Shown piece after piece: positions 1 to 64,000 of a stretch of DNA of 64,000 nucleotides (its first letter is position 1; every line of letters starts with the position of its first letter). A model generated the notes under the pieces. It had not been told where the DNA came from and searched no databases. It saw only the letters and a program-made list of their open reading frames with translations. This stretch comes from Opitutaceae bacterium (GTDB lineage: Bacteria; Verrucomicrobiota; Verrucomicrobiia; Opitutales; Opitutaceae), in the NCBI GenBank assembly GCA_005792355.1, contig SXSC01000050.1:1-64000 (forward strand). The letters are read 5' to 3'. The position numbers and the translations under genes are program-made.

Positions 1-555
1 ATCATGGTCGGCGAAATCCGCGACAAGGACACCGCGGAGATCGCAATTCGCGCCTCGCTCACGGGTCACCTGGTGTTCTCGACGCTGCACACCAACGATG
101 CGCCGGGGGCGATCACGCGCCTGGTCGACATGGGGATCGAGCCCTTCCTGGTGGCGTCGGCGATCGAGCTGGTGATTGCCCAGCGCCTCGTGCGCCGGCT
201 GTGCAACGAGTGCGCCCGGCCGGCGTCGATTGCGCGGGTGAAGCTGTTGGAGAATCTCGCGATTTTGGGCTGCGATCCGACGGGCGCCGAGGGGATCGAG
301 CAATTGAAGTCGCCGGTGGGCTGCGACCGCTGCCGCGGCACGGGCTATCGCGGGCGCATCGGCATTTTCGAGATTTTCCGACTGAACGACGAGATGCACG
401 AACTGGTGCTCAAGCGGGAGAGCACGCGCACGCTGGCCGACTGTGCCCGCAAACACGGCATGCGCACGCTGGGCCAGAGCGGCTGGGAAAAAGTGAAGGC
501 CGGCCACACCACGTTCGACGAAGTACTGCGGGTGATCACGGTGACGGAGAAATAA
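1..555 (+). CDS. gspE: Type II secretion ATPase GspE, C-terminal part (cut by window edge)
   Basis: This is the C-terminal third of the cytoplasmic hexameric ATPase that powers pseudopilus assembly in type II secretion. The frame is open to the window edge. The first residues read [15 protein letters not shown], the Walker B region of the GspE/PilB family, so Walker A and the N-terminal domains lie outside the window. It continues with the family's [15 protein letters not shown] segment and a four-cysteine zinc-binding motif: CNEC near residues 68-71, then CDRC near residues 107-110. The start codon is not visible. gspF follows about 500 bases downstream, after an inserted toxin-antitoxin pair. 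PilB of a type IV pilus is the alternative, but gspG-M pseudopilin genes in the same window favour GspE. Confidence 0.93.
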
Positions 556-591
556 TTTGCGCCAGCCGCCTCCCCAGCTAGCCTGCCAGCC

Positions 592-777
592 ATGAGCGAC
601 AAAGAGATCGTGATCGATGCCATCCGAAAGCTGCCCGAAGACACCAAGCTTGACGACATCGTGGCGAATCTCGAGCTCCTGGGCAAAATTCGTGAGGGAC
701 ATGCCGATGCCGACGCGGGACGTGTTATTCCGCACGAGCAGGTCAAACGCGAATTTCGGTCGTGGATTACAAGCTAG
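592..777 (+). CDS. Putative antitoxin of a ParE-type toxin-antitoxin pair
   Basis: A 61-residue acidic protein starting MSDKEIVIDAIRKLPEDTKL. It overlaps the downstream ParE-like toxin gene by 16 bases, the usual arrangement for an antitoxin translationally coupled to its toxin. The size, the predicted helical N-terminus and the position directly before the toxin are the reasons for the call. I see no unmistakable DNA-binding motif. Its family would bind and neutralise the toxin through its C-terminal half and repress the shared promoter. The pair sits between gspE and gspF, 36 bases after the gspE stop, so it may be co-transcribed with the secretion genes. Confidence 0.65.
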   Translation: MSDKEIVIDAIRKLPEDTKLDDIVANLELLGKIREGHADADAGRVIPHEQVKREFRSWITS

Positions 778-1061
778 ACTGGTCGGTCCGCGCCCGCGCC
801 GATTTGCGGGAAATCGTAAGCGTCATTTCCGCCGACCGCCCGTTGGCGGTAGGCGGATGGGGCGAAGACTTGTTCCGGCACGTCGAGGTGTTGACCACTT
901 TTCCGTTGATTGGCCCCGTCATTCCACGAGTCTCCGTTCACCCGACGCGCCGCATCGTTTTTGGAGACTACCTCATATTCTACCGTGTTCATCAGGAGCC
1001 CAACGTGGTTGAACTCCTGACAATCTGGCATGGGGCCCGGGGCCTGCCCGATTTCCTCTGA
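762..1061 (+). CDS. RelE/ParE-superfamily toxin
   Basis: A 99-residue protein starting at GTG within the end of the antitoxin gene. It opens KLDWSVRARADLREIVSVIS, the typical N-terminal strand and helix of ParE toxins. It ends with VFGDYLIFYRVHQEPNVVELLTIWHGAR, the strand pair that closes the ParE fold with the usual late W-H-x-x-R. Family members act either on DNA gyrase (ParE) or on ribosome-bound mRNA (RelE). The WHGAR ending and helix-rich N-terminus look more like ParE, but the target cannot be read from sequence. The stop lies three bases before the gspF start, so the pair appears to have entered the gspE-gspF junction cleanly. Confidence 0.8.
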   Translation: MDYKLDWSVRARADLREIVSVISADRPLAVGGWGEDLFRHVEVLTTFPLIGPVIPRVSVHPTRRIVFGDYLIFYRVHQEPNVVELLTIWHGARGLPDFL

Positions 1062-1064
1062 ACC

Positions 1065-2336
1065 ATGCCGCGTTTTTCGTACAGCGCCCGGGATCGGGCG
1101 GGCCAGACCACCACGGCCGAGATCGAGGCCCCGACGCGGAAAGACGCGCTGCGGATTCTCGGAGCGCGCGGACTGCAGGTGGGGTCCGTCAGCGAGGTGG
1201 CGGGCGGGCCCGCGGCCAAGACGGCCGGCGCGACGGCGGCCAAGGCGAGTCAGGCCCTGCTGCGCGCGGCCCGGCGCGGATCAACCCAGCCGCCGACGCG
1301 CAAGGAGTGCCTGCCGTTTCTGGAGGCGCTGCACGATCTCGCCACGAGCGGCCTGTCGGCGGGCGAGGCGGTGCGGCTGCTCTCGGTGCGCATCAAGGAA
1401 CCGCGGCTCCGGGCGCTGTGCGCCGGCGCCTGGGAAAAAATCAGCGAGGGGGCGCCGCTCTCGCGGGCGATGGCCGGTTTTCCGCAGGTCTTCGACCCCT
1501 CGATCACGAATCTGATCCAGGCCGGCGAGGCCACCGGTTCGCTCAATGACACGCTGGCGCGGCTGATCGCGCACCTCACCGAGCAACGGGAACTCCGCCG
1601 GCAGCTCGTGGCGGCGCTGGCGTATCCAATTTTCATGGTCGCGGTGGCCGGCGGCGTGATTCTCTTCTTCCTGCTGTTCCTCCTGCCGCGGCTGAAGACG
1701 CTGCTCACCTCGCTCGGCGGCAAGATGCCGGCCTCGACCTCGCTGCTCATCCACGTCTCCGAGTTTGCGTTGAGCGTCTACGGGGTGGCCACCGCAATCG
1801 CGATCGTGGTGGGCATCAGCTCGTTCTTCGGCTGGCGCCAGACGCCGGCCGGCCGCGCCGCGACGGATGCGTGGCTGCTGAAGGTCCCGCTGATCGGGCC
1901 GTTCATCGTGGCGCAGACCGTGCTCGCGTTCGCGCAGACGCTGTCGGTGTTGCTCGAGAACGGCATCACGGCGGCGGAGGCGTTGCGCATGACGGAAAAG
2001 CAGATTGAAAACACCGTGCACCGGGAGGCCTTCAAGACGGCGACGGCCCGCGTGCTGGAGGGCGAGGCGCTCTCGCTCGCGCTCACGCGCACCGGGTGTT
2101 TTCCCGACCTCGTGCTCGACCGCCTGGCGGTGGGCGAGAACACCGGCAACGTCGTGCCGAGCCTGAAGCAGATCGCGATCGCCTACCAGAAACAGATTTC
2201 GAACCAGCTCAATTTTTTCACCAAGGTGATTGCGAGCGGCGTGTTGATGGGCGTGTTCATCTTTGTCGGCTTCATCGCGTTCGCGATCGTGAGCGCCATC
2301 TTCCAGGTCAGCTCGAGTTTCAAAATGGGCGGGTGA
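1065..2336 (+). CDS. gspF: Type II secretion inner-membrane platform protein GspF
   Basis: A 423-residue polytopic inner-membrane protein that anchors the T2SS assembly platform and couples the GspE ATPase to pseudopilus growth. It begins MPRFSYSARDRAGQ, the family's N-terminal signature. It then has two copies of the GspF domain, roughly residues 85-205 and 285-410. A hydrophobic segment ends the first copy (LVAALAYPIFMVAVAGGVIL), another lies mid-protein near residue 240, and a third near the C-terminus (VLMGVFIFVGFIAFAIVSAI). The first copy has the conserved AGEATGSL stretch and the second VGENTGN. Length is normal for the family (about 400). No frameshift is visible. Confidence 0.95.
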   Translation: MPRFSYSARDRAGQTTTAEIEAPTRKDALRILGARGLQVGSVSEVAGGPAAKTAGATAAKASQALLRAARRGSTQPPTRKECLPFLEALHDLATSGLSAGEAVRLLSVRIKEPRLRALCAGAWEKISEGAPLSRAMAGFPQVFDPSITNLIQAGEATGSLNDTLARLIAHLTEQRELRRQLVAALAYPIFMVAVAGGVILFFLLFLLPRLKTLLTSLGGKMPASTSLLIHVSEFALSVYGVATAIAIVVGISSFFGWRQTPAGRAATDAWLLKVPLIGPFIVAQTVLAFAQTLSVLLENGITAAEALRMTEKQIENTVHREAFKTATARVLEGEALSLALTRTGCFPDLVLDRLAVGENTGNVVPSLKQIAIAYQKQISNQLNFFTKVIASGVLMGVFIFVGFIAFAIVSAIFQVSSSFKMGG

Positions 2337-2412
2337 GCGCCGGGCGTTCGTCCGTTGTCCCGTGGCCTGAGGCGCCGCCTCCTGGTGTGCCGACCGCAAA
2401 GTAGCGTGACAA

Positions 2413-2474
2413 GTAGCGGCGAGCGCCAGCGAGTGGCGCGCGCCGGTGGTCCACTCGCTGGCCCTCGCAGCTAC
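2413..2474. repeat. REP-like inverted repeat with 24-bp arms
   Basis: Positions 2413-2436 and 2451-2474 are reverse complements at 22 of 24 positions, with a 14-base loop. The inner 12 bases (GCCAGCGAGTGG) pair perfectly. The repeat lies between convergent gspF and the barrel gene, where it could end transcription from either side, but there is no U-tract. Half of the same palindrome recurs at 59190-59214, which argues for a dispersed REP family rather than a unique terminator. Confidence 0.75.
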
Positions 2475-2501
2475 ACGTCACGAAAGTTATTGGTCGCGCC
2501 A

Positions 2502-5171
2502 CTAGAGCTTGAGCTGGAGCATCACGCCGAACCAGTTCACCCGATAGTTCATCGCGCCGCCGTCGAGGACGACGGCCGTGGGGGCGTTGGCGGGGTTCGG
2601 CGCAACGACGGGGTTGGCGTCGAGGTTGCGGTAGTGCCAGTCGCGAACCGTTTCCCATTGGTTGCGGTAGATTAGCCGCGCGGAAAGGCGGTCGCTGATC
2701 GGGAGGCGCAGGCTGGCGTCGAGGTAGCTGATGTCGGTTGCGAGATCGGGCATGCGGTCACCGGCGAAGACGGCGTTGGCCGCATTGATCGCGCCGCCGA
2801 TGCCGTATTGGTAGGCGATGCGGGTGCGCCCAAGCGAGTAGGAGTAGTCGACGTTGAGGGTGGCCTTGCCCAACTCCTGCTTGAGTCCGGCGCCGACGAC
2901 ATGGTTGCGATCGGTGCTCTTGGCGCTCCAGGCATTTCCCAGCGAGTAATAGCCGCCGCCGGGAGTAGGTCCGATGAGGGCGGCGTTTTCGGGGGTGATG
3001 ACGCCGAGCGGCGAGACGGCGCCGATCGTGACGTTGGCGCCGGAGGTGAGGGTGGCCTGCCGCATGCGGCCCTGCTGGTAAGAATAGAAGCCGTAGAGGT
3101 TCTGCTTCGGCGACGGCTGGTAATTAAGATCGAGGTTGGCGGAGTCCTGGCTCTCCTTGCCGCGGCCGAACGCGGCATCGGGGTAGCGCGATTCGCGAAG
3201 CTGGACGGAGATACCGGCGTCGAGATTGGAGCGCAGCATGGTGTCGAGGCGGACATTGGCGGTGTGCTGGTTGCGATCCGATAGCTCGTAGTTGCGGAGG
3301 GCGTTGTTGTTGCGCACGGCCCAGCTGGTGACGTTGGTGCCGATGGCGGTGGGCATGGGCACGAACGCCGCGCTAAAAGTGTTTTCGTAATAGGCGGCGA
3401 CGTAGCGGCTGCCGCGGCGCTGCGCGAATTCGTAGGAGGATCGCAGGGTGGAGCTGCGCAGGGCGCGGTTGACGTAACCGAATTTGTAGCGGTCTTCCCA
3501 GGTGCGCGCGCGTTCGCGGTTGGTGCGCTGGGTGATTTCGCGCTCGGCGGTGGCGGTGAGGTTGGAGGATTTCGTCAGCTGATAGTCCGCCGCGGGGCCG
3601 AGGCGATACTGCTTGGACGAGTAGAGCTGGTTGCGCACCACGACGCTGCCGGTGGGATTCGGGTTCGCGGAATAGAGCAAACCGCCGGAGCCGCTGGCGT
3701 CGTTGAGCGGGCGCCCCCAGACGCCGGTGAAGCCGCCGTAGGTGAGGCCGCGCGTTTGATTTCCCGCGGTGGCGGCATCGGCGTCGAGGTAAACGGCGTT
3801 GGGATTAACCGCGTAGTAGGGATCGCTGTTGTTGTCGGTCTCGTAGTAGCGCGCCTTGGCCTTGACGTTGAGCGCCGGGGTGGGATTGAGCGAAAGGGTG
3901 AGGTCGACGAGGCGCGTGTCGATGACGCCGCGGGCGGTGGCGCGGCTGAGGGAGCCGACGGTGTCCCACGCGCCGCCGGGCAGCAACGTGACGTTGGCCG
4001 AGGTAATTCCCGGAATCGTGGTGTAGGGGATCAGGTTGTCGTCCTGCCGCCACGAACCGGCGGAGACGACGGCGGTGAAGGAGCCCTTGAAGAAATCGGG
4101 GAGCGAGCGGGTGTATTCGGCGCGGGCGTTGTGGGCCTCGTTGCTCGGCGTGAGATCGAAGCGGCCCTGCGTGAACGCGCCGGCCGCGGGCGTGGTGGTG
4201 AAGCCTTGGGGTGCGATGCGGTAGGGCTCCTGGAACGTGAGCGTGCTGAGGTTGTTTTTGAACAGCGACGTGGTCCAGCGGAAGTTGAAGGCATTGAGGC
4301 CGCTCGCGTAGATGACCCCGGCGGAGATGTCCTCGGTGTCGTAGTCGATGGGCTCGACGATCTCCATGGCGGCGGTGCCGCCGTTGTTGCCCCAGACCGC
4401 GCCAAGGGGCCGGGTGCCCTCGCGTTTTTCCAGCGCGTAGCTGACGTAGGCTTTCCATGACTGGGACAAGGTGAGGTCGAGGCGGACGCCGCCGCGTTTG
4501 CGCGTGAGCCCGAGGGTGGTGGGCTTCCCGTTGAGGGCGGCGGCGGCCACGGCGGCGTTGTCGGCGGCGGTGGAGGCGGTGCCACCGGGAGTGAGGCCGG
4601 GCACGAGGACGAGCGTGCCGGTGCCGAGGCCGGTCCAGAGGCTCTTGTAATTGTCGGTGAAGATGTGGGGTGTCTCACTGAAATAGACTTTCACCTGCCA
4701 CGCGTTGGTGCGGCCGAAGTGCAGCCCGTAGTATTGATCGCGACGGCCGGCGCCGCCGGCGGTGAGATCGAGGAACGAGCCATCGGCCTTTTTGAGGAGG
4801 AGGCTGAGATTGTTGAGGTAGGCGCCTTGGTCGAGGTCCTGATACATCCGGTATTGCGCGTTGCGCTCGTCGGCGTCGCCGCCGATGTAGCCGAATTCCA
4901 ACTGGCCGGAATACTCCCAGCCCGACGCGGATTTCTTGAGGTCGGCGAGCTTGGGCACGCTGAAGGGCAGTTGGAACATCTGACCGCTGGGCGTGTGGTT
5001 CACGAGTGGCCAGTCGGGGTCGGCGGAGCGCGAGGCGGTGGCGGAGGCGCTCTCCTTGTTGCCGAGGGTGGTGCCGACGGCGGCGGAGGAACTGGCGAAA
5101 GCGGGCGCGGAAAGCACGGCGCCGAAGCTGAAGGTGAGGGCCGGGACTGCGCGGCGGAGATTCGTTTTCAT
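2502..5171 (-). CDS. MtrB/PioB-family decahaem-associated outer-membrane beta-barrel
   Basis: An 889-residue secreted barrel. In this family (MtrB, PioB, MtoB) a 26-28-strand porin encloses a periplasmic decahaem cytochrome and forms an electron path through the outer membrane. The second ATG (5171) was chosen because a signal peptide follows directly: MKTNLRRAVPALTFSFGAVL, with cleavage likely after PAFA. An in-frame ATG eight codons earlier is possible. The body alternates aromatic and polar residues in strand-like blocks (GWEYSGQLEFGYIGG, QYYGLHFGRTNAWQVKVYFS) and ends in a strand (RVNWFGVMLQLKL), a typical barrel C-terminus. The gene lies 24 bases downstream of the decahaem cytochrome gene, the defining context of the family. 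Electron direction (outward to minerals, or inward from iron) cannot be decided here. Confidence 0.85.
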   Translation of the reverse strand: MKTNLRRAVPALTFSFGAVLSAPAFASSSAAVGTTLGNKESASATASRSADPDWPLVNHTPSGQMFQLPFSVPKLADLKKSASGWEYSGQLEFGYIGGDADERNAQYRMYQDLDQGAYLNNLSLLLKKADGSFLDLTAGGAGRRDQYYGLHFGRTNAWQVKVYFSETPHIFTDNYKSLWTGLGTGTLVLVPGLTPGGTASTAADNAAVAAAALNGKPTTLGLTRKRGGVRLDLTLSQSWKAYVSYALEKREGTRPLGAVWGNNGGTAAMEIVEPIDYDTEDISAGVIYASGLNAFNFRWTTSLFKNNLSTLTFQEPYRIAPQGFTTTPAAGAFTQGRFDLTPSNEAHNARAEYTRSLPDFFKGSFTAVVSAGSWRQDDNLIPYTTIPGITSANVTLLPGGAWDTVGSLSRATARGVIDTRLVDLTLSLNPTPALNVKAKARYYETDNNSDPYYAVNPNAVYLDADAATAGNQTRGLTYGGFTGVWGRPLNDASGSGGLLYSANPNPTGSVVVRNQLYSSKQYRLGPAADYQLTKSSNLTATAEREITQRTNRERARTWEDRYKFGYVNRALRSSTLRSSYEFAQRRGSRYVAAYYENTFSAAFVPMPTAIGTNVTSWAVRNNNALRNYELSDRNQHTANVRLDTMLRSNLDAGISVQLRESRYPDAAFGRGKESQDSANLDLNYQPSPKQNLYGFYSYQQGRMRQATLTSGANVTIGAVSPLGVITPENAALIGPTPGGGYYSLGNAWSAKSTDRNHVVGAGLKQELGKATLNVDYSYSLGRTRIAYQYGIGGAINAANAVFAGDRMPDLATDISYLDASLRLPISDRLSARLIYRNQWETVRDWHYRNLDANPVVAPNPANAPTAVVLDGGAMNYRVNWFGVMLQLKL

Positions 5172-5195
5172 CGGGATGATCGGGGTGAAGCGCAC

Positions 5196-6179
5196 TCAGC
5201 GTTGGAAGCGGGCGCCCGCGGGATGGTTGCTGCCGTGGACCTGTGAGTGGCAGTTCAAGCACGAGCGGCCGAGGGCGCGAGAATTCGGCGCGGCGCCGCC
5301 GCCGAAAATCTGGCCCGCGTTGTAAAGGGGCCCCTGGTGGTTGGTGTTGCCGTGGCATTGCTGGCACGAGAAGGGCCGCGCGACCGTGAGCAGCTTGTCG
5401 TGATTGGAGCCGTGGGCGTTGTGGCAGTTCAGGCAGTTTTCGCGGACCGGCGCGTGCTCCCAGAGAAAGGGGCCGCGTTTGTCGGCATGGCAGTTGTAGC
5501 AGAGTTCGTTGACCGAATCTGACTTCATCGCCGACTTCGAAGTCGATCCGTGGGGGTTGTGGCAGTCGGCGCACGACATTTTTCCCTCGGGCAGCGGCAT
5601 GTGGGAGCGCTTCGCGAATTCCGCGCGCTGCTGCTGATGGCAGGTGTAGCACGTTTCGTTGATCGTGGGTTTTTTGAGGAGTCCGGCGGCGGAGACCTTG
5701 GCCATCGGATTGTGGCAATCGGAGCAGGCGAGCTGGTTGCGGCCGTGCGCCGAGCTATCCCAGTGCATCGCGTTGCCACCCGAGTGGCACTGCAGGCACA
5801 TGCCGTTTTGCGTCGCGACGGGCGTGCCCCATTCCTTGGTGAAACCGACGAGCAACCCCCGCTTCTCGGTGTCTTCGATATGTTTGGAGCCCGGCCCGTG
5901 GCAGGCCTCGCAACTGAGCTTTTCCTTTTCGTTCTTTGGATTCAGGCGAAACGCGTTCGCGTGCAGCGTGTGGCTAAACTGGGTGTTCTCCGGTTTGTGG
6001 CATTTGATGCAGACCGCCTCGCCGACGTTGCTGGCCCCCCCGTTGTCGGTCGGAGCGTTTGGCTTGGCCATGGCGCCGGCCGCCGGTTTCGCAATGGTGC
6101 CGGACACGAGCGCGATCGTGGCGAAGAGGCCAGCGGCGAGGCCGACCCGCGTGAACGAGAACAAGCGCAAAGTTTTCAT
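5196..6179 (-). CDS. Decahaem c-type cytochrome, MtrA/DmsE/PioA family
   Basis: A 327-residue exported cytochrome with ten CxxCH haem-attachment motifs, in order CIKCH, CEACH, CLQCH, CSDCH, CYTCH, CADCH, CYNCH, CLNCH, CQQCH and CLNCH. The N-terminus is a signal peptide (KTLRLFSFTRVGLAAGLFAT, then a hydrophobic run to about residue 30). Haem would be attached in the periplasm by the cytochrome c maturation system, which is not encoded here. Length and haem number match MtrA (about 330 residues, ten haems). Additional histidines between the motifs, for example SHTLHANAF and KRSHMPLP, would be distal ligands for bis-His haems. It is the first gene of a two-gene unit with the barrel protein. No third, surface-exposed MtrC-like multihaem gene is visible nearby, so the arrangement is MtoAB/PioAB-like. 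Confidence 0.93.
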   Translation of the reverse strand: MKTLRLFSFTRVGLAAGLFATIALVSGTIAKPAAGAMAKPNAPTDNGGASNVGEAVCIKCHKPENTQFSHTLHANAFRLNPKNEKEKLSCEACHGPGSKHIEDTEKRGLLVGFTKEWGTPVATQNGMCLQCHSGGNAMHWDSSAHGRNQLACSDCHNPMAKVSAAGLLKKPTINETCYTCHQQQRAEFAKRSHMPLPEGKMSCADCHNPHGSTSKSAMKSDSVNELCYNCHADKRGPFLWEHAPVRENCLNCHNAHGSNHDKLLTVARPFSCQQCHGNTNHQGPLYNAGQIFGGGAAPNSRALGRSCLNCHSQVHGSNHPAGARFQR

Positions 6180-6419
6180 AGACGGTTCATCCTCTGGTTT
6201 GAAGTGGGGGACGGAAACGTGGACGCAATGGGACGAAGCTGACTTGACCGCCGGCCGGGTCAGAGAACCGCGCCGCGGTGCAACGGGAAATCTGGGGAAG
6301 CGGCATGAGTTCGGGGCGGAAAAATCATGGGGTAATTCGGCAAACGCCGGGGTCGATCCCGCGGCTTTTGCGCCGGGATGGAAATTCGCGCTTTCTTCGT
6401 CCGAACGCGAAATCGAAAC

Positions 6420-6437
6420 GGTAACAAGGGCGTTACC
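6420..6437. promoter_or_regulatory. GGTAAC-N6-GTTACC palindrome, possible operator
   Basis: Perfect 6-bp arms with a 6-base spacer, about 240 bases upstream of the decahaem cytochrome start and just beyond the 3' end of the gene at 6457. Similar GGTAAC/GTTACC half-sites lie just upstream of the Ig-protein gene (around 12909-12955) and of the DUF3570 operon (around 21367). A shared regulator is possible but unproven. The rest of the 6180-6456 gap shows no gene and no clear sigma-70 promoter. Confidence 0.3.
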
Positions 6438-6456
6438 TGCGGCGATGTTGAAGGTC

Positions 6457-8814
6457 TCAGGATTTGGGCTTGGTCACGCCAAAGTGCGCGAGCACGTTGC
6501 GCAGCAGCGCAGCCATTTTCGGTTCGACGGAAAGCACCCAGCCAGCACCGATGGCGCCCGCGTTGAAAACTCGCCCGCCGGCCGGTCGCTCCCAATAGAT
6601 CATTTCGCCGCCCTGATCGGTCTGGGGGGAAATCCGGCGGAAGAAGTAGTCGAAGGCCGACCCGCCTTTTTTCCAGTAGACCTGTCCATTGGCCAGCAAG
6701 GTGATACCTGGCGGATCGGTGGGCACCACGCCGCCGGCGGGCGAGGGTTGTTCCTGCAGGCGGACAAAAGTGGAGGGACGGATGTCGAATTCGTGGGCGT
6801 TGGCGATGCGCACGCCGTCCGCCGCCCGGCCGATCCGATCACCGCGCTGCAAGGCGAGATCCTCCGGGTGCTTGAAAAGAAAATGTCCGGGCTCCTCCAC
6901 CAGGTAGGGTCCGAATTGGTCCGCCGCCCCCGGGTTGTTGAAGCCGAGGCAGTCGAGCGCGATCAAATTGATCCCCGGCCATCCGCAGTCGCGCAGCATG
7001 CCGCCGCGCAAGCGGTCGTGGCTGTGCCATGCCTCTCCGCGCCGCGGGAGGGGGACGCGGTTGCCCGCCGCATCGGCTTTGCGGCACTCCATCACGGTGC
7101 CGGCGTCGTTGAACGACACGCGCCAGAAAACGGCGTTGCCGCTCAGAACCACCAGGTTGCCGCCGCCCCGGAGATAGTCGTCGGCGCCGCGATACATCGG
7201 CAGCGACCAGTACTCGTTGTGGCCAACCACCATCAGCACCTGGTAATCGCGGAGCACGCCGGGATCGCGGTGCAGATCCAGATCGCTGATCACGTCGTAC
7301 TCATAGCCCTGTTCCTCCAGCCAGATTTGCGAGAAGCGATCCGCCCGGGCGAGGTGACTGTACTTGGTCGGGCCGCCATAAAGCACGTACGGACCGGCCG
7401 ACGGCCAGGGCAGCCGCAGGCCCAGCTGGTAGGTGCCCTGGCCCGCCGCATGGTCACGGTAAAAATTGTAGGCCGGCAATCCGCGCGGATCCTTTTCGAT
7501 ACCTCCGGTGCCCCACACCTGGTGGCGCGCCTCCGGAGTCAGGGCGAACGGAGTGCCGCTATACGCCCGCCAGGTGTTGGTCGCCGTGAGCAACAGGATC
7601 GGCGCCTTCCGCCGGTGCGCCGCGCGGCGCACGATGAACGTGCAGTGATACTGCCGTGGTTTGCCCTCGAACTCGAACTCCATCCGCGCGACGTAGAGGC
7701 CCGAACGCGCCTCCGCCGGCACCCGCCAGCGGTGCGTGACGCTCCACCGGCAATCATAGAGGTCGTCCGACGCCAACCGCAGGCCATGGCCGCGCGCCGC
7801 ATCGACTTGGGGATCGTAGGAGCCAAAGCGCGGGACATCGGCGTTGAACCCGGGCCCCCCGATCATCCACGTCGCATGATTGATGATACGGCCATGGTGG
7901 CCGCCGCCGGAGGCATCGGCCACATGTTCGCCGCGCTCCTCGGCCAGCGGCCAGCAGGCGATGACGCCCCGGCCCCGCGCCGCGCTGAGGCCGTTCCGGG
8001 CGAAGCTTGCGCGCACTTCGTCCGCTTCGAGGACGCGATCATAGATCGCCGGCATCGCCAGATCTCCATCGAGAAAATGGTGCGCGACCCCGGCCTGCCC
8101 CATCGCCCCGAGGCGCAGGGGGTGCGTCCCGGGTGCCAGCGGACCGGCGAACTCCCACGCCCCCGCCGCCTGAGCGTTCACAAAGACTCGTTTTTGCTTT
8201 CCATCCCAAGTGGCGACGAGCTGGTGCCATTTGTTGCGTGACACCACCCCGGGCGGCGTCCGGTGGACGACCTGATCGTCAGGCGACGACCCGTCGCCGA
8301 GAAAGAAACCAACATAGCCATCCTTGCCGATACCCAGCGCGAACCCATCGTCCGAGTCCTTGTCCTCCTGACTGATTACGCCCTGCAGCTTCGTCAGGTC
8401 CCAGGGGCGCACCCAGCATTCGAGGGTGAAGGCGCGATGGGTGCCGCTCACGGACTTGTCGCTGACCACATAGGAGCCCGGATGAATTGGCTGCGGATTC
8501 GGGGGGGACTCGTCGAACCGCGCCAGGACGGTGTCCCCGGCGGGGTCGTCGACCTGCAGGCCGAGCCGGCAAAGCGAGAGGCGATAGGGAACGCTGCTGC
8601 TGACGCAGAGTTCGAGGGAGTCGCCGGGCGCGACGGAGTGCTCCAGCGGATACGCGTGGACGCCGGGAACCGCGAGGGCGCGATGCGGTGGGAGCGCCGC
8701 CCGGGCCGGGGCCGCCAGGATCCGCGGGGACGACGGCAGGGCGGCGGCGGCCGCCATCGTGGCGCCGGCGCGGCGGAGAAATTCGCGGCGGCTGAGAGTG
8801 ATTTCGGAAGACAT
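6457..8814 (-). CDS. Tat-exported LamG / N,N-dimethylformamidase-beta-like protein
   Basis: A 785-residue exported protein. The ATG at 8814 was chosen because it places a twin-arginine signal at the very N-terminus (SRREFLRRAGATMAAAAAL). Residues about 125-265 form a LamG/concanavalin-like jelly roll (FTLECWVRPWDL, KWHQLVATWDGKQKRVFVN, LRLGAMGQ). The C-terminal half, from about residue 330, resembles the large-subunit C-terminal region of N,N-dimethylformamidase: AYNFYRDH, GYEYDVISDLDLH, VLMVVGHNEYWS and GGGNLVVLSGNAVFWRV, a glutamine-amidotransferase-like fold. Proteins with this pairing are mostly uncharacterised and the substrate is unknown. It stands alone, with no small (alpha) subunit gene adjacent. 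Tat export suggests a folded or cofactor-bearing protein. Confidence 0.75.
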   Translation of the reverse strand: MSSEITLSRREFLRRAGATMAAAAALPSSPRILAAPARAALPPHRALAVPGVHAYPLEHSVAPGDSLELCVSSSVPYRLSLCRLGLQVDDPAGDTVLARFDESPPNPQPIHPGSYVVSDKSVSGTHRAFTLECWVRPWDLTKLQGVISQEDKDSDDGFALGIGKDGYVGFFLGDGSSPDDQVVHRTPPGVVSRNKWHQLVATWDGKQKRVFVNAQAAGAWEFAGPLAPGTHPLRLGAMGQAGVAHHFLDGDLAMPAIYDRVLEADEVRASFARNGLSAARGRGVIACWPLAEERGEHVADASGGGHHGRIINHATWMIGGPGFNADVPRFGSYDPQVDAARGHGLRLASDDLYDCRWSVTHRWRVPAEARSGLYVARMEFEFEGKPRQYHCTFIVRRAAHRRKAPILLLTATNTWRAYSGTPFALTPEARHQVWGTGGIEKDPRGLPAYNFYRDHAAGQGTYQLGLRLPWPSAGPYVLYGGPTKYSHLARADRFSQIWLEEQGYEYDVISDLDLHRDPGVLRDYQVLMVVGHNEYWSLPMYRGADDYLRGGGNLVVLSGNAVFWRVSFNDAGTVMECRKADAAGNRVPLPRRGEAWHSHDRLRGGMLRDCGWPGINLIALDCLGFNNPGAADQFGPYLVEEPGHFLFKHPEDLALQRGDRIGRAADGVRIANAHEFDIRPSTFVRLQEQPSPAGGVVPTDPPGITLLANGQVYWKKGGSAFDYFFRRISPQTDQGGEMIYWERPAGGRVFNAGAIGAGWVLSVEPKMAALLRNVLAHFGVTKPKS

Positions 8815-8862
8815 GGGGACTAAATGATACAATCCCGGACAAACCGAAGAGATCGAATTGGC

Positions 8863-10896
8863 CTAAGGCACCTCGTAGATTTCCACGAGTGCCACGCCGG
8901 AGCCGCCATTGGCTCCGCTGACCTGCGCGGAGTAGAGACCGGGCGGGAGCGTGGCCAGCAGCACGGCATCCCCGCTCCTCGGATTTATTAGTCGGAACGC
9001 GCCGACCGTGTCGCCCACCGACGTCAGCCCGGTGTCGCCGCCCCAGTTGTCGTTTTCGCTGATCAACGTCGCGTCGGAAAAGAGCTGCAGTTTGGGATCG
9101 GCGAGGGTGTCGGTGACGCCAAACTCCGCGAGCGTCGGGCCGATGGCGCGAATCAGCACGGTTTTCGCGGTCGTGCCGCCGATGTAGAATCCGGCGATGA
9201 GGATGTCGCCCCCGGCGCCGACGTCGGTGCGGGCGGAGACGTTGACGAGTCGGGGCGTGGTCGGGGTGAACGCTCCGGCGGCGACCGCGTCATAGATCTC
9301 CGCGAGCGCGAGGCCGGTGCCCCCCGTGCGATCGGCGACTTGCACCGTATACGATCTGGGGGCGGGGGCGACGGCGAGCGCGGCATCGAGGCTGGAAGCA
9401 GAGGCGAAGGCAAACGCTCCGACCTGCGTCGCGCGGTTGGAAATCGCCGTGACGCCGCCCCAATTGTCGTTGGTCGCCAGCGCGGTGTCGCCGGCGAACA
9501 GGGTGGTTACTGGATCAGCGAGGACCCCAGTGAGTCCGAATTGAGTGAGCGACGGCCCCATGCCGCGGACGAGCAGCGGGGTGCTGCCGGTCGTGCCGGC
9601 GCCGCCCAGGGCAAAGCCGACGATCAGGGTCTTTGCGCCGGTGCCGGCGTTGGTGCGGATGGAGATGTTGGTGAGTCGTCCGACGCTGGTGGGAGCGGTG
9701 GCGGAGAACGACAGCACCGAGGGCCGGCTCTCGACCGAGCCCTCGCTGTTGGTCACCACACACGTGAAGGTGCCGGCCTGCGCGTCGGAGGCGTTGGTGA
9801 GCACGTAGGTCGGGCTGCGTTGCGCGGTGACAGCGACGCCGTTGCGCCGCCATTGGTAGGTCGGGGCGGGCGTGCCGGTGGCGGCCACGGTGAACACCAC
9901 GGTGTTGCTGGTGCCGCTGGCGAGGTTGAGGCGTGGCACGGGTTGCGTGGTGAAAACGGGCCCGCGGGAGGCGCTGGGGCCGGAGACGGTGACCGTCAGC
10001 GACTGGAGGGCGGTGCTGCCGTCGGTGTCGGTCGCGGTGACGGTGACAGTGGCGGTACCGCCGGACCCGGGGGTGAGGGTGAGGGTGGAGCCACTCACGG
10101 CGGCGGCGACGATGGCGGGGTTGCCACTGCTGACGGAAAATGAAAGGACCGAGGCGCCGGAGCCGGTGGGGAAGATCGTGGCCGTGGAAATCGTATTCAC
10201 GGTGACCAGATTGCCCGTTGAGAGAGAGCCGCCGGAGAAATTCCTAACGGGCAGATCGGTCAAGGCACCGCCCTGATTGGAAGTCGGTAGCGCTGCGATT
10301 CGATCGACGATCGTCAGGGCGTTGCCAATCACGCGGGCAAAGACGGTGTAGCCGCCGCCGTTTCCCGGCCCGAGAATCGTGGAGTTGTCGCGGACGTTGA
10401 AATACCACTCGCTGGTGGCGCTGTTGATGTCGTTGGTGCGGGCCGCCGCGAGGGTGCCCCGCGCGTTCGGCAGGTTGTATTCCAAGGCCACCGGGGTCAG
10501 CTTGGGAATCGGGTTGATGCTGGTTCCGCTCAACCGGTAGCCGCCGCCCTGGATGATCGACGAACCGCCGGCCTCAAGTGCGGCCGAGCGATGGAAAAAA
10601 CTGTTCGCATACGCGTTGGATTGCACGTACGCGAGAAAGTTGGCCGCATGCCTCGGAGCGACGTCGGATCGCAGCTCGATATTGAAGCGGCCCATAACCG
10701 TGTCGAATTGCACGACCTGGCCGCTGATGGCCGGCCCCGTGAAATGATTCCGCAGGTCGACGGTCACCGCGGTGCCGCCGCCCGCGAGCGACTGCGGAGG
10801 GATGGCGGTGCCCGCGACCGGCGCGGTCGACTGCGCGCGCAGCCCGACCGAGAGGAGAAACGTGATGATCAGGATTCCGGAACGAACAAAATGCAT
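8863..10896 (-). CDS. Secreted cyclophilin-type peptidyl-prolyl isomerase with Ig and paired C-terminal modules
   Basis: A 677-residue secreted protein. The ATG at 10896 was chosen because a signal peptide follows (MHFVRSGILIITFLLSVGL); the frame stays open further upstream but only as non-coding-like sequence. A cyclophilin domain covers about residues 45-225, with VVQFDTVMGRFNIELRSDVA, then FFHRS, and GTLAAARTNDINSATSEWYF in place of the catalytic MA(R/N)..NSAGSQFF stretch, so activity is uncertain. An Ig-like domain follows (PAPTYQWRRNGVAVTAQ, near 330-410). Two homologous modules of about 125 residues complete the protein, each with a (I/V)GPTL or MGPSL turn and an NDNW motif. The last ends VALVEIYEVP. 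The same module pair ends the next gene upstream, so these are probably surface or secreted proteins of one family. Confidence 0.82.
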   Translation of the reverse strand: MHFVRSGILIITFLLSVGLRAQSTAPVAGTAIPPQSLAGGGTAVTVDLRNHFTGPAISGQVVQFDTVMGRFNIELRSDVAPRHAANFLAYVQSNAYANSFFHRSAALEAGGSSIIQGGGYRLSGTSINPIPKLTPVALEYNLPNARGTLAAARTNDINSATSEWYFNVRDNSTILGPGNGGGYTVFARVIGNALTIVDRIAALPTSNQGGALTDLPVRNFSGGSLSTGNLVTVNTISTATIFPTGSGASVLSFSVSSGNPAIVAAAVSGSTLTLTPGSGGTATVTVTATDTDGSTALQSLTVTVSGPSASRGPVFTTQPVPRLNLASGTSNTVVFTVAATGTPAPTYQWRRNGVAVTAQRSPTYVLTNASDAQAGTFTCVVTNSEGSVESRPSVLSFSATAPTSVGRLTNISIRTNAGTGAKTLIVGFALGGAGTTGSTPLLVRGMGPSLTQFGLTGVLADPVTTLFAGDTALATNDNWGGVTAISNRATQVGAFAFASASSLDAALAVAPAPRSYTVQVADRTGGTGLALAEIYDAVAAGAFTPTTPRLVNVSARTDVGAGGDILIAGFYIGGTTAKTVLIRAIGPTLAEFGVTDTLADPKLQLFSDATLISENDNWGGDTGLTSVGDTVGAFRLINPRSGDAVLLATLPPGLYSAQVSGANGGSGVALVEIYEVP

Positions 10897-11069
10897 GCGG
10901 CAAAGATTGGAAGCCCGCGGACGCCTTCGCCAATCTCTTTCGTCACGGGTTCGGGAATTTCCCGGAAGAGAAAGATTAGAGAAAGAGGAAAGAGAAAGAT
11001 GCGGCCGGGACCGGCTCCGGCTTGCCAGCCGGAGGCTGGTTGCGAGGGCCGCGCTGGGATTAATGCGGG

Positions 11070-12902
11070 CTACGGCACCTCGTACACCTCGACCAGCGCT
11101 TCCCCGGTGCCGTTGGCGATGCCGGACACCTGCGCGGAATAGGCGCCGGGCGGAAGGGTGACGAGCAACGCGGCATCGCGCGAACCAGCCTCGAGAGCGA
11201 AGGCCCCGACGGAGGCCGCCGTGGTGGCGAGGGTCGCGGACCAATTGTCGTTTTCGACAATCTTGGTGCCGGAGGCGTTGTAAATTTCGAGCTTCGGATC
11301 CACGAGCGTGCCGGGCACGCCGAAGCCCGCGAGGGTGGGGCCCACGGCGCGGATGAGCAGCGTCTTGGCGACACTGCCATCGACGACGAATCCGGTGATG
11401 AGAATGTTGTCGCCGGTCCCCACGAGATTGCGGGCGGAGACGTTGACGAGACGGACGGCGGTGCCGGTGCCGCTGTCGTAGAGTTCCACGAGCACGACAC
11501 CAGAGCTGTTGCCTTTGGCGTGGGTGCTGTGCGTACCCGAGACGGTGGCCTGGATGGCGGCATCCCGGCTGCCGTTGGTCAGCGCAAAGGCACCGACGGA
11601 CGCGAAGACCGGGGCGAGTGCCACGCTCCAATTGTCGTTTTGGCCAACCAGGGTGGGCGTCGAATTGTAGAGTTCGAGCCGGGGATCGTCGTAGGAGTCG
11701 GGCACGCCGAATGCACCCAGGGTGGGGCCGATGCCGCGAACGAGGACGCTCTTTGAGCCGTTGGTCGCGAATCCGACGATCAGGGTTGCACCGGCGGAGA
11801 GGCTGGTGCGGACGGAAAGATTGGCGAGGCGACCTTCACCCGCGCTGACGGCAAGCGTGGCGGCGTTGCTCGTCACCGACCCCGCGCTGCTGCTGATTTG
11901 GGCGGAATAGACCCCGGCGGCGGCGGCCGTGACCGCGGACAATTTGAGGGTGGCATCCGTCGCGCCGGAAATCGCCGTGCCGTCCTTGCGCCACTGATAC
12001 CCGGGCACGGGGGTGCCGGTCGCGACCACGGTGAGGGCGGCCGTGCCACCGGTGGCGACCGTGACCGGGATCGGGTGCGAAACCAGCGTGGGGGCGGTGC
12101 CACCGGGGACGCTGGCGACCGTGAGCGTGGCCGGGTTGCTGGTGACGGGACCGGCGGCATTGGTCGCGGTCACGGTGTAGGTGCCGGCGTTGGCGGATTG
12201 CACGTTGTTGAGCGTGAGCGTGGCAGCCGTGGCACCGGCGATACTGGTGCCGTTGCGCGCCCACTGAAACGTCGGGGCCGGCGTGCCGGCCGCCTGCACG
12301 GAAAACGTGACGGAAGCGCCGGCGGTGACCGACTGGCTTCGCGGCTGCACCGAAAACGTGGGCGCGACGTTGGCTGCGCCGCCAGTGATCACGAACGAGA
12401 TCCTCTCCTGCACGTTGTTGGTCAGACCTTCGAGATTGAAGCCTTGTACGGAGACGGAAAACGACCCGGCTTGGGTCGGAATGCCGGTGATGATGGGCGT
12501 CCCGGATCGGATGGTGCCGTTAGTGGGGGCGGGAATGAAAACCAGACCCGGGGGCAGCGATCCGGTAACGCGAAACGTCGCGGGCGGGCTGGGGGTGCCG
12601 CTGTAGGTGAACGCCACGTCGACGCGGGTGCCGACGGTACCGCTGACGGGATTGCCCGGCGACTGGATGAACGCAGTGGCGCCAGCGAGCGAGTGCGTGG
12701 CCCCAAGGGACGCCAGGGTGAGGGCCGTGCGCAGGAGCTCGCCGGCGCGCGAGGCGAGAACCTGGTCGCTGGCGCCCGCGAGCACCCGCACCGCCGGCGT
12801 GCGTTGGAGAAACGTCAGGAGCAGGCCGAGCGGAAGATTCAGCCACGGCAGGCTGCGGTGCAGCCGGGCAAGCACCTTGGTGGGAATCGGGAAAACGTCC
12901 AT
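11070..12902 (-). CDS. Ig-domain protein with paired C-terminal 'YEVP' modules
   Basis: A 610-residue protein, probably secreted, of unknown function. The N-terminus is atypical: MDVFPIPTKVLARLHRSLPW, then a hydrophobic stretch around residues 20-32 (LNLPLGLLLTFL) and another near 60-75. It could be a signal anchor or a misplaced start. Residues about 80-170 look like a putative-Ig (He_PIG) domain (TGSLPPGLVFIPAPTNGTI). Two Ig-like domains follow (PAPTFQWARNGTSIAGATAA and PVPGYQWRKDGTAISGATDA). Two C-terminal modules come next, each with RL(A/V)N(L/V)S(V/A)R, VR(G/A)(I/V)GPTL.(A)FGVP and NDNW; the final one ends ALVEVYEVP. A polypurine tract lies in the 173-base gap to the cyclophilin-Ig gene. 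Confidence 0.72.
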   Translation of the reverse strand: MDVFPIPTKVLARLHRSLPWLNLPLGLLLTFLQRTPAVRVLAGASDQVLASRAGELLRTALTLASLGATHSLAGATAFIQSPGNPVSGTVGTRVDVAFTYSGTPSPPATFRVTGSLPPGLVFIPAPTNGTIRSGTPIITGIPTQAGSFSVSVQGFNLEGLTNNVQERISFVITGGAANVAPTFSVQPRSQSVTAGASVTFSVQAAGTPAPTFQWARNGTSIAGATAATLTLNNVQSANAGTYTVTATNAAGPVTSNPATLTVASVPGGTAPTLVSHPIPVTVATGGTAALTVVATGTPVPGYQWRKDGTAISGATDATLKLSAVTAAAAGVYSAQISSSAGSVTSNAATLAVSAGEGRLANLSVRTSLSAGATLIVGFATNGSKSVLVRGIGPTLGAFGVPDSYDDPRLELYNSTPTLVGQNDNWSVALAPVFASVGAFALTNGSRDAAIQATVSGTHSTHAKGNSSGVVLVELYDSGTGTAVRLVNVSARNLVGTGDNILITGFVVDGSVAKTLLIRAVGPTLAGFGVPGTLVDPKLEIYNASGTKIVENDNWSATLATTAASVGAFALEAGSRDAALLVTLPPGAYSAQVSGIANGTGEALVEVYEVP

Positions 12903-13130
12903 GCGAAACCGTTACCAGATCCGCCAACAGTGCAAATCAGCATCCGGTAACGGTGCTGTTACTCCGAGCCTGGATATTTCATGGGGACGCGACGGCCTCT
13001 TCGCGTTTCAGTCGGAAACCGCGACGAGGGCGTCGCGGCGCCATTCTTCACGGCGCCTCCCGACATGATTGTCACGGTACGACCATGGCCGCGTCGGCGA
13101 GCTGGGAATGGAATTTCCGGGCTGGCGAGC

Positions 13131-14381
13131 TCAGAACCGCACCGTCAATTGCGTGGCGAGGGTGCGGGTGGTGTCGCGCTGGCCGCTGTCGCCGCGCTGC
13201 AAGCTGTATTGGAGTTTCAACTGCGTGTGCGGGGTGAAGCGGTAGCCCGGCGCGAGATCGATCCGCCAGACATCATGCCCCCAGGGAGTGCGTCCGCCGC
13301 GATCCGCAATCGTGGCGAAGCGCTGCTGGTTCCATCGCACGGCGCTGAAAAATTGGGGCGTGAATTTGTATTTCGCCTCGGCGTAATACGCGAGGGTGTC
13401 GGCGTTGCCGACGAGGGGAATCTCGAAGCGGGTGGCGTAGACCTCCGCCCAGAGCTGCCAGTGGCGCCAGGCATACGCCGCGTCGCCGGCGAGCACGAGC
13501 TGCCGGTAGTCGCCGCGGCCGTAGCCGGCGGGAACGGTGCGACTGGCGAATTCGCGCAGGTACGAACCACCGCTGGCCGAGACGCCGAACTGCCAGGCAG
13601 GATTGGGGCGGTAGGCGAGGTGGCCGCTGAACGTGGGATGGTGGCGTTGTTCGCGCCCATGCCGCCAGGCTTCGGGCCGCGACGACAGCGAACCCAGTTT
13701 GGCCTCGAACGCGTAGCGGAATTTCCCGATGGCGTCGGTCACCATCACGCCATCGGCGTAACTGGGACCCCAGACGATTGGAATGCGCAGGGATTTTTCG
13801 ATCGCGGTCACCCGGGCCGGCAGGCCGGGGCGGAGATGGGACCATTGCAGGAGGACGTTGCTGGTGCGAATCGGCTCGGTGTCCCATACGCCGGTCAGAT
13901 ATTCGTAGGGCAGCGGCGCCGTGATGAACGAACTCGCCCACGAGTCGTGGCGGGTGGCCCAATTACCGACGATGGTGGCGAAACGCCCGATTTGCAGGGC
14001 GACGCCATCGCGTCCCCACGGCGCCAGCCGGAGGGCGAATTCGTCGAGCCGCACTTCGGCGGCGCCTTCGCCGGGATCGAAGCCGTGGTCGGCGCGGGCC
14101 TGCGCGAAGATGTAGGCGCGCGGGCCGAGCTGCGCGTCGAGAAAAACCGTGAGCCGCGGCTCGAGCAGCGAGCCGTCGGTGGTGTTGATCACGCCGGGGG
14201 CGGGCAATTGCACCCGGTAACCCTCGAGGTCGACGAGGCCGCTGACGCGTGCGCGGATCCGGCCGTCCGGAGCGCTGAAGGTAAGCGCGGTCTCCACGCG
14301 ATCGAGGACATCGTCGATGGCGTGGATCGAGTTGACGGCGGCGAGCGCCAACCCGGCGAGCAAGACGGGTCGTCTGATCAT
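13131..14381 (-). CDS. Outer-membrane porin-like beta-barrel, last gene of a two-component/cupredoxin operon
   Basis: A 416-residue exported protein with a signal peptide (MIRRPVLLAGLALAAVNSIH, cleaved near HA-ID). The mature part has amphipathic strand pairs typical of an outer-membrane barrel (LDAQLGPRAYIFAQARADHG, WQFGVSASGGSYLREF, HWQLWAEVYATRFEIP) and a barrel-like C-terminal strand ending LATQLTVRF with a terminal phenylalanine. Motifs such as VALQIGRFATIVGNWATRHDSW recall phosphate-selective or general porins, but I cannot name a substrate. Its ATG overlaps the stop of the kinase gene by four bases (14378-14381), so it is probably translated from the same message as the response regulator, cupredoxin and kinase. 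Confidence 0.75.
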   Translation of the reverse strand: MIRRPVLLAGLALAAVNSIHAIDDVLDRVETALTFSAPDGRIRARVSGLVDLEGYRVQLPAPGVINTTDGSLLEPRLTVFLDAQLGPRAYIFAQARADHGFDPGEGAAEVRLDEFALRLAPWGRDGVALQIGRFATIVGNWATRHDSWASSFITAPLPYEYLTGVWDTEPIRTSNVLLQWSHLRPGLPARVTAIEKSLRIPIVWGPSYADGVMVTDAIGKFRYAFEAKLGSLSSRPEAWRHGREQRHHPTFSGHLAYRPNPAWQFGVSASGGSYLREFASRTVPAGYGRGDYRQLVLAGDAAYAWRHWQLWAEVYATRFEIPLVGNADTLAYYAEAKYKFTPQFFSAVRWNQQRFATIADRGGRTPWGHDVWRIDLAPGYRFTPHTQLKLQYSLQRGDSGQRDTTRTLATQLTVRF

Positions 14382-16150
14382 GGGGAAGCAGCCGCGGTTT
14401 GGGCCGGCGGAGCGAGGGGAAAGCTGACTTCGAATTCCGTGCCGTCTTCGTCGGAGCGGACGAGTCGCAGGTCACCTTGGTGGAGGCGGGCCAGTTCGCG
14501 CGCGAGATTCAGGCCGAGGCCGTAGCCCGGCACGTTTTCGCCCATCGCGCCGCGGTGAAAACGTTCGAAGATGTGGGTCTGGGCGTCGGCCGGGATTGGG
14601 CGCCCGCTGTTGCGGACGGAAAATCGCACGAGACTGCCGTCGGCCGTGGCGCCGAGGCGGATGCGGCCGGCGGGGCGGTTGTACTTTCGGGCGTTCTCGA
14701 GCAGGTTTTGCAGGATGATCGCGGTGTAGCGTTTTTCACCCAAAATGAAAAGTTCAGCCGGAAAGTCCGTTTCCACCTCGACGCCGAGTTCATCGGGCAG
14801 GGCGCCGAGATCGTCGAGGGAGGCTTCGATGAGCTGGCTCAGGTTCACGGGGGAGAGCACCAGCTTCAACCGGCCGGCATCCAGGCGCGAGAGCAGAAGG
14901 AGATCCTCAATCAGACTGGAGAGCCGGTAGGTCTGATGGATGAGTGCGGAGATCTCCTCACATTCGGCCGGCGTGAATTTCTCTCGCGCCAACAGTTCCT
15001 CGAGACCGGCGCGGAGCACCGTCACGGGCGTCTTCAACTGGTGCGAGGCATCCGCCGAGAAGCGCGCCGAGCGTTGCAGCTCCGTGCTCGTCAGCTCCAG
15101 GGCCGCCTCGGCCCGGGCGCGCTGCGCGCGGTGTTCCTCGGAGTCGACCGCGAGTTTTTCCACGGGGGCGGAGAGGCGGGTGGCCACAAGGTGGCTCGCG
15201 CCAAATCCGAGCAGCAGCAACAGGGCGCCCGCTCCGAGCACCTGCCACCGGAGCTGGCTTTGCCGCGACACCAGGGCCATGAGCGGATAGAGGCAAATCT
15301 CATGAGCGGGCGGAAAGAGCGAACCAGGGTTCAGGCGCTGGGCGAACAGCAGGTGGGGCACGTCTCCGACCAAGAGCCGGGTCGTGGTGATGGCTGCGGC
15401 CGGGGCCGCCCGTGTCCCGGACAGCTCGCGCGTGACGGCGGTGAAGGCTGCGGGTGAAAGGCCCGGCGCCTGCAACCGGCCATCGAGCCAGAGACCGCTT
15501 TGCATCCCGGAGCCAGGGTCGCCCACGCCGATTTCAAACGGTTTGAAACCGAGGACGATTGCCCCGATTGCCCCGGTGTTTTCAGTGGAGACGATGGGCA
15601 TCGCCATCACCATCGAGGCGACCTCGGTCGAATTGACGCGGCGGACGACGTAGCCGATCTGCGGCCCGGCGGGCAGCCGCGGCAGGGCGAGCCGCGCCTG
15701 TTCCTCCGGCCGCAGCGTTCCCACGGCGCGCAGGTTGGGGGGCGCAATCACGGCGCCGTGTTGGTCGAGAAACCGGTAAAACTGGGCGCGCAAGGTCGAA
15801 CCAGCGGCGTCATCGCTCCGGGCCACGATGTCGCGCAGCTCGTCCTCGGCATTGGGGTAGAGCAGATCGAGGGCGTCGTCCTCGAAGGCGGCGCGGATTC
15901 GCGGTTTGCGCACCAGCGTGCGGCAGCGCTCGACGAGCGCCGCGCCGCGCACGGCCTGCGCGTGATGCAGGGCAGTGAGTTCGGTCCTGAATTCGCGCTC
16001 GAGGTCCTCCGCGACATTGGCCGCGAGGCGGCGCTCCGCCAGCGCGAGCGCGAGCAGGGTGATGGCGGTGACGACCAGCATGATCGACACCGACAGCTTG
16101 GTGCGAAAGCCCGCGACGCGCGTGCCCCGGGGTTCGGGCGTCGGGTTCAC
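14378..16150 (-). CDS. Membrane sensor histidine kinase
   Basis: A 590-residue two-transmembrane kinase starting at GTG. The GTGA overlap with the cupredoxin stop (16147-16150) supports this start. The first membrane segment is near residues 17-39 (LSVSIMLVVTAITLLALALA). A periplasmic sensor region of about 240 residues follows, then a second segment (VLGAGALLLLLGFGASHLVA). The dimerisation and phosphoacceptor motif is SADASHQLKTPVTVLRAGLE. The ATPase has an N-box (LQNLLENARKYN), a G1-like RNSGRPIPADA, IFERFHRG, and the G2 box GYGLGLNLARELARLH. The kinase would phosphorylate the response regulator encoded two genes upstream. The stimulus is unknown; a secreted copper-binding partner encoded between kinase and regulator suggests a metal or redox signal. 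Confidence 0.92.
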   Translation of the reverse strand: MNPTPEPRGTRVAGFRTKLSVSIMLVVTAITLLALALAERRLAANVAEDLEREFRTELTALHHAQAVRGAALVERCRTLVRKPRIRAAFEDDALDLLYPNAEDELRDIVARSDDAAGSTLRAQFYRFLDQHGAVIAPPNLRAVGTLRPEEQARLALPRLPAGPQIGYVVRRVNSTEVASMVMAMPIVSTENTGAIGAIVLGFKPFEIGVGDPGSGMQSGLWLDGRLQAPGLSPAAFTAVTRELSGTRAAPAAAITTTRLLVGDVPHLLFAQRLNPGSLFPPAHEICLYPLMALVSRQSQLRWQVLGAGALLLLLGFGASHLVATRLSAPVEKLAVDSEEHRAQRARAEAALELTSTELQRSARFSADASHQLKTPVTVLRAGLEELLAREKFTPAECEEISALIHQTYRLSSLIEDLLLLSRLDAGRLKLVLSPVNLSQLIEASLDDLGALPDELGVEVETDFPAELFILGEKRYTAIILQNLLENARKYNRPAGRIRLGATADGSLVRFSVRNSGRPIPADAQTHIFERFHRGAMGENVPGYGLGLNLARELARLHQGDLRLVRSDEDGTEFEVSFPLAPPAQTAAASP

Positions 16151-16803
16151 GGGAAATCCACCCGCAGGATCGCCTCACCATCGGGCACCTCGACCGCCAG
16201 TTCGCGCGTGGTGCGGCTGTCGACCCACGCCTTCAGGGTGTAGCGGCCCGCGGGGAGTCCCGGCATCCGGAAGCTGCCCGCCGGATCGGTGATCGCAAAA
16301 TGCGGCGTCGCGAGCACGAGAATCAGCGCGCGCATGTGTTCGTGAATGTCGCAGCGCAGCGTGACGAGTCCCGCGACGTCAAAGGTCTGGGACGGCACCG
16401 GTTTCTCCTCTGCGCGGTAACGCCCGAGATCGAAACGCTTCGGCGGCGAGAATGAGAAGATGTTGTGGTAGGTGTCGTCGAAGTTGGGAAACTCGATCTT
16501 CGTGCCGATCTGCACCGGGAGCAGCGCCGGGATGAACGTCAAATCTTTTTGCTTCATCTCCGCCACGGGCGGCACCGCTGGTTTGGGAAAGGTCCCATCG
16601 AGGTAGACCACGGCGACCGGCGGATTGGTCGAAAGTACGCCGGACTTGGTGACGATCTCGTAGCGTTGGTTGACGACGGGGGTCGCGCGCGTCTTCGGCA
16701 GCGAGACGCGGCCTTCGATGGTGGCGGCGACCGCTGGCGCGGCTCCGACCAGGCCGCACCACAGCAGCGCGGCGGCCGGGTGAATGAGAAAACGTCCGTT
16801 CAT
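16147..16803 (-). CDS. Secreted cupredoxin-like (methylamine-utilisation-type) protein
   Basis: A protein of about 218 residues with a signal peptide (RFLIHPAAALLWCGLVGAAP, cleavage near AVAA-TI). A cupredoxin-like domain carries apparent type-1 copper ligands: a His in TYHNIFSFS near residue 112, then the LRCDIHEHM motif near 149-156 with Cys, His and Met in the C-x2-H-x2-M spacing of methylamine-utilisation-type cupredoxins. A carboxypeptidase-regulatory-like beta-sandwich follows (GSFRMPGLPAGRYTLKAWVD). Such proteins are usually periplasmic electron carriers or copper binders, and the precise role here is unknown. Its ATG overlaps the response-regulator stop and its stop overlaps the kinase start, each by four bases. 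Placing it between the two signalling genes suggests it serves the sensor. Confidence 0.82.
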   Translation of the reverse strand: MNGRFLIHPAAALLWCGLVGAAPAVAATIEGRVSLPKTRATPVVNQRYEIVTKSGVLSTNPPVAVVYLDGTFPKPAVPPVAEMKQKDLTFIPALLPVQIGTKIEFPNFDDTYHNIFSFSPPKRFDLGRYRAEEKPVPSQTFDVAGLVTLRCDIHEHMRALILVLATPHFAITDPAGSFRMPGLPAGRYTLKAWVDSRTTRELAVEVPDGEAILRVDFP

Positions 16804-17477
16804 TCGGGAGATCGGATGGAATAGCCGACGCCACGAACCGTGTAGATCAGGGGCGGCGACGGAGGCGATTCCAGTTTCTTGCGCAGCCGGGTGATGAAGA
16901 TCTCGACCGTGCGCGTATCGTACTCGTGGTCGCGCTGCCAGACCCGTTCGCACAGCTCCGTGCGGGAAAAGGGGCGCCCGGGCTCCTGCATGAGCACCTG
17001 GAGCACGTCGAACTCGCGCGGCGAGAGTGCAATTATTTTCCCGCCGCGGGTCACGCGGCGGTGGCGGACGTCCATGCGCAGATCGGCGACCTTGAGCAGG
17101 TCGTCCGCGGTGCCGGTGGCGCCACGCCGGCCGACGGCTTCGACGCGGGCGGCGAGTTCGTCCATCGAGAATGGTTTTGCGAGGTAGTCGTCGGCGCCGG
17201 CGTGCAGGCCCTTGACCCGCTGTTCCACTTCGCCCCGGGCGGTGAGAATCAGCACGCGCGAAGGGCTCTGAGCGGCCCGCAGGCGGGCCAGCACGGAGAG
17301 CCCGTCGAGTCCGGGGAGGTTGAGGTCGAGCAGCACCAGATCGGGTGGATCCGCGAGCGCGGCCGTCAGGCCCTCGGCGCCATCGTGCAACGCGGTCAGG
17401 CAATGGCCGTGGCGCGCGAGGGCGCGGGTGATGTGCCCGGCGAGTTGCCGTTCGTCTTCGATTACGAGGATGCGCAT
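16800..17477 (-). CDS. OmpR/PhoB-family response regulator
   Basis: A 225-residue regulator with a receiver domain and a winged-helix DNA-binding domain. The ATG at 17477 gives the canonical start MRILVIEDERQLAGHI; an in-frame codon nine residues earlier is less likely. The phosphoacceptor aspartate lies in DLVLLDLNLPGLDGLSVL near residue 51, the switch Thr in LILTARG and the conserved Lys in YLAKPFSMDEL. The C-terminal domain has the OmpR pattern: ALSPREFDVLQVLMQEPG, a recognition helix in YDTRTVEIFITRLRKKLE, and the wing VRGVGYSIRS. It is the first gene of the operon and presumably regulates it and perhaps other targets. No obvious direct repeat operator was identified upstream. Confidence 0.94.
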   Translation of the reverse strand: MRILVIEDERQLAGHITRALARHGHCLTALHDGAEGLTAALADPPDLVLLDLNLPGLDGLSVLARLRAAQSPSRVLILTARGEVEQRVKGLHAGADDYLAKPFSMDELAARVEAVGRRGATGTADDLLKVADLRMDVRHRRVTRGGKIIALSPREFDVLQVLMQEPGRPFSRTELCERVWQRDHEYDTRTVEIFITRLRKKLESPPSPPLIYTVRGVGYSIRSPE

Positions 17478-17692
17478 GCCGAGGGGCGGACCGGGTCCCG
17501 CCACCGCAGCAGGATCGCGCGCCCCGGGAGGGCGTCAAGCGGGGTTTCGGACCAAGCGGATGCCGATCCCAGGGCGGTGTCAGCTAGATGTTAAATCGGA
17601 GCCGTGGGTGATGGCCCTAGCGGCGGTATGAATTAACAACGAGCGGACTGGCCGCGTGGATCGGCCCCGCCCGCGCGTCCGGCAGCGGGGGC

Positions 17693-17950
17693 TTGGAGTT
17701 GCGCGGAGCCGATGGCGAAGCGCACCGTGAAATGCGCGCCCTGCTTCGGGAAGACCGGCTTGGCCGGCTGGCGAAACGGCTCAAGGTGGCGCTCGATCGC
17801 TTGCCGGCCCGGAAGTCGGCGGAACCCAAAGTGCGGCTCGCGGCCGCGATGAATACGGTGTCATCGGTCTCGAATGTCTGGCTGGCGGAACGGTTGAACA
17901 CGGGCCGGCCGGCGAGTGTCAGCAGTAGGTGCGGCGGTTCCGACTGTGTC
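17693..17950 (+). pseudogene. C-terminal fragment of a RAYT/IS200-like transposase
   Basis: An open stretch encoding EMRALLREDRLGRLAKRLKV, then VSNVWLAERLNTGRPASVS. The latter resembles the C-terminal end of REP-associated tyrosine transposases, in which 'TRWIAERLxMGTxxxVS' closes the protein. There is no N-terminal catalytic HUH part in frame upstream. It lies in the 0.9-kb gap between the response regulator and DUF4266. It is read as a decayed copy and its borders are approximate. Fragments like this fit the many REP-like palindromes in the window. Confidence 0.5.
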
Positions 17951-18038
17951 GGCGGAGGCCTCGGAACCAAGCCAAGAGGGTCAGGCTTTGGGGTTTGGGG
18001 TTGATGTCGGGATTTTAGCGAATTCTCCGGCGAGCACC

Positions 18039-18137
18039 ATGGCGCGTAAACTCCGACTGGAGTCGGCCGAGGGGATTTATCATATGCTCAACCGGGGCAA
18101 TTACCGGGCGCCGATCTTCCGGGCGGACAAGACCAAG
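18039..18137 (+). pseudogene. N-terminal fragment of a RAYT/IS200-like transposase
   Basis: ATG followed by ARKLRLESAEGIYHMLNRGN, then YRAPIFRADKTK, closely matching the N-terminus of REP-associated tyrosine transposases ('MARKLRLEYxGAIYHVxNRGN'). Similarity stops after about 33 codons, before the HUH and catalytic tyrosine motifs, and the frame ends at 18245 in unrelated sequence. It is downstream of, and in the same orientation as, the C-terminal fragment at 17693. The two are therefore probably relics of separate copies or of one rearranged copy. Confidence 0.65.
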
Positions 18138-18281
18138 CCAGAAAGCCCCGCCCGCGCTTTACGCAAATCGTCCCCAGCCCGGCCCGACGGTGGCCAACGC
18201 TTCGCTCCCACGGTGAGCGATCCGAAAGAGTCGGCTTGGGGGTAGTGCGGAGAACCGGAAGGGTGGTTGCGGTTTTCCGTG

Positions 18282-18303
18282 ATTGTGCGGCTGGCCGCAC
18301 AAT
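18282..18303 (-). terminator. Hairpin downstream of the DUF3570-DUF4266 operon
   Basis: Perfect 10-bp arms (ATTGTGCGGC and GCCGCACAAT) with a 2-base loop, about 105 bases beyond the DUF4266 stop in the direction of transcription. There is no strong U-tract, so it may act as an mRNA 3'-end hairpin rather than a classical intrinsic terminator. Confidence 0.4.
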
Positions 18304-18408
18304 TCGCAAATAGTGGGAAAGTCCTGCCCGTCACCGAACACTCTCTCAGCCTCCACCGCGACAAGTTGATGGTGCCGGCGCGCCAACTCTTGCGTCGAGA
18401 CCAAGCGG

Positions 18409-18648
18409 TCAATTGCACCCGCAGCCGCTGCCGCCCACGCCGCGGCCACCGGCGGCGGTTTCGCGCGAGAAGAAGGTGTGCTCCATCATCGCGGTGTGCA
18501 GCGGGTCGCGATCCGGGCGCATGGTGTAATTGGTGAGGGTTCCGCGCTCCCAGGGTTTCACCCGCACGAGGTTGGGATTGGCGCAGCCGGAAAACAGGGC
18601 GGTGGCGGTCGCGAGGATCAGGACGCTGAAACGGAGGCGGGTGTTCAT
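18409..18648 (-). CDS. DUF4266 small lipoprotein with a Gly/Cys-rich tail
   Basis: A 79-residue protein with a lipoprotein signal (FSVLILATATALFSGCANPN; lipobox FSGC near residue 22). The DUF4266 body is VKPWERGTLTNYTMRPDRDP, then MEHTFFSRETAAGGRGVGG, ending SGCGCN. DUF4266 proteins are uncharacterised. From memory they recur beside DUF3570, ApbE and TlpA-like genes, as here. The invariant-looking glycine-rich tail with two closely spaced cysteines is striking: it could be oxidised and reduced by the neighbouring thioredoxin, or modified by ApbE, but neither has been shown. It is the last gene of the operon, four bases after the TlpA-like stop. Confidence 0.85.
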   Translation of the reverse strand: MNTRLRFSVLILATATALFSGCANPNLVRVKPWERGTLTNYTMRPDRDPLHTAMMEHTFFSRETAAGGRGVGGSGCGCN

Positions 18649-18652
18649 GGGA

Positions 18653-19162
18653 TTAAGGTTTTTCGGCCAGGAGGGTTTCGAGGTTCTTGCGCAGTTCGGT
18701 TTCGGTGCGGTCGCCGTGAAATCCGGCGTGCAAAAAACGCACCCGGCCATCGCGGCCAATCAGGTAGCTGGTCGGCATGGCGGGTACGACGACCGATTGC
18801 ACGAGTTTCTTCCCGCGGTCGTGCAACGTGGGAAACGGCGGCGCGAGTTTTTTCACAAACGCCTCCGCCGCGGCGGATTTGTCGTCCAGCCCGATCGCGG
18901 CAATCACGAGGCCGCGCGGGGCGTACTCCTGGTGGAGCTTGGCGATCATCGGAAACGACGCTTTGCACGGGGCGCACCACGACGCCCAGAAATCGACGAG
19001 CACGACCTGGCCGGCCGTGGCGGGCAGCGGCCCGCCGGCGAGGCTCACGAGACCGGCGGAGACGAGCGAGGGAAACACGTCGCCGACTTTCACGTCGGCG
19101 CGGGCGGCGGGCGGGGTGATGAGCGCGAACAAAACGGCGAGTTGCAGCTTACGATACCACAT
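18653..19162 (-). CDS. TlpA/ResA-like thioredoxin-fold protein
   Basis: A 169-residue exported thioredoxin-family protein with an N-terminal signal (MWYRKLQLAVLFALITPPAA, cleavage near ARA-DV). The redox motif is WASWCAPCKASFPMIAKLH, with the WCxPC active site near residue 63. VPAMPTSYLIGRDGRVRFLH carries the cis-proline loop (VPAMPTSY) and the beta-sheet edge typical of TlpA. It would reduce disulfides in the periplasm, with electrons from a CcdA/DsbD-type protein not present here. Its ATG lies 14 bases inside the ApbE gene, so the two are translationally coupled. Its likeliest partner is the Cys-containing DUF4266 tail or a cytochrome-maturation client. Confidence 0.9.
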   Translation of the reverse strand: MWYRKLQLAVLFALITPPAARADVKVGDVFPSLVSAGLVSLAGGPLPATAGQVVLVDFWASWCAPCKASFPMIAKLHQEYAPRGLVIAAIGLDDKSAAAEAFVKKLAPPFPTLHDRGKKLVQSVVVPAMPTSYLIGRDGRVRFLHAGFHGDRTETELRKNLETLLAEKP

Positions 19163-20138
19163 AATTGAAAAAACCGCGGGTTTGGGCGCGGGCGTGTTCG
19201 GTCACCAGCAGGCCTTCGGCGCCGGGGCAGGCCTGGATGAATTCGATGCCCTTGGGTACGCCGAGCACAAAGGCGGTCGTCGAGAGCACCCCGGCTTGCA
19301 GGCAGCTCGCCGCCACCACCGTGGCCTGCAGACAACCGTTGGCCACCGGCCAGCCGGTGCGCGGATCGATGATGTGGCCGTACCGTTTTCCCGCGACGAT
19401 CCAGCGGCGGATGTAATCGCCGGAGGAGGCCACACCCTTGCCGATCACGGCGATGCTGCCGGCAGTCTCGGCCGGTCGCCGCGGATCTTCGAGGCCGATG
19501 TGCCACGCGGGTCGATCCGGCGGTGTGCCGACCGCGCGCAAATCGTGACCGAAGTCGACGAGCGCGTTCGTGATGCCATGGTCAGTGGCAATCTGCGCGG
19601 CGAGATCGACGGCGTATTCCTGGCCGAAGCCGCCGAAATCAAGCGCCATGCCCGGCGTGGGCAGGAACACTTTGCCGGCGGTCCGTTGCAATTTTTTCCA
19701 GCCCACCAGCTCACGCGCGGCGGCAATCTCCGCCGGCGCCGGCACCCGCGGTGCATCTGATTTGTAATTCCAGAGCTGGATCAGGGGCAGCGTCGTCGGA
19801 TCGAGGACCCCCTGCGTCATGAAATGCAGGGTGTCGCACAGCTTGAGCATTCCCTCCATCTCGGCGTCGACCTCGATCCAGTCGCGTCCGGCGGCGGCGT
19901 TGATGCGGCTGATCAGGCTGTCGGGGCGGAAGCGGGAGTATTTGGCCTCGAACGCCCCGACCCATGCGACCACGGCCCGCTCAAACGCCGCCGCCTGCGG
20001 GTCGCCACCCGGCGCGGCATACTGCACCGTGCACGAGGTGCCGAGCGCGGGAAACCCGAGCTTGCGCAACGGCAGGTGCGCGTTCGCCCCGGTGGGAGCG
20101 GGCGGCGGCGGGCGGCGGGATTGGGCGATGACGGCCAT
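19149..20138 (-). CDS. apbE: FAD:protein FMN transferase (ApbE)
   Basis: A 329-residue ApbE-family enzyme. This family transfers FMN from FAD to a Ser/Thr side chain of extracytoplasmic proteins using magnesium. Characteristic motifs are KYSRFRPDSLISRINAAAGR near residues 95-115, the glycine-rich MALDFGGFGQEYAVDLAA (canonical 'DLGGIGKGYAVD'), TNALVDFGHDLRAVG, and the metal-site region YGHIIDPRTGWPVANG. The usual signal peptide is not clear; the N-terminus is Pro/Arg-rich (MAVIAQSRRPPPPAP), so location is uncertain. There are eight bases between the DUF3570 stop and this start, and a 14-base overlap with the thioredoxin gene. No classical flavinylation target (NqrC/RnfG FMN-binding domain) is encoded nearby, so the substrate may be DUF3570 or DUF4266. 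Confidence 0.9.
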   Translation of the reverse strand: MAVIAQSRRPPPPAPTGANAHLPLRKLGFPALGTSCTVQYAAPGGDPQAAAFERAVVAWVGAFEAKYSRFRPDSLISRINAAAGRDWIEVDAEMEGMLKLCDTLHFMTQGVLDPTTLPLIQLWNYKSDAPRVPAPAEIAAARELVGWKKLQRTAGKVFLPTPGMALDFGGFGQEYAVDLAAQIATDHGITNALVDFGHDLRAVGTPPDRPAWHIGLEDPRRPAETAGSIAVIGKGVASSGDYIRRWIVAGKRYGHIIDPRTGWPVANGCLQATVVAASCLQAGVLSTTAFVLGVPKGIEFIQACPGAEGLLVTEHARAQTRGFFNYVVS

Positions 20139-20145
20139 GTCCGGT

Positions 20146-21306
20146 TCACCACGCGAAGCGGCCGCCGAGGGTGATGATGTTCGCGCGGCAGTAGGCGCTT
20201 TGCGGTGTCACGCGGTCCCTGCCACGCATGTCGTAGCGCTCGAACGCGGCGTCGAGCTGCCACGCCGCGGTCGCATTCCAGATGAGTTTCAATCCGTAGG
20301 TGAAAGTTCGCATCTTGGACAGGCGGTAGTCCGACGAGTAGAACGGACCCTGGGGGCGGGGCGGCCCGGCGGCGGGCACCACCGACGTGCCGTCGAGCCG
20401 GTAGTGGAAAAAGTCGGCGGCGCTCTGCTCGTAGAAACGCACGCCGGGGCGCAGAATCACGTGTTCGCCGAGGTGCTGGAACCAGGCAAGATCAAGGGTG
20501 TGCGCGGTGGTGTCGTAGCTATCATGATACAGCCGGTAACTGAGATCGACGGTCCCGTGCAGCCCGGGAAACGAGCGGTTGAGGCCGGCCAGTCCGATCC
20601 ACTTGTCGCGCTCCGCCGGGCGGTTTTCCGGGAACGTGAGCGGGAGCGACACGCCCGGGATGATCTCGGTGTTCTTCTGCACCAGCTTGTACGGGTCGGC
20701 GAGGAAGCCGCGCTGCCGGCCCCAGGTGAAATTCAGGGTGACGGAGGTCTGGGGATCGAGCAGCTGCGTGACACCCACGATGAGATCGTTGGTGCGTTTC
20801 CGGGCCCACGCCGTCTGGTAGAACACGCGGATGTCGTCGTCGGTGCCGGCGAGGCCGACGAGCAGGCTGGTGTTCTTCTGGTTGAAGTCGGTGATGGTGT
20901 TGAGCGACCAACCGGTGGAGACGTAGTCGCTCTCGCGGCTGTTGGCGGCGCCGAGCGCGAGGTTGATGCCCGCAAATTGCCGGGAGAGCGCGGCGTTCCA
21001 CGCCTTGCGCCGCTCGGTCAGTTGGGAGAGCGGCACCTGGTCGGAGCCGGCGGGGGCGGGCTGGCCGTTGGGCGTGGCACCGGCGATGGCGTCGATCACG
21101 CCTTCAATCTTCAGGCGCGTGGCGGTGCCGAGATCTTTTTCGAAGGACACCCCGTGGACTTTCACGGCGATGCGGCCGCCCATTTCCTGATAGTCCTGAT
21201 ATTTGTAGCGGACCGCATCCTCGGCGCGCAGGGCCCGCGGCGACAGCCAGAGAAGGAGCGCGGCGAGGACGGCGGCGCGGGCGGTGGAAGGCGGGAGCAG
21301 GTTCAT
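20146..21306 (-). CDS. DUF3570 predicted outer-membrane beta-barrel
   Basis: A 386-residue exported protein with a signal peptide (ARAAVLAALLLWLSPRALRA). The mature N-terminus (RYKYQDYQEMGGRIAVKVHG) and internal strands (TSLLVGLAGTDDDIRVFYQT, SVTLNFTWGRQRGF) are typical of DUF3570. Many aromatic-flanked strands and the C-terminal ANIITLGGRFAW suggest a barrel. Function is unknown. It begins the operon DUF3570-apbE-tlpA-DUF4266, whose order strongly suggests one extracytoplasmic redox function. The upstream region contains a GGTAAC half-site near 21368. Confidence 0.87.
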   Translation of the reverse strand: MNLLPPSTARAAVLAALLLWLSPRALRAEDAVRYKYQDYQEMGGRIAVKVHGVSFEKDLGTATRLKIEGVIDAIAGATPNGQPAPAGSDQVPLSQLTERRKAWNAALSRQFAGINLALGAANSRESDYVSTGWSLNTITDFNQKNTSLLVGLAGTDDDIRVFYQTAWARKRTNDLIVGVTQLLDPQTSVTLNFTWGRQRGFLADPYKLVQKNTEIIPGVSLPLTFPENRPAERDKWIGLAGLNRSFPGLHGTVDLSYRLYHDSYDTTAHTLDLAWFQHLGEHVILRPGVRFYEQSAADFFHYRLDGTSVVPAAGPPRPQGPFYSSDYRLSKMRTFTYGLKLIWNATAAWQLDAAFERYDMRGRDRVTPQSAYCRANIITLGGRFAW

Positions 21307-21507
21307 GGAGCGATGTCGGCGGGATCGGGAAAAATGAAGCAGTGTGGAACGCGGCGCAAACAGAGACCGGTAACAGATCGGCTAGATGGGATACGCGGCA
21401 TAGATGCGCGGTTAGGCAATACCGGCTTGGTCGTAGGCGCGTGATTTTTTCACCACGGTTCGGGACCGAAACCAAATTATTGGGGAATCTTGAAATCGAG
21501 AATCAGT

Positions 21508-21530
21508 CATCTGGAATCTGGGAATTTCCA
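21508..21530. repeat. Dispersed 'ATCTGG..AATTTC' repeat, copy 1
   Basis: The stretch reads CATCTGGAATCTGGGAATTT, followed by CCA. Related stretches are at 26968-26983, 27033-27070 (complement strand) and 63491-63530. All are intergenic or at gene starts. The role is unknown. Copies share spaced ATCTGG and AATTTC words but are not identical. Confidence 0.45.
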
Positions 21531-21563
21531 AGCCCGTAAGGCGCGCCGTTCGACGTTTCGACG

Positions 21564-21586
21564 CGAAAATGCCAACGGCATTTTCG
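21564..21586 (-). terminator. Hairpin downstream of the gspG-gspM operon
   Basis: Perfect 10-bp arms (CGAAAATGCC and GGCATTTTCG) around a 3-base loop, 86 bases beyond the gspM stop. The position fits a terminator for the minus-strand secretion operon. There is no long U-run, so the assignment rests on position and symmetry. Confidence 0.5.
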
Positions 21587-21671
21587 TTAAGCAGCCGGTC
21601 GGGAAGGCCGCTGCGCTTGCCGGGGAACGTCGAAGTTGCCTGGAGGTGCGGTTTTCACGTCCGACAGGCTG

Positions 21672-22208
21672 CTACGGCACGATTTCCACCGACACAACTT
21701 TCAGGTTCAGCGTCAGGGTCGCGGGGTTGTTGGCGGCGGAGGAGAGAATAAAACGTTCCACTGAAATATAGGGTGAGCGTTTCTGCAGCGATTCGTAAAA
21801 CGTCTTCAACGGGTCCCACGCGGCCTGGTTGATGTCATACGCGGCCGTGTGGACGGCAAACTGGCCGCTTTTCTCGGTGGTCGGGGCGCTGCTGACGGTG
21901 TTCTTCAGTCCGGCTTCCGTGGCCAGCTGGGCGACGGTGGTCACCAGCTGGTTGCCGTTCAAGGTGCGCGAGGGGTCGAGCCGTTCCGCCGTTTTTTGGG
22001 CGGTCTTCTCGATAATCGTGCGGTTCTTGATCCACTGGGCCTGTTCGGCGAGGCGGGTGGTGGTGCTGCGCTGTTCACGCCAAAACGTGCCCGCGCGTTT
22101 GCTGAACGCGGAGAACCACCAAATCGCCCCGATGGCGACGAAGGCCACGAGCAGCAGTTTTTCGCGCAGCGCGCGGGTGAGGAAGAAAATGCGGACGGCG
22201 CGAATCAT
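21672..22208 (-). CDS. gspM: T2SS GspM-like platform protein
   Basis: A 178-residue single-pass membrane protein. It has a short cytoplasmic start (MIRAVRIFFLTRALREKLLL), one membrane segment near residues 17-34 (LLLVAFVAIGAIWWF), a coiled-coil-like stretch, and a C-terminal ferredoxin-like domain (VERFILSSAANNPATLTLNL). GspM proteins have this topology and bind GspL in the inner-membrane platform. Similarity is topological rather than motif-based. The call relies on the position directly after gspL, with a four-base overlap, and on its length (GspM is about 160 residues). It is the last gene of the gspG-M unit. Confidence 0.75.
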   Translation of the reverse strand: MIRAVRIFFLTRALREKLLLVAFVAIGAIWWFSAFSKRAGTFWREQRSTTTRLAEQAQWIKNRTIIEKTAQKTAERLDPSRTLNGNQLVTTVAQLATEAGLKNTVSSAPTTEKSGQFAVHTAAYDINQAAWDPLKTFYESLQKRSPYISVERFILSSAANNPATLTLNLKVVSVEIVP

Positions 22209-23377
22209 GGGGTGGGAGGTTTCGGCGGCTCGGGGGCCAGCAACGCCTCGGGCTTGAACACCGCCGTCAGCGTGAACTGGGCCTGATCGCCGCGCACCTG
22301 GGAAATGGGCGCATTGACCTTTTCGATCGCGGGCAATTTTCGCAGCGTGGACTCGTAGACGTTGATTTGCGCGGCGTTGCTCGCGCGGCCATCGACAAAG
22401 ATCGTGTAGAGACCTTTCGACTGGTCCGCCACAATGCGCGTGAACAGGATTTCGGGCGGTTTGCGCTCGAGTTCCAGCCCGGTTAGCTGGGTCATCATCT
22501 CGAGCGGCATGAGGCGCTTGGTGGCGAGCTCCTCGATCTTGTTGGTGAGTTCATGGATGCCGGTGATCTTGTCGACCAGCGGCTTTTGGGCGGCAAACTG
22601 CTTCTGTCGCACCTGCTGCCACATGCGGCCTCCGACCAAGGAGAGCTCCCCGAGGCTGAGCACGGCAAGGGAGGCGGCGAAGCCGACGGCCACGCGCCAC
22701 ATCAGCACGTCGCGCCGCCGGGCACTGCGCAACGCGGCGAGCTCGCCTTTGTCGCGCACGTCGGCGGCGGTGAGTGCGGCGGAGGGCAACAGGGAGTCGA
22801 ACTCCCCGCTGCGGAAGACGATTTCGCCGTCATTCTTGGCCGGTTCAGGTGCGAGCGGCGTGGCGAGTTCGATGACTGTCTTGCTGCCGCCAAGCTCCGC
22901 CACGAGCGCCGTGCGAATCCGCGCGCGGTCCTCCTCCGTGGCCTCGGGATCGATGACGCGCGTCAGGATTTTGGATGGCACCTGGCCGGTCGCCCAATGC
23001 ACGGCGGTGATGGCCTCCGCATAGCTCAGCAGGACTGTCGTCGCGGGTTCGACGGCGGCGCCGAGGGCGGCGGCAAATCCCGGCAAGACCACCTCGGCTC
23101 CGTCCCACTCCACCGTTTGTTCGTTGGTGAAACGACGCCGGTAGGCGGCGAACACCAGCGCCTCGTCCGCCAGTGGCTTCCGGAACCAGCCATAATATAG
23201 CTGGGCGAGGGGGAACGGCGAGATCGCCTCCAGGGCGATTTCGACCTGGGCCGCGGCGTCTTCCGCGGTCGCGCCCGCCGTAATCGAAATCGTGCGCGTG
23301 AAAAACGCGGCATCGGACAGCAGCGCCACCTTGGGCGGCGGCGGTCCGGCACGAAGAAATCGGAAAGGCGAGGGCAT
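22205..23377 (-). CDS. gspL: T2SS GspL-like platform protein (PilM/PilN-type)
   Basis: A 390-residue inner-membrane protein. The N-terminal half (residues 1-215) is cytoplasmic and looks like the degenerate actin-type domain of GspL/PilM, which binds GspE (EDAAAQVEIALEAISPFPLA, then TTVLLSYAEAITAVHWATGQ). One membrane segment lies near residues 228-248 (WRVAVGFAASLAVLSLGEL). A periplasmic PilN-like region follows with a helix (IHELTNKIEELATKRLMP) and a ferredoxin-like fold (GLYTIFVDGRASNAAQINVY). Sequence similarity to proteobacterial GspL is low, and the call rests on architecture and on the gspK-L-M context. A 354-base repeat-rich gap separates it from gspK. Confidence 0.78.
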   Translation of the reverse strand: MPSPFRFLRAGPPPPKVALLSDAAFFTRTISITAGATAEDAAAQVEIALEAISPFPLAQLYYGWFRKPLADEALVFAAYRRRFTNEQTVEWDGAEVVLPGFAAALGAAVEPATTVLLSYAEAITAVHWATGQVPSKILTRVIDPEATEEDRARIRTALVAELGGSKTVIELATPLAPEPAKNDGEIVFRSGEFDSLLPSAALTAADVRDKGELAALRSARRRDVLMWRVAVGFAASLAVLSLGELSLVGGRMWQQVRQKQFAAQKPLVDKITGIHELTNKIEELATKRLMPLEMMTQLTGLELERKPPEILFTRIVADQSKGLYTIFVDGRASNAAQINVYESTLRKLPAIEKVNAPISQVRGDQAQFTLTAVFKPEALLAPEPPKPPTP

Positions 23378-23380
23378 GAG

Positions 23381-23745
23381 GGACGACAGGACGACGGGAC
23401 TACGGGACGACGGGACTACGGGACGGCATGATCAAGAGAGTACGGACTACCGGCCTCAGAGAACAAGATCGCATAATGGGAGGTTGAGGGGCGATTAACG
23501 CTTCTCCCGGTTGGCGGTGGCGGCGCGAGCATCGGAGGGCGCCGCTTTGTCGGCGCCGATTCTTATGGTCACGTCTGCGGCTGCGACAAAGCGCAGCCCT
23601 CCGAAATCGAATGAGGTCGATCGCCGCGCGGCCCTACCGACAATCGGGAAATACATCTCCTGGTCTTCTGGTCCCGTGGTCCTGTGGTCCCGTCGTCCCG
23701 TGGTCTTGTCGTCGTGTTCATGTCGTCGTGTTCATGTCGTCGGCG
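23381..23745. repeat. Simple-sequence inverted repeats flanking a REP pair between gspK and gspL
   Basis: Near 23381-23428 a GGACGACGGGACTAC-type unit repeats in tandem. Near 23665-23745 the complementary GTCCCGT(G/C)GTC-type unit repeats, with GTCGTCGTGTTCAT present twice in a row. The two tracts are roughly reverse complements and flank a REP pair at 23532-23604. The right tract runs into the last codons of gspK. Slippage in it could change the GspK C-terminus. Confidence 0.6.
23532..23604. repeat. REP pair (BIME-like), copy A
   Basis: Two adjacent hairpins. The first runs TCGGAGGGCGCCGCTTTGTC and on to GGCGCCG. The second is CGGCTGCG followed by ACAAAGCGCAGCCCTCCGA. The same composite is present in inverted orientation at 63702-63768. 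REP pairs of this type are mobilised by RAYT transposases in other bacteria. Confidence 0.7.
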
Positions 23746-24910
23746 TCGCCGACGCTTGGTAAATCTCATCATTCTCCCGAATTTCCAAGAGCGTAAAAGG
23801 ATACTTCAGGTTTCGGCCGGCGGCATCCTTGGCACCCGTCGTCCCACCAGGTTTCGCGCTGGCTTGGGTGGCGTTGGGTTGGTTTTGCTGCTGGGTGGCG
23901 CTATTGGCGGTGGTCGTCTCCTTCTTGGTTGCCGTGGTCTGCACGGTGGTGGCGCCGCCAGGGGGCGCGATGACCGTCGAAACCCGGTACTCGTTGCGCC
24001 CTTCCCGTACCGTCAGGTTGATGCGGAGGGCGCCGATCGTGGTCGCAAATCCCCCGGCATCGCCCGTCGGCCCGGCGATGTTCGCCACGTCGTTGTTGTT
24101 CTGGAAAATCCCCGGGCCGTTGGTTTGAAAATTTCCCTGGCCCCGCAGGTAGTCGGTGACGTTGCGCGTCTGCATCGGATCATACTGACCAAGGGCCGCC
24201 AGCACATCGGGTTTGGCCGCGTTGAGATTGGGCTTCGCAAAATCGAACAACGACACGTTGTCCACGAAGCGCCGCCAGGCGTCGTTCGGCCGGCCGTCGG
24301 GATCGTAGAAATAGTCGCGGACCCGATCGATCGCGGCGAGTTCGTGATACGACCGCATCGGCCGGCCGGGCGGCTCGTACGGAATCGCGCCATACTCGTA
24401 ATTGGGCTGGAGCGGCGAGGTGTAGACGTGGCCGCGTTTCATCCAGCCGAGGAGCGCATCGGCGAGTGCATCGGCGTCGTTTTTCAGCACACCCCATTGC
24501 ATGAACAGGTTCGTCATGACCTGAGCATTGATGTGCGGCAGGGAGAGTTTCCCGCTTTCGTCCTCGAAGGTGACTTCGATGACGCAACCCTCCGAGGGTG
24601 CATAACCGGCAAAGGCCAGCGGATCGTTCCAGCCTTCCGCCGGGCTGCGCAAGCCGTTGCCGACCTCGCGGAAATCCACCAACACGCCGAGCACCACCTC
24701 CAGCGCGGAGTAGGCCTCGGTCCGCAGTCGTTTGGTGACCGCCACCCGCTGATCAACGAGGAGATCCACCGCCGCCTTTTCCATGAACGCGAGCAGCGCA
24801 AAGGTGGCGAAGAGCAGGGTGATCATGACGATCACGAGCACCGAGGCGCGGGTGGGGCGGGGCGAAGGGGAGGATTTTACGCCGGTCGATCGAACCTCCG
24901 CCGTCACCAT
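23732..24910 (-). CDS. gspK: T2SS minor pseudopilin GspK
   Basis: A protein of about 392 residues. The ATG at 24910 (MVTAEVRSTGVKSSPS) was preferred over upstream starts because the DNA beyond it is an intergenic REP-like palindrome. The hydrophobic N-terminal helix (ASVLVIVMITLLFATFALLA) corresponds to the pseudopilin transmembrane helix. As in many GspK proteins there is no classical GFTLLE motif. A large globular domain follows, with GKLSLPHINAQ and KPNLNAAKPDVLAALGQYDP (the T2SSK 'N(I/L)N.A' element). The C-terminal tail is low-complexity Thr/Gln/Ala and then PFTLLEIRENDEIYQ. GspK caps the pseudopilus tip with GspI and GspJ, encoded just upstream. Confidence 0.85.
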   Translation of the reverse strand: MVTAEVRSTGVKSSPSPRPTRASVLVIVMITLLFATFALLAFMEKAAVDLLVDQRVAVTKRLRTEAYSALEVVLGVLVDFREVGNGLRSPAEGWNDPLAFAGYAPSEGCVIEVTFEDESGKLSLPHINAQVMTNLFMQWGVLKNDADALADALLGWMKRGHVYTSPLQPNYEYGAIPYEPPGRPMRSYHELAAIDRVRDYFYDPDGRPNDAWRRFVDNVSLFDFAKPNLNAAKPDVLAALGQYDPMQTRNVTDYLRGQGNFQTNGPGIFQNNNDVANIAGPTGDAGGFATTIGALRINLTVREGRNEYRVSTVIAPPGGATTVQTTATKKETTTANSATQQQNQPNATQASAKPGGTTGAKDAAGRNLKYPFTLLEIRENDEIYQASATPTT

Positions 24911-24915
24911 CACAT

Positions 24916-24991
24916 GGAGGCGGGGTGCCCTCACCCCGCGGGTTTTCGGACTCGGACGCGTGATTCCGCGGGGTGGGGGCACCCCGCCTCC
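24916..24991. repeat. REP-like palindrome family 'GGAGGCGGGGTGCC', copy 1
   Basis: GGAGGCGGGGTGCC at 24916-24929 pairs with GGCACCCCGCCTCC at 24978-24991, and CACCCCGCGG pairs with CCGCGGGGTG inside. Further copies are at 30684-30709 and a degenerate one near 27808-27832. It separates the gspJ stop from the chosen gspK start, so the message here can fold strongly. Confidence 0.7.
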
Positions 24992-25034
24992 AACCGACGA
25001 ATCGTTTTCAGTGTGGTTCACGCCGTACACGGGT

Positions 25035-25682
25035 TTAAAAAACCGGCAGCGCCTCGCCGGGCGCGGGCAGGGTGATTACGCTCTCGCGCGTGAGTTTGCC
25101 GTAGGTGAATTTCAATCGCAGCCGCTGCGGCGTCAGGGGCTGCCCCTGGGGATCCGGCTTCAAGATCGTCTCGGTCGACCACCGGCGGGAATCGGTGTCG
25201 TAGTAGTCGTAGGCGAGCGCGGTGGCCAGTGGGGTGACGACGGTTTCGCGGGGCGGGTCGGTCTCGAAATTTTTCTCGAGCCGCGAATGCCAGAGGATCA
25301 CCAGGCCCTCACCGGGGCGCACCTGAAACGAACACACGACCTCGGGCAGCGGACGTTCGGGCCAGTTGAAGAGCCGGCTGCCAGCGGGCAGTTCGAAGGT
25401 GAGCATTTTTTCCATGAGCCCGTTTTGCGGGCGGATCTCCTGGAGCGCGATCGGCGTGGAGCCGGCCCGGGCCGCGGGGGGCAGGGCGGAGGCGCGCAGT
25501 TCATTGTCGAGGAAACGCGTGACCGCCCGCACGTGCTGATCGAACAGCCGCAGATCGGTGCGCTGGCCCCAGAGTTCCCCCATGGAAAAGATAAACGTGT
25601 TCATCGCCATGAGCAGCAGGGCGACGAGCGCCAGTGCGAGGAGCATCTCAAGCAGCGTGAAAGCGCGGCGGGTGGGGTTCAT
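25035..25682 (-). CDS. gspJ: T2SS minor pseudopilin GspJ
   Basis: A 215-residue pseudopilin. The ATG at 25682 gives NPTRRAFTLLEMLLALALVA, a type III (prepilin-peptidase) signal: positively charged leader, cleavage before the Phe, Glu at +5 and a hydrophobic helix. The globular part includes DQHVRAVTRFLDNELRASAL and EKMLTFELPAGSRLF, as in GspJ. It overlaps gspI by four bases (25679-25682). With GspI and GspK it would form the tip complex that starts pseudopilus assembly. GspH is the alternative, but order and length favour GspJ. Confidence 0.85.
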   Translation of the reverse strand: MNPTRRAFTLLEMLLALALVALLLMAMNTFIFSMGELWGQRTDLRLFDQHVRAVTRFLDNELRASALPPAARAGSTPIALQEIRPQNGLMEKMLTFELPAGSRLFNWPERPLPEVVCSFQVRPGEGLVILWHSRLEKNFETDPPRETVVTPLATALAYDYYDTDSRRWSTETILKPDPQGQPLTPQRLRLKFTYGKLTRESVITLPAPGEALPVF

Positions 25683-26272
25683 CGCTGCTTTTGTTTCACC
25701 TGGAATTCGAGGATGCGCGTCTTGGCGTCCTCCTTCAACTTGCCGCGCTCGCCGGCATCGATCACCCACGTGGGGCGGAGCAGCAGGAAGGCCTGCTCCT
25801 GCCGTTCGGGCTCCGGGCGGTTGGGATCCGCAATCTCACACGTGAAGGTGACCCGGAAGACGTCGGCCACGCCGGTCGACTCGATCGCGGCTTTCCACCT
25901 TGCCCGGCGCGAGCCCGCGGTCTCGAATTCGCCGCCCTCCTCGACTTTCTTGCGGTCCGGTTCGTTGAGCACGTGCTGCCGGGCAAACGCGAAGTCTTCG
26001 TTGAGTTGCACGCCGCGCGAGACGACTTCGTAGCTGTTCAACACATTGAGGTACGACGAGCCGAGCATGACGGCCGCCATGGCAAAAATCGTCAGCGCCA
26101 CCAGGACTTCGAGCAGCGTGAATCCCGGCAGCCGGTCGGGTTTTGACTTTGGATGCTGGGTCCCCTCCGCGCGCTCAAGCGGCCTCGGATACTCCGGCTC
26201 CACCCGGCTGCTGAAACCGCGCGGCGCGCGGTGAAATCCAAAAAACGTCCGACCCGGCGCGAAGGTCTCCAT
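25679..26272 (-). CDS. gspI: T2SS minor pseudopilin GspI
   Basis: A protein of about 197 residues. The prepilin signal is LPGFTLLEVLVALTIFAMAA near residues 48-67. The leader before it is unusually long when read from the ATG at 26272 (METFAPGRTFFGFHRA), so the true start may be closer to the signal at a non-ATG codon. The globular domain includes SYEVVSRGVQLNEDFAFARQ and ARWKAAIESTGVADVFRVTF. Order G-H-I-J-K and the four-base overlap with gspJ support GspI. Confidence 0.8.
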   Translation of the reverse strand: METFAPGRTFFGFHRAPRGFSSRVEPEYPRPLERAEGTQHPKSKPDRLPGFTLLEVLVALTIFAMAAVMLGSSYLNVLNSYEVVSRGVQLNEDFAFARQHVLNEPDRKKVEEGGEFETAGSRRARWKAAIESTGVADVFRVTFTCEIADPNRPEPERQEQAFLLLRPTWVIDAGERGKLKEDAKTRILEFQVKQKQR

Positions 26273-26327
26273 CCTTCGGATTGGCCGATCGAACCGGGGT
26301 TCGATCGGCCGGGGGCATCGTGAGGGC

Positions 26328-26957
26328 TCAGGAGGCGGGCGGCGCATTCGGGTCGGCCGGCGTGAGCACCGGGGCGCAGGTCCAGGGATCGATCGAGAGA
26401 ATGGTGCTGGCGCCGTTGCGCGCCAGCTGGGCGCGAAACGCCATGCAGGTGCCGTCGGAATAAAACGACACGTGGGAAATCGTCCGCGACTCGAGCAGCA
26501 CGCCGCCGACGAGGATTGTGTTGCCGCCCTTGGCCGAGGCCCCGAGAAAATCCACCGTGAGATCCCGGGCCAGCTCGGCGGCGATCGGAAAGATCTTGAG
26601 CGGTGTCTCCACCCGCGTGACGCCGTCCTCCGCGACGGCGGACGGCGCGATTCCGTCGACGAGGTAGAAGTGTTTCTTCTCGCGGTCGAACTTCAGCCGG
26701 ATCTCGTGCTCCGACTTGAGCGCGGCCTTGCGGGCTTCCTGGACGGCCTTCCAGAAAACGGCGTGCGGGGTCACCGGCTGCTCCGACAGCAGATGCGAGG
26801 CGCCGCCGATCAGCACCCCGCCCAACAGGGCGATGAGGGCGATGCAGAGCAGGACCTCGAGCAAGGTGAAGCCGGGTCTTGAGCGAAAATACCACCGTCC
26901 TGCGCCGCTTTCGGGAGCCCTGGACCGAGCGCCAGCGACCGGCTGGCAGTCGGGCAT
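26328..26957 (-). CDS. gspH: T2SS minor pseudopilin GspH-like
   Basis: A protein of about 209 residues with the prepilin signal RPGFTLLEVLLCIALIALLG near residues 28-47. The ATG at 26957 was taken because further upstream the sequence belongs to a dispersed intergenic repeat. The leader is still long, so a closer start is possible. The middle and C-terminal regions (AVQEARKAALKSEHEIRLKF, then DRTISHVSFYSDGTCMAF-like strands) fit the GspH/FimT fold. It lies between gspG and gspI, as in canonical T2SS operons. Confidence 0.78.
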   Translation of the reverse strand: MPDCQPVAGARSRAPESGAGRWYFRSRPGFTLLEVLLCIALIALLGGVLIGGASHLLSEQPVTPHAVFWKAVQEARKAALKSEHEIRLKFDREKKHFYLVDGIAPSAVAEDGVTRVETPLKIFPIAAELARDLTVDFLGASAKGGNTILVGGVLLESRTISHVSFYSDGTCMAFRAQLARNGASTILSIDPWTCAPVLTPADPNAPPAS

Positions 26958-27032
26958 CGAGCACCGGGCATCTGGGAATCTCGACCCGGAAAGGAAATTG
27001 ACCGGCCTTGTCGTCTCGAAATTCGTCGCTTT

Positions 27033-27070
27033 GAAATTTCCAGATTTTGGATGCCAGATGCCAGATTTCA
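27033..27070. repeat. Dispersed 'ATCTGG..AATTTC' repeat, copy on the complement
   Basis: On the minus strand this region reads ATCTGGCATCTGGCATCC, followed by AAAATCTGGAAATTTC. It is the same word pattern as at 21508-21530 and 63491-63530, and as the shorter 26968-26983. It lies in the gap between gspG and gspH. Confidence 0.45.
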
Positions 27071-27142
27071 CGATTGCCGGGTTCCTTCGGTTGCGGTTGC
27101 CGCGTTGCGAGAAATGCGGGCTGGCGGCTTCAGGCCGCGACC

Positions 27143-27619
27143 TTACTTCTCGCCCCCGGCGGCGGAGTCCCAGTTGCCGATGTCGTCAGTGGTGCCGCTC
27201 TGTTTGTCGGGCCCCTTGGACCACAGATCGTAGCTGCCCTTGTTCCGCGTGCCGGGATAGGCGTATTGATAGGTTTCGCCCCATGGATCCTGGGGAATTT
27301 TCGTGCCCTCGATGTAAGGGCCGTTCCAGCGATCCCCCTTGGCGGACGGCCGCGTGATCAATGCCTCGAGGTTGGGCGGATAGTCGCCCATGTGAATGCG
27401 GTAGGTCGTGAGGGCGGTCTTCATGCTCTCCTTCACGAAGATTTGGACGGTGCCCTGCTGGGCGCCGCCGAAAATCTTGTCGACGTTGGTGATGGCGAGA
27501 CCGGCGAGCAGGCCGATGATCGCCAGCACGACGAGGATTTCGAGGAGCGTGAAGCCACGGCGGAGCGCCTCACGGCGGTTCCGGAAGGAGCGGGCACAGC
27601 GTCTGAGCGGAGGATTCAT
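27143..27619 (-). CDS. gspG: T2SS major pseudopilin GspG
   Basis: A 158-residue protein with the strongest prepilin signal in the cluster, RRGFTLLEILVVLAIIGLLA near residues 21-40. The GspG core follows: AQQGTVQIFVKESMKTALTT, HMGDYPPNLEALITRPSA and the calcium-loop region WGETYQYAYPGTRNKGSYDL with SKGPDKQSGTTDDIGNW. These are diagnostic of GspG. It is the first gene of the minus-strand gspG-H-I-J-K-L-M unit. GspE and GspF are encoded about 20 kb away on the opposite strand. No GspD secretin, GspC or prepilin peptidase is in the window. Confidence 0.96.
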   Translation of the reverse strand: MNPPLRRCARSFRNRREALRRGFTLLEILVVLAIIGLLAGLAITNVDKIFGGAQQGTVQIFVKESMKTALTTYRIHMGDYPPNLEALITRPSAKGDRWNGPYIEGTKIPQDPWGETYQYAYPGTRNKGSYDLWSKGPDKQSGTTDDIGNWDSAAGGEK

Positions 27620-27807
27620 GTTGGGGCGGGATTATGTCGTCGCGGTCGCCGATGTCGAGACGCACGCTCGCGGCAGTTGTTCCACGGGGTCGGGCCCGTT
27701 AAATTGTTTGGCCAAGGTGGCAAAGGCTTGGGGCGGCTGCGCTGAATGCCGGCCATCTGTGTCGATTCGTGGTTGACCTGAATTGGTCGGGCTGAGCGCA
27801 GGCTTCG

Positions 27808-27832
27808 CGGGATGGGGGGCACGCCGCCTCCA
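27808..27832. repeat. Degenerate copy of the 'GGAGGCGGGGTGCC' palindrome family
   Basis: CGCGGGATGGGGGGCACGCC followed by GCCTCC resembles the right half of the palindrome at 24916-24991. It lies between gspG and the kinase-like gene. Confidence 0.4.
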
Positions 27833-27893
27833 AAAGATCAGCCAGCCCTGCCGAATGACTCAGAATCTGCCAGGATAACACCAATCCGGAAAA

Positions 27894-28613
27894 TCACCGG
27901 TGCGCCGGGAAGGCGGCCGGGTTGCGTTCGTGGGCCGCCACGTAATTGGCGATCAGATCGACCATCATCTCGAATGGTATCTGCGACACATTGATCACGA
28001 GATCGTACGTCGTAGGGTCCGCCCCGTTGGCGTTGAACGTCGCCCGCACGTAACGCTGGCGGGCAGCATCGCGCGCGGCGTTCCGGGTGGCGGCTTCGGC
28101 GACGTCGAGGGATTGCAGCCGGGCCACCCGGGCATCGCGATATGCGGAACTCGCGACGAGCCTCACATGGACGCCGTTGGGCAGGTCGAGCGTCGCAAAG
28201 TTGGATCCGCGGCCGAGGAGAATCGCGTGGCCGCCGCGCGCCAGCCGGCGGATGAGCTCGTTGGTTTTCGCGACCAGCATCCAGAGATTGGGATGCAGCC
28301 CGACGACTTCACCCACCGACGCATCGACCTCCGAAATGCGGTCCTCCGGCAGAAAACGCGCGAGGTGGGGCGGCAGGTCGTTGGTGCGCAGCATTTCCTC
28401 AATCAGATTGCCGCTGTACACCTCCCACGGACGTTCGTCGCCGGCCGGGAGACGTTCGGCGAGCGCCTGGGCAAGTGCGGTGCCACCCGTGCCCGCCTCG
28501 CGCGAAATCGTGATGAAGGGGCCGACGGAATGGGGTGTTCCTCCCGGCCCCGTGTGCGTCAGGTGGATGTTGAGATAAGCCTCGGCCTTCTGGAAAATCG
28601 GGAGAGTTTTCAT
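27894..28613 (-). CDS. Cytidylate-kinase-like P-loop family protein
   Basis: A protein of about 239 residues of the 'cytidylate kinase-like' family, a P-loop NTPase group related to Cmk but usually of unknown substrate. Motifs are FITISREAGTGGTALAQALA (a modified Walker A region near residue 35, where GxxGxGG replaces GxGGSGKS), RGGHAILLGRGSNFATLD, and HVRLVASSAYRDARVARLQ with the LID-type arginines. The ATG at 28613 (MKTLPIFQKAEAYLN) was chosen; one eight codons upstream is possible. The gene is divergent from the NirK-like gene, and the FNR-type box lies between them, so both could be under redox control. Confidence 0.75.
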   Translation of the reverse strand: MKTLPIFQKAEAYLNIHLTHTGPGGTPHSVGPFITISREAGTGGTALAQALAERLPAGDERPWEVYSGNLIEEMLRTNDLPPHLARFLPEDRISEVDASVGEVVGLHPNLWMLVAKTNELIRRLARGGHAILLGRGSNFATLDLPNGVHVRLVASSAYRDARVARLQSLDVAEAATRNAARDAARQRYVRATFNANGADPTTYDLVINVSQIPFEMMVDLIANYVAAHERNPAAFPAHR

Positions 28614-28794
28614 CGGTTTTTTGGAGAGTTGCCGCATCGGGCGTCCCGCCGGATTAGGGTGGGTCGGGCCGGCTGACCGCCGGGCGGCCACTAACCAAAC
28701 TACGCCGACGGCGCCGGTTTTCTCCTCGGAAATTGTGATTCGCTACGCATGCGTTGGCGCGCGGTGGGGGGACTACGGTTGATTCGTCCAACTC

Positions 28795-28808
28795 TTGAGC
28801 TAAATCAA
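28795..28808. promoter_or_regulatory. FNR/Dnr-type binding site
   Basis: TTGAGCTAAATCAA matches the FNR-family consensus TTGAT-N4-ATCAA at nine of ten defined positions. It lies 131 bases upstream of the NirK-like ATG at 28939 and about 180 bases upstream of the divergent kinase-like gene. Regulators of this family respond to oxygen loss or nitric oxide, which suits a NirK-like target. The regulator gene is not in the window. Confidence 0.65.
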
Positions 28809-28938
28809 GGACGGTCCGTCGTCCGACCGGTATGGTGACGGGCGATTCGCCGACATGGCTGGCCGTGCAGGTGGAACGACTCCGTTCGACCTTTCACGCC
28901 GCTGGCCGCAGTTATTCCCGCTAAACTCCTCGTTTCCC

Positions 28939-30615
28939 ATGAATCCTCCGCTTCATCACCACCTCCGCCGGCGCATTCTCGCTCCCGCCGCGCTTCTCGC
29001 CCTGCTCTTCGTCCCGTGCGCCCGCGCCTGCGAGGCCTGCACCGCAGCGATGGCCATCCGCCTGCTCACCGGCGAGAGCCCATCCGCCCATGCCGCGGAA
29101 ATGGTCAGCCTTGTGAAAAATTCCAGCTGGGAGGGTTCGCAACAGCTGCTCTCCACCGTGCTCAACAGCGGCGCGATCATCTCGCCGACCGTCGCCGGCG
29201 CCGCGCGGTTAAGCCGGGCCCCGCTTGCGTTTGCCACTGCGACCGCGCCCGCTGCGGCGCCGGCCGCGAAGGCCCCCGCGCCGGCCGTGACCGCACCGCA
29301 CCCGTTCCAGTCGATTATCGACCGCGACAAGAAGCTCGGCATCTGGGAAACCAGCTACGTGAAACCCGGCACAGCCCCGGACAAGAAATTCACGCTCACG
29401 ATGGCCGAAGGCGACGTGTCGCTCGGCAACGGCGTCATCTACAGCGGATTCACGGTCAACGGCACCATCCCCGGCCCGACGCTCATCGCCGACGAAGGCG
29501 ATGTGGTTGAGATCACCGCGGTCAACAAGGGCGACGTGGCGCACGGCGTCTCGATGCACGCCGCCTACACGCAGACCTCGAAATACCTCGGCCGGATCAA
29601 CCCCGGCCAGACGAAGTCCCTCAGCTTCCGCGTCAATCATCCCGGCGTGTATATGTACCACTGTGCGCCCGGCGGCCACGCGATCCCGATGCACACGCTG
29701 CTCGGGCAGTACGGCATCATGGTCGTCAAGCCGAAGACGAAGAAATTCAAGATGGAGGAGGTCATGGGCCGCAAACCCGACATCGAGATCTACATGGTGC
29801 AGCACGAGCTGTTCAGCAGCGGCAAAGACGCCGTCGAGGGCCGCGCCGCGTACGTGTTGTTCAACGGCAAACTTTTCCGCTACGCCGAGAGCCCGATCAA
29901 GGCGCGGCCCGGTGATTTTGTGCGCGTGAACTTTCTCAATGTCGGGCCGAATCTCACCGCCACCTTCCACCTGGTGGGGATCATCTGGGACTACGCCTAC
30001 TGGCAGGGCATGCCCACGCCGGAGAACACCTTTACCGGCGGGCAGACCGTCATCGCCGGACCCTCGGATTCCTGGGTGGTCGACTTCCGGGTTCCGCCCG
30101 ACGAGGGCGCCTATTTGATTGTGACGCACTCCTTCGGCAGCGCGACGCGCGGCGCCATCGGAATCCTGCAGGCGACGAAGGATGCGGAACGCGACGCGAT
30201 CGTGCTCGCCGACGGCCCGCGGCAGACTCCGGAAGCGATCGAGGCGCTCAAGGCCAAAGCCGTGCGCATCATCTCACCGTTCCAACCGGGCACCGACGAT
30301 CTCACCAACCCCTATGTGCTGCCGCCCGGCCTGAAAAAGCTGCGCGTGCAAATCATCGGCAACTCCTACTGGCCAAAGGTCGCAGTCGTGCCGCCGGGCA
30401 CCACGGTCGAGTGGATTAACGAGGACGTGTTCACTTTCTACAACGGCGAGTTCGCCGGGGTCCACGATGTCGTGACACGCGAAGCGCCCGAACATTTCAC
30501 TTCGAAGATGCTCGGGCACGCCGAGACCTTCAGCAAGGTGCTCGAGAAAAAAGGCACGTACCAATACTATTGCACGCCGCACCCTTATATGGAGGCGATC
30601 ATCCGAGTGGAGTGA
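28939..30615 (+). CDS. NirK-like multicopper protein with an extra C-terminal cupredoxin domain
   Basis: A 558-residue exported protein. The ATG at 28939 precedes a signal peptide (RRRILAPAALLALLFVPCAR). After an Ala/Pro linker come two cupredoxin domains of the copper nitrite reductase type, then a third plastocyanin-like domain from about residue 480. By eye alignment the type-2 copper histidines are present: H207 (SMHAAY), H241 (YHCAP) and H397 (VTHSFGSATRG); the catalytic second-domain His is H344. The type-1 site has H202, C242 and H252, but Gln257 sits where NirK has the axial Met. Ser205 replaces the catalytic Asp of HNVDFHAA. The C-terminal domain has an intact type-1 set: H509, C545, H548, M551. 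It may reduce nitrite with unusual properties, or be another multicopper oxidase. The mature N-terminus carries CEAC. Confidence 0.82.
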   Translation: MNPPLHHHLRRRILAPAALLALLFVPCARACEACTAAMAIRLLTGESPSAHAAEMVSLVKNSSWEGSQQLLSTVLNSGAIISPTVAGAARLSRAPLAFATATAPAAAPAAKAPAPAVTAPHPFQSIIDRDKKLGIWETSYVKPGTAPDKKFTLTMAEGDVSLGNGVIYSGFTVNGTIPGPTLIADEGDVVEITAVNKGDVAHGVSMHAAYTQTSKYLGRINPGQTKSLSFRVNHPGVYMYHCAPGGHAIPMHTLLGQYGIMVVKPKTKKFKMEEVMGRKPDIEIYMVQHELFSSGKDAVEGRAAYVLFNGKLFRYAESPIKARPGDFVRVNFLNVGPNLTATFHLVGIIWDYAYWQGMPTPENTFTGGQTVIAGPSDSWVVDFRVPPDEGAYLIVTHSFGSATRGAIGILQATKDAERDAIVLADGPRQTPEAIEALKAKAVRIISPFQPGTDDLTNPYVLPPGLKKLRVQIIGNSYWPKVAVVPPGTTVEWINEDVFTFYNGEFAGVHDVVTREAPEHFTSKMLGHAETFSKVLEKKGTYQYYCTPHPYMEAIIRVE

Positions 30616-30683
30616 CGACGGGGAGGCCCGCGCGGCGATTGGTTCGTTTCGCTCGCGCGGACGACGATTCCCGACTTGCTGGT

Positions 30684-30709
30684 GGAGGCGGGGTGCCACC
30701 ACCCCGCGG
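30684..30709. repeat. REP-like palindrome family 'GGAGGCGGGGTGCC', copy 2
   Basis: GGAGGCGGGGTGCCACCACC followed by CCGCGG, directly after the NirK-like gene. The left part equals 24916-24929, and the right CACCCCGCGG matches the inner arm there. Confidence 0.6.
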
Positions 30710-30823
30710 CGAGGCGGGTTCGCATCTGGCAACCGGCGGGGCACCGAATGGCGCTTAAGTTTTTTCCGCACGACGATCGCTGTTACCATGACAAATTTCG
30801 CGGTCGACGGAGACTTTTGCAGA

Positions 30824-30880
30824 GGAATGGGAGGCAGGGGAATGAACTGCCAGGGAATTTATTCCCCTGCCACCCATTCC
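30824..30880. repeat. Long hairpin with 20-bp arms
   Basis: Positions 30824-30843 (GGAATGGGAGGCAGGGGAAT) and 30861-30880 are reverse complements with one mismatch, around a 17-base loop. It lies in the 422-base gap between the NirK-like gene and the barrel gene on the other strand. That gap otherwise holds only the REP-like copy at 30684. It may be a bidirectional terminator or a further REP family. Confidence 0.7.
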
Positions 30881-31037
30881 CTTGCCTTCCGGCCCCAGCG
30901 CCCGCCGCCGAAAGTGGACCCGCAAGGTCCCGGGCAAGACCGGGAGCCTCGCCCTTTCCCGGGCGCAATCCGTAGTGCTCGCCGCAGCCATCGCCAACTG
31001 ACGCACGGTGCAGCCCACGCGGTGCGGAAAATGCGGT

Positions 31038-31940
31038 CTATCGGCCGGCCGCCGTCTCTCTCGGTTTGAGCCCCAGCAAACGCTTGAAGTCGAAATTCAC
31101 CCGCAGCTTGACACTCGCGCCCAGGTCGACGCCGTCGGCGCCGTCGCTCAGCCGCAGCGCGAAACCGAGGAGCCATTTGCCGCTCGATCCGAACTTGAAG
31201 ACCGGGGGGATCGCCCACACCAGACCGGGCCGGATCGTGAGGATGTCCCGCGTGTTGTCCGACGAGGAATGCATCGTGGCGTACGAAGCTTCGAGGGTGT
31301 AGGTCGCGGCGCCCCGGGCCCAGAGCAGTCCGCCGGAGACCCCGACCGCATCGTCCGTCAGTTGATTCTTTTTTAGCTTCCCGACGATGCCGGTGTTTTC
31401 GACAAAATCATACGAGGTGCCGAAAAATACGCGCCAGTCCGGCCAGCGCTTGAGCTGCCGCGAAAACGTCACGTAGGGGGACAGATGGCGCAGGCCGTCG
31501 GTCACGGTCGTGGGCGGCGTGCCGATGGGCTGGACGACGTCGGCTCCGACGGAGCATTCCCAGCCGCTGGCCCACACTTCGCCGAGGCGGTATTTCGAAC
31601 CGGCGTGCCACGAGGAGAAACCCTGTTCGCGCAGGAATGGCACCGCCTTCACGCCATGGGAAAAATACCAGTCGGCCTCGACGGTGGCCTCCCAGTTGCG
31701 CGTCAGCCCGTAGCGGAGACCGAGGGCGGTGCGCAGATAGTCCCGCTCGCGCAGGTCACCCAGGTGGGGGTGCAAGATCAGACGGAGCGATTTTCTCTGC
31801 TCGGTGCGCGGCAGGGCGCTTTCGAAAATCCCGCGAATGCGCAGATCGTCGTCCGTCACTTTCGCCGGTTCCGCCGACCGGCCCGGCAGCGCGCAAGCGC
31901 ACATCACGATTATCACAGAAAGCCGGGGGCGGGGATTCAT
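31038..31940 (-). CDS. Putative outer-membrane barrel protein, unknown function
   Basis: A 300-residue exported protein. The signal peptide is MNPRPRLSVIIVMCACALPG, with cleavage near GRSA-EP. The mature part has alternating strand-like segments (LRTALGLRYGLTRNWEATVE, WECSVGADVVQPIGTPPT, AATYTLEASYATMHSSSD, KWLLGFALRLSDGADGVDLG), typical of 10-12-stranded outer-membrane proteins such as the transporter-like DUF families. The C-terminus (KLRVNFDFKRLLGLKPRETA) continues beyond the last strand. I do not recognise the family. It is convergent with the NirK-like gene, with the hairpin region between. Confidence 0.65.
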   Translation of the reverse strand: MNPRPRLSVIIVMCACALPGRSAEPAKVTDDDLRIRGIFESALPRTEQRKSLRLILHPHLGDLRERDYLRTALGLRYGLTRNWEATVEADWYFSHGVKAVPFLREQGFSSWHAGSKYRLGEVWASGWECSVGADVVQPIGTPPTTVTDGLRHLSPYVTFSRQLKRWPDWRVFFGTSYDFVENTGIVGKLKKNQLTDDAVGVSGGLLWARGAATYTLEASYATMHSSSDNTRDILTIRPGLVWAIPPVFKFGSSGKWLLGFALRLSDGADGVDLGASVKLRVNFDFKRLLGLKPRETAAGR

Positions 31941-32107
31941 GCAGCAGAAATCTATCGGCTAAAAATAACAGAACGCAACTCGCGCGTCGGCACATTGTGC
32001 GCCATGGCGCACAATTCAGACTGTGGTCCGATCGCCCCGGGGCGGTGCGCCATCTCGCCCGCAAGAAGCTGGCACGGATCGCGCGGATCCGGTAGTCCGC
32101 GTGCATC

Positions 32108-32857
32108 ATGTTTGATCGGATCATCAATGCGCAGGGGGAGCGGCTCGATTGCACCTTTCATCCGGGGGCGGCGGGAGCGGATGAGATTGTTGTCATCGGT
32201 CACGGCGTGACCGGGCACAAGGATCGTCCGTTTCTCGTGGCATTGGCGGAGGGTCTCGCGGCGGCCGGGGTTCCGGCGCTGCGCGTTTCGTGGTCCGGCA
32301 ACGGCGGCTCAGAGGGGCAATTCGCGGATGCGACGATCACCAAGGAGGTCGCGGATCTGGGAGCCGTGCTCGATGCGCTGCGCGGGTACGCGGTCACTTT
32401 TGCCGGGCACAGCATGGGCGGCGCGGTGGGCGTGTTGCGGGCGAGTGAGGATCAACGCATCCGGCGGTTGATTTCACTCGCAGGCATGGTCCACGTGCGG
32501 GCATTTGCGGAACGGCACTTCGGGCAGCTCACCCCGGGGCGGGATCTCATGTGGGGCAAACCGGGGTGCGTGCTCTCCGCCGCGTATTGGGAGGATCTCC
32601 GTCGGATCGGCACCGTCGTCGATCTCGCGCCGTTGATTTCCGTGCCCTGGTTGTTCGTGCACGGGAGCAACGATTCGATCGTGCCGGTGCACGACACGCG
32701 GGAGGCGTTGGCGCGCGCCCGCGGACCGAAGAAATTCGTGGAGCTCGCGGGCTGTGACCACGTATGGGAACCGGACGGCACGCGACGGATGGTGGAGGAA
32801 GTGGTGCGCTGGTGCCTTGCTGTGAAGGCCGGGAAGTGGCGCGGTTGGAGCGCGTGA
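32108..32857 (+). CDS. Alpha/beta-hydrolase (S33/serine-aminopeptidase-like)
   Basis: A 249-residue cytoplasmic alpha/beta-hydrolase. The nucleophile elbow is FAGHSMGGAVGV (Ser near residue 101). The acid is probably the Asp in LFVHGSNDSIVPVHDT and the histidine is in AGCDHVWEPDG. The oxyanion region is VVIGHGVTGHKDRPF. This pattern suits small esterases or acyl-hydrolases of the BAAT/feruloyl-esterase-like group, often 'serine aminopeptidase S33' in domain databases. Substrate is not predictable. The gene is monocistronic, flanked by a barrel gene on the other strand and by relics downstream. Confidence 0.85.
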   Translation: MFDRIINAQGERLDCTFHPGAAGADEIVVIGHGVTGHKDRPFLVALAEGLAAAGVPALRVSWSGNGGSEGQFADATITKEVADLGAVLDALRGYAVTFAGHSMGGAVGVLRASEDQRIRRLISLAGMVHVRAFAERHFGQLTPGRDLMWGKPGCVLSAAYWEDLRRIGTVVDLAPLISVPWLFVHGSNDSIVPVHDTREALARARGPKKFVELAGCDHVWEPDGTRRMVEEVVRWCLAVKAGKWRGWSA

Positions 32858-33072
32858 TTGTTTGCCGGGCCGATCCAACGGGGCAGTCCGTTATTTGTTA
32901 GTTCTGCGCCCGGTGCGTTGCGGCGCCGTTGCCACTGGCACCCTTCGCCAGTGCGCGCCGCTTCAACGCTGCTACCCGATTCGGCACGCGCATGCCGAAT
33001 TGAGCTGGGCGTCCTCCAAGTGGACCATGCGACGCGGGACCAACTCTTCACCTCCGCCGCCACGGTGCGCAA

Positions 33073-33294
33073 AATTGCGACGGCGACACGCTGGCCGTCG
33101 GGCTCGCGATCGCGCCTGGCTACACGCACCAGTTGAAACTGCGCCTGCGCGGGCTCGACTGCCCGGAAATCTCCACCGCCGCCGGCCGCGCCGCTAAGGC
33201 CTTCGTGGAAAACCTCCTCCGCCCCGGTGGGAGCATCGATGCTGACCCCGTCCGGCTCGGGTGCGGAGCAGGGAGGCAAAAAGATGGGAGGTAA
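33073..33294 (+). pseudogene. Staphylococcal-nuclease-like (SNase) gene relic
   Basis: One frame reads CDGDTLAVGLAIAPGYTHQL, then KLRLRGLDCPEISTAAGRAA and KAFVENLLRPG, matching the core of thermonuclease-family domains (DGDT, then RLRGID.PE......A...). The frame has no proper start upstream and runs into unrelated sequence, ending at 33294. The preceding DNA looks like the same gene in another frame. It is therefore a frameshifted, truncated relic. Confidence 0.6.
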
Positions 33295-33499
33295 GAGATG
33301 AAATCAGTCGGACGCCGGTCTCTCATTTTTTGCCCCACATTTTTTTGCCTCTCCTCCGTTCCCGGCGTGGGTGGGTTTGGCAGGCAAACGGATTAGCAAA
33401 GTTCAGAACTCTCCCGACCCTCCTTCGCATTGGGGCGATGTGGCCCCCCGCGCGCGCAACAGGGTCCGTCGCGTGGGCGCAGCCTATACGCGGTCGAGC

Positions 33500-33706
33500 G
33501 GCGAACGCACCCGCCAGATAGTTTTGTGCCGCGCTGGCAGAGGCGACCGTTTGGCGCTGGTGGCAATGCTCCTGAAATCGGGTGATTTCGCGCGCGTAGT
33601 CGGCCCGCACCGTCGGGTCGAGTCGGGCCGTGGCGAGCACCGAGTCCCAGTTCGAGAAGACAATCGAGGTGTTTTCCCTGGGAGTACGGTCGCCGACGAA
33701 AGCCAT
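33500..33706 (-). pseudogene. N-terminal fragment of an integron-type tyrosine recombinase
   Basis: From the ATG at 33706 the protein reads SNWDSVLATARLDPTVRADY, then AREITRFQEHCHQRQTVASA and AQNYLA. This resembles the N-terminal core-binding (SAM-like) domain of integron/phage integrases. Similarity stops near 33500; the catalytic R-H-R-Y domain is missing and downstream codons are unrelated. It is oriented away from the cassette-like DUF4242 gene, as intI is in integrons. Its start is about 195 bases from the attI-like GTTAGCC site. Confidence 0.5.
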
Positions 33707-33898
33707 ACTCGCAGTAAGGCTTTCGACGGGAGCCTGCGCGATTTTCCGTTCTACCCGAATTTGCGGTGAATTGCTTCGTGCAATTTGTATTTTGTTCGGC
33801 TACCGGAATCTCCGTGTTTACTTCAGTTTCCGCCGCCGCCCCGGCTCTGCCGTCACCGCCGACTGCTAAAGCCAGACTGAGTAAGGGTTAATTACACT

Positions 33899-33905
33899 GT
33901 TAGCC
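33899..33905 (+). other. attI/attC-like recombination core (GTTAGCC)
   Basis: GTTAGCC precedes the DUF4242 ORF by 27 bases. It resembles the GTTRRRY core at which integron integrases join cassettes, but the sixth base is C, not a purine. Its reverse complement, GGCTAAC, begins the structure that follows the gene. Confidence 0.4.
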
Positions 33906-33932
33906 AAAGAAAACTTCTGTCCCCACACACAT

Positions 33933-34211
33933 ATGCCAAAATACGTAATCGAACGAGACCTGCCCGGAGCCGGAAAGCTCACGTCAGAACAGCTGCAAGG
34001 CATTTCCCAAAAGTCTTGCGGCGTGCTCAAGAATCTCGGGCCGCAAATCCAGTGGCTTGAGAGCATCGTGACCGACGACAAGATCTACTGCGTGTACATC
34101 GCACCGAATGAAGCGATGGTGCGTGAGCATGCGAAGCAGGGAGGGTTTCCAGCCAACCGTGTGTCCGAAGTCAGGCGCGTGATAGACCCGACAACAGCGG
34201 AAAAAGGCTAA
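33933..34211 (+). CDS. DUF4242 (SCO4226-type) small protein, apparent gene cassette
   Basis: A 92-residue protein starting MPKYVIERDLPGAGKLTSEQ, with WLESIVTDDKIYCVYIAPNE and MVREHAKQGGFPANRVSEVR. These are the hallmarks of DUF4242, a ferredoxin-like family whose SCO4226 member binds nickel. Cellular role is unknown. The stop codon (34209-34211) lies inside the GGCTAAC that opens an attC-like structure, and GTTAGCC lies just upstream. The gene is thus packaged like an integron cassette. Codon use appears less GC-rich than in neighbours (AAAATACGTAATCG, AAAGCTC), consistent with acquisition. Confidence 0.85.
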   Translation: MPKYVIERDLPGAGKLTSEQLQGISQKSCGVLKNLGPQIQWLESIVTDDKIYCVYIAPNEAMVREHAKQGGFPANRVSEVRRVIDPTTAEKG

Positions 34212-34337
34212 CCAGTCGCCCCAGCGCAACGTGGGGGCCGGGCCGGCGACTTCGGACGAGGCATCTCCGTCCAACCGGGCTTCGTCATCCGAAAAGGCGG
34301 ATCGTGCGCAACCCCCGCGTGGCTGAGCTTCGGCGGC
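34206..34337 (+). other. attC-like imperfect palindrome after the DUF4242 gene
   Basis: It begins GGCTAACCAGTCGCCCCAGC and ends GGCTGAGCTTCGGCGGC. The outer left and right blocks resemble the R''-L'' and L'-R' boxes of attC sites, including GCTGAGCTTCGGCG. Inner arms CGTGGGGG and CCCCCGCG pair at seven of eight positions. The expected terminal GTTRRRY is degenerate (GGCGGC), so the site may no longer recombine. Length of 132 bases is within the known attC range. Confidence 0.45.
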
Positions 34338-34349
34338 AAGATCAACCCC

Positions 34350-35168
34350 ATGAAAAAACTCACCCGATTCCTGATCGGTGGCGCGGTGGTGCTGTGCAAT
34401 CTCGCAGCCCAACCGGCCAAGCCTCCCGCCGAAACCGAAATGCGGCCGCTCGGCCTGGTGGGCGGTGTCTCGTGGCTATCCACCGTGGATTATTACCAAG
34501 TGATCAACAAGGCCGTGAACAACGCCTATGGAAACAACACCAACCCGCCCCTGCTTGTCTTCACTCTGAACCAGCGTCGCATCCACGAGCTTCAAGCCAA
34601 GGGCGATTGGTCCGAGATCGCGCGGTTGATCTCTGATGCCGTCGCGCGCCTCGCGGCCGCGGGTGCCCAAGGTGCGATCTTGTGCTCCAATACCGCCCAC
34701 ATGGTCTACGGCGAAGTCGCGCCGACCACGACCATCCCCATCTTGCACATTGCCGATGCGACCGGACAGGCGATCCGGGCCAAGGGCCTGAAACGGGTGG
34801 GGCTGATCGGAACGAAGTTTACGATGGAAGAGAGATTCTACCTCGACTGGTTGATGCAGAAATTCGAGATCGAGTCCGTCGTGCCCGACAACGCGGCGGA
34901 TCGGGAGGAACTGACCCGTATCATCCAGCGCGAGCTGGCTCGTGAAGTTTTCAAACCGGAGAGCAAAGCCTTTGTGCTCGCCGAAATCGCCAAGCTCCAG
35001 CGCCGCGGGGTGGAAGGCATCGTGCTTGGTTGCACCGAATTTCCACTCATCATCAAGCAGGCGGATGTCGCGCTGCCGGTCTTTGACACCACGGCTTTGC
35101 ATGCCGAAATGGCCGTGCGCTTCATCCTGCGTCAGGACGCGCCGGCCGGGGCGCCAGCGAAGCGGTAG
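34350..35168 (+). CDS. Aspartate/glutamate racemase family protein with an N-terminal signal
   Basis: A 272-residue Asp/Glu/hydantoin racemase-family protein. These use two cysteines to invert an alpha-carbon without cofactor. GAILCSNTAHMVYGEVAPTT carries the first catalytic Cys near residue 111, and GIVLGCTEFPLIIKQADVAL the second near 230. LGLVGGVSWLSTVDYYQVIN is the usual N-terminal strand-loop. Unusually for this mostly cytoplasmic family, the N-terminus is signal-like: MKKLTRFLIGGAVVLCNLAA followed by QPAKPP. The enzyme may be periplasmic and act on D-amino acids in the wall or medium. It directly follows the attC-like structure, so it may have been a second cassette, though no attC follows it. 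Confidence 0.85.
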   Translation: MKKLTRFLIGGAVVLCNLAAQPAKPPAETEMRPLGLVGGVSWLSTVDYYQVINKAVNNAYGNNTNPPLLVFTLNQRRIHELQAKGDWSEIARLISDAVARLAAAGAQGAILCSNTAHMVYGEVAPTTTIPILHIADATGQAIRAKGLKRVGLIGTKFTMEERFYLDWLMQKFEIESVVPDNAADREELTRIIQRELAREVFKPESKAFVLAEIAKLQRRGVEGIVLGCTEFPLIIKQADVALPVFDTTALHAEMAVRFILRQDAPAGAPAKR

Positions 35169-35171
35169 CAG

Positions 35172-35246
35172 GAGCCATCTGGCTCCGGCTCATTTGTTGT
35201 AGCCGGGGTCGCCGACCCGGACCGGCCTCACCGAGGCCGGCTACAC
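35172..35246. repeat. Hairpin and cruciform-type REP element after the racemase gene
   Basis: GGAGCCATCTGGCTCC (35172-35187) is a tight hairpin just after the stop. At 35199-35246, TGTAGCCGG and CCGGCTACA enclose two smaller hairpins (CCGGGGTCG/CCGACCCGG and CCGGCCTC/GAGGCCGG), giving a three-way-junction shape. The following 35247-35617 stretch holds no gene that I can support. Confidence 0.6.
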
Positions 35247-35617
35247 GTTGACAACGCGGAGCTGCACCCGCCGCCGGCGGGAAAGCTTTGTGCCTGCCTG
35301 CCGGGTGCACGTTCGTTGCGGTTAAGTTCAGCTGGCTGGACTTTGGACGTGGCGGAGCCGCGCGAGGGAATTTCCGAGCCAGACCTCCCGCAGATTCAGA
35401 TAGACCGCAGAGGGCCTGATTTTTGACCTGGCATTCACGGATGGGATACCGAACTCACGGCCTGCGGCAAACGTCCGGCGGGCCTCGCGGCCGCATCCAA
35501 GGGAACTGCGGGGAATTTGGTTTTCAGCGATAAAACGCACGTCAACTCGGTGGATGTTCCGGTCCCGCTTGGACGGCCGACCGGGAAAAACCTCAATCTC
35601 AAAGGCTCCCCGGTACG

Positions 35618-36174
35618 TTACGGCACCTCGTAAATCTCCAGCAACGCTTCGCCGCTTGATCCGCCGGCACCGCGTACCACCGCGGTGTAGCGGTTGCCGG
35701 CGGCGAGGGTGAGGACGACCGCCGCGTCGCGGCTGCCGGGTGGCAGCGGTGACGCCCCCGTGGCCACAAATGTCGGCGCAAGCCCGGCGGCCCAATCGTC
35801 GTTCTCGGCCAGTTTCACCTGGTCGCCCGCGTAGACTTCCAGCCGTAGATTCGCCAGGGTGTCGCTCACGCCGAAAAATTCCAGCTGTGGTCCTCGGGCC
35901 AGACCGACTCCAGCCAGTGCGGCCAGGCGTTGGCCGTCTGCAGGCTGATCTCCCGGGTTTCCCATGGACCAAATTGATCGCCTGCCTCGCTGAGCTGGGG
36001 CCGGCCATGCGATCCAAACCAAAAGAGCCGGCCGTCGCGCCAGAACGCGGGGCTGTTGCTGTCGACCCCCGTTGGCATCACGACCGTGTCCACCACCCTC
36101 ACCCGTGCCTCCTGGGCGGCCAGCGGACACCCGAGGAGGGTGCCGAGGGCAACGAACTGAATCAGCTTCCGCAT
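35618..36174 (-). pseudogene. Chimeric or frameshifted secreted protein ending in a 'YEVP' module
   Basis: The 5' part from the ATG at 36174 encodes a signal peptide (MRKLIQFVALGTLLGCPLAA) and TGVDSNSPAFWRDGRLFWFG, then HSWNFSA and a stop near 35866. In another frame the 3' part encodes FFGVSDTLANLRLEVYAGDQ, ENDDWAAGLAPTFVATGASP and ALLEIYEVP, which is the last half of the C-terminal module of the Ig-type proteins at 8.9-12.9 kb. The two halves abut at about 35866-35880. Either a deletion fused two genes or one gene lost its middle and frame. Confidence 0.65.
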
Positions 36175-36328
36175 CATGTTTCTCCGGTGACGCTCCAAAC
36201 GGGTCCAATGTTTCTTTGCGAGTTTGCGAATTGGTCAGATCACCGTGGAAACGGCGTGCCAATGTGGATTTCGCCCAGTTCCGCCCGATTGGTGCCAGCG
36301 GAACAAACCAGCGCCGAGGAATTGGCCG

Positions 36329-36874
36329 CTATTCCAAGGCGGAGAAAAATCTTATCAGATTGTCCACGTGGTCGTCGATCGAGACGCCGAGGTGTTCGCA
36401 ACCGAGGTAGATTGTGCGGCGGTCGACTTTGGCGGCGAAGGCGAGGTCCTTGATTTTTTTCTTAATCGAACTCGCCTTCATCTCGCCGTAGCGGACGGGA
36501 TTCAGTTTGCGGTAGGCATAGAAGATTCCGCTGATTTCGTCGCAGGCGAGCAGCGCTGCGGCGAGTTTCGTCTGCGGCAGCGTCGTGAAACCATGGTAGC
36601 CGTAGGCATGGGCTTCCACGGCGTGGATGAACTCCGCGGGGTAATTCCATTCGGCAAACCAGCGCAGCGATTCGGCCGGATGCTGATCGGGATGTTTTTC
36701 GAAGTCCAAGTCGTGCAGCAGACCGGTCACGTGCCACCGCTGGGGATCGCCGTCGAACTGCGGAGCATAGCCCTCCATCGCGGTGGCCACCATCCGCGCG
36801 TGCAGGCGCTGATAGGAATCCTGGACGTGCTGGTCGAGGAGGTGGCGGGCTTCGTCTTTGGTCGGCAGGTGCAT
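36329..36874 (-). CDS. HD-domain phosphohydrolase-like protein
   Basis: A protein of about 181 residues with an HD (HDIG-type) domain: QRLHARMVATAMEGYAPQFD, WHVTGLLHDLDFEKHPDQHP (the central HD, near residue 55) and EFIHAVEAHAYGYHGFTTLP with further metal-ligand histidines. Related proteins are metal-dependent phosphohydrolases, often called 'HAD/HD family hydrolase' and of unknown substrate. The ATG at 36874 was chosen because it starts the conserved domain; longer frames upstream look non-coding. Neighbours give no functional clue. Confidence 0.82.
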   Translation of the reverse strand: MHLPTKDEARHLLDQHVQDSYQRLHARMVATAMEGYAPQFDGDPQRWHVTGLLHDLDFEKHPDQHPAESLRWFAEWNYPAEFIHAVEAHAYGYHGFTTLPQTKLAAALLACDEISGIFYAYRKLNPVRYGEMKASSIKKKIKDLAFAAKVDRRTIYLGCEHLGVSIDDHVDNLIRFFSALE

Positions 36875-37007
36875 GGGTGATCTGATGGTGGCGAGGATGG
36901 TGACACCTGACCCGGCGATGAATGTCGAGTGCGCAGACCTGGATTGATTGCCGCTGGGTCCCATCCTCCGAAGCGTGCTTCGGCTTGGTTGGGTGTCCCA
37001 AACGGGA

Positions 37008-38285
37008 TCAGCGGGGGGCGGCGCCACCCTGCCGGATCCAGGCCTCGTTGAAACTCGCATGTTTGATCGCCTTGAGTTGCTTCGCCGCCTCCGCGCCATT
37101 GCCGCGCACGTGATGGCTGTAGGTCGCGTGCAGGCCGCCGTCCTTCGCTTCGACGATGCTCGGATAATGGTAGCGACCGGCGGCCGGTCCGGGCGAATCT
37201 TCTTCGAGGGCGCGTCGCCAGGGCCAGGTCTTTCCTTCATCGGCGGAGAGCTGCACGGTCAGGCGATGGCGGCCGGTCTCAGTGTCGTTGGAAATGAGCG
37301 CCCAGTGACCGTTGCGCAGCCCGATGATTTCGGCACCGGAGCCGGAATTGGGGATCGCGCTATCGGTCACGGGTGACCAAGTCTCGCCGCGATCGCTCGA
37401 TTCACTTTGGTGCAGGCGCTTCGGGGCAGGGCCGTTGTCGCGCATCAACGTGAAGAGGCGGCCATCCCGCCGACGGACGATGCTGGGCTGGATGTTGCCG
37501 CCACCGGTCAACGGCGTGCTCGTCCGCCACGTCGCGCCCCAGTCGTCGCTGAACGCCATGAGCGAGAAGTCGAAGCCATCGGAATAGAGCGGCACGAGGA
37601 GGCGGGTGCCATCGAGGACGATTGGGTGCGCGCGCGGCATCCAGCCAAGCCGCTGGGAGAGTTTGTCGTTCGCCCGGCCGCGGACGGTCTTGAGATACTC
37701 GGCGGCTTTGACGCGGGCCGCCGCGTCGGTCGCGGTCGCGGCGATTTCCTGCTCCGCGCGATCGTAATAGGCCAGGGCCGCCGTCTGAAATTCCGCCGGC
37801 GGTTTCAGGTGCATCACGTCCTGCCGGCTCCAACTCGGCGGACCGTCGCCGAGGAAATCCGCGGAAACCTGGTATTTGGTGAGGGCCGACTCCCACTGGT
37901 TGGAAAGAATCGCGGCCCAGAGCAGCCAAAGCCGGCCGTGGGGATCGAGGAACATCGTCGGATTGCAGTCCGGAAAACCGGGGGTGTCCGCCATGGTGAA
38001 CCGCGGGCTCCACGTGCGGCTGCCGCGCTTGAGCCGCGCACCCTGAATCTTCACATCGTCGGCCGTGCGCTCACCGGAACCGTGAAACCAGCACGCCAGG
38101 AGGTCACCGTTGGGCAATTCGACGACACACGACGCGTGCACGTGCCAGGACTCGGGTGGGAAAATCAACTGGGCTTCCAGCCGCGGAGTTTCGACCGGGG
38201 CCGCGGGGGCGAGGTGCACGGCGCCGAGCGCGAGCAGCGTGGCGAGAATTCCCGGAAGGCGGCGGAAACGAATTCGTGGGGTCAT
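37008..38285 (-). CDS. Secreted sialidase-like (BNR beta-propeller) glycosidase
   Basis: A 425-residue exported protein. The ATG at 38285 opens a signal peptide (RLPGILATLLALGAVHLAPA). The body is a six-bladed propeller of the exo-alpha-sialidase superfamily. Asp-box-like repeats include SDDWGATWRTSTPL, SSDRGETWSPVTDS and SADEGKTWPWRRAL. The N-terminal segment is CVVELPNGDLLACWFHGSGE, and CNPTMFLDPHGRLWLLWAAI and GGGNIQPSIVRRRDGRLFTL follow. Verrucomicrobial members of this group act on diverse glycans, so sialic acid is not assured. A second, more distant propeller is encoded upstream. Confidence 0.85.
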   Translation of the reverse strand: MTPRIRFRRLPGILATLLALGAVHLAPAAPVETPRLEAQLIFPPESWHVHASCVVELPNGDLLACWFHGSGERTADDVKIQGARLKRGSRTWSPRFTMADTPGFPDCNPTMFLDPHGRLWLLWAAILSNQWESALTKYQVSADFLGDGPPSWSRQDVMHLKPPAEFQTAALAYYDRAEQEIAATATDAAARVKAAEYLKTVRGRANDKLSQRLGWMPRAHPIVLDGTRLLVPLYSDGFDFSLMAFSDDWGATWRTSTPLTGGGNIQPSIVRRRDGRLFTLMRDNGPAPKRLHQSESSDRGETWSPVTDSAIPNSGSGAEIIGLRNGHWALISNDTETGRHRLTVQLSADEGKTWPWRRALEEDSPGPAAGRYHYPSIVEAKDGGLHATYSHHVRGNGAEAAKQLKAIKHASFNEAWIRQGGAAPR

Positions 38286-38415
38286 GGGGCTGAATGCTGC
38301 GCCTTCGGCGAGCCATTTCAATCCCGCGATGGCGCCAGGAAACTCGAAACGTGGAACGTGCGGAGCTCGCGGAGGAATTCAGCGACTGGACGGCGGCAGG
38401 GTATCGCAGGCGGGT

Positions 38416-39615
38416 TCATTTCCAGAGGATGCGCGCGACAAACGTGGCTCCGGTGGCACCGCGTTCGCGAGCGCCTTTCGCAAACACGCCTTCGGAAACG
38501 GTCACCCACGATTCGTGCGCGCTGATCGCCGCCACGCCAAAGTTGCCGAGGTCGGCGCCGCGCTCGGGCACGATGATGCGCTCGGTTGCGCGAATGATGC
38601 GCAGGGTCTGCGGATCGACCCGCGCGGCGAAGAGTGGCGCGCGATGGCGCGGGATGTGGTCGTTGCCGGCTCCGCGCCGGGTGTAGACGAGGAAGAGCCC
38701 CCGGGCATGCGCGAGCCAGTGTTGCTGGGTGTTGTAGCTGCCGAGTTCGCCACCGTCGTCGAAACGCCACGGTTGCGGCGGCGCGAAATTCAGGCCGTCG
38801 GCACTCGTGGTGACGTAGCCGCGTTCGTCATTGCGCAGCGTGAGAAAGAAGCGCCCGCCCGACGCGACGAGCGAGGGTTCGTAGAGGCCGCGTTTCACGT
38901 CGAGGCGAAGCACGTTGCCGTGCCGCCGGTAGCGCAGGTGGGTGCCGTCGAACCCGCACTCGGCGACCGTGCTGCTGAACGGTGTGCGGGTGCCGCTCCC
39001 GTGGTAGAGCGGCACGAGCAACTTTCCATCCGGTTGCACCAGCCACTGCGCGCACGCGTTGCGGGCGAAGTTGAACTCCTCGTCGTCGGGCAGCTCCAGC
39101 ACCCGCCAACGCGTCCAGCGGCGGGCAACCGGATCGAGCACCGCGTAGACGGTTTGGTGCGCCCGGGGGATGTCCTCGAGCTGTTTGCCCTGCGGACTGT
39201 AGCGGACCTGGGCGCCGAGGGCGATCAGCCGGCCGCTGGCGGCGTGCCATCCCGGCGTCACGTCGGCCACGCTGATGGTCACGCCGTCGGCCTGTTTTTT
39301 CCAGTCCAGTTCGGGCGGCAGCACGGGGCCGGTCCACGCGCCGTCGGGCGACGGGCGGGTCATCACATGCAGGCCCGAATAGTAGTCGGAGATCCGCAGG
39401 TGTTTTTGCAGCGTCAGCACGATGGTCGGCGGTGAACCATCTTGGGTGGGAATCGCCGCCGGTCGCGGATGAAACCAGAGGAACGCGCCGTCGTCGTGCG
39501 TCATCACGGTTTCGAGTTTGACCGTGAAATCGGGCGGGGCCTCTGCGGCCGGTGCGGGCGCCGTCGCGAGTGCGAGGGCGACCGCGCAAGGGGCGAGCAT
39601 GAGGGTGGATTTCAT
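38416..39615 (-). CDS. Secreted beta-propeller glycoside-hydrolase-like protein
   Basis: A 399-residue exported protein with a signal peptide (MKSTLMLAPCAVALALATAP, cleavage after AAEA). It has propeller-type repeats without strong Asp boxes: FLWFHPRPAAIPTQDGSPPT, QWLVQPDGKLLVPLYHGSGT, RGLYEPSLVASGGRFFLTLR and RGYVTTSADGLNFAPPQPWR. Such proteins are annotated as sialidase-like or GH-family propellers in Planctomycetes and Verrucomicrobia; specificity is unknown. It is upstream of the sialidase-like gene in the same orientation with 130 bases between, so the two may form an operon for extracellular glycan use. Confidence 0.75.
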   Translation of the reverse strand: MKSTLMLAPCAVALALATAPAPAAEAPPDFTVKLETVMTHDDGAFLWFHPRPAAIPTQDGSPPTIVLTLQKHLRISDYYSGLHVMTRPSPDGAWTGPVLPPELDWKKQADGVTISVADVTPGWHAASGRLIALGAQVRYSPQGKQLEDIPRAHQTVYAVLDPVARRWTRWRVLELPDDEEFNFARNACAQWLVQPDGKLLVPLYHGSGTRTPFSSTVAECGFDGTHLRYRRHGNVLRLDVKRGLYEPSLVASGGRFFLTLRNDERGYVTTSADGLNFAPPQPWRFDDGGELGSYNTQQHWLAHARGLFLVYTRRGAGNDHIPRHRAPLFAARVDPQTLRIIRATERIIVPERGADLGNFGVAAISAHESWVTVSEGVFAKGARERGATGATFVARILWK

Positions 39616-40428
39616 GGCGGGGGCGAAAAGGGCTTGATCAGGATGGTGGGGGCGAACCCGCCGATGCGAACGCAAACGCCGCGGTCGATGCCCGCAGGGG
39701 CGATTTGCCAGTGGATGGAGCGATCCTCCATGCGTGTGGCAGGAGGGGCGCTTGCCCAAGCGCCCGTGCCCGACGGTCGCCAGTCGGCGGTCGGCAGGAA
39801 ACATCCCCGCCGCAAGCGGCGGGCACTTGCCGGAAACTGGCAGAGCGGGTTTACCCCGCGAAGGATCGTCGTGCCCACCCATCGCGGCGTAAAGCCGCTC
39901 CTGCTTTCAACCAAGCCGATGCAAGCTTCGGGGTCTGCGACCCAAAGAGAATCCAACCACCGGCGGACTACCGATACGGAAATTTCACGGAGCGGCGACA
40001 CTCCCGTCGCCGTTGGCTCCCAGGCGGCGCCAAGAGTGCCGCCGATCCGCCGGACAGCCTGCATCGTCGGCTGATTGGGAGTGTGCAGCAATCCGTCCGA
40101 ATCGTGCACTTCTGCGACGATTTTGGTCGTTCCTCAGGGAGCGGCGGTTTCCCAACCGCCGAAGAACCGTCGGCCGGCCGTAATTGGGCGGTTGGGAAAT
40201 CGCCCCTCCTTCGGTTGCGGTGGCCGCGTTGGGAAACTTCCGGGCTAGCCGCCGCCTTGGGGCAGCCGGCGCGCCCCGTCAAAGTGGAGAAATACTCCGG
40301 CGGGAGCCACCGAGCCGAGTTTCGCAAATCGTGCACAAGGTTCCGCAAGGCCTGCGGAGCTCCGGCCGGGACCCGTGGCTAGGATGTTCGCCATCTCACG
40401 GCCTCGACTGCGGCGATCCCTCCCTCCC
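39616..40428. other. 813-bp gene-free stretch with REP-like palindromes
   Basis: No coding frame here resembles a protein. At 40143-40160 and 40187-40204 an 18-bp inverted repeat (GGCGGTTTCCCAACCGCC, one mismatch) encloses 26 bases. Another GC-rich palindromic block with GCCGCAAGCGGCGGGC lies near 39810-39830. These look like REP-type debris between the minus-strand propeller gene and the plus-strand stress-protein gene. Confidence 0.6.
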
Positions 40429-40881
40429 ATGAAAACTGTCATCGCTCCCATCGACTTTTCCGGCGTCAGCCGGGGCGTCGTCGCTGAGGCGATCCGACTG
40501 GCACGCAGTGTACAGGGGCGCGTCGTGGTGTTGCACGTCGTCAAGCCCGCGCGCGTCGCTCCGGAGGTGGCGCGACTCACCCGCGGCGTGCTGCCCATCA
40601 CGGCGGAGGTCGAGCGCGCGGCCCGGGGACAATTGCACCTGATGCAGCGGCGGCTGATGAAAAAGGGCATCTCGGTTGAGACGGTGTGCACGACCGGCTC
40701 GCCCATCCGCCGGATCGTCGAACAGGCGGCAATGCAGGCGGCGCGCTACATCGTGCTGGGCGGCCACGGGCGCGGTGCGCTGCACCAATTCGTCGTGGGC
40801 GGTACCGCCAGCGGCGTCCTCAAGCGGGCGGGCTGTCCCGTCGTCGTGGTGCCGGCGGGGAAAAGAGCGGTGGCGGCCTGA
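40429..40881 (+). CDS. Universal stress protein (UspA family)
   Basis: A 150-residue single-domain Usp. The ATG at 40429 gives MKTVIAPIDFSGVSRGVVAE, the classical N-terminal strand and first loop. YIVLGGHGRGALHQFVVGGT followed by ASGVLKRAGCPVVVVPAGK matches the ATP-binding G-2x-G-9x-G(S/T) pattern, here with G, G and G-T. Usp proteins bind ATP and act in stress survival by largely unclear means. It stands alone, and a MITE-like palindromic element begins just after the stop. Confidence 0.9.
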   Translation: MKTVIAPIDFSGVSRGVVAEAIRLARSVQGRVVVLHVVKPARVAPEVARLTRGVLPITAEVERAARGQLHLMQRRLMKKGISVETVCTTGSPIRRIVEQAAMQAARYIVLGGHGRGALHQFVVGGTASGVLKRAGCPVVVVPAGKRAVAA

Positions 40882-40882
40882 C

Positions 40883-41040
40883 TTACGCCGTAACGATTCA
40901 GTCCGAGGTGGAGCCCGTTGTCCCCAACGGGCTGATTTGTGAGCCTACGATTCAAAACCCGATGAGGACATCGGGTTCCACCTTTCAGGGTGGTCGTACT
41001 TGGAGAGACGAATGTACTCCGACTGAATCGTTGCGGCGAA
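40883..41040. mobile_element. MITE/BIME-like element with about 20-bp terminal inverted repeats
   Basis: The left end, TTACGCCGTAACGATTCAGT plus C, and the right end, GACTGAATCGTTGCGGCGAA, are near-perfect inverted repeats, with AACGATTCAGTC/GACTGAATCGTT exact. Inside, GGTGG...CCACC encloses two 9-bp hairpins: AGCCCGTTG/CAACGGGCT and AACCCGATG/CATCGGGTT. There is no ORF and no clear target-site duplication. The size (158 bp) and symmetry fit a non-autonomous element. Confidence 0.6.
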
Positions 41041-41080
41041 GGCTTGGTTTTCTTGACGGTGGTGGTGGGTGCCATCGAGT

Positions 41081-41230
41081 TCAGGGCGCGGTTTTTTTCG
41101 CCGGCTCGATGGTGCCATTGCGAAAGCAGAGGTTGCCGGCATGGGCCAGCACCCCGGGGCTCTCCACGCCGCGGACCGTGCAGTCGGCGAATCGCACGTC
41201 CGCAATCACGGCGCCGTCCAAAAGTGGGCG
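41081..41230 (-). pseudogene. C-terminal relic of a right-handed beta-helix (GH28-like) protein
   Basis: The frame reads GAVIADVRFADCTVRGVESP, then GVLAHAGNLCFRNGTIEPAK and a stop. This resembles the last coils of polygalacturonase-like proteins ('V.F.DC...GV..PGV......L.F.N..V'). It starts abruptly just after the isomerase stop, so only the end of a gene is left. Confidence 0.45.
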
Positions 41231-41246
41231 GACCCAGGACGGCGAG

Positions 41247-42032
41247 TCAGTACCCCGCGTCCGCGAGTTGCTGGCGGAGTTCCTTGAGCGCGGGGCCGAT
41301 TTGGCTCGGCAGATCGGTCCAGATGGGTTCAAGGGCGAGACGGCCGTTGTAGCCGGTGCGCTGCAAGGCGCGCAGGTAGGCCCGGAAGTCCTCGCCGTTT
41401 ACGCCGGGCGCGGCGCGGTCCTTTTTTTCCGCAATGTGCGCGTGGCGGATGAGCGGACCAACCTTGGCGATGTCGTCGGGCGACTCGCCGTTGCGCAGCA
41501 TGTGGAAGATGTCGACGAGCAGTTTGACACCGTTGGTGTTGGCCCGCCGCACGGCCTCGGCGCCTTCGAGGACGGTGTTGACGAGGTTGCACTCGCCGCG
41601 ATTGAGCGGCTCAACGACGAGGGTCACCCCGTGCTCCTCGGCGAGCGGGCCGAATTGCTTCAGGACGTCGACGTATTGTTCAAAGCCCTTCGCCAGGGGA
41701 AATCCCTCCGGCACCATGCGTGCACCGGCGCTGCCGAACACGATGATCGTCATCCCGATCTCCTTGGCGCGGCGAAACACGGTCTGCGCGTAACGGTCGA
41801 GCCGGGCGTAGTCGATGTCGGGGCCGCTGCACTTGAGCGCGGCGGGGAGCAGGACGTTGGCGGCCGGCATGGGCAATCCGCACGCGCGCAGGGCGGTGGC
41901 GCGCGGCGCGAAGTCGGCGTCAGGTGCCTCGGGGGAGAGGAAGTTGACGACGTGGCCCTCGATGAAGTCGCAATCCGGGCGAACCGGCAGGGCGGTGAGG
42001 GTGGCGGGGTCGGTGCAGAAGCCGATTTGCAT
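41247..42032 (-). CDS. Xylose-isomerase-like TIM-barrel protein (sugar phosphate isomerase/epimerase)
   Basis: A 261-residue TIM barrel of the AP-endonuclease-2/xylose-isomerase-like superfamily. The ATG at 42032 follows a good Shine-Dalgarno (AAAGGCGG). Metal-ligand regions are GVTLVVEPLNRGECNLVNTV (Glu near residue 145), NGVKLLVDIFHMLRNGES (Asp-x-x-His), LIRHAHIAEKKDRAAPG and NGRLALEPIWTDLP (last Glu). Such proteins isomerise or epimerise keto-sugars or inositol derivatives using a divalent metal. Substrate is not known here and no pathway partners are adjacent. Confidence 0.85.
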   Translation of the reverse strand: MQIGFCTDPATLTALPVRPDCDFIEGHVVNFLSPEAPDADFAPRATALRACGLPMPAANVLLPAALKCSGPDIDYARLDRYAQTVFRRAKEIGMTIIVFGSAGARMVPEGFPLAKGFEQYVDVLKQFGPLAEEHGVTLVVEPLNRGECNLVNTVLEGAEAVRRANTNGVKLLVDIFHMLRNGESPDDIAKVGPLIRHAHIAEKKDRAAPGVNGEDFRAYLRALQRTGYNGRLALEPIWTDLPSQIGPALKELRQQLADAGY

Positions 42033-42096
42033 GCCGCCTTTCAACCACGGATCGCGCCAATGGCACGGACAAAAATCCCTTTCCTCGCGGGGAAAA

Positions 42097-42173
<77 letters not shown>

Positions 42174-42317
42174 AAACAGAAGGAGGGTCACAAAGCGGCA
42201 GGCTCCCGGCGGAAGCAAGAGCTTTTTCGCGGGCGCGCACTTTCAACGATCACTCGGCGTCGGCCACGTCTCCGATTCGGGCCGCGGCCGTGTGGCGCAA
42301 AGCGGAGGCTTGCCATT

Positions 42318-42345
42318 GGAAACTTACAAAACCATTAAAGTTTCC
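42318..42345. promoter_or_regulatory. Putative TetR operator
   Basis: GGAAACTT (42318-42325) and AAGTTTCC (42338-42345) form a perfect 8-bp inverted repeat with a 12-base spacer, 13 bases before the TetR ATG. Position and size fit autoregulation of the efflux operon by its first gene. The AT-rich centre may overlap the promoter. Confidence 0.65.
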
Positions 42346-42357
42346 AGGGATTCCATC

Positions 42358-42999
42358 ATGGCTGACCTCCCCGACACCCTTTTCCCCGACGAGGCCCCGG
42401 TGGCTCGGCGCATTCTGCGGGCCGCCCACCAGCACCTGTTCAGGTACGGCTACAATGCGCTGACCATGGATGACCTCGCCCACGAACTTGGCATCAGCAA
42501 GAAGACGCTCTACGTGCATTTCGCCGGCAAGGATGCGATCATCGAAAAGATCATCGCGGCGATCGGCCGCTCGCTCCGCGTCCGGATGGACGCCGTCCTG
42601 GCCGACCCGCAGCTCACGTTTTCCCGGAAACTCGCCGGCTTTGTCGAGGTGGCGGGATCCATTTTTGCCACGGCGGGTCCGACCATGTTGCGCGATCTGC
42701 AGCGCTTCGCCCCGCACCTCTACCAGCGGATCGAGGAAATCCGGCAGGTCAACATCCCCTACATCTTCGGGCGCCTGATCCGCGCCGGGATCGCCGAGGG
42801 GCGGGTGCGGCCGGACGTCGATCCGGATTTCGCGGCCGAGTTTTGGTTGCACGCCATCCGGGGGCTGGTCCATCCCGACACCCTCGATCGCACCCAGCTT
42901 TCGCTCCGCCAGTCGCTTGAAAAAGCCCTTCACCTGTTCCTCCTCGGGCTGCTCACGCCCGTCGGTCGCAAAAACCATGAAAAAATCCTCACCCCCTGA
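42358..42999 (+). CDS. TetR/AcrR-family repressor of the efflux operon
   Basis: A 213-residue regulator. The ATG at 42358 follows CAGGGA; upstream in-frame codons overlap the operator palindrome and were rejected. The helix-turn-helix is NALTMDDLAHELGISKKTLY with the following VHFAGKDAI, near residues 35-65. The C-terminal ligand domain (PTMLRDLQRFAPHLYQRIEE, AEFWLHAIRGLVHPDTLDRT) resembles the TetR_C group paired with YbhGFSR/HlyD-ABC exporters. Its end overlaps the HlyD start by 23 bases. It probably represses the operon until a substrate of the pump binds. Confidence 0.9.
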   Translation: MADLPDTLFPDEAPVARRILRAAHQHLFRYGYNALTMDDLAHELGISKKTLYVHFAGKDAIIEKIIAAIGRSLRVRMDAVLADPQLTFSRKLAGFVEVAGSIFATAGPTMLRDLQRFAPHLYQRIEEIRQVNIPYIFGRLIRAGIAEGRVRPDVDPDFAAEFWLHAIRGLVHPDTLDRTQLSLRQSLEKALHLFLLGLLTPVGRKNHEKILTP

Positions 43000-43966
43000 T
43001 CGCGCCGTTTTGCTCGCCCTGCTCGCGCTGCTGCTGGGCGCCTGTTCGCGCCCGACGAGTGCGCCGGCCGGCGACCTCGTCCTGTCCGGCAACATCGAGG
43101 TCACCGATGCACAACTCGGTTTCAAGCTGCCCGGGCGCGTGGCGGAGCGTCTGGTGGCCGAGGGCGATCGCGTGACGCGGGGCCAGCTGATCGCCCGGTT
43201 GGATGACGCCGAGCAAAAAGAGGAGCGCGCCCTGCGGCGGGCCGAGCTCGCGGCGGTCGGGGCGGCGCTGGCGGAGCTCGAGGCGGGCTCGCGCCCGTCG
43301 GAGATTGCGGCGTTCGAGGCCGCGTTGCGCAGCACGGAGGCGGAGCGCGATCGGGTGCGGCTCGACTTTGCACGTTCCAGGGAGTTGCGCGGCAAGGAGG
43401 CCATTTCAGACCGCGACTTCGAGTCGGCACAGGCCCAGCTCAAGGTGGCGGAGGCCCGCCTGGCCGAGGGGACCGAACGCCTGAAACTCATCAAGGAAGG
43501 CCCGCGCGCCGAGACCATTAGCCAGGCGCGCGCCCGGGCGGAGCAGGCCCGCGCGGCCCTGGCGCTTGCCGAAATTCGCCTCGAAAACACGAAGCTCCTT
43601 TCCCCCCTGGCTGGCGTCGTGCTCTCGCACCAGGTCGAGCCGGGCGAATACGTTTCGGTCGGCACGCCGGTGGCGACGGTCGCCGACACCGCGCAGGTGT
43701 GGGTGCGGGCCTATGTGAACCAGACGGATCTCGGCCGCGTGCATCTCGGGCAAAAGGTGGCGGTGCGCACCGACACGTATCCCAACCGGACCTACGACGG
43801 TGCGATCGGCTTCATCGCGGCGGAGGCGGAGTTCACGCCGAAGACCGTGCAGACCCCGAAGGAACGCGTGAAACTGGTCTTCCGTCTCAAGGTCGACGTC
43901 GCCAACGCCAGGGACGAACTCAAGCCCGGCATGCCGGCCGACGTGATCGTGAAGGAGGGAGGGTGA
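42977..43966 (+). CDS. HlyD/YbhG-family periplasmic adaptor lipoprotein
   Basis: A 329-residue membrane-fusion protein. It has a lipoprotein signal (DRAVLLALLALLLGACSRPT; lipobox LLGAC). The barrel-sandwich half is SGNIEVTDAQLGFKLPGRVA. A long alpha-helical hairpin follows (RRAELAAVGAALAELEAGSR through ARARAEQARAALALAEIRLE), then the second lipoyl half (LLSPLAGVVLSHQVEPGEYV) and the beta-barrel (VWVRAYVNQTDLGRVHLGQK). It would link the inner-membrane ABC pump to the TolC-like channel encoded at the end of the operon. Spacing to the first ATPase gene is 152 bases. Confidence 0.92.
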   Translation: MKKSSPPDRAVLLALLALLLGACSRPTSAPAGDLVLSGNIEVTDAQLGFKLPGRVAERLVAEGDRVTRGQLIARLDDAEQKEERALRRAELAAVGAALAELEAGSRPSEIAAFEAALRSTEAERDRVRLDFARSRELRGKEAISDRDFESAQAQLKVAEARLAEGTERLKLIKEGPRAETISQARARAEQARAALALAEIRLENTKLLSPLAGVVLSHQVEPGEYVSVGTPVATVADTAQVWVRAYVNQTDLGRVHLGQKVAVRTDTYPNRTYDGAIGFIAAEAEFTPKTVQTPKERVKLVFRLKVDVANARDELKPGMPADVIVKEGG

Positions 43967-44118
43967 AAGGGAGGACGCCAGTGACCTGAATCGCACGTGG
44001 GCGCGAACCAACGCCGACCGATTTCAGTCACCAATCGATCGCTGTCGTTTCCCTCCTCGGCTCCCACGTTTCTTTCCACTCTCACCTGCCCATTCACTCT
44101 TCCTCCCGCTCTCACCCC

Positions 44119-45075
44119 ATGCCTGCCATTATCGCCACCGGTCTGCGCCGCGTGTTCGGCAAGACGATTGCGGTCGCGGGCCTCGACCTGGCGGTCGAGG
44201 AGGGTGAGATCTTTGGCCTGGTTGGTCCCGACGGCGCGGGGAAGACCACCACGATGCGCATGCTCACGGGCATTCTCACGCCGAGCGCAGGCACGGCGCT
44301 GGTGGCGGGTTGCGACGTGACGCGCGACGCCGAGCGGCTGAAGGAGCACATCGGTTACATGAGCCAGCGCTTTGGCCTCTACCCGGATCTCACCGTGCGC
44401 GAGAATATCGAATTCTACGCGGACATCTATGGGGTGGCCGCCCGCGGGCGCGCGGAGAAGATCGAACGCTTGCTCGGTTTCAGCAACCTCACCCCGTTTC
44501 AGCGGCGTCTCGCTGGCAACCTCTCCGGTGGCATGAAACAGAAGCTCGGTCTCGCGTGCGCGCTGATCCACACGCCGCGCGTGCTTTTCCTCGACGAGCC
44601 GACCAACGGTGTCGACCCCGTTTCGCGCCGCGATTTCTGGCGGATTCTCCAGCAACTCGTGCGCGACGGCGTGACGCTCTTCGTCTCGACCGCCTATCTC
44701 GACGAAGCCGAACGCTGCCACCGGATCGCGCTCCTGCACGAGGGCCGGTTGCTCGGGATCGGGACGCCTGGTGAACTCAAGGCGATGATGCCCGGCGCGT
44801 TGCTCGAGGTGCGCACCGCGGCCCCGCGCCGCACCGCCGCGCTGCTGCGCGAAAAACTCGCGGGTGGGATGGTCGGACTCTTCGGCGACCGCGTGCACGT
44901 CGCGACCCGGGACGCCGCCGCGACCGAGGTGCGGGTGCGGGAGTTGATTGCCGCCGCCGGTTTCGAACTGCTGTCGCTCCGACCGATCGAGCCATCGCTC
45001 GAGGATTTGTTCGTCTCCGTGATCGCCCCGCCCAGCACCGCCCATCCCCAAAACCGAGTGTCACGTAATACGTGA
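44119..45075 (+). CDS. ABC-2-type exporter ATPase 1
   Basis: A 318-residue ATP-binding subunit. Walker A is GPDGAGKTTT near residues 36-45, with Asp in place of the usual Asn, as in YbhF-type first domains. The Q-loop region is GYMSQRFGLYPDLTVRENIE, the signature LSGGMKQKLGLA, Walker B VLFLDEPTNGVDP, and the switch position STAYLDEAERC (Ala-Tyr instead of the canonical His, so the H-loop is altered). The last codons (VSRNT and the stop) are formed by the first 19-bp palindrome of the intergenic array. It pairs with the second ATPase as the two halves of a YbhF-like motor. Confidence 0.92.
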   Translation: MPAIIATGLRRVFGKTIAVAGLDLAVEEGEIFGLVGPDGAGKTTTMRMLTGILTPSAGTALVAGCDVTRDAERLKEHIGYMSQRFGLYPDLTVRENIEFYADIYGVAARGRAEKIERLLGFSNLTPFQRRLAGNLSGGMKQKLGLACALIHTPRVLFLDEPTNGVDPVSRRDFWRILQQLVRDGVTLFVSTAYLDEAERCHRIALLHEGRLLGIGTPGELKAMMPGALLEVRTAAPRRTAALLREKLAGGMVGLFGDRVHVATRDAAATEVRVRELIAAAGFELLSLRPIEPSLEDLFVSVIAPPSTAHPQNRVSRNT

Positions 45076-45242
45076 CACTTTAACGATGATCCCATTCGCA
45101 GCACCCGGATCACTGTCACGTATTACGTGACACTCTTTCCTGTGAAGACCCTGAGCCCTCCCGCATCCTGTCACCTGTCAGGTGACTCAAATCCATTCGG
45201 GTCCTCCGCCCGGTCTGAATTCCTGTCACCCAATAGGTGACA
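45059..45242. repeat. Array of four 19-bp palindromes at exact 55-bp spacing
   Basis: Sites are 45059-45077 TGTCACGTAATACGTGACA, 45114-45132 TGTCACGTATTACGTGACA, 45169-45187 TGTCACCTGTCAGGTGACT and 45224-45242 TGTCACCCAATAGGTGACA. Starts are 55, 55 and 55 bases apart, and the three 36-base spacers share no evident sequence. Sites 1 and 2 are exact reverse complements of each other. At symmetric positions 7/13 the pair is G-C in sites 1-2 and C-G in sites 3-4, so symmetry is kept while sequence changes. The array lies exactly between the two ATPase genes: the first site contains the stop codon of one and the last ends two bases before the start chosen for the other. No cas gene is present. Confidence 0.9.
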
Positions 45243-45244
45243 AG

Positions 45245-46243
45245 ATGCCGTTGACCCCGATGCAACCCGAGTCCGCCCAGTCCGCTGAAGTCGTCGTTGA
45301 GGTACGGGACCTTGCGAAGCAGTTCGGCGCCTTCCGGGCGGTGGCCGGCGTGTCGTTCACCGTGCGGCGGGGAGAAATCTTTGGTTTCCTCGGGCCGAAC
45401 GGCGCGGGGAAGTCGACGACGATCCGCATGCTCTGCGGCCTGCTGACCCCGAGCGCGGGCACGGGCCGCGTGGCGGGTTTCGACATCCGGCGCGAGACGG
45501 AGAAGATCAAAACGCGCATCGGCTACATGAGCCAGAGGTTCTCGCTCTACGACGAGCTGACGGTGGAGGAGAACATCGATTTCTTCAGCGGCATCTACTG
45601 TGTCCCACGGGAGAAAAAGGTCGCGCGCAAGGCGTGGGTGCTCGAGATGGCCGGCCTGGAAGCGCACCGCGGCGCGCGCACTGGCGAACTCTCCGGCGGC
45701 TGGAAACAGCGCCTCGCCCTCGGTTGCGCCGTGCTCCACGAGCCTCCGGTTCTCTTTCTCGACGAACCGACCTCGGGCGTCGATCCCAACAGCCGCCGGC
45801 AGTTTTGGGATCTCATCTACCGGCTCTCCGAGCAGGGTGTCACCGTGTTTGTCACGACGCACTACCTGGAGGAGTCGGAGTACTGCGACCGGCTCGGCAT
45901 CATTTACCGCGGCGAGCTGATTGCGCTCGGCACACCGCGCGAGCTCAAGACCGAGCACATGCCGGAGGCGGTGTTGGAAATCGACTGTGCGCGGCCGCCG
46001 GAGGCGATGGACCTCATCGAACGTCTTCCGGAGGTGAAGGAAGTCGCGATGTTCGGCAAAGGTCTTCACGCCGTCGCGGCCGATGCCGAGGCGGCGGCGG
46101 GCGCGATCCGCGCCGCGTTCGCCATCGAGGGTCTGCGGCTGGATCGCCTCGAGCGGATTCCGCCGACGCTCGAGGATGTGTTTGTCTCGCTCATCGAGGC
46201 GCGCGACCGTGCCGCGGGTACGCAACCGGAGGCCCGCGGATGA
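45245..46243 (+). CDS. ABC-2-type exporter ATPase 2
   Basis: A 332-residue ATP-binding subunit. The ATG at 45245 lies two bases after the last palindrome; an in-frame ATG at 45260 is also possible. Walker A is GPNGAGKSTT, the Q-loop GYMSQRFSLYDELTVEENID, the signature LSGGWKQRLALG, Walker B VLFLDEPTSGVDP and the H-loop VTTHYLEESEYCD with a canonical His. The C-terminal domain (AVLEIDCARPPEAMDLIERL) is the extension typical of DrrA/YbhF exporters. With ATPase 1 it likely forms an asymmetric heterodimer in which only this subunit has the canonical H-loop. Confidence 0.92.
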   Translation: MPLTPMQPESAQSAEVVVEVRDLAKQFGAFRAVAGVSFTVRRGEIFGFLGPNGAGKSTTIRMLCGLLTPSAGTGRVAGFDIRRETEKIKTRIGYMSQRFSLYDELTVEENIDFFSGIYCVPREKKVARKAWVLEMAGLEAHRGARTGELSGGWKQRLALGCAVLHEPPVLFLDEPTSGVDPNSRRQFWDLIYRLSEQGVTVFVTTHYLEESEYCDRLGIIYRGELIALGTPRELKTEHMPEAVLEIDCARPPEAMDLIERLPEVKEVAMFGKGLHAVAADAEAAAGAIRAAFAIEGLRLDRLERIPPTLEDVFVSLIEARDRAAGTQPEARG

Positions 46244-46340
46244 TGCCAACGCCGCGCGAGTCGGGAGCCTGCCTCCAACCGGTGGTTTTTGCCCGGCAAG
46301 AACCAAGAGTCAGGTTTGCGCGCAGCGAAATCCTCCAACG

Positions 46341-47474
46341 ATGAACCTGCGCCGGCTTTGGGCCATCGCCCGCAAGGAGACCCTCCACATCTGGCGCGAC
46401 CCGCGCAGCCTCGGCCTTGCCATCGGCATTCCCATGCTGATGATCATCCTGTTCGGCTACGCGCTCACGCTCGACGTCGATCGCGTGCCGCTCGTGGTGT
46501 GGGACCAGAGCCACACGCCCGCGAGTCGCGACTACGTGGCGCATTTCACCGGTTCGCGTTATTTCGCGTGGCGCGGCGCGGTGGCCAATTATCGCGAACT
46601 CGAACTGGCCATCGACACGCGTCAGGCCGCGCTGGCGCTGGTGATCCCGGCGGATTTCGGCCGGGACCTCGCGGCCGGCCGCCGCCCGGCGGTGCAGGCG
46701 ATCATCGATGGTTCGGATTCCAACACCGCGGGAATCGTGCTCGGCTACGCGCAGGGCGTCACCCTGGCCTGCAACCAGCAGATCGCCCTCGCGCAAGTCC
46801 GCCGGACCACCGGGAGCACGCCACCGACGCTCCTCGATCTGCGGGCGCGGGTGTGGTTCAACCCCGACCTCGAGTCGAAAAACTACATCATCCCCGGGAT
46901 TATCGCCGTGATCATGGGACTGATCGCCGCGTTGCTGACGTCGCTCACGGTCGCGCGGGAATGGGAACGCGGCACGATGGAGCAGCTGATCTCCACTCCC
47001 GTGCGGGCCTCGGAAGTCATCTTGGGGAAGCTGCTGCCGTATTTTGCCATCGGCATGATTGATGTGCTCATCGCGCTGCTGATGGCGATTTTCATGTTTC
47101 AGGTGCCGTTGCGCGGGAGTATTCCGCTGCTCCTAGCGATGTCCGCCCTGTTCATCGTCGGCACGCTCGCGCAGGGCATCCTCATCAGCACACTGGCGCG
47201 GCAGCAATTGCTGGCCAGCCAGCTGGCGATGGTGTCCACGTTCCTGCCGGCCTTCCTGCTTTCGGGCTTCACCTTCGCCATCGCCAACATGCCGGTGCCG
47301 GTGCAGGTCGTCACGCACCTCGTGCCGGCGCGCTATTTCGTCGCGCTGGTCAAGGGCATCTTCCTGCGCGGCGTCGGGCTGGAGGCGATGTGGCCCGACG
47401 CGCTGTTCCTGCTGCTCTTCGCGGTGATCGTCGCCGTGATCGCGATCCGCAATTTCCGCAAGAAGCTCGGTTAG
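46341..47474 (+). CDS. ABC-2-type exporter permease 1 (YbhS-like)
   Basis: A 377-residue permease. The N-terminal coupling region (RRLWAIARKETLHIWRDPRS) precedes the first membrane helix (LAIGIPMLMIILFGYALTLD). A large periplasmic domain of about 150 residues follows (GVTLACNQQIALAQVRRTTG) with the family's DGSDSNTA motif. Five further helices lie from about residue 185 (IIPGIIAVIMGLIAALLTSL), with the WERGTMEQLISTPVRASEVI loop between them. The start at 46341 follows the ATPase gene by 97 bases. It pairs with the second permease. Confidence 0.93.
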   Translation: MNLRRLWAIARKETLHIWRDPRSLGLAIGIPMLMIILFGYALTLDVDRVPLVVWDQSHTPASRDYVAHFTGSRYFAWRGAVANYRELELAIDTRQAALALVIPADFGRDLAAGRRPAVQAIIDGSDSNTAGIVLGYAQGVTLACNQQIALAQVRRTTGSTPPTLLDLRARVWFNPDLESKNYIIPGIIAVIMGLIAALLTSLTVAREWERGTMEQLISTPVRASEVILGKLLPYFAIGMIDVLIALLMAIFMFQVPLRGSIPLLLAMSALFIVGTLAQGILISTLARQQLLASQLAMVSTFLPAFLLSGFTFAIANMPVPVQVVTHLVPARYFVALVKGIFLRGVGLEAMWPDALFLLLFAVIVAVIAIRNFRKKLG

Positions 47475-47719
47475 CCCCCGGCCGGTCCCGCCATGAATCC
47501 TTTCTCGCTCTCCCGCTTTCGACCGCGCCAGCGGCTGTCCCGCTCCGACCGGCAGCTCACTCTCGGCCGGGGCCGGATACCTCGGCCGAGGTTGTTCGCC
47601 CCGCCGGCACCTGGTGCCGGCGTAATAATCAGCTGTTTGGCGGCGCGGCCCGCCCGCCCACCTGCGCCGCTCCCGAATCCGCGCCCAGTGAAAATCTTAA
47701 TCCCGCCCAACCGCTGATT
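47475..47719. other. 245-bp spacer between the permease genes with perfect palindromes
   Basis: CGCCGGCACCTGGTGCCGGC plus G (47602-47622) is a perfect 21-base palindrome, and CCTCGGCCGAGG (47580-47591) another. No gene is supported. The hairpins may tune expression between the two permease genes, which are otherwise co-directional. Confidence 0.55.
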
Positions 47720-48850
47720 ATGTGGGAACGTATCCTCACGATTCTCCGCAAGGAATTCCGCTCCGTTTTTCGCGATCCGCGCATGCGGATGGTCATCTTC
47801 GGCCTGCCGGTCATCCAGACGCTCCTCTTTGGCTACGCCGTGACCCTCGACGTGCGTCACGTGCGGCTGGTCGTGATCGATCGCGATCAGACACCGGCCA
47901 GCCGCGCCCTGGTGGCCCGTTTCACCGGCTCGGGCTACTTCGACGTCGTGCTCTGGACCAACCGCGAGGCGGCGGCGCACTGGGAAATCGACGCCGCGCG
48001 GGCCTCCGCGATCCTCCAGATCAATGCGGGCTTCGAAGCTCAGCTCGGCGCCGGTCGGCCCACGCCGGTGCAACTCATCGTCGACGGTTCGGATTCCAAC
48101 ACCGCGCGCCTCGTGCTCAACTATAGCTCGGTGATCGCGGGCGATTTCAACGCGGCGATTTTGCTGGAGCACGCGCAACGCCGGACCGGCCGCACGCTGG
48201 TGGTCGGCGGCGTGGAACTGCGCCCCCGGGCGTGGTTCAACGCGGATCTGGAGAGCCGCAACTTTTACGTACCGGGCATCATCGCGACGCTGGTGATGCT
48301 CGTGAGTCTCATGCTGACCAGCATGGCCATCGTGCGCGAGAAAGAGGTGGGCACCATCGAGCAAATCATGGTCACGCCGATCCGGCCGGTGGAATTCATC
48401 CTCGGCAAGTGCGCCCCGTTCATCGTCATCGGCTTCGTCAACGTCCTCATGGTGACGGCGGTCGGCCTTTTCTGGTTCGGCATTCCCCTGCGCGGCAGCT
48501 TTCCGCTGCTGCTGCTTGGCACCGCGTTTTTCCTGCTCAGCACGCTCGGCATCGGCCTGTTTATTTCCACGGTCAGCTCGACGCAGCAACAGGCGATGAT
48601 GACCACGTTCTTCTTCTTTTTTCCCGCCATGCTGCTGTCGGGCTTCGTCTACCCGATCGCCAACATGCCCGAGGTCGTGCAGTGGCTGACGTACGGCAAT
48701 CCGCTGCGCTACTTCCTTGTCATCATCCGCGGCATTTTCCTGAAGGGCGTCGGCTTCGACATCCTCTGGCCCGAGTTGCTCGCCCTGTTGGTCATCGGCC
48801 TGATCGTGATGACCTTTGCCGCCACCCGCTTCCGCAAGACGCTGGCCTAG
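47720..48850 (+). CDS. ABC-2-type exporter permease 2 (YbhR-like)
   Basis: A 376-residue permease homologous to permease 1. It has ERILTILRKEFRSVFRDPRM, first helix VIFGLPVIQTLLFGYAVTLD, a periplasmic domain with DGSDSNTARLVLNYSS, and C-terminal helices IIATLVMLVSLMLTSMAIVR, FIVIGFVNVLMVTAVGLFWF and LLLLGTAFFLLSTLGIGLFI. The EKEVGTIEQIMVTPIRPVEF loop matches the family. With permease 1 and the two ATPases it forms the inner-membrane part of a tripartite exporter. YbhGFSR relatives have been linked to drugs and cations, but specificity is open here. Confidence 0.93.
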   Translation: MWERILTILRKEFRSVFRDPRMRMVIFGLPVIQTLLFGYAVTLDVRHVRLVVIDRDQTPASRALVARFTGSGYFDVVLWTNREAAAHWEIDAARASAILQINAGFEAQLGAGRPTPVQLIVDGSDSNTARLVLNYSSVIAGDFNAAILLEHAQRRTGRTLVVGGVELRPRAWFNADLESRNFYVPGIIATLVMLVSLMLTSMAIVREKEVGTIEQIMVTPIRPVEFILGKCAPFIVIGFVNVLMVTAVGLFWFGIPLRGSFPLLLLGTAFFLLSTLGIGLFISTVSSTQQQAMMTTFFFFFPAMLLSGFVYPIANMPEVVQWLTYGNPLRYFLVIIRGIFLKGVGFDILWPELLALLVIGLIVMTFAATRFRKTLA

Positions 48851-48905
48851 GTTCTTGCGGCGCAAAACCCTTAATTTTCAATCCTGAATAACCTTCCCAT
48901 CCGCC

Positions 48906-50234
48906 ATGAAAAATTCGTTTCCCGTTCTGTTTAGCCTGCTCGTTGGTGGACTCGCCGCGCAGCCCGCGGCCCCGCTGGCACTTGAGGACTGTCTCACGCT
49001 CGCGGCGGAAAAACATCCCGCGCTGAACGCCGGGCAAGCGGGCGTGGCCGCCGCCGCTGAAGCCGTCGGCGAGGCGCGGGCGCCGTATTATCCGCAGGTC
49101 GAACTCAACGCCGGCTACCACCGCTGGCAGCGGCGCGCGTACCTGCCGTCCGGCCTCTCTCTGCCGGGCCGGAGCATCCCGGAAATCATCGGTCCGCTCA
49201 ACGACTGGAACGGCGGTGTTTTTTCCCGCGTCACGCTCTACGATTTTGGCGAACGCGCCGCCGGGCTCGAGGCGGCCCAGGCCCGGCGTGCCGGCGCCGA
49301 AGCGGACGTCGCCGCGCTGCAAGCCGACGTGCGTCTCGGCGTGCAAGCGGCGTTTTTTGCGCTCGCGGCGGCGCAGGATTTGCATGGCGTCGCGAGGAAA
49401 AATTTCGCGCGCACCGAGAGCCACCTGCGACTGGCGGAAATCCGGCGCGGTTCTGGCGCCGTGCCGCAGGCCGACGTGCTCCGTGCCCAGGCGGAGGTGG
49501 CCTCGGCGAATCTGCACCTCATCAACGCGGAGAGCCGCGTGCGGGTGGCCGCCGGCCGGCTCAACACCGCGATGGGCCGCGCGGCCGAGACCCCGCTGAT
49601 CATCGCCGCCTCCTCCACCGCTCAGCCGCCGCCGGCGCGCGCGGATCTCGCGGCCGCCGTCGGGCGCGCGCTGGCGCAACGACCCGAGCTGAAATCCGGC
49701 GAAAAACGCACCGCGGCGGCGCGCGCCGCCGTCTCGGCCGCGCGGGCGTCCCGGGCTCCCAAGCTGCGGGCCGACGGTTCGTTTGGCTGGCGCGACACCG
49801 CGCTCCTCCCCGACAACCGCGAGTGGCAGGCCGGCTTGTCGGTCGACGTGCCGCTCTTCGACGCGGGCAGCCGCGTCCGGCGGCTGGCGCGCTCGCAGGC
49901 GGAATTGGTGCGCGAGGAAGCCGGCATGGAAAACCGCCGCCTGCAGATTCGCGAGGAAGTGTGGTCCGCCGGGGTGGAGTTGGAGCGGGCGTGGGCGTCG
50001 ATCGCCGCGAACGAGACGAATGTGCGGGCGAGTGAGGAGAGCCTGCGGGTCGTGCAGGAACGCTATCAACTTGGCGCGGCGGTCATCACCGATCTGCTCG
50101 ACACGCAGACGGCGCTGGCGCGAGCGGAGGGTTCTTTGGCGGAGTGCCGCTGGAGCTACCTTGCGGCCCGCGCCGCATTCGAGCGCGCGGTGGGTGCGGG
50201 ATCGCAAGGAGCCACGCGAGCATCTCCGAGTTGA
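48906..50234 (+). CDS. TolC-like outer-membrane efflux channel
   Basis: A 442-residue outer-membrane factor with a signal peptide (MKNSFPVLFSLLVGGLAAQP). It has the two homologous OEP halves: LALEDCLTLAAEKHPALNAG, long helices RARRAGAEADVAALQADVRL-like, then ADLAAAVGRALAQRPELKSG, and SVDVPLFDAGSRVRRLARSQ. Near the C-terminus is ESLRVVQERYQLGAAVITDL with LLDTQTALARAEGSLAE, the usual end of the second half. It is the last gene of the operon and completes the path TetR-HlyD-ABC-ABC-permease-permease-TolC. Confidence 0.92.
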   Translation: MKNSFPVLFSLLVGGLAAQPAAPLALEDCLTLAAEKHPALNAGQAGVAAAAEAVGEARAPYYPQVELNAGYHRWQRRAYLPSGLSLPGRSIPEIIGPLNDWNGGVFSRVTLYDFGERAAGLEAAQARRAGAEADVAALQADVRLGVQAAFFALAAAQDLHGVARKNFARTESHLRLAEIRRGSGAVPQADVLRAQAEVASANLHLINAESRVRVAAGRLNTAMGRAAETPLIIAASSTAQPPPARADLAAAVGRALAQRPELKSGEKRTAAARAAVSAARASRAPKLRADGSFGWRDTALLPDNREWQAGLSVDVPLFDAGSRVRRLARSQAELVREEAGMENRRLQIREEVWSAGVELERAWASIAANETNVRASEESLRVVQERYQLGAAVITDLLDTQTALARAEGSLAECRWSYLAARAAFERAVGAGSQGATRASPS

Positions 50235-50415
50235 CGGGTGGCGCCGCAGGGCTGGTAGAGCGGTGGCTTGTCCGTCTGAGGCGGGATTGCCGAACCGCGG
50301 ACGAACGGCGCGGGTCTGGGCGTTCTGCTGGCCAGTAGAACGCCTGTTCGGCCGCTGCCGGCAACCGGCGGATGAACCCGGAATTTTTCCGCATGGGAGC
50401 GCGCGCTTGACGTTG

Positions 50416-50442
50416 AGTAAGGCAGGTATTACCAGCCTTACT
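50416..50442. promoter_or_regulatory. Palindromic operator upstream of the MazEF-type pair
   Basis: AGTAAGGC (50416-50423) and GCCTTACT (50435-50442) are perfect inverted arms with an 11-base centre (AGGTATTACCA, itself nearly symmetric). It lies immediately before the antitoxin start and downstream of TTGACG (50407-50412), a plausible -35 element. Autorepression by the antitoxin is the expected use. Confidence 0.6.
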
Positions 50443-50446
50443 TGCG

Positions 50447-50683
50447 ATGCAAACGCTTTCCGTCAGCAAGCTCACCAGCAAGTGCCAGGCGACCATTCCC
50501 GGACGCGTGCGCCGGCAGCTCGGCCTGAAGGCCGGCGATTCGGTCGCATTCAAATTCAAGGATGGGCAGATGTTTCTGCAAAAGGCCCGGCCCGTCGACC
50601 GCGTGTTTGCCAGCGGGGTCGAGGAAACACTCAAAGACGAGTGGCACTCGGAAAACGACGAGCGTGCCTACGCCGACCTTTAG
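50447..50683 (+). CDS. AbrB/MazE-type antitoxin
   Basis: A 78-residue protein with a SpoVT/AbrB swapped-hairpin domain: SVSKLTSKCQATIPGRVRRQ and LGLKAGDSVAFKFKDGQMFL, near residues 5-45. The acidic C-terminal tail (EETLKDEWHSENDERAYADL) would wrap the toxin. The start lies 5 bases after a palindromic operator. It overlaps the MazF-like gene by 20 bases. The organisation is that of a type II toxin-antitoxin module. Confidence 0.88.
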   Translation: MQTLSVSKLTSKCQATIPGRVRRQLGLKAGDSVAFKFKDGQMFLQKARPVDRVFASGVEETLKDEWHSENDERAYADL

Positions 50684-51011
50684 GCCATTCGATGTGCTGG
50701 TGGTGCCGTTTCCGTTCACGGACAGTGCCGCGGTCAAGCGCCGTCCCGCCCTCGTGTTGTCGGCGGAGGGTTTCAATGATCGTGCCGGGCACGTCGTGCT
50801 GGCGATGATCACCAGCCGGGAGAACCGCGGTTGGCCGCTGGACGTGGAGATTCGGGATTTGCCCGCAGCGGGCCTCGCGCACCCCTCGGTCGTGCGCATG
50901 AAACTGTTCACGCTCGATGAGCGCCTGGTGCTGCGGAAGGCGGGCAGACTCGCCGTGACGGATGTCGCAGCACTGCGGAAGGCCCTCGGGATGTTGCTGC
51001 CCCCGGTGTGA
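50664..51011 (+). CDS. MazF/PemK-family endoribonuclease toxin
   Basis: A 115-residue protein read from the GTG at 50664, inside the antitoxin gene; the frame has no nearer ATG. Motifs are FRPFDVLVVPFPFTDSAAVK, RRPALVLSAEGFNDRAGHVV and MITSRENRGWPLDVEIRDLP, then LAHPSVVRMKLFTLDERLVL, the MazF/PemK SH3-like fold. Family members cut single-stranded RNA at short sequences. Sequence specificity cannot be told. Confidence 0.87.
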   Translation: MPTPTFRPFDVLVVPFPFTDSAAVKRRPALVLSAEGFNDRAGHVVLAMITSRENRGWPLDVEIRDLPAAGLAHPSVVRMKLFTLDERLVLRKAGRLAVTDVAALRKALGMLLPPV

Positions 51012-51124
51012 GGTGATACTGGCGTGGCAGCGACCGCGATGCGGGCTCCGCAGGCGTCGCGCGTCGCGGACGGGCCGCCAGTTTCGGATTGCGCCTCGCG
51101 CGATCCGCGGGTCACTCGGCCCCT

Positions 51125-51550
51125 GTGGATTCTGTCGCATCACCATCGAAACTCGGCTGGCTTTGGCCGCTGGCCATCGCGTTGCTGATTTTCGTGGCCT
51201 CGAGCCGCTCGCGGGTGGCGGGTGGGATGAATATTCCGTACTTCGACAAAGTCGTGCACTTTTCCGTGTACGGCCTGCTCGCCACCCTGGTGTGTCGGCA
51301 GGGCCGGGGCTGGCGGGCGGCGGGATGGGCGCTGCTCGCCGTGTCAGCCTACGGTGCGTCGGATGAGTGGCATCAGAGTTTTGTGCCGGGACGCACGATG
51401 GAGTTGGCCGACTGGATCGCGGACACCGCCGGGGCGGCGTGGGCGGTCGCGCTGTACGTGGGCTGGCAGCGCTACCGACTGTGGCTGGAGTACCCGATCG
51501 GAGTGCGGTCGGCACGGATTGAAAAAAACTGCGGTGGTCGCGAGAGTTGA
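51125..51550 (+). CDS. VanZ-family membrane protein
   Basis: A protein of about 141 residues from GTG at 51125 (a TTG at 51089 is possible). VanZ-like helices: LGWLWPLAIALLIFVASSRS, YFDKVVHFSVYGLLATLVCR and AAGWALLAVSAYGASDEWHQ, with DKxxHFxxYGLLA and DEWHQSFVPGRTMELADWIA being the family signature, then DTAGAAWAVALYVGW. VanZ proteins are small inner-membrane proteins of poorly known function, one of which raises teicoplanin resistance. It is followed by a 391-base stretch without a gene. Confidence 0.85.
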   Translation: MDSVASPSKLGWLWPLAIALLIFVASSRSRVAGGMNIPYFDKVVHFSVYGLLATLVCRQGRGWRAAGWALLAVSAYGASDEWHQSFVPGRTMELADWIADTAGAAWAVALYVGWQRYRLWLEYPIGVRSARIEKNCGGRES

Positions 51551-51941
51551 CTTCCATGAGTCCCAATCCGGTGGTTGAACCGCAAAGATCGCTGGTTGGC
51601 GCAGACGCAGCCGAAGGCGGTGGAGGGAGTGGCCGCCAACGAACGCAGGGCAGCGGGGCCGCAATCAAGCTACCCGGAAAGGCATGGCCGCGAAAAACGC
51701 AGAATGCGCGAAAAGTAGACAGTCAGTTCGTGCGCGTTTTTGGGTCTTTTTTTGTGGCAAACCTGCCTTGGGAGGTTGCTCGCGATGGACAAGGATTCTG
51801 CGGGATCGAAACGAGTCGAGCGGAGAGATCCGCGCCCGGTTTGGTCTTTGCGTTCGCTGCGGTTAGGCTCAGATCGCTTTGCCTGGGTCGCGGCCTCGCC
51901 GAGCCTGGTTCCTGGTGGCGATCTGCACCGCGGCTTTTCCC
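51551..51941. other. 391-bp gene-free stretch
   Basis: Frames through this stretch are open for up to about 130 codons but show no protein-like pattern. GCCGCGAAAAACGCAGAATGC, split here as GCCGCGAAAA and ACGCAGAATGC, is low-complexity. I see no promoter, palindrome or RNA gene that I can support. Confidence 0.5.
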
Positions 51942-54020
51942 ATGAGTGCGTTTCTGGCGGACACCCACCGCGTCCGCGCGACGATTTGCGCGGTGCTCTT
52001 TGTCGGGACGTTGCTGCTCTTCGCGCGCGCGATCGGGCACGACTTCGTCAATTACGACGATCCCGACTATGTCACGGCCAACGCCCATGTGCGTGCGGGG
52101 CTGAGCCTGGAAGGCACCCGCTGGGCGATGACTTCGGGCGAAGCGTCGAACTGGCATCCGCTCACGTGGATGTCGCACCAGCTCGACGCGACGCTTTTCG
52201 GGCAAGATCCGCGCGGGCACCATGCGACGAGCGTGGTCTGGCATGCGCTGAACGCGGTGCTGGCGTTCCTCGCGCTGCGGCGGCTGACCGGCGCGCTGTG
52301 GACGAGCGCTTTTTTCGCGGCGTTGTTTGCCTGGCATCCGCTGCGGGTGGAATCCGTGGCGTGGGTGGCGGAGCGCAAGGATGTGTTGAGCGGATTTTTC
52401 TGGTTCGCGGTGTTGTGGCTCTACGCGGTGTACGTCGGGCGCCGACGCGCGGGCGGAGGCGGGGCGGGAATTTTTTACGCGCTGTGTCTGGTGGCTTTTG
52501 CCCTCGGCTTGATGGCGAAGCCCATGCTCGTCACGCTGCCGTGCGTGCTGCTGCTGCTCGATGTGTGGCCGCTGCGGCGGGCGGTCCTCGGGCGACCGCC
52601 GGCGCCAGTGAAGACCGCCGGGGCAAAGGAGCCCGCCACACTCCCGCCGGCCGAAGCCTGGTCGCGGTTGCTGCTCGAAAAACTGCCGTTTTTCGCGCTG
52701 GTGGTGGCTTCGGCGATTGCGACGTACCAGGTTCAGCAGGCGGGCGGGTCGGTGTCGGTGGCGCTGGACCTGGGTTCGCGCCTCGGCAACGCGGTGATTT
52801 CCGTGGTGCGCTACGTCTGGAAGTTTCTCCTGCCGTTCGATCTCGCTGTGCTCTATCCGCATCCGGGCACGTGGCCGGCGCGGCAGGTCGCGGCGGCGTT
52901 GTTCGTGGCGGTGGTCGTCTCGGCGCTGGCGGCCGGGCAGTGGCGGCGCCGGCCGTGGATCGCGATCGGCTGGTGCTGGTTTCTCGGCACGCTCGTGCCG
53001 GTGGTCGGAATTGTGCAGGTGGGACTGCAATCGATGGCCGATCGCTACACCTATCTGACGATGCTCGGGGTGCAGATCGCGGTGCTGTGGACGCTGCGCG
53101 ACGCGATCACGACGGCGGCGGCGCGGCGGACATGGGCGGTGGTGGGCGGTGTGGTGCTGCTGGTGTGCGCCGCGCTTACCTGGCGGCAGCTTGGCGTGTG
53201 GCGGAATTCGTTCACGCTGTTTGACCACACGATTGGCGTCACAAGGAACAACTATCTCGCGCACGACAATCGCGGCCTGCACCTGTACAAGTCCGGCCAG
53301 GTCGACGAGGCGATGGCGGATTACCGTCAAGCGCTGGCGATCAACCCGGCCTACCTGAACGCGAACAACAACCTCGGCCACGCGCTGGCGGAGCGTGGCC
53401 GGCCGGCCGACGCGATTCCGCTCTACCGGGTGGCGATGCAGGCGCAGCCCACGCATCTGGAGGTGCGCAACAACCTCGCCAACGCGCTCTCGGATGTGAA
53501 CCAGCTCGACGAAGCGATGGAGCACTACGGCTACGTGCTCGTCCGGCAGCCGAACCACGTCAATTCGCTCAACGGTTCGGCGGTGGTGCTCGCGATGAAG
53601 AACCGGGTGCCCGAGGCGAAGGCCCGGCTCGAGCACTCGCTGCGGGTCGCGCCGGACAATGCCAGCGCGCACAACAATCTCGGCAACGTGTGTTCGATGC
53701 TCGGGGAGCGCGATGCGGCGATTCGCCACTACCGGCGTGCGACGGAGCTCAACCCGCGGGAGGCGCACGCGTTTTTCCTCATCGGGACCCTGCTGAGCCA
53801 GCAGGAGAAGTTCGCCGAGGCGGTGGGCAGTTTTCAGCGGGCGATCGTGCTGCGCCCGGAAAATCCCGACGCGCTGGCGCAGCTCGGCCTGGCCCTCGCG
53901 CGGCTGGGCCGGCGCGACGAAGCGGTGCGGGCGCTGCAGACCTCCCTGCAACAGCGCCCCGGCGATGCGCAGACGAAGGCGTGGCTGGTGGCGGCGGAGG
54001 CGATGCCGGCGGGGAAGTGA
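51942..54020 (+). CDS. Polytopic membrane protein with C-terminal TPR repeats (TMTC/GT-C-like)
   Basis: A protein of about 692 residues. The N-terminal 400 residues form about ten membrane helices with the conserved luminal-type loop DFVNYDDPDYVTANAHVRAG (acidic pair of GT-C glycosyltransferases), WHPLTWMSHQLDATLFG and WHPLRVESVAWVAERKDVLS. The C-terminal 290 residues contain about eight TPR units (NRGLHLYKSGQVDEAMADYR, NNLGHALAERGRPADAIPLY and so on). Similar proteins are common in Verrucomicrobia and resemble O-mannosyl/TMTC transferases. Activity is unproven. The ATG at 51942 was preferred over one 21 codons upstream because it starts the first helix. Confidence 0.82.
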   Translation: MSAFLADTHRVRATICAVLFVGTLLLFARAIGHDFVNYDDPDYVTANAHVRAGLSLEGTRWAMTSGEASNWHPLTWMSHQLDATLFGQDPRGHHATSVVWHALNAVLAFLALRRLTGALWTSAFFAALFAWHPLRVESVAWVAERKDVLSGFFWFAVLWLYAVYVGRRRAGGGGAGIFYALCLVAFALGLMAKPMLVTLPCVLLLLDVWPLRRAVLGRPPAPVKTAGAKEPATLPPAEAWSRLLLEKLPFFALVVASAIATYQVQQAGGSVSVALDLGSRLGNAVISVVRYVWKFLLPFDLAVLYPHPGTWPARQVAAALFVAVVVSALAAGQWRRRPWIAIGWCWFLGTLVPVVGIVQVGLQSMADRYTYLTMLGVQIAVLWTLRDAITTAAARRTWAVVGGVVLLVCAALTWRQLGVWRNSFTLFDHTIGVTRNNYLAHDNRGLHLYKSGQVDEAMADYRQALAINPAYLNANNNLGHALAERGRPADAIPLYRVAMQAQPTHLEVRNNLANALSDVNQLDEAMEHYGYVLVRQPNHVNSLNGSAVVLAMKNRVPEAKARLEHSLRVAPDNASAHNNLGNVCSMLGERDAAIRHYRRATELNPREAHAFFLIGTLLSQQEKFAEAVGSFQRAIVLRPENPDALAQLGLALARLGRRDEAVRALQTSLQQRPGDAQTKAWLVAAEAMPAGK

Positions 54021-56782
<2,762 letters not shown>

Positions 56783-56845
56783 GGATAATTGGTGCGTTAA
56801 CAAAACGGGCTTGGCAACGGATGCCAAGCCCATGGTTTTCGGAGC

Positions 56846-58984
56846 TCATTCCTTCAAACCGAGTTCCGCCTTCATTCGCGCCAGCGTCGCGCGCGCGAGT
56901 TGGTATTCCTCCACGCAGTTCATTTTTTCGAGCAACTGCGGCAGCCGCGGGTCGCTGCGCACGGGGTCCCACATCGGCCAGTAGAAGAAGCGGGGGATGC
57001 CCGACGAAATGGTCCGCTCCAGGTACGGCACCGCCTCGCTGTGCCGATCCAGGGCGGCGAGGACAAATCCGCGCAAGATATTGTCGGCGGACAACCGGCC
57101 AAAAATCAGTTCGGCATGGGCCGCGGCTTCGGCCCGTAATCCCGCGACCCGCAGGACGTGAATTGCCTGCGCATCGCCCCACCATCTCGGTTGCAGGTCC
57201 GGATGGCGAATCACATACCGCGCCGCCGCCACCGCCGCCTCCGTGCGACCGAGCGCCGAAAGAATCAGGGCGTGGATGGCATGGAGGGGAATGAATCCTT
57301 CGGGGCGCAGGACCAGCGACTTCGCGATGGCGGCCAGGGCATCGGCGAACCGGCCCGCCTCGTACAAATGAAACGAATAAATCGCCAGTGAGATTGTGGA
57401 AAGCGGGTCGAGCGCCAGCGCGCGTTCAAGCGCGGCGAGCGAAAGGTCGGGCCGGCCGCGCGTGGTGAGGAGATGCCCGTGCCAGTGGTGCGCCCACGCG
57501 TAATTGCGGTTCAACGCAAACGCGCGCTGAAACTGCTCCTCGGACTCGGCGAAGCGGCGCTCGTTGTACAACACGGCCCCCAAGGTGGCGTAGGGTCCGG
57601 CCAGGTTGAGGAGGAGTTCCTGCGCCCGACGAATCGAGGCTTTGGCCCGGGTAAATTCATCGCTCACGCTCGTCTCGCCCGCCAGCAGCCGATACCACCC
57701 GCGACTCGCCCAGTTGTCGGCCAGGCTGGCGTGCGCCTCCGCAAACTGGGGATCGAGTTCGATGGCGCGGCTGAAAGCGGCGTCCGCCCGCGCAAAGTCG
57801 GTGCGCAAATTCCAAAAATGCCGACCTTCCAGCACCGCCCGGTGCGCCTCCGGGTTGACGGTCTTCGTCGCCCGCTGCGTCTCGCTGAGCCGGAGCTGGA
57901 GATTTTGGGCGATCAGCCCGGCGATCTCATCCTGCACCGCGAAAATATCCTTCAGTTCGCGCGTAAACGTGTCGGACCACATCCGGAACCCATCGCGCGC
58001 ATGGTTGAGCTGGGCGGAGATCTTCACCCGGGATCCCACCCTCTGCACGCTGCCTTCCACCACATAGGCTACGTTGAGTTTTGCGGCGATCTCGGAGATC
58101 GGAGTGTTGGTGCCCTTGAAATGAAACGCCGAAGCCCGGGCTGAAACCCGCAGATCGGGAATCTTCGCCAGCACATTTGCCAGTTCCTCGCTGATTCCGT
58201 CTGAGAAATGCTCGTTTTCCTTGTCTTCGCTGAGATTGACGAAGGCGAGCACGGCGACGGATTTGGCGGGAGACGGGGTGGCCAAATCTGCCGGCGGTTT
58301 CACCGCGGCAGCGGGCGGTGGGGCAGGGGTCGCGGGACTTTGCCGGCCAGCGGGAGGCCGCAGGGGGGCGGGAGAACCGGTGGCGGTTGGCCCCAGCCAC
58401 TTCCATGCCCCTGCTCCGGCGATGGCAACGATCGCCATGACCGCCGCCCAAGCCCACACCGGAATCCGTCGGGTCGCCCGCTTAAACCCGGCGGGCGCTC
58501 CGCCGGGGCTTTTTCGCGAGGGGGGCGGCGGCGCCTGGGCTCCTTCGTTGCCCTCGACCAGTTGCGCCACCCGCCGGACAAATGCATCGGGCGCCTCGCC
58601 GTGCGGCAGGCGGGACCACTGGACTTGCAGGAATGCCCGCGGCACCAGCGCGGACCGCTCCGGCGTGTCGTCCACACACACCGGCACCAGGAACGGCACT
58701 CCCTCAGCGATGTCCTCCAGGCGCTCCACCGCCTGCTTCCATTCCCGCCGAAAGTAACCCTCCTTCCGGTTTTGCGTGTGGGCCGAGATAATCGGCACGA
58801 ACAACGCGCAATCGTGGATCTGCCGACGGATTTCCTGATCCCAGGCGTCGCCGCCGCGCAAGTCGTTTTGATCGAACCACACTTCGACGCCCAGTCCGCG
58901 CAACGCTTCCGCGATGCGCCGCGTGGCGTCCACGTCTTCGCGCGCGTAGCTCAAAAACACCGCCTTTTCCGCGGTGGTTCTCAT
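56846..58984 (-). CDS. TIR-domain protein with membrane helix, FlgO-like domain and TPR repeats
   Basis: A 712-residue protein. Residues 1-140 form a TIR domain: KAVFLSYAREDVDATRRIAE, VEVWFDQNDLRGGDAWDQEI, FVPIISAHTQNRKEGYFRRE, WKQAVERLEDIAEG. A glutamate in EWKQAVE sits where TIR NADases have their catalytic Glu. A membrane helix is near residues 172-194 (VWAWAAVMAIVAIAGAGAW). After a Pro-rich linker comes a domain (SVAVLAFVNLSEDKENEHFS, AKLNVAYVVEGSVQRVGSRV) common in bacterial adenylyl-cyclase and TolB-like proteins. TPR repeats follow to the C-terminus. Whether it is signalling or an immune effector cannot be told; no partner gene is adjacent. Confidence 0.88.
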   Translation of the reverse strand: MRTTAEKAVFLSYAREDVDATRRIAEALRGLGVEVWFDQNDLRGGDAWDQEIRRQIHDCALFVPIISAHTQNRKEGYFRREWKQAVERLEDIAEGVPFLVPVCVDDTPERSALVPRAFLQVQWSRLPHGEAPDAFVRRVAQLVEGNEGAQAPPPPSRKSPGGAPAGFKRATRRIPVWAWAAVMAIVAIAGAGAWKWLGPTATGSPAPLRPPAGRQSPATPAPPPAAAVKPPADLATPSPAKSVAVLAFVNLSEDKENEHFSDGISEELANVLAKIPDLRVSARASAFHFKGTNTPISEIAAKLNVAYVVEGSVQRVGSRVKISAQLNHARDGFRMWSDTFTRELKDIFAVQDEIAGLIAQNLQLRLSETQRATKTVNPEAHRAVLEGRHFWNLRTDFARADAAFSRAIELDPQFAEAHASLADNWASRGWYRLLAGETSVSDEFTRAKASIRRAQELLLNLAGPYATLGAVLYNERRFAESEEQFQRAFALNRNYAWAHHWHGHLLTTRGRPDLSLAALERALALDPLSTISLAIYSFHLYEAGRFADALAAIAKSLVLRPEGFIPLHAIHALILSALGRTEAAVAAARYVIRHPDLQPRWWGDAQAIHVLRVAGLRAEAAAHAELIFGRLSADNILRGFVLAALDRHSEAVPYLERTISSGIPRFFYWPMWDPVRSDPRLPQLLEKMNCVEEYQLARATLARMKAELGLKE

Positions 58985-59189
58985 GCGGGTGCGTCAAATC
59001 CGAACCTGCGGTCGAAGCCAAACCGCCGGACCAACCGCCGTCATCCGGCGAGTGGGTGCGCCGCCCGGATGGCTCGCCGGCGGCCGGCTCGTCGACGTTG
59101 AGAGTTGGATACAGGGTCGGCCTGCGGACGTTTCCCAACACCAATTCGCCTCCGCTGTCAGCGGGTGGCGCGACGGTCGTCTGTTGAAT

Positions 59190-59214
59190 CCACTCGCTGG
59201 CGCTCGCCGCCACG
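59190..59214. repeat. Half-copy of the REP palindrome at 2413-2474
   Basis: CCACTCGCTGGCGCTCGCCG followed by CCACG matches the right arm at 2451-2474 in most positions. It lies between dnaA and the TIR-TPR gene. No full inverted partner is adjacent, so this is a solo REP. Confidence 0.55.
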
Positions 59215-59227
59215 ATGGAACTTCGAC

Positions 59228-60622
59228 CTATTTCGACAGCTGCGTCTTGAGGAACTCGACACTGCCACGCGTCGTGGCGTCCTGCTCGCACATGTTGTCG
59301 ACCGCCTTGCAGGCGTGGATCACGGTGCCGTGATCGCGGCCCCCGAAGGCGTCGCCGATATCCTGCAAGGAGTGCTTGGTCAACAGGCGGGCGATGTACA
59401 TTGCGATCTGGCGCGGGATCGCGATGTTGTTGGGCCGGCGCTTGCTCGTCATGTCGCTGTGCCGAATCTGGAAATGATCGGCCACGCGCTTCTGGATGGT
59501 CTCGATCGTGAGAATATTCTGGGCCTGCTCCATCAGCACGTCGTGCAGCAGGCGTTCGGCGGTCGCGAGGTCGACGGGCTTGTTGGTGAGAGCGGAGTAG
59601 CTCGACACCTTGAGCAGCGCGCCTTCGAGCCGGCGGATGTTCTTGGTGATGTGCTGGGCGATGAAGCTGAGGATCGGGTCGGTCAGGGTGCAGTTGAGCT
59701 GCTTGGCCTTGGTGCGGATGATGGCGAGGCGGGTCTCGAAGTCAGGCGCCTGGATGTCCGCGGGGAGGCCCCATTCGAAGCGCGACACCAGCCGCGACTC
59801 GAGTTTCTGAATCTCGCTGGCGCGCCGATCGCTGGTGAGGACGACCTGTTTGCCGGACTCGAAGAGGTCGTTGAAGGTGTGGAAGAACTCCTCCTGGATG
59901 CGTTCCTTGCCGGTGAGAAACTGGACGTCGTCGAGCAGCAGCACATCGACGTGCCGGTAGCGCTGGCGGAATTTCGTGAGGCTGTTCTCCTGCAGCCCCT
60001 GGATGAACTCGTTGGTGAATTTTTCGGTTGAGAGATAGGCGACCCGGGCATCGGGGTTGGCGCGGAGAATGGCGTGGCCGATCGCGTGGACCAGGTGGGT
60101 CTTGCCGAGGCCGGTTTCGCCGTAGAGGAAAAGCGGATTGTAGGCCTGGGCGGGGGCCTGGGCGACGGCCATCGCGGCGGCGTGCGCCATCTGGTTGTTG
60201 GAGCCGACGACAAAAGTCTCGAACGTATTGCGGGGGTTGAGGGTGCCGGCGGCGGGGCCGCGTTCGTCGTAGCGCGCGGCGCGGCGCGGCGCAGCGGCCC
60301 GGGAGCGGGCGGCCGGGGGCGTGCTCTCCGCTGAAGTGCGGGGGGTGGTGGCGGGTCGGCTGGTGGAGTCGACCTTGCGCAGCTTCACGTTGACCATCCG
60401 GCCGGCGTTCAGGCGCAGCCGCTGCGTGATCAGGTCGAGATAATTGTCATGAATCCAAATCGCGGCGAAGTCGTTGGGCACGCCCAGCGTCAGGCTGTCG
60501 GCGGTGGTCTCGAGGCAAACCACGGGCTCAAACCACATTTGGAAGACATCCTCCGGAAACAACGACTTGAAGTCGCATTTCACGGTTTCCCAGAGGCTGG
60601 GAGCGAGGGACAGGGAGGGCAT
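59228..60622 (-). CDS. dnaA: Chromosomal replication initiator DnaA
   Basis: A 464-residue AAA+ initiator that melts oriC. The ATG at 60622 gives MPSLSLAPSLWETVKCDFKS; a longer frame upstream is non-coding-like. Domain I starts LWETVKCDFKSLFPEDVFQM. A Ser/Ala/Arg-rich linker follows. The AAA+ core begins NPRNTFETFVVGSNNQMAHA with Walker A GETGLGKTHLVHAIG and Walker B VDVLLLDDVQFLTGKERIQE. The DNA-binding domain IV ends with RRPNNIAIPRQIAMYIARLL, the DnaA signature HSLQDIGDAFGGRDHGTVIH and ACKAV. Usual length is about 450. Upstream DNA has DnaA-box-like sites. Confidence 0.97.
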   Translation of the reverse strand: MPSLSLAPSLWETVKCDFKSLFPEDVFQMWFEPVVCLETTADSLTLGVPNDFAAIWIHDNYLDLITQRLRLNAGRMVNVKLRKVDSTSRPATTPRTSAESTPPAARSRAAAPRRAARYDERGPAAGTLNPRNTFETFVVGSNNQMAHAAAMAVAQAPAQAYNPLFLYGETGLGKTHLVHAIGHAILRANPDARVAYLSTEKFTNEFIQGLQENSLTKFRQRYRHVDVLLLDDVQFLTGKERIQEEFFHTFNDLFESGKQVVLTSDRRASEIQKLESRLVSRFEWGLPADIQAPDFETRLAIIRTKAKQLNCTLTDPILSFIAQHITKNIRRLEGALLKVSSYSALTNKPVDLATAERLLHDVLMEQAQNILTIETIQKRVADHFQIRHSDMTSKRRPNNIAIPRQIAMYIARLLTKHSLQDIGDAFGGRDHGTVIHACKAVDNMCEQDATTRGSVEFLKTQLSK

Positions 60623-60639
60623 GGACGGGCTGGAGATGG

Positions 60640-61060
60640 CGGATTTATTCACATTGCGCCGGCGAACGGCTCCTCGACATGGCATTCGGGCCCTTCCTCG
60701 CGTCGTCTTGCGGTAACAAAAATCGTGGACTGCCATCAAGCTGGAGCCCGGCTCCTATGAAGTGATTCATAACTTATTGATAGCTAGTATTTACTAACTG
60801 GTGTTACAGCAGGCGCCACCGAGCTGGGGCTCAAGCGACATGGGAAAGAACAATTCGAACGCGACTGAGAGCTGAACGAAGGCTGAGTAACTGCGATGAA
60901 AAAAATCATTTCAAGGCGAACTTTCCCACAACTTGTTCACAGCTTTTTTGGGCATAAGTTTTCTGATTTTTCTATTGCCACCCGCGGCGGGATTTAGGCG
61001 TCGAAAAAGGCGGCGGAAAACGCGTAATATCGCCAAAACTACGTTGGCTGGCGGACGGCT
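60640..61060. other. Candidate oriC / dnaA control region
   Basis: The gap upstream of dnaA (60623-61308) has no supported gene. TTATTCACA at 60645-60653 is a perfect TTATNCACA DnaA box. TTTCCCACA (60922-60930) and TTGTTCACA (60933-60941) differ at one position each, and the three lie in the same orientation. AT-rich segments (CATAACTTATTGATAGCTAG near 60768 and a stretch near 60895-60980) could unwind. The region may serve as oriC, dnaA autoregulation or both. A GC-skew plot is the deciding test. Confidence 0.5.
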
Positions 61061-61308
61061 TGGGAAGCCGCCTGGCGGCGGTGCTGAAGGTTACGATACG
61101 GTGACGATGCAGGATTTTTCGAATACGCCGCGAGGGGAGATCGGCCGGCTGCGGTGCGGCGCGAGCCTGTTTTGCCGCGATTTCGAAAGGCACCAATCGT
61201 TCCCGTTCCCCGGTCTCTCAATCCGTCGAGAACGAGGAAAGATTACGAGAACGAGGAAGCCCGTTTGGCCTGGTAGGGTTGCGGTTCCCGAGTGGGGAAT
61301 TGTTCGGG

Positions 61309-63408
<2,100 letters not shown>

Positions 63409-63490
63409 GGCGGGAGGGCGATTGCCGGATGGGCGAATGAAACGGGTGAAGCGGAGTTTGGCGAGCGGGGAGAGCGACGGGGCGGAGGCG

Positions 63491-63530
63491 GAAATCTTGC
63501 TATCTGGCAGCTCGAATCTGGAATTTCAGG
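63491..63530. repeat. Dispersed 'ATCTGG..AATTTC' repeat, copy upstream of ispG
   Basis: The words AATCTTGCTATCTGG and CGAATCTGGAATTTC occur here as at 21508-21530. Intergenic; role unknown. Confidence 0.45.
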
Positions 63531-63536
63531 CCAATG

Positions 63537-63665
63537 CGTTCGTCCCATCGCCACACCGCGACCGGGCAGGTGCGTCAGCGTGAGCGCGTCGTCGAGCAAC
63601 GCATGAACGAGCCGTCCGGCCGCCGCCGGATTCTCTTGCGCGAGGCAGCGCACGATCTGCTCCAA
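63537..63665 (-). pseudogene. N-terminal relic of a RelE/ParE-type toxin
   Basis: The frame reads EQIVRCLAQENPAAAGRLVH, then ALLDDALTLTHLPGRGVAMG, the first helices of a ParE toxin ('L..I..YIA..NP.AA..F...I......L...P..GR'). It then runs into the ATCTGG-type repeat. The start methionine is not convincing and no antitoxin remains. Confidence 0.5.
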
Positions 63666-63701
63666 GAGGGCGTCGGACGAGGTCTGGGCGACGCATGTTA
63701 T

Positions 63702-63768
63702 TCGGAGGGCTGCGCTTCGTCGCAGCCGATTTTTTCATTCGCGGCGCCGACGAAGCGGCGCCCTCCGA
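63702..63768. repeat. REP pair (BIME-like), copy B
   Basis: Starts TCGGAGGGCTGCGCTTCGTC and ends GACGAAGCGGCGCCCTCCGA. It is the inverted counterpart of 23532-23604. Confidence 0.7.
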
Positions 63769-63894
63769 ATGATTTTTCCGACAACCTCCAAGTCGCGATC
63801 CGTCTGCGCGCCGGGAATTACGTGGTCGCCCATGCCCGGAACTTCCGGCGTACTTTGTCGAGCGGCACCTTGGGCCCGGGCAATCCCGAACCCA

Positions 63895-64000
63895 TCACTT
63901 CGCGGGAGCGGGAGCGGGGGCCGGAGGGGGTGCGGCCGCGGCCTCGGCGGCGCGGTCGGCGCGGCGTTCGCGGATCATGCGCGGCACATCTGAAAAGATC
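63895..64000 (-). CDS. C-terminal end of an unidentified protein (cut by window edge)
   Basis: The last 34 codons of a gene entering from the right edge: SDVPRMIRERRADRAAEAAA, then APPPAPAPAPAK and a TGA stop. An Arg-rich helix and Ala/Pro-rich tail are all that can be seen. The protein could be almost anything with a proline-rich C-terminus. The low-complexity end gives no family. Confidence 0.5.
   Translation of the reverse strand, partial: IFSDVPRMIRERRADRAAEAAAAPPPAPAPAPAK

Follow-up and report, generated by a model that had tools for sequence, protein, structure and literature searches.

The window, a stretch of 64,000 nucleotides from an Opitutaceae genome, contains two adjacent genes on the minus strand that encode a cytochrome and an outer-membrane barrel. 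Two methionine codons of the cytochrome gene are listed together with them:

5196..6179, minus strand: decahaem c-type cytochrome, mtrA/mtoA-like, DmsE family, periplasmic, 327 aa, ATG start
2502..5171, minus strand: outer-membrane barrel, mtrB/mtoB-like, 889 aa from the ATG at 5171 (897 aa from the GTG at 5195)
5703..5705, minus strand: codon of Met159, three residues past the fourth CXXCH; in S. baltica MtrA this spacing gives a His
5598..5600, minus strand: codon of Met194, KRSHMP here and KRSSHP in S. baltica; second candidate ligand

Both genes are intact. The cytochrome carries ten CXXCH motifs, starting at residues 57, 90, 128, 152, 177, 203, 227, 249, 272 and 307, and from its ATG the barrel gene starts 24 bases past the cytochrome stop codon. 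Coordinates, lengths and gene order had been given correctly in a preliminary description of this DNA. The signal peptides of the pair were judged by eye; the barrel contains no cysteine. The same description had taken the pair for an MtrAB/PioAB-like electron conduit, and profile searches bore this out. Against TIGR03508 (the DmsE/MtrA decahaem family) the cytochrome scored 264.7 bits (cut-off 192.2) over model positions 1-257 of 258, and its best solved match by phmmer is MtrA of the Mtr complex (6r2q_A, E 1.3e-66). A soluble nitrite-reductase cytochrome was rejected with 50.3 bits against PRK11659 (cut-off 184); another decahaem family, GSU2203, gave 238.8 bits, under its cut-off of 325. 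The barrel reached 335.4 bits against PF11854 (cut-off 23) and 261.9 bits against TIGR03509 (cut-off 240.05). In the control genomes the PF11854 match in Caulobacter vibrioides and the TIGR03508 matches in three named controls were all below the cut-offs.

An AlphaFold2 model of the barrel (pLDDT 75.7, pTM 0.71) superposed on solved MtrB (6r2q_B) with Z 23.4 and 2.3 Å over 644 of 649 residues, while the second-best structure reached Z 14.5. According to this model the barrel has the MtrB fold. The pair is a genuine conduit of the porin-cytochrome type, falls in the MtrAB/MtoAB/PioAB class and adds an Opitutaceae member to those already known. Homology supports reading it as a route by which electrons may be exchanged with a substrate outside the cell.

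Among 475 six-frame ORFs of at least 50 aa in the window we found no second one with at least two CXXCH. One ORF with a single motif lies at 11836-12264 (minus strand), and no motif occurs in any of the 121 ORFs from the contig's final 16.6 kb. Since the cytochrome alone has two or more motifs, its ten motifs do not reflect a background frequency, and this census together with the family scores rules out a chance or misframed ORF. The preliminary claim that no MtrC-like cytochrome is encoded nearby holds over the whole contig of 78,557 bases (78.6 kb), the edge of which lies only 2.5 kb downstream of mtrB; a surface decahaem MtrC beside the pair, as in the MtrCAB export type, is absent from it. 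Likewise, no HiPIP gene pioC adjoins the pair at this locus. As regards mtoD or imoA/cymA in the cluster, no second multihaem ORF was detected, nor any ORF with a CXXCH at a distance of up to 5 kb from the pair. The downstream neighbor is a T2SSF gene on the opposite strand, 165 bases away, and the upstream neighbor encodes a DMFA2_C protein.

High-potential His/Met haems are a feature of the MtoAB/PioAB uptake subtype, and PioA was reportedly described by Li in 2020 as having His/Met ligation. Judged by its spacing, Met159 is a candidate axial ligand of such a haem. Met194 is a less certain candidate, because His193 directly precedes it. All 20 Verrucomicrobiota rows and all 61 other rows have Met159, the retrieval patterns having included this Met. 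In a class-wide sample drawn without regard to the Met, only one of the 25 decahaem loci has it (L221-L246 minus L244, which gave no usable ORF; the seed genome L217 was excluded). A nearby second protein of at least 300 aa with at least six CXXCH was present at 11 of 27 His-type loci and at none of the five Met159 loci in the same comparison. This difference is not significant (Fisher p 0.14); L282 gave no MtrA, two of the five Met159 loci come from hand-chosen genomes and several stretches are short. Such a neighbor is also missing from all 80 named Met-type loci when the tandem second MtrA of L178 is set aside, these loci being mutually related and retrieved through the Met. At three alphaproteobacterial Met159 loci (L252-L254) no HiPIP was found by a simple motif.

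In both trees 20 Verrucomicrobiota sequences, most of them from Opitutae/Opitutaceae MAGs, form a single well-supported clade that includes the window pair, with Pseudomonadota adjacent. The record titles of several of these MAGs name lakes, a pond or groundwater. Within the phylum the pair is sparse: it was found in 2 of 387 genomes, one of the two being the window's own. Of the 80 named loci, 78 have the barrel gene after the cytochrome gene; at the two without it (L140, L171) the contig stretch stops shortly past the cytochrome gene. Plasmid relatives comprised nine records with one full-length match (Photobacterium, 33.7%), the remaining matches being partial, from E. coli and mostly annotated as nrfB.

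Directly after mtrB, an azurin-like blue-copper gene is located in 10 of the 19 named Verrucomicrobiota loci, or 10 of the 15 with enough contig. Three loci (L114, L121, L124) end inside mtrB and a fourth (L123) ends 159 bases after it, and these were therefore not counted for the azurin slot. Azurin-like matches are common anyway (164 of 200 family genomes, the window's own included in the 200), but the top seven scores, 263-301 bits with the next at 191, all belong to genes beside mtrB. Seven of the 12 genomes with a strong mtrB have such an mtrB-linked azurin, compared to 0 of 188 others (p 3.5e-10, which is only a guide because the genomes are related). In the tree-based count L124 was taken as present, since the azurin follows the mtrB end on another contig of that genome, and L121 as absent, no azurin of this type having been found in the family search. 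The dedicated carrier in most readable relatives is probably this azurin-like protein of the same cluster. An azurin-like gene adjoining the window pair was looked for and is not there. In the window genome a search at E 0.01 gave azurin-like matches on contigs C33, C210, C109 and C71 only. The best of these proteins is more distant (147.5 bits), and its gene is divergent from genes for COX2-cytochrome c, COX1 and COX3. Perhaps this general azurin-like protein encoded beside cytochrome oxidase is the carrier in the window genome.

The closest pairs outside the Verrucomicrobiota are those of Thauera, Pseudothauera and Azonexus (L131, L133, L135-L137), which are also of the Met type. The nearest is L137, with up to 62% for the cytochrome and up to about 45% for the barrel. 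In the slot that the azurin-like gene occupies in many of the window's relatives, these loci carry two dihaem proteins, as in Thauera sp. Sel9 and Azonexus, with Cytochrom_C confirmed in L131 and L135. A Sideroxydans MAG (L169) has the same Met-type cytochrome with 58% identity in the best segment. MtoAB of Sideroxydans lithotrophicus ES-1 similarly combines a decahaem cytochrome with an MtrB-class barrel and has no surface MtrC in the published account (PMC5566968). The window appears to differ from it in that neither mtoD nor imoA, nor any further gene for a cytochrome c, adjoins the pair, and the window's clade in the azurin-like gene that many relatives have instead and in its Opitutaceae hosts. 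PioABC of Rhodopseudomonas palustris TIE-1 shares the PioA/PioB-class pair and the lack of MtrC; it appears to be set apart by its HiPIP gene and by the long N-terminal extension that the window cytochrome lacks. Shewanella MtrCAB (6r2q) has the same barrel fold and decahaem family, whereas the window has no MtrC, Met instead of His at residue 159 and a larger barrel (889 versus 695 aa).

Another contig of the same genome, C40, encodes two multihaem proteins with b-type membrane parts, one of 987 aa that passes the PF01292 cut-off of 30.1 with 46.0 bits and one of 758 aa that stays under it with 27.3 bits; we take both to be CbcL/MtoC-like. NrfD/FeS genes with tetrahaems are also located there. 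In addition, C40 carries two porin-cytochrome pairs, which differ from the window pair in their separate locus and in a shorter cytochrome with seven CXXCH that matches TIGR03508 partially, over its C-terminal half. No second true MtrA was found over the cut-off in the genome, the partial matches on C40 being these shorter cytochromes. The C40 barrel has no Pfam match, and comparison of its profile to MtrB by hhalign gave a probability of 96.3%. Its model is poor (pLDDT 58.1): Foldseek ranked 6r2q_B first at an rmsd of 25.7 Å with the runners-up close, and the best 50 matches by VIA were TonB-dependent transporters and other barrels, with 6r2q_B not among them. Of these comparisons, that of the profiles favours a kinship of the C40 barrel to MtrB. 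The pairs and the multihaem/cytochrome-b genes of C40 could serve electron export. In their partial TIGR03508 match and MtrB-matching barrel profile the pairs resemble the porin-multihaem system described in PMC5615132, and may be identical with it.

We propose, with a probability of roughly 0.58, that the window pair is an MtrC-less conduit for mainly inward electron flow, like that of MtoAB and PioAB, to a high-potential periplasmic carrier and then to an oxidase. The two proteins would form a complex that needs no surface MtrC, the decahaem chain inside the barrel acting as a wire across the outer membrane. Outside the cell the outer haem would receive electrons from reduced iron or reduced humics. 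They would then pass along the haem chain, in which one or more haems are probably of the high-potential His/Met kind, to the carrier and the oxidase. The sequence and the gene neighbors of the relatives suggest this direction rather than prove it. In its favour are the published redox windows of -400 to +250 mV for PioA, -400 to +100 mV for MtoA and -400 to -100 mV for MtrA (PMC12203936) and the proposal that MtoD feeds a terminal oxidase (PMC13390432). Against an inward reading, no contact between MtoD and MtoA was found in the latter paper, and MtoA/PioA are described as not forming a function-specific clade (PMC8805035). The missing azurin-like gene at the window pair and the more distant one in its genome also speak against it, as do the possible export genes in the window's own genome, namely the multihaem/cytochrome-b and NrfD/FeS genes and the two shorter pairs.

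In the opposite direction, quinol oxidation by the multihaem/cytochrome-b or NrfD/FeS proteins would supply periplasmic cytochromes, and the pair would reduce Fe(III) or humics in anoxia. The 987 aa and 758 aa proteins and the NrfD/FeS genes with tetrahaems on C40 would fit such an outward conduit. Furthermore, MtrAB of S. oneidensis can reduce Fe(III) without MtrC (PMC4245776), and a humic bog has been linked to porin-multihaem genes of Verrucomicrobia (PMC5615132). However, the C40 enzymes may have their partners in C40's own porin-cytochrome pairs, and the Met-type cytochrome, the high-potential carrier neighbors in relatives and the lack of MtrC argue against export, which we therefore consider rather unlikely. 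That the contig is a contaminant or the pair a silent, recently acquired relic is very improbable in spite of a genome contamination of 5.06 and the patchy distribution: the pair groups within the 20-row Verrucomicrobiota clade in both trees, the genes are intact with all ten haem motifs, and dnaA, ligA and gcpE are located on the contig, an argument from their presence and not from their kinship. A DmsEF-like conduit feeding an extracellular DMSO- or iodate-type reductase is disfavoured and likewise very improbable. The cytochrome profile is named after the DmsE family, but the best solved match is MtrA, and a scan of 26 window proteins (those of 25 out of the 54 called genes, plus 4-555) matched no molybdopterin enzyme.

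As to the origin of the inward conduit, we tentatively suggest as one possible history that a lineage within the Opitutaceae acquired an MtrC-less, Met-type MtoAB of the betaproteobacterial kind and came to use a dedicated azurin-like periplasmic carrier where known pathways have cytochromes c or HiPIP. Fe(II) or reduced humics would then be oxidised lithoheterotrophically by way of azurin, and the window genome would have lost the carrier or never had it. RuBisCO was found in none of seven genomes, six of them Opitutae (six of six without), the window genome being outside this set. Its absence from the tested Opitutae means that no lithoautotrophy is indicated.

Mtr/Mto/Pio conduits are most familiar from iron-cycling Proteobacteria, and discussion of them centres on Pseudomonadota with a small number of further phyla. 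The preliminary description had called such electron exchange little described in Verrucomicrobiota. This may stand for systems homologous to those of Shewanella and Geobacter, which are stated to be absent from the Verrucomicrobia MAGs of a 2017 study (PMC5615132), but not for porin-multihaem systems as a whole: a different one was reported there in Verrucomicrobia including Opitutus. Two other papers name non-homologous porin-cytochrome genes and Cyc2 (PMC6344600) as well as four CbcL/MtoC/MtrH homologues and one ImcH homologue (PMC6295460) for Verrucomicrobia. The term "Verrucomicrobi" appears nowhere in the main texts of the surveys PMC8805035 and PMC10654088, while the text of PMC11169877 contains both "verrucomicrobi" and "mtrab". 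A search of the open-licence literature for Verrucomicrobiota with MtrB gave no paper whose title or abstract names one or the other. New here are the Verrucomicrobiota clade of the pair, the Met-type cytochrome, the azurin-like neighbors and the C40 pairs. The azurin-like neighbor and the Met substitution make the wire's direction accessible to simple tests of redox and expression, and the Opitutaceae clade would add a bacterial group with a possible part in iron and humic redox cycling.

A decahaem cytochrome gene and an outer-membrane barrel gene are located on the minus strand, both at the positions given in the preliminary description:

5196-6179, minus strand: decahaem cytochrome gene, 327 aa
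2502-5171, minus strand: barrel gene, 889 aa (897 aa from a GTG at 5195), 24 bases past the cytochrome gene

Profile searches bear out the identification made there as an MtrAB/PioAB-type pair: the cytochrome exceeds the cut-off of TIGR03508 (264.7 bits, cut-off 192.2) and the barrel those of PF11854 (335.4, cut-off 23) and TIGR03509 (261.9, cut-off 240.05). The neighbouring decahaem family GSU2203 scored 238.8 on the cytochrome, below its own cut-off of 325. The top solved relatives of the two proteins are chains of a single complex, 6r2q_A for the cytochrome (E 1.3e-66) and 6r2q_B for the barrel (E 4.1e-9). In an AlphaFold2 model of the barrel built on a 22-row alignment (pLDDT 75.7, pTM 0.71), 644 of the 649 residues of 6r2q_B were aligned at 2.3 Å (Z 23.4, runner-up Z 14.5). 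We consider the pair to be a porin-cytochrome conduit with a probability of about 0.95. No outer-surface MtrC-like cytochrome had been seen nearby, and this holds for the whole 78,557-base contig C403, whose first 64 kb make up the window: among six-frame ORFs of at least 50 aa no further one contains two or more CXXCH motifs.

Scanning species-representative genomes with the family alignment yielded 80 loci (the named set). Going by their record titles, 19 of these (L113-L130, L152) come from Verrucomicrobiota, most being Opitutae or Opitutaceae MAGs. In a cytochrome tree of 81 rows, calculated by a quick method with SH-aLRT support only and no inferred root, the window and these 19 loci form a single clade (support 100), and all rows outside it are Pseudomonadota by record title. 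A barrel FastTree recovers the identical 20-row clade. Outside this clade, Thauera, Rhodocyclales and Azonexus come closest, at up to 62% for the window cytochrome and up to 45% for the barrel. Cytochromes over the cut-off are rare in the phylum, occurring in 2 of 387 sampled Verrucomicrobiota genomes (the window's own and one of its family), and in 25 of 369 genomes of a gammaproteobacterial sample, the seed genome among them. PF11854 matches at E 0.001 are present in 29 of 200 family genomes, with more than 200 bits in only 12 including the own genome. The simplest account would be that Opitutaceae acquired the pair once and afterwards inherited it patchily. The literature searched, mostly without subscription journals, yielded no description of an MtrAB/MtoAB-family pair in Verrucomicrobiota. 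Other electron-conduit genes of Verrucomicrobia are published (available parts of PMC5615132, PMC6344600 and PMC6295460), and the word Verrucomicrobi is absent from the accessible text of PMC8805035 and PMC10654088.

Three residues past the fourth CXXCH the window cytochrome carries Met159, whereas S. baltica MtrA has His at equal spacing; near residue 194 the window reads KRSHMP and S. baltica MtrA KRSSHP. Met159 is a clean substitution, while Met194 is ambiguous because His193 adjoins. Both Met are present in every row of the named set (20 from Verrucomicrobiota, 61 others), which was retrieved with two patterns containing these Met. Therefore a sample not selected by Met was drawn from the class to which the Methylobacter luteus genome belongs; with one unreadable locus and that of the seed genome excluded, it comprised 25 readable loci. 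Both Met occur in L242 alone, L243 has just the second, and the rest have neither; with 1 of 25 loci carrying both, the Met-type is a minority subtype within this sample, and the window belongs to it. Li in 2020 reportedly described His/Met haems in PioA. Redox windows are given as -400 to +250 mV for PioA, -400 to +100 for MtoA and -400 to -100 for MtrA (available part of PMC12203936). In a Lake Baikal MAG the second CXXCH of the cytochrome is replaced by CEACR, leaving nine motifs (L086 10420-11442 / L128 7769-8791). Of the four DmsE-family decahaems that exceed the cut-off in the Aromatoleum toluclasticum genome (G554: L211, L218, L220, L285), three are His-type and one is Met-type.

Multihaem partners were compared across 33 loci with readable cytochromes (5 alphaproteobacterial, 25 from the class sample, 3 Aromatoleum). 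A second protein of at least 300 aa with at least six CXXCH is encoded near 11 of 27 His-type loci, none of five with Met159 and not at the one with Met only at 194. The difference between 11/27 and 0/5 is not significant for these loci alone (p 0.14), and among the five, L254 and L285 came from deliberately chosen genomes. The 80 named Met-type loci, which are related and pattern-selected, have no such partner save a tandem second MtrA in L178.

Immediately 3' of mtrB an azurin-like gene is found in 10 of the 19 named Verrucomicrobiota loci, or 10 of the 15 whose contig reaches far enough. The identification rests on PF00127 matches of all five mtrB-linked proteins scanned and on an alignment. 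The single protein tested against NCBIfam azurin scored 64.7, below the cut-off of 105.1; hence we use the name azurin-like. One of the ten, L152 (the genome of L088), has an in-frame stop (L088 4747-5016 / L152 11708-12166), either a pseudogene or a sequence error. Azurin-like matches are widespread: 164 of the 200 family genomes have one at E 1e-10. The seven top scores (263-301 bits; next 191) all adjoin mtrB, and this type occurs in 7 of 12 strong mtrAB genomes compared with 0 of 188 others. On the cytochrome tree the gene requires at least four gains or losses across 18 scored rows. None lies beside the window pair. The window's genome has a more distant one (147.5 bits) on contig C33, divergent from an oxidase cluster:

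L197 8854-9438, minus strand: azurin-like gene
L197 9541-13796, plus strand: cytochrome oxidase cluster (COX2 with cytochrome c domain, COX1, COX3)

The slot after mtrB is occupied by two dihaem Cytochrom_C genes in Thauera sp. Sel9 and Azonexus and, by motif count, by two dihaem ORFs in many further betaproteobacterial loci; L146 and L192 have dihaem cytochromes plus an azurin-like gene.

Several other window genes were noted. A multicopper oxidase with a C-terminal plastocyanin/azurin-like domain is encoded at 28855-30615 (plus strand). Consecutive thioredoxin-like, ApbE and DUF3570 genes (18653-21306, minus strand) have the composition described for a flavinylation-based redox cluster (available part of PMC8238504); the usual DUF4266 partner was not identified. 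A ParE-toxin-like gene (762-1061, plus strand) is flanked by T2SSE and T2SSF genes, and TPR repeats are fused to a TIR domain at 56846-58984 (minus strand).

Regarding the direction of electron flow, we lean towards inward flow with high-potential carriers. The main argument for uptake is that the one slot after mtrB is shared by proteins with unrelated folds whose types usually have high potentials. MtoD, a high-potential carrier in the Mto cluster, was proposed to pass electrons to a terminal oxidase, and it did not bind MtoA (both from the accessible part of PMC13390432). Outward flow through the window conduit is a less probable, still serious rival, since export conduits may coexist with it: short-cytochrome/barrel pairs and multihaem-b and NrfD/FeS genes form an island on contig C40 of the same genome, and at least one short cytochrome is present in 14 of the 15 genomes whose mtrB or cytochrome scored strongly (exception G031). 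The genome G146 lacks a decahaem because its contig begins just before mtrB.

L074 10841-19976 and L075 207-13943: electron-transfer island, contig C40
L075 7515-9791 and 11568-13943: barrels of the short pairs

The island comprises two pairs, each made up of a shorter, seven-CXXCH cytochrome and a barrel that lacks a Pfam match, two multihaem and cytochrome-b561-like fusions (one of 987 aa that exceeds the PF01292 cut-off and one of 758 aa that falls just short of it), and NrfD/FeS genes with tetrahaems. We take the pairs to be the 'novel porin-MHC' of PMC5615132, whose available text calls the Verrucomicrobia porin-multihaem systems novel and non-homologous. In contrast to this label, the barrel profile resembles MtrB (hhalign 96.3%, E 1.9e-9); as the cytochromes, too, have a sub-threshold match to TIGR03508, over its second half, the system may be a distant MtrAB relative. 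In L130 (7605-16899) a single contig carries mtrAB and, within about 6 kb, a short-cytochrome/barrel pair; a single-CXXCH gene separates them.

In MtoAB/PioAB clusters the carriers are MtoD-like cytochromes or HiPIP, and the words azurin, cupredoxin and plastocyanin are absent from the accessible text of the same source (PMC5566968). The literature searched held nothing on MtrAB together with azurin beyond a general review. The window pair adds to a known conduit class in a little-reported lineage, and the azurin-like gene linked to its relatives' pairs would, if its role is shown, represent a new conduit variant.
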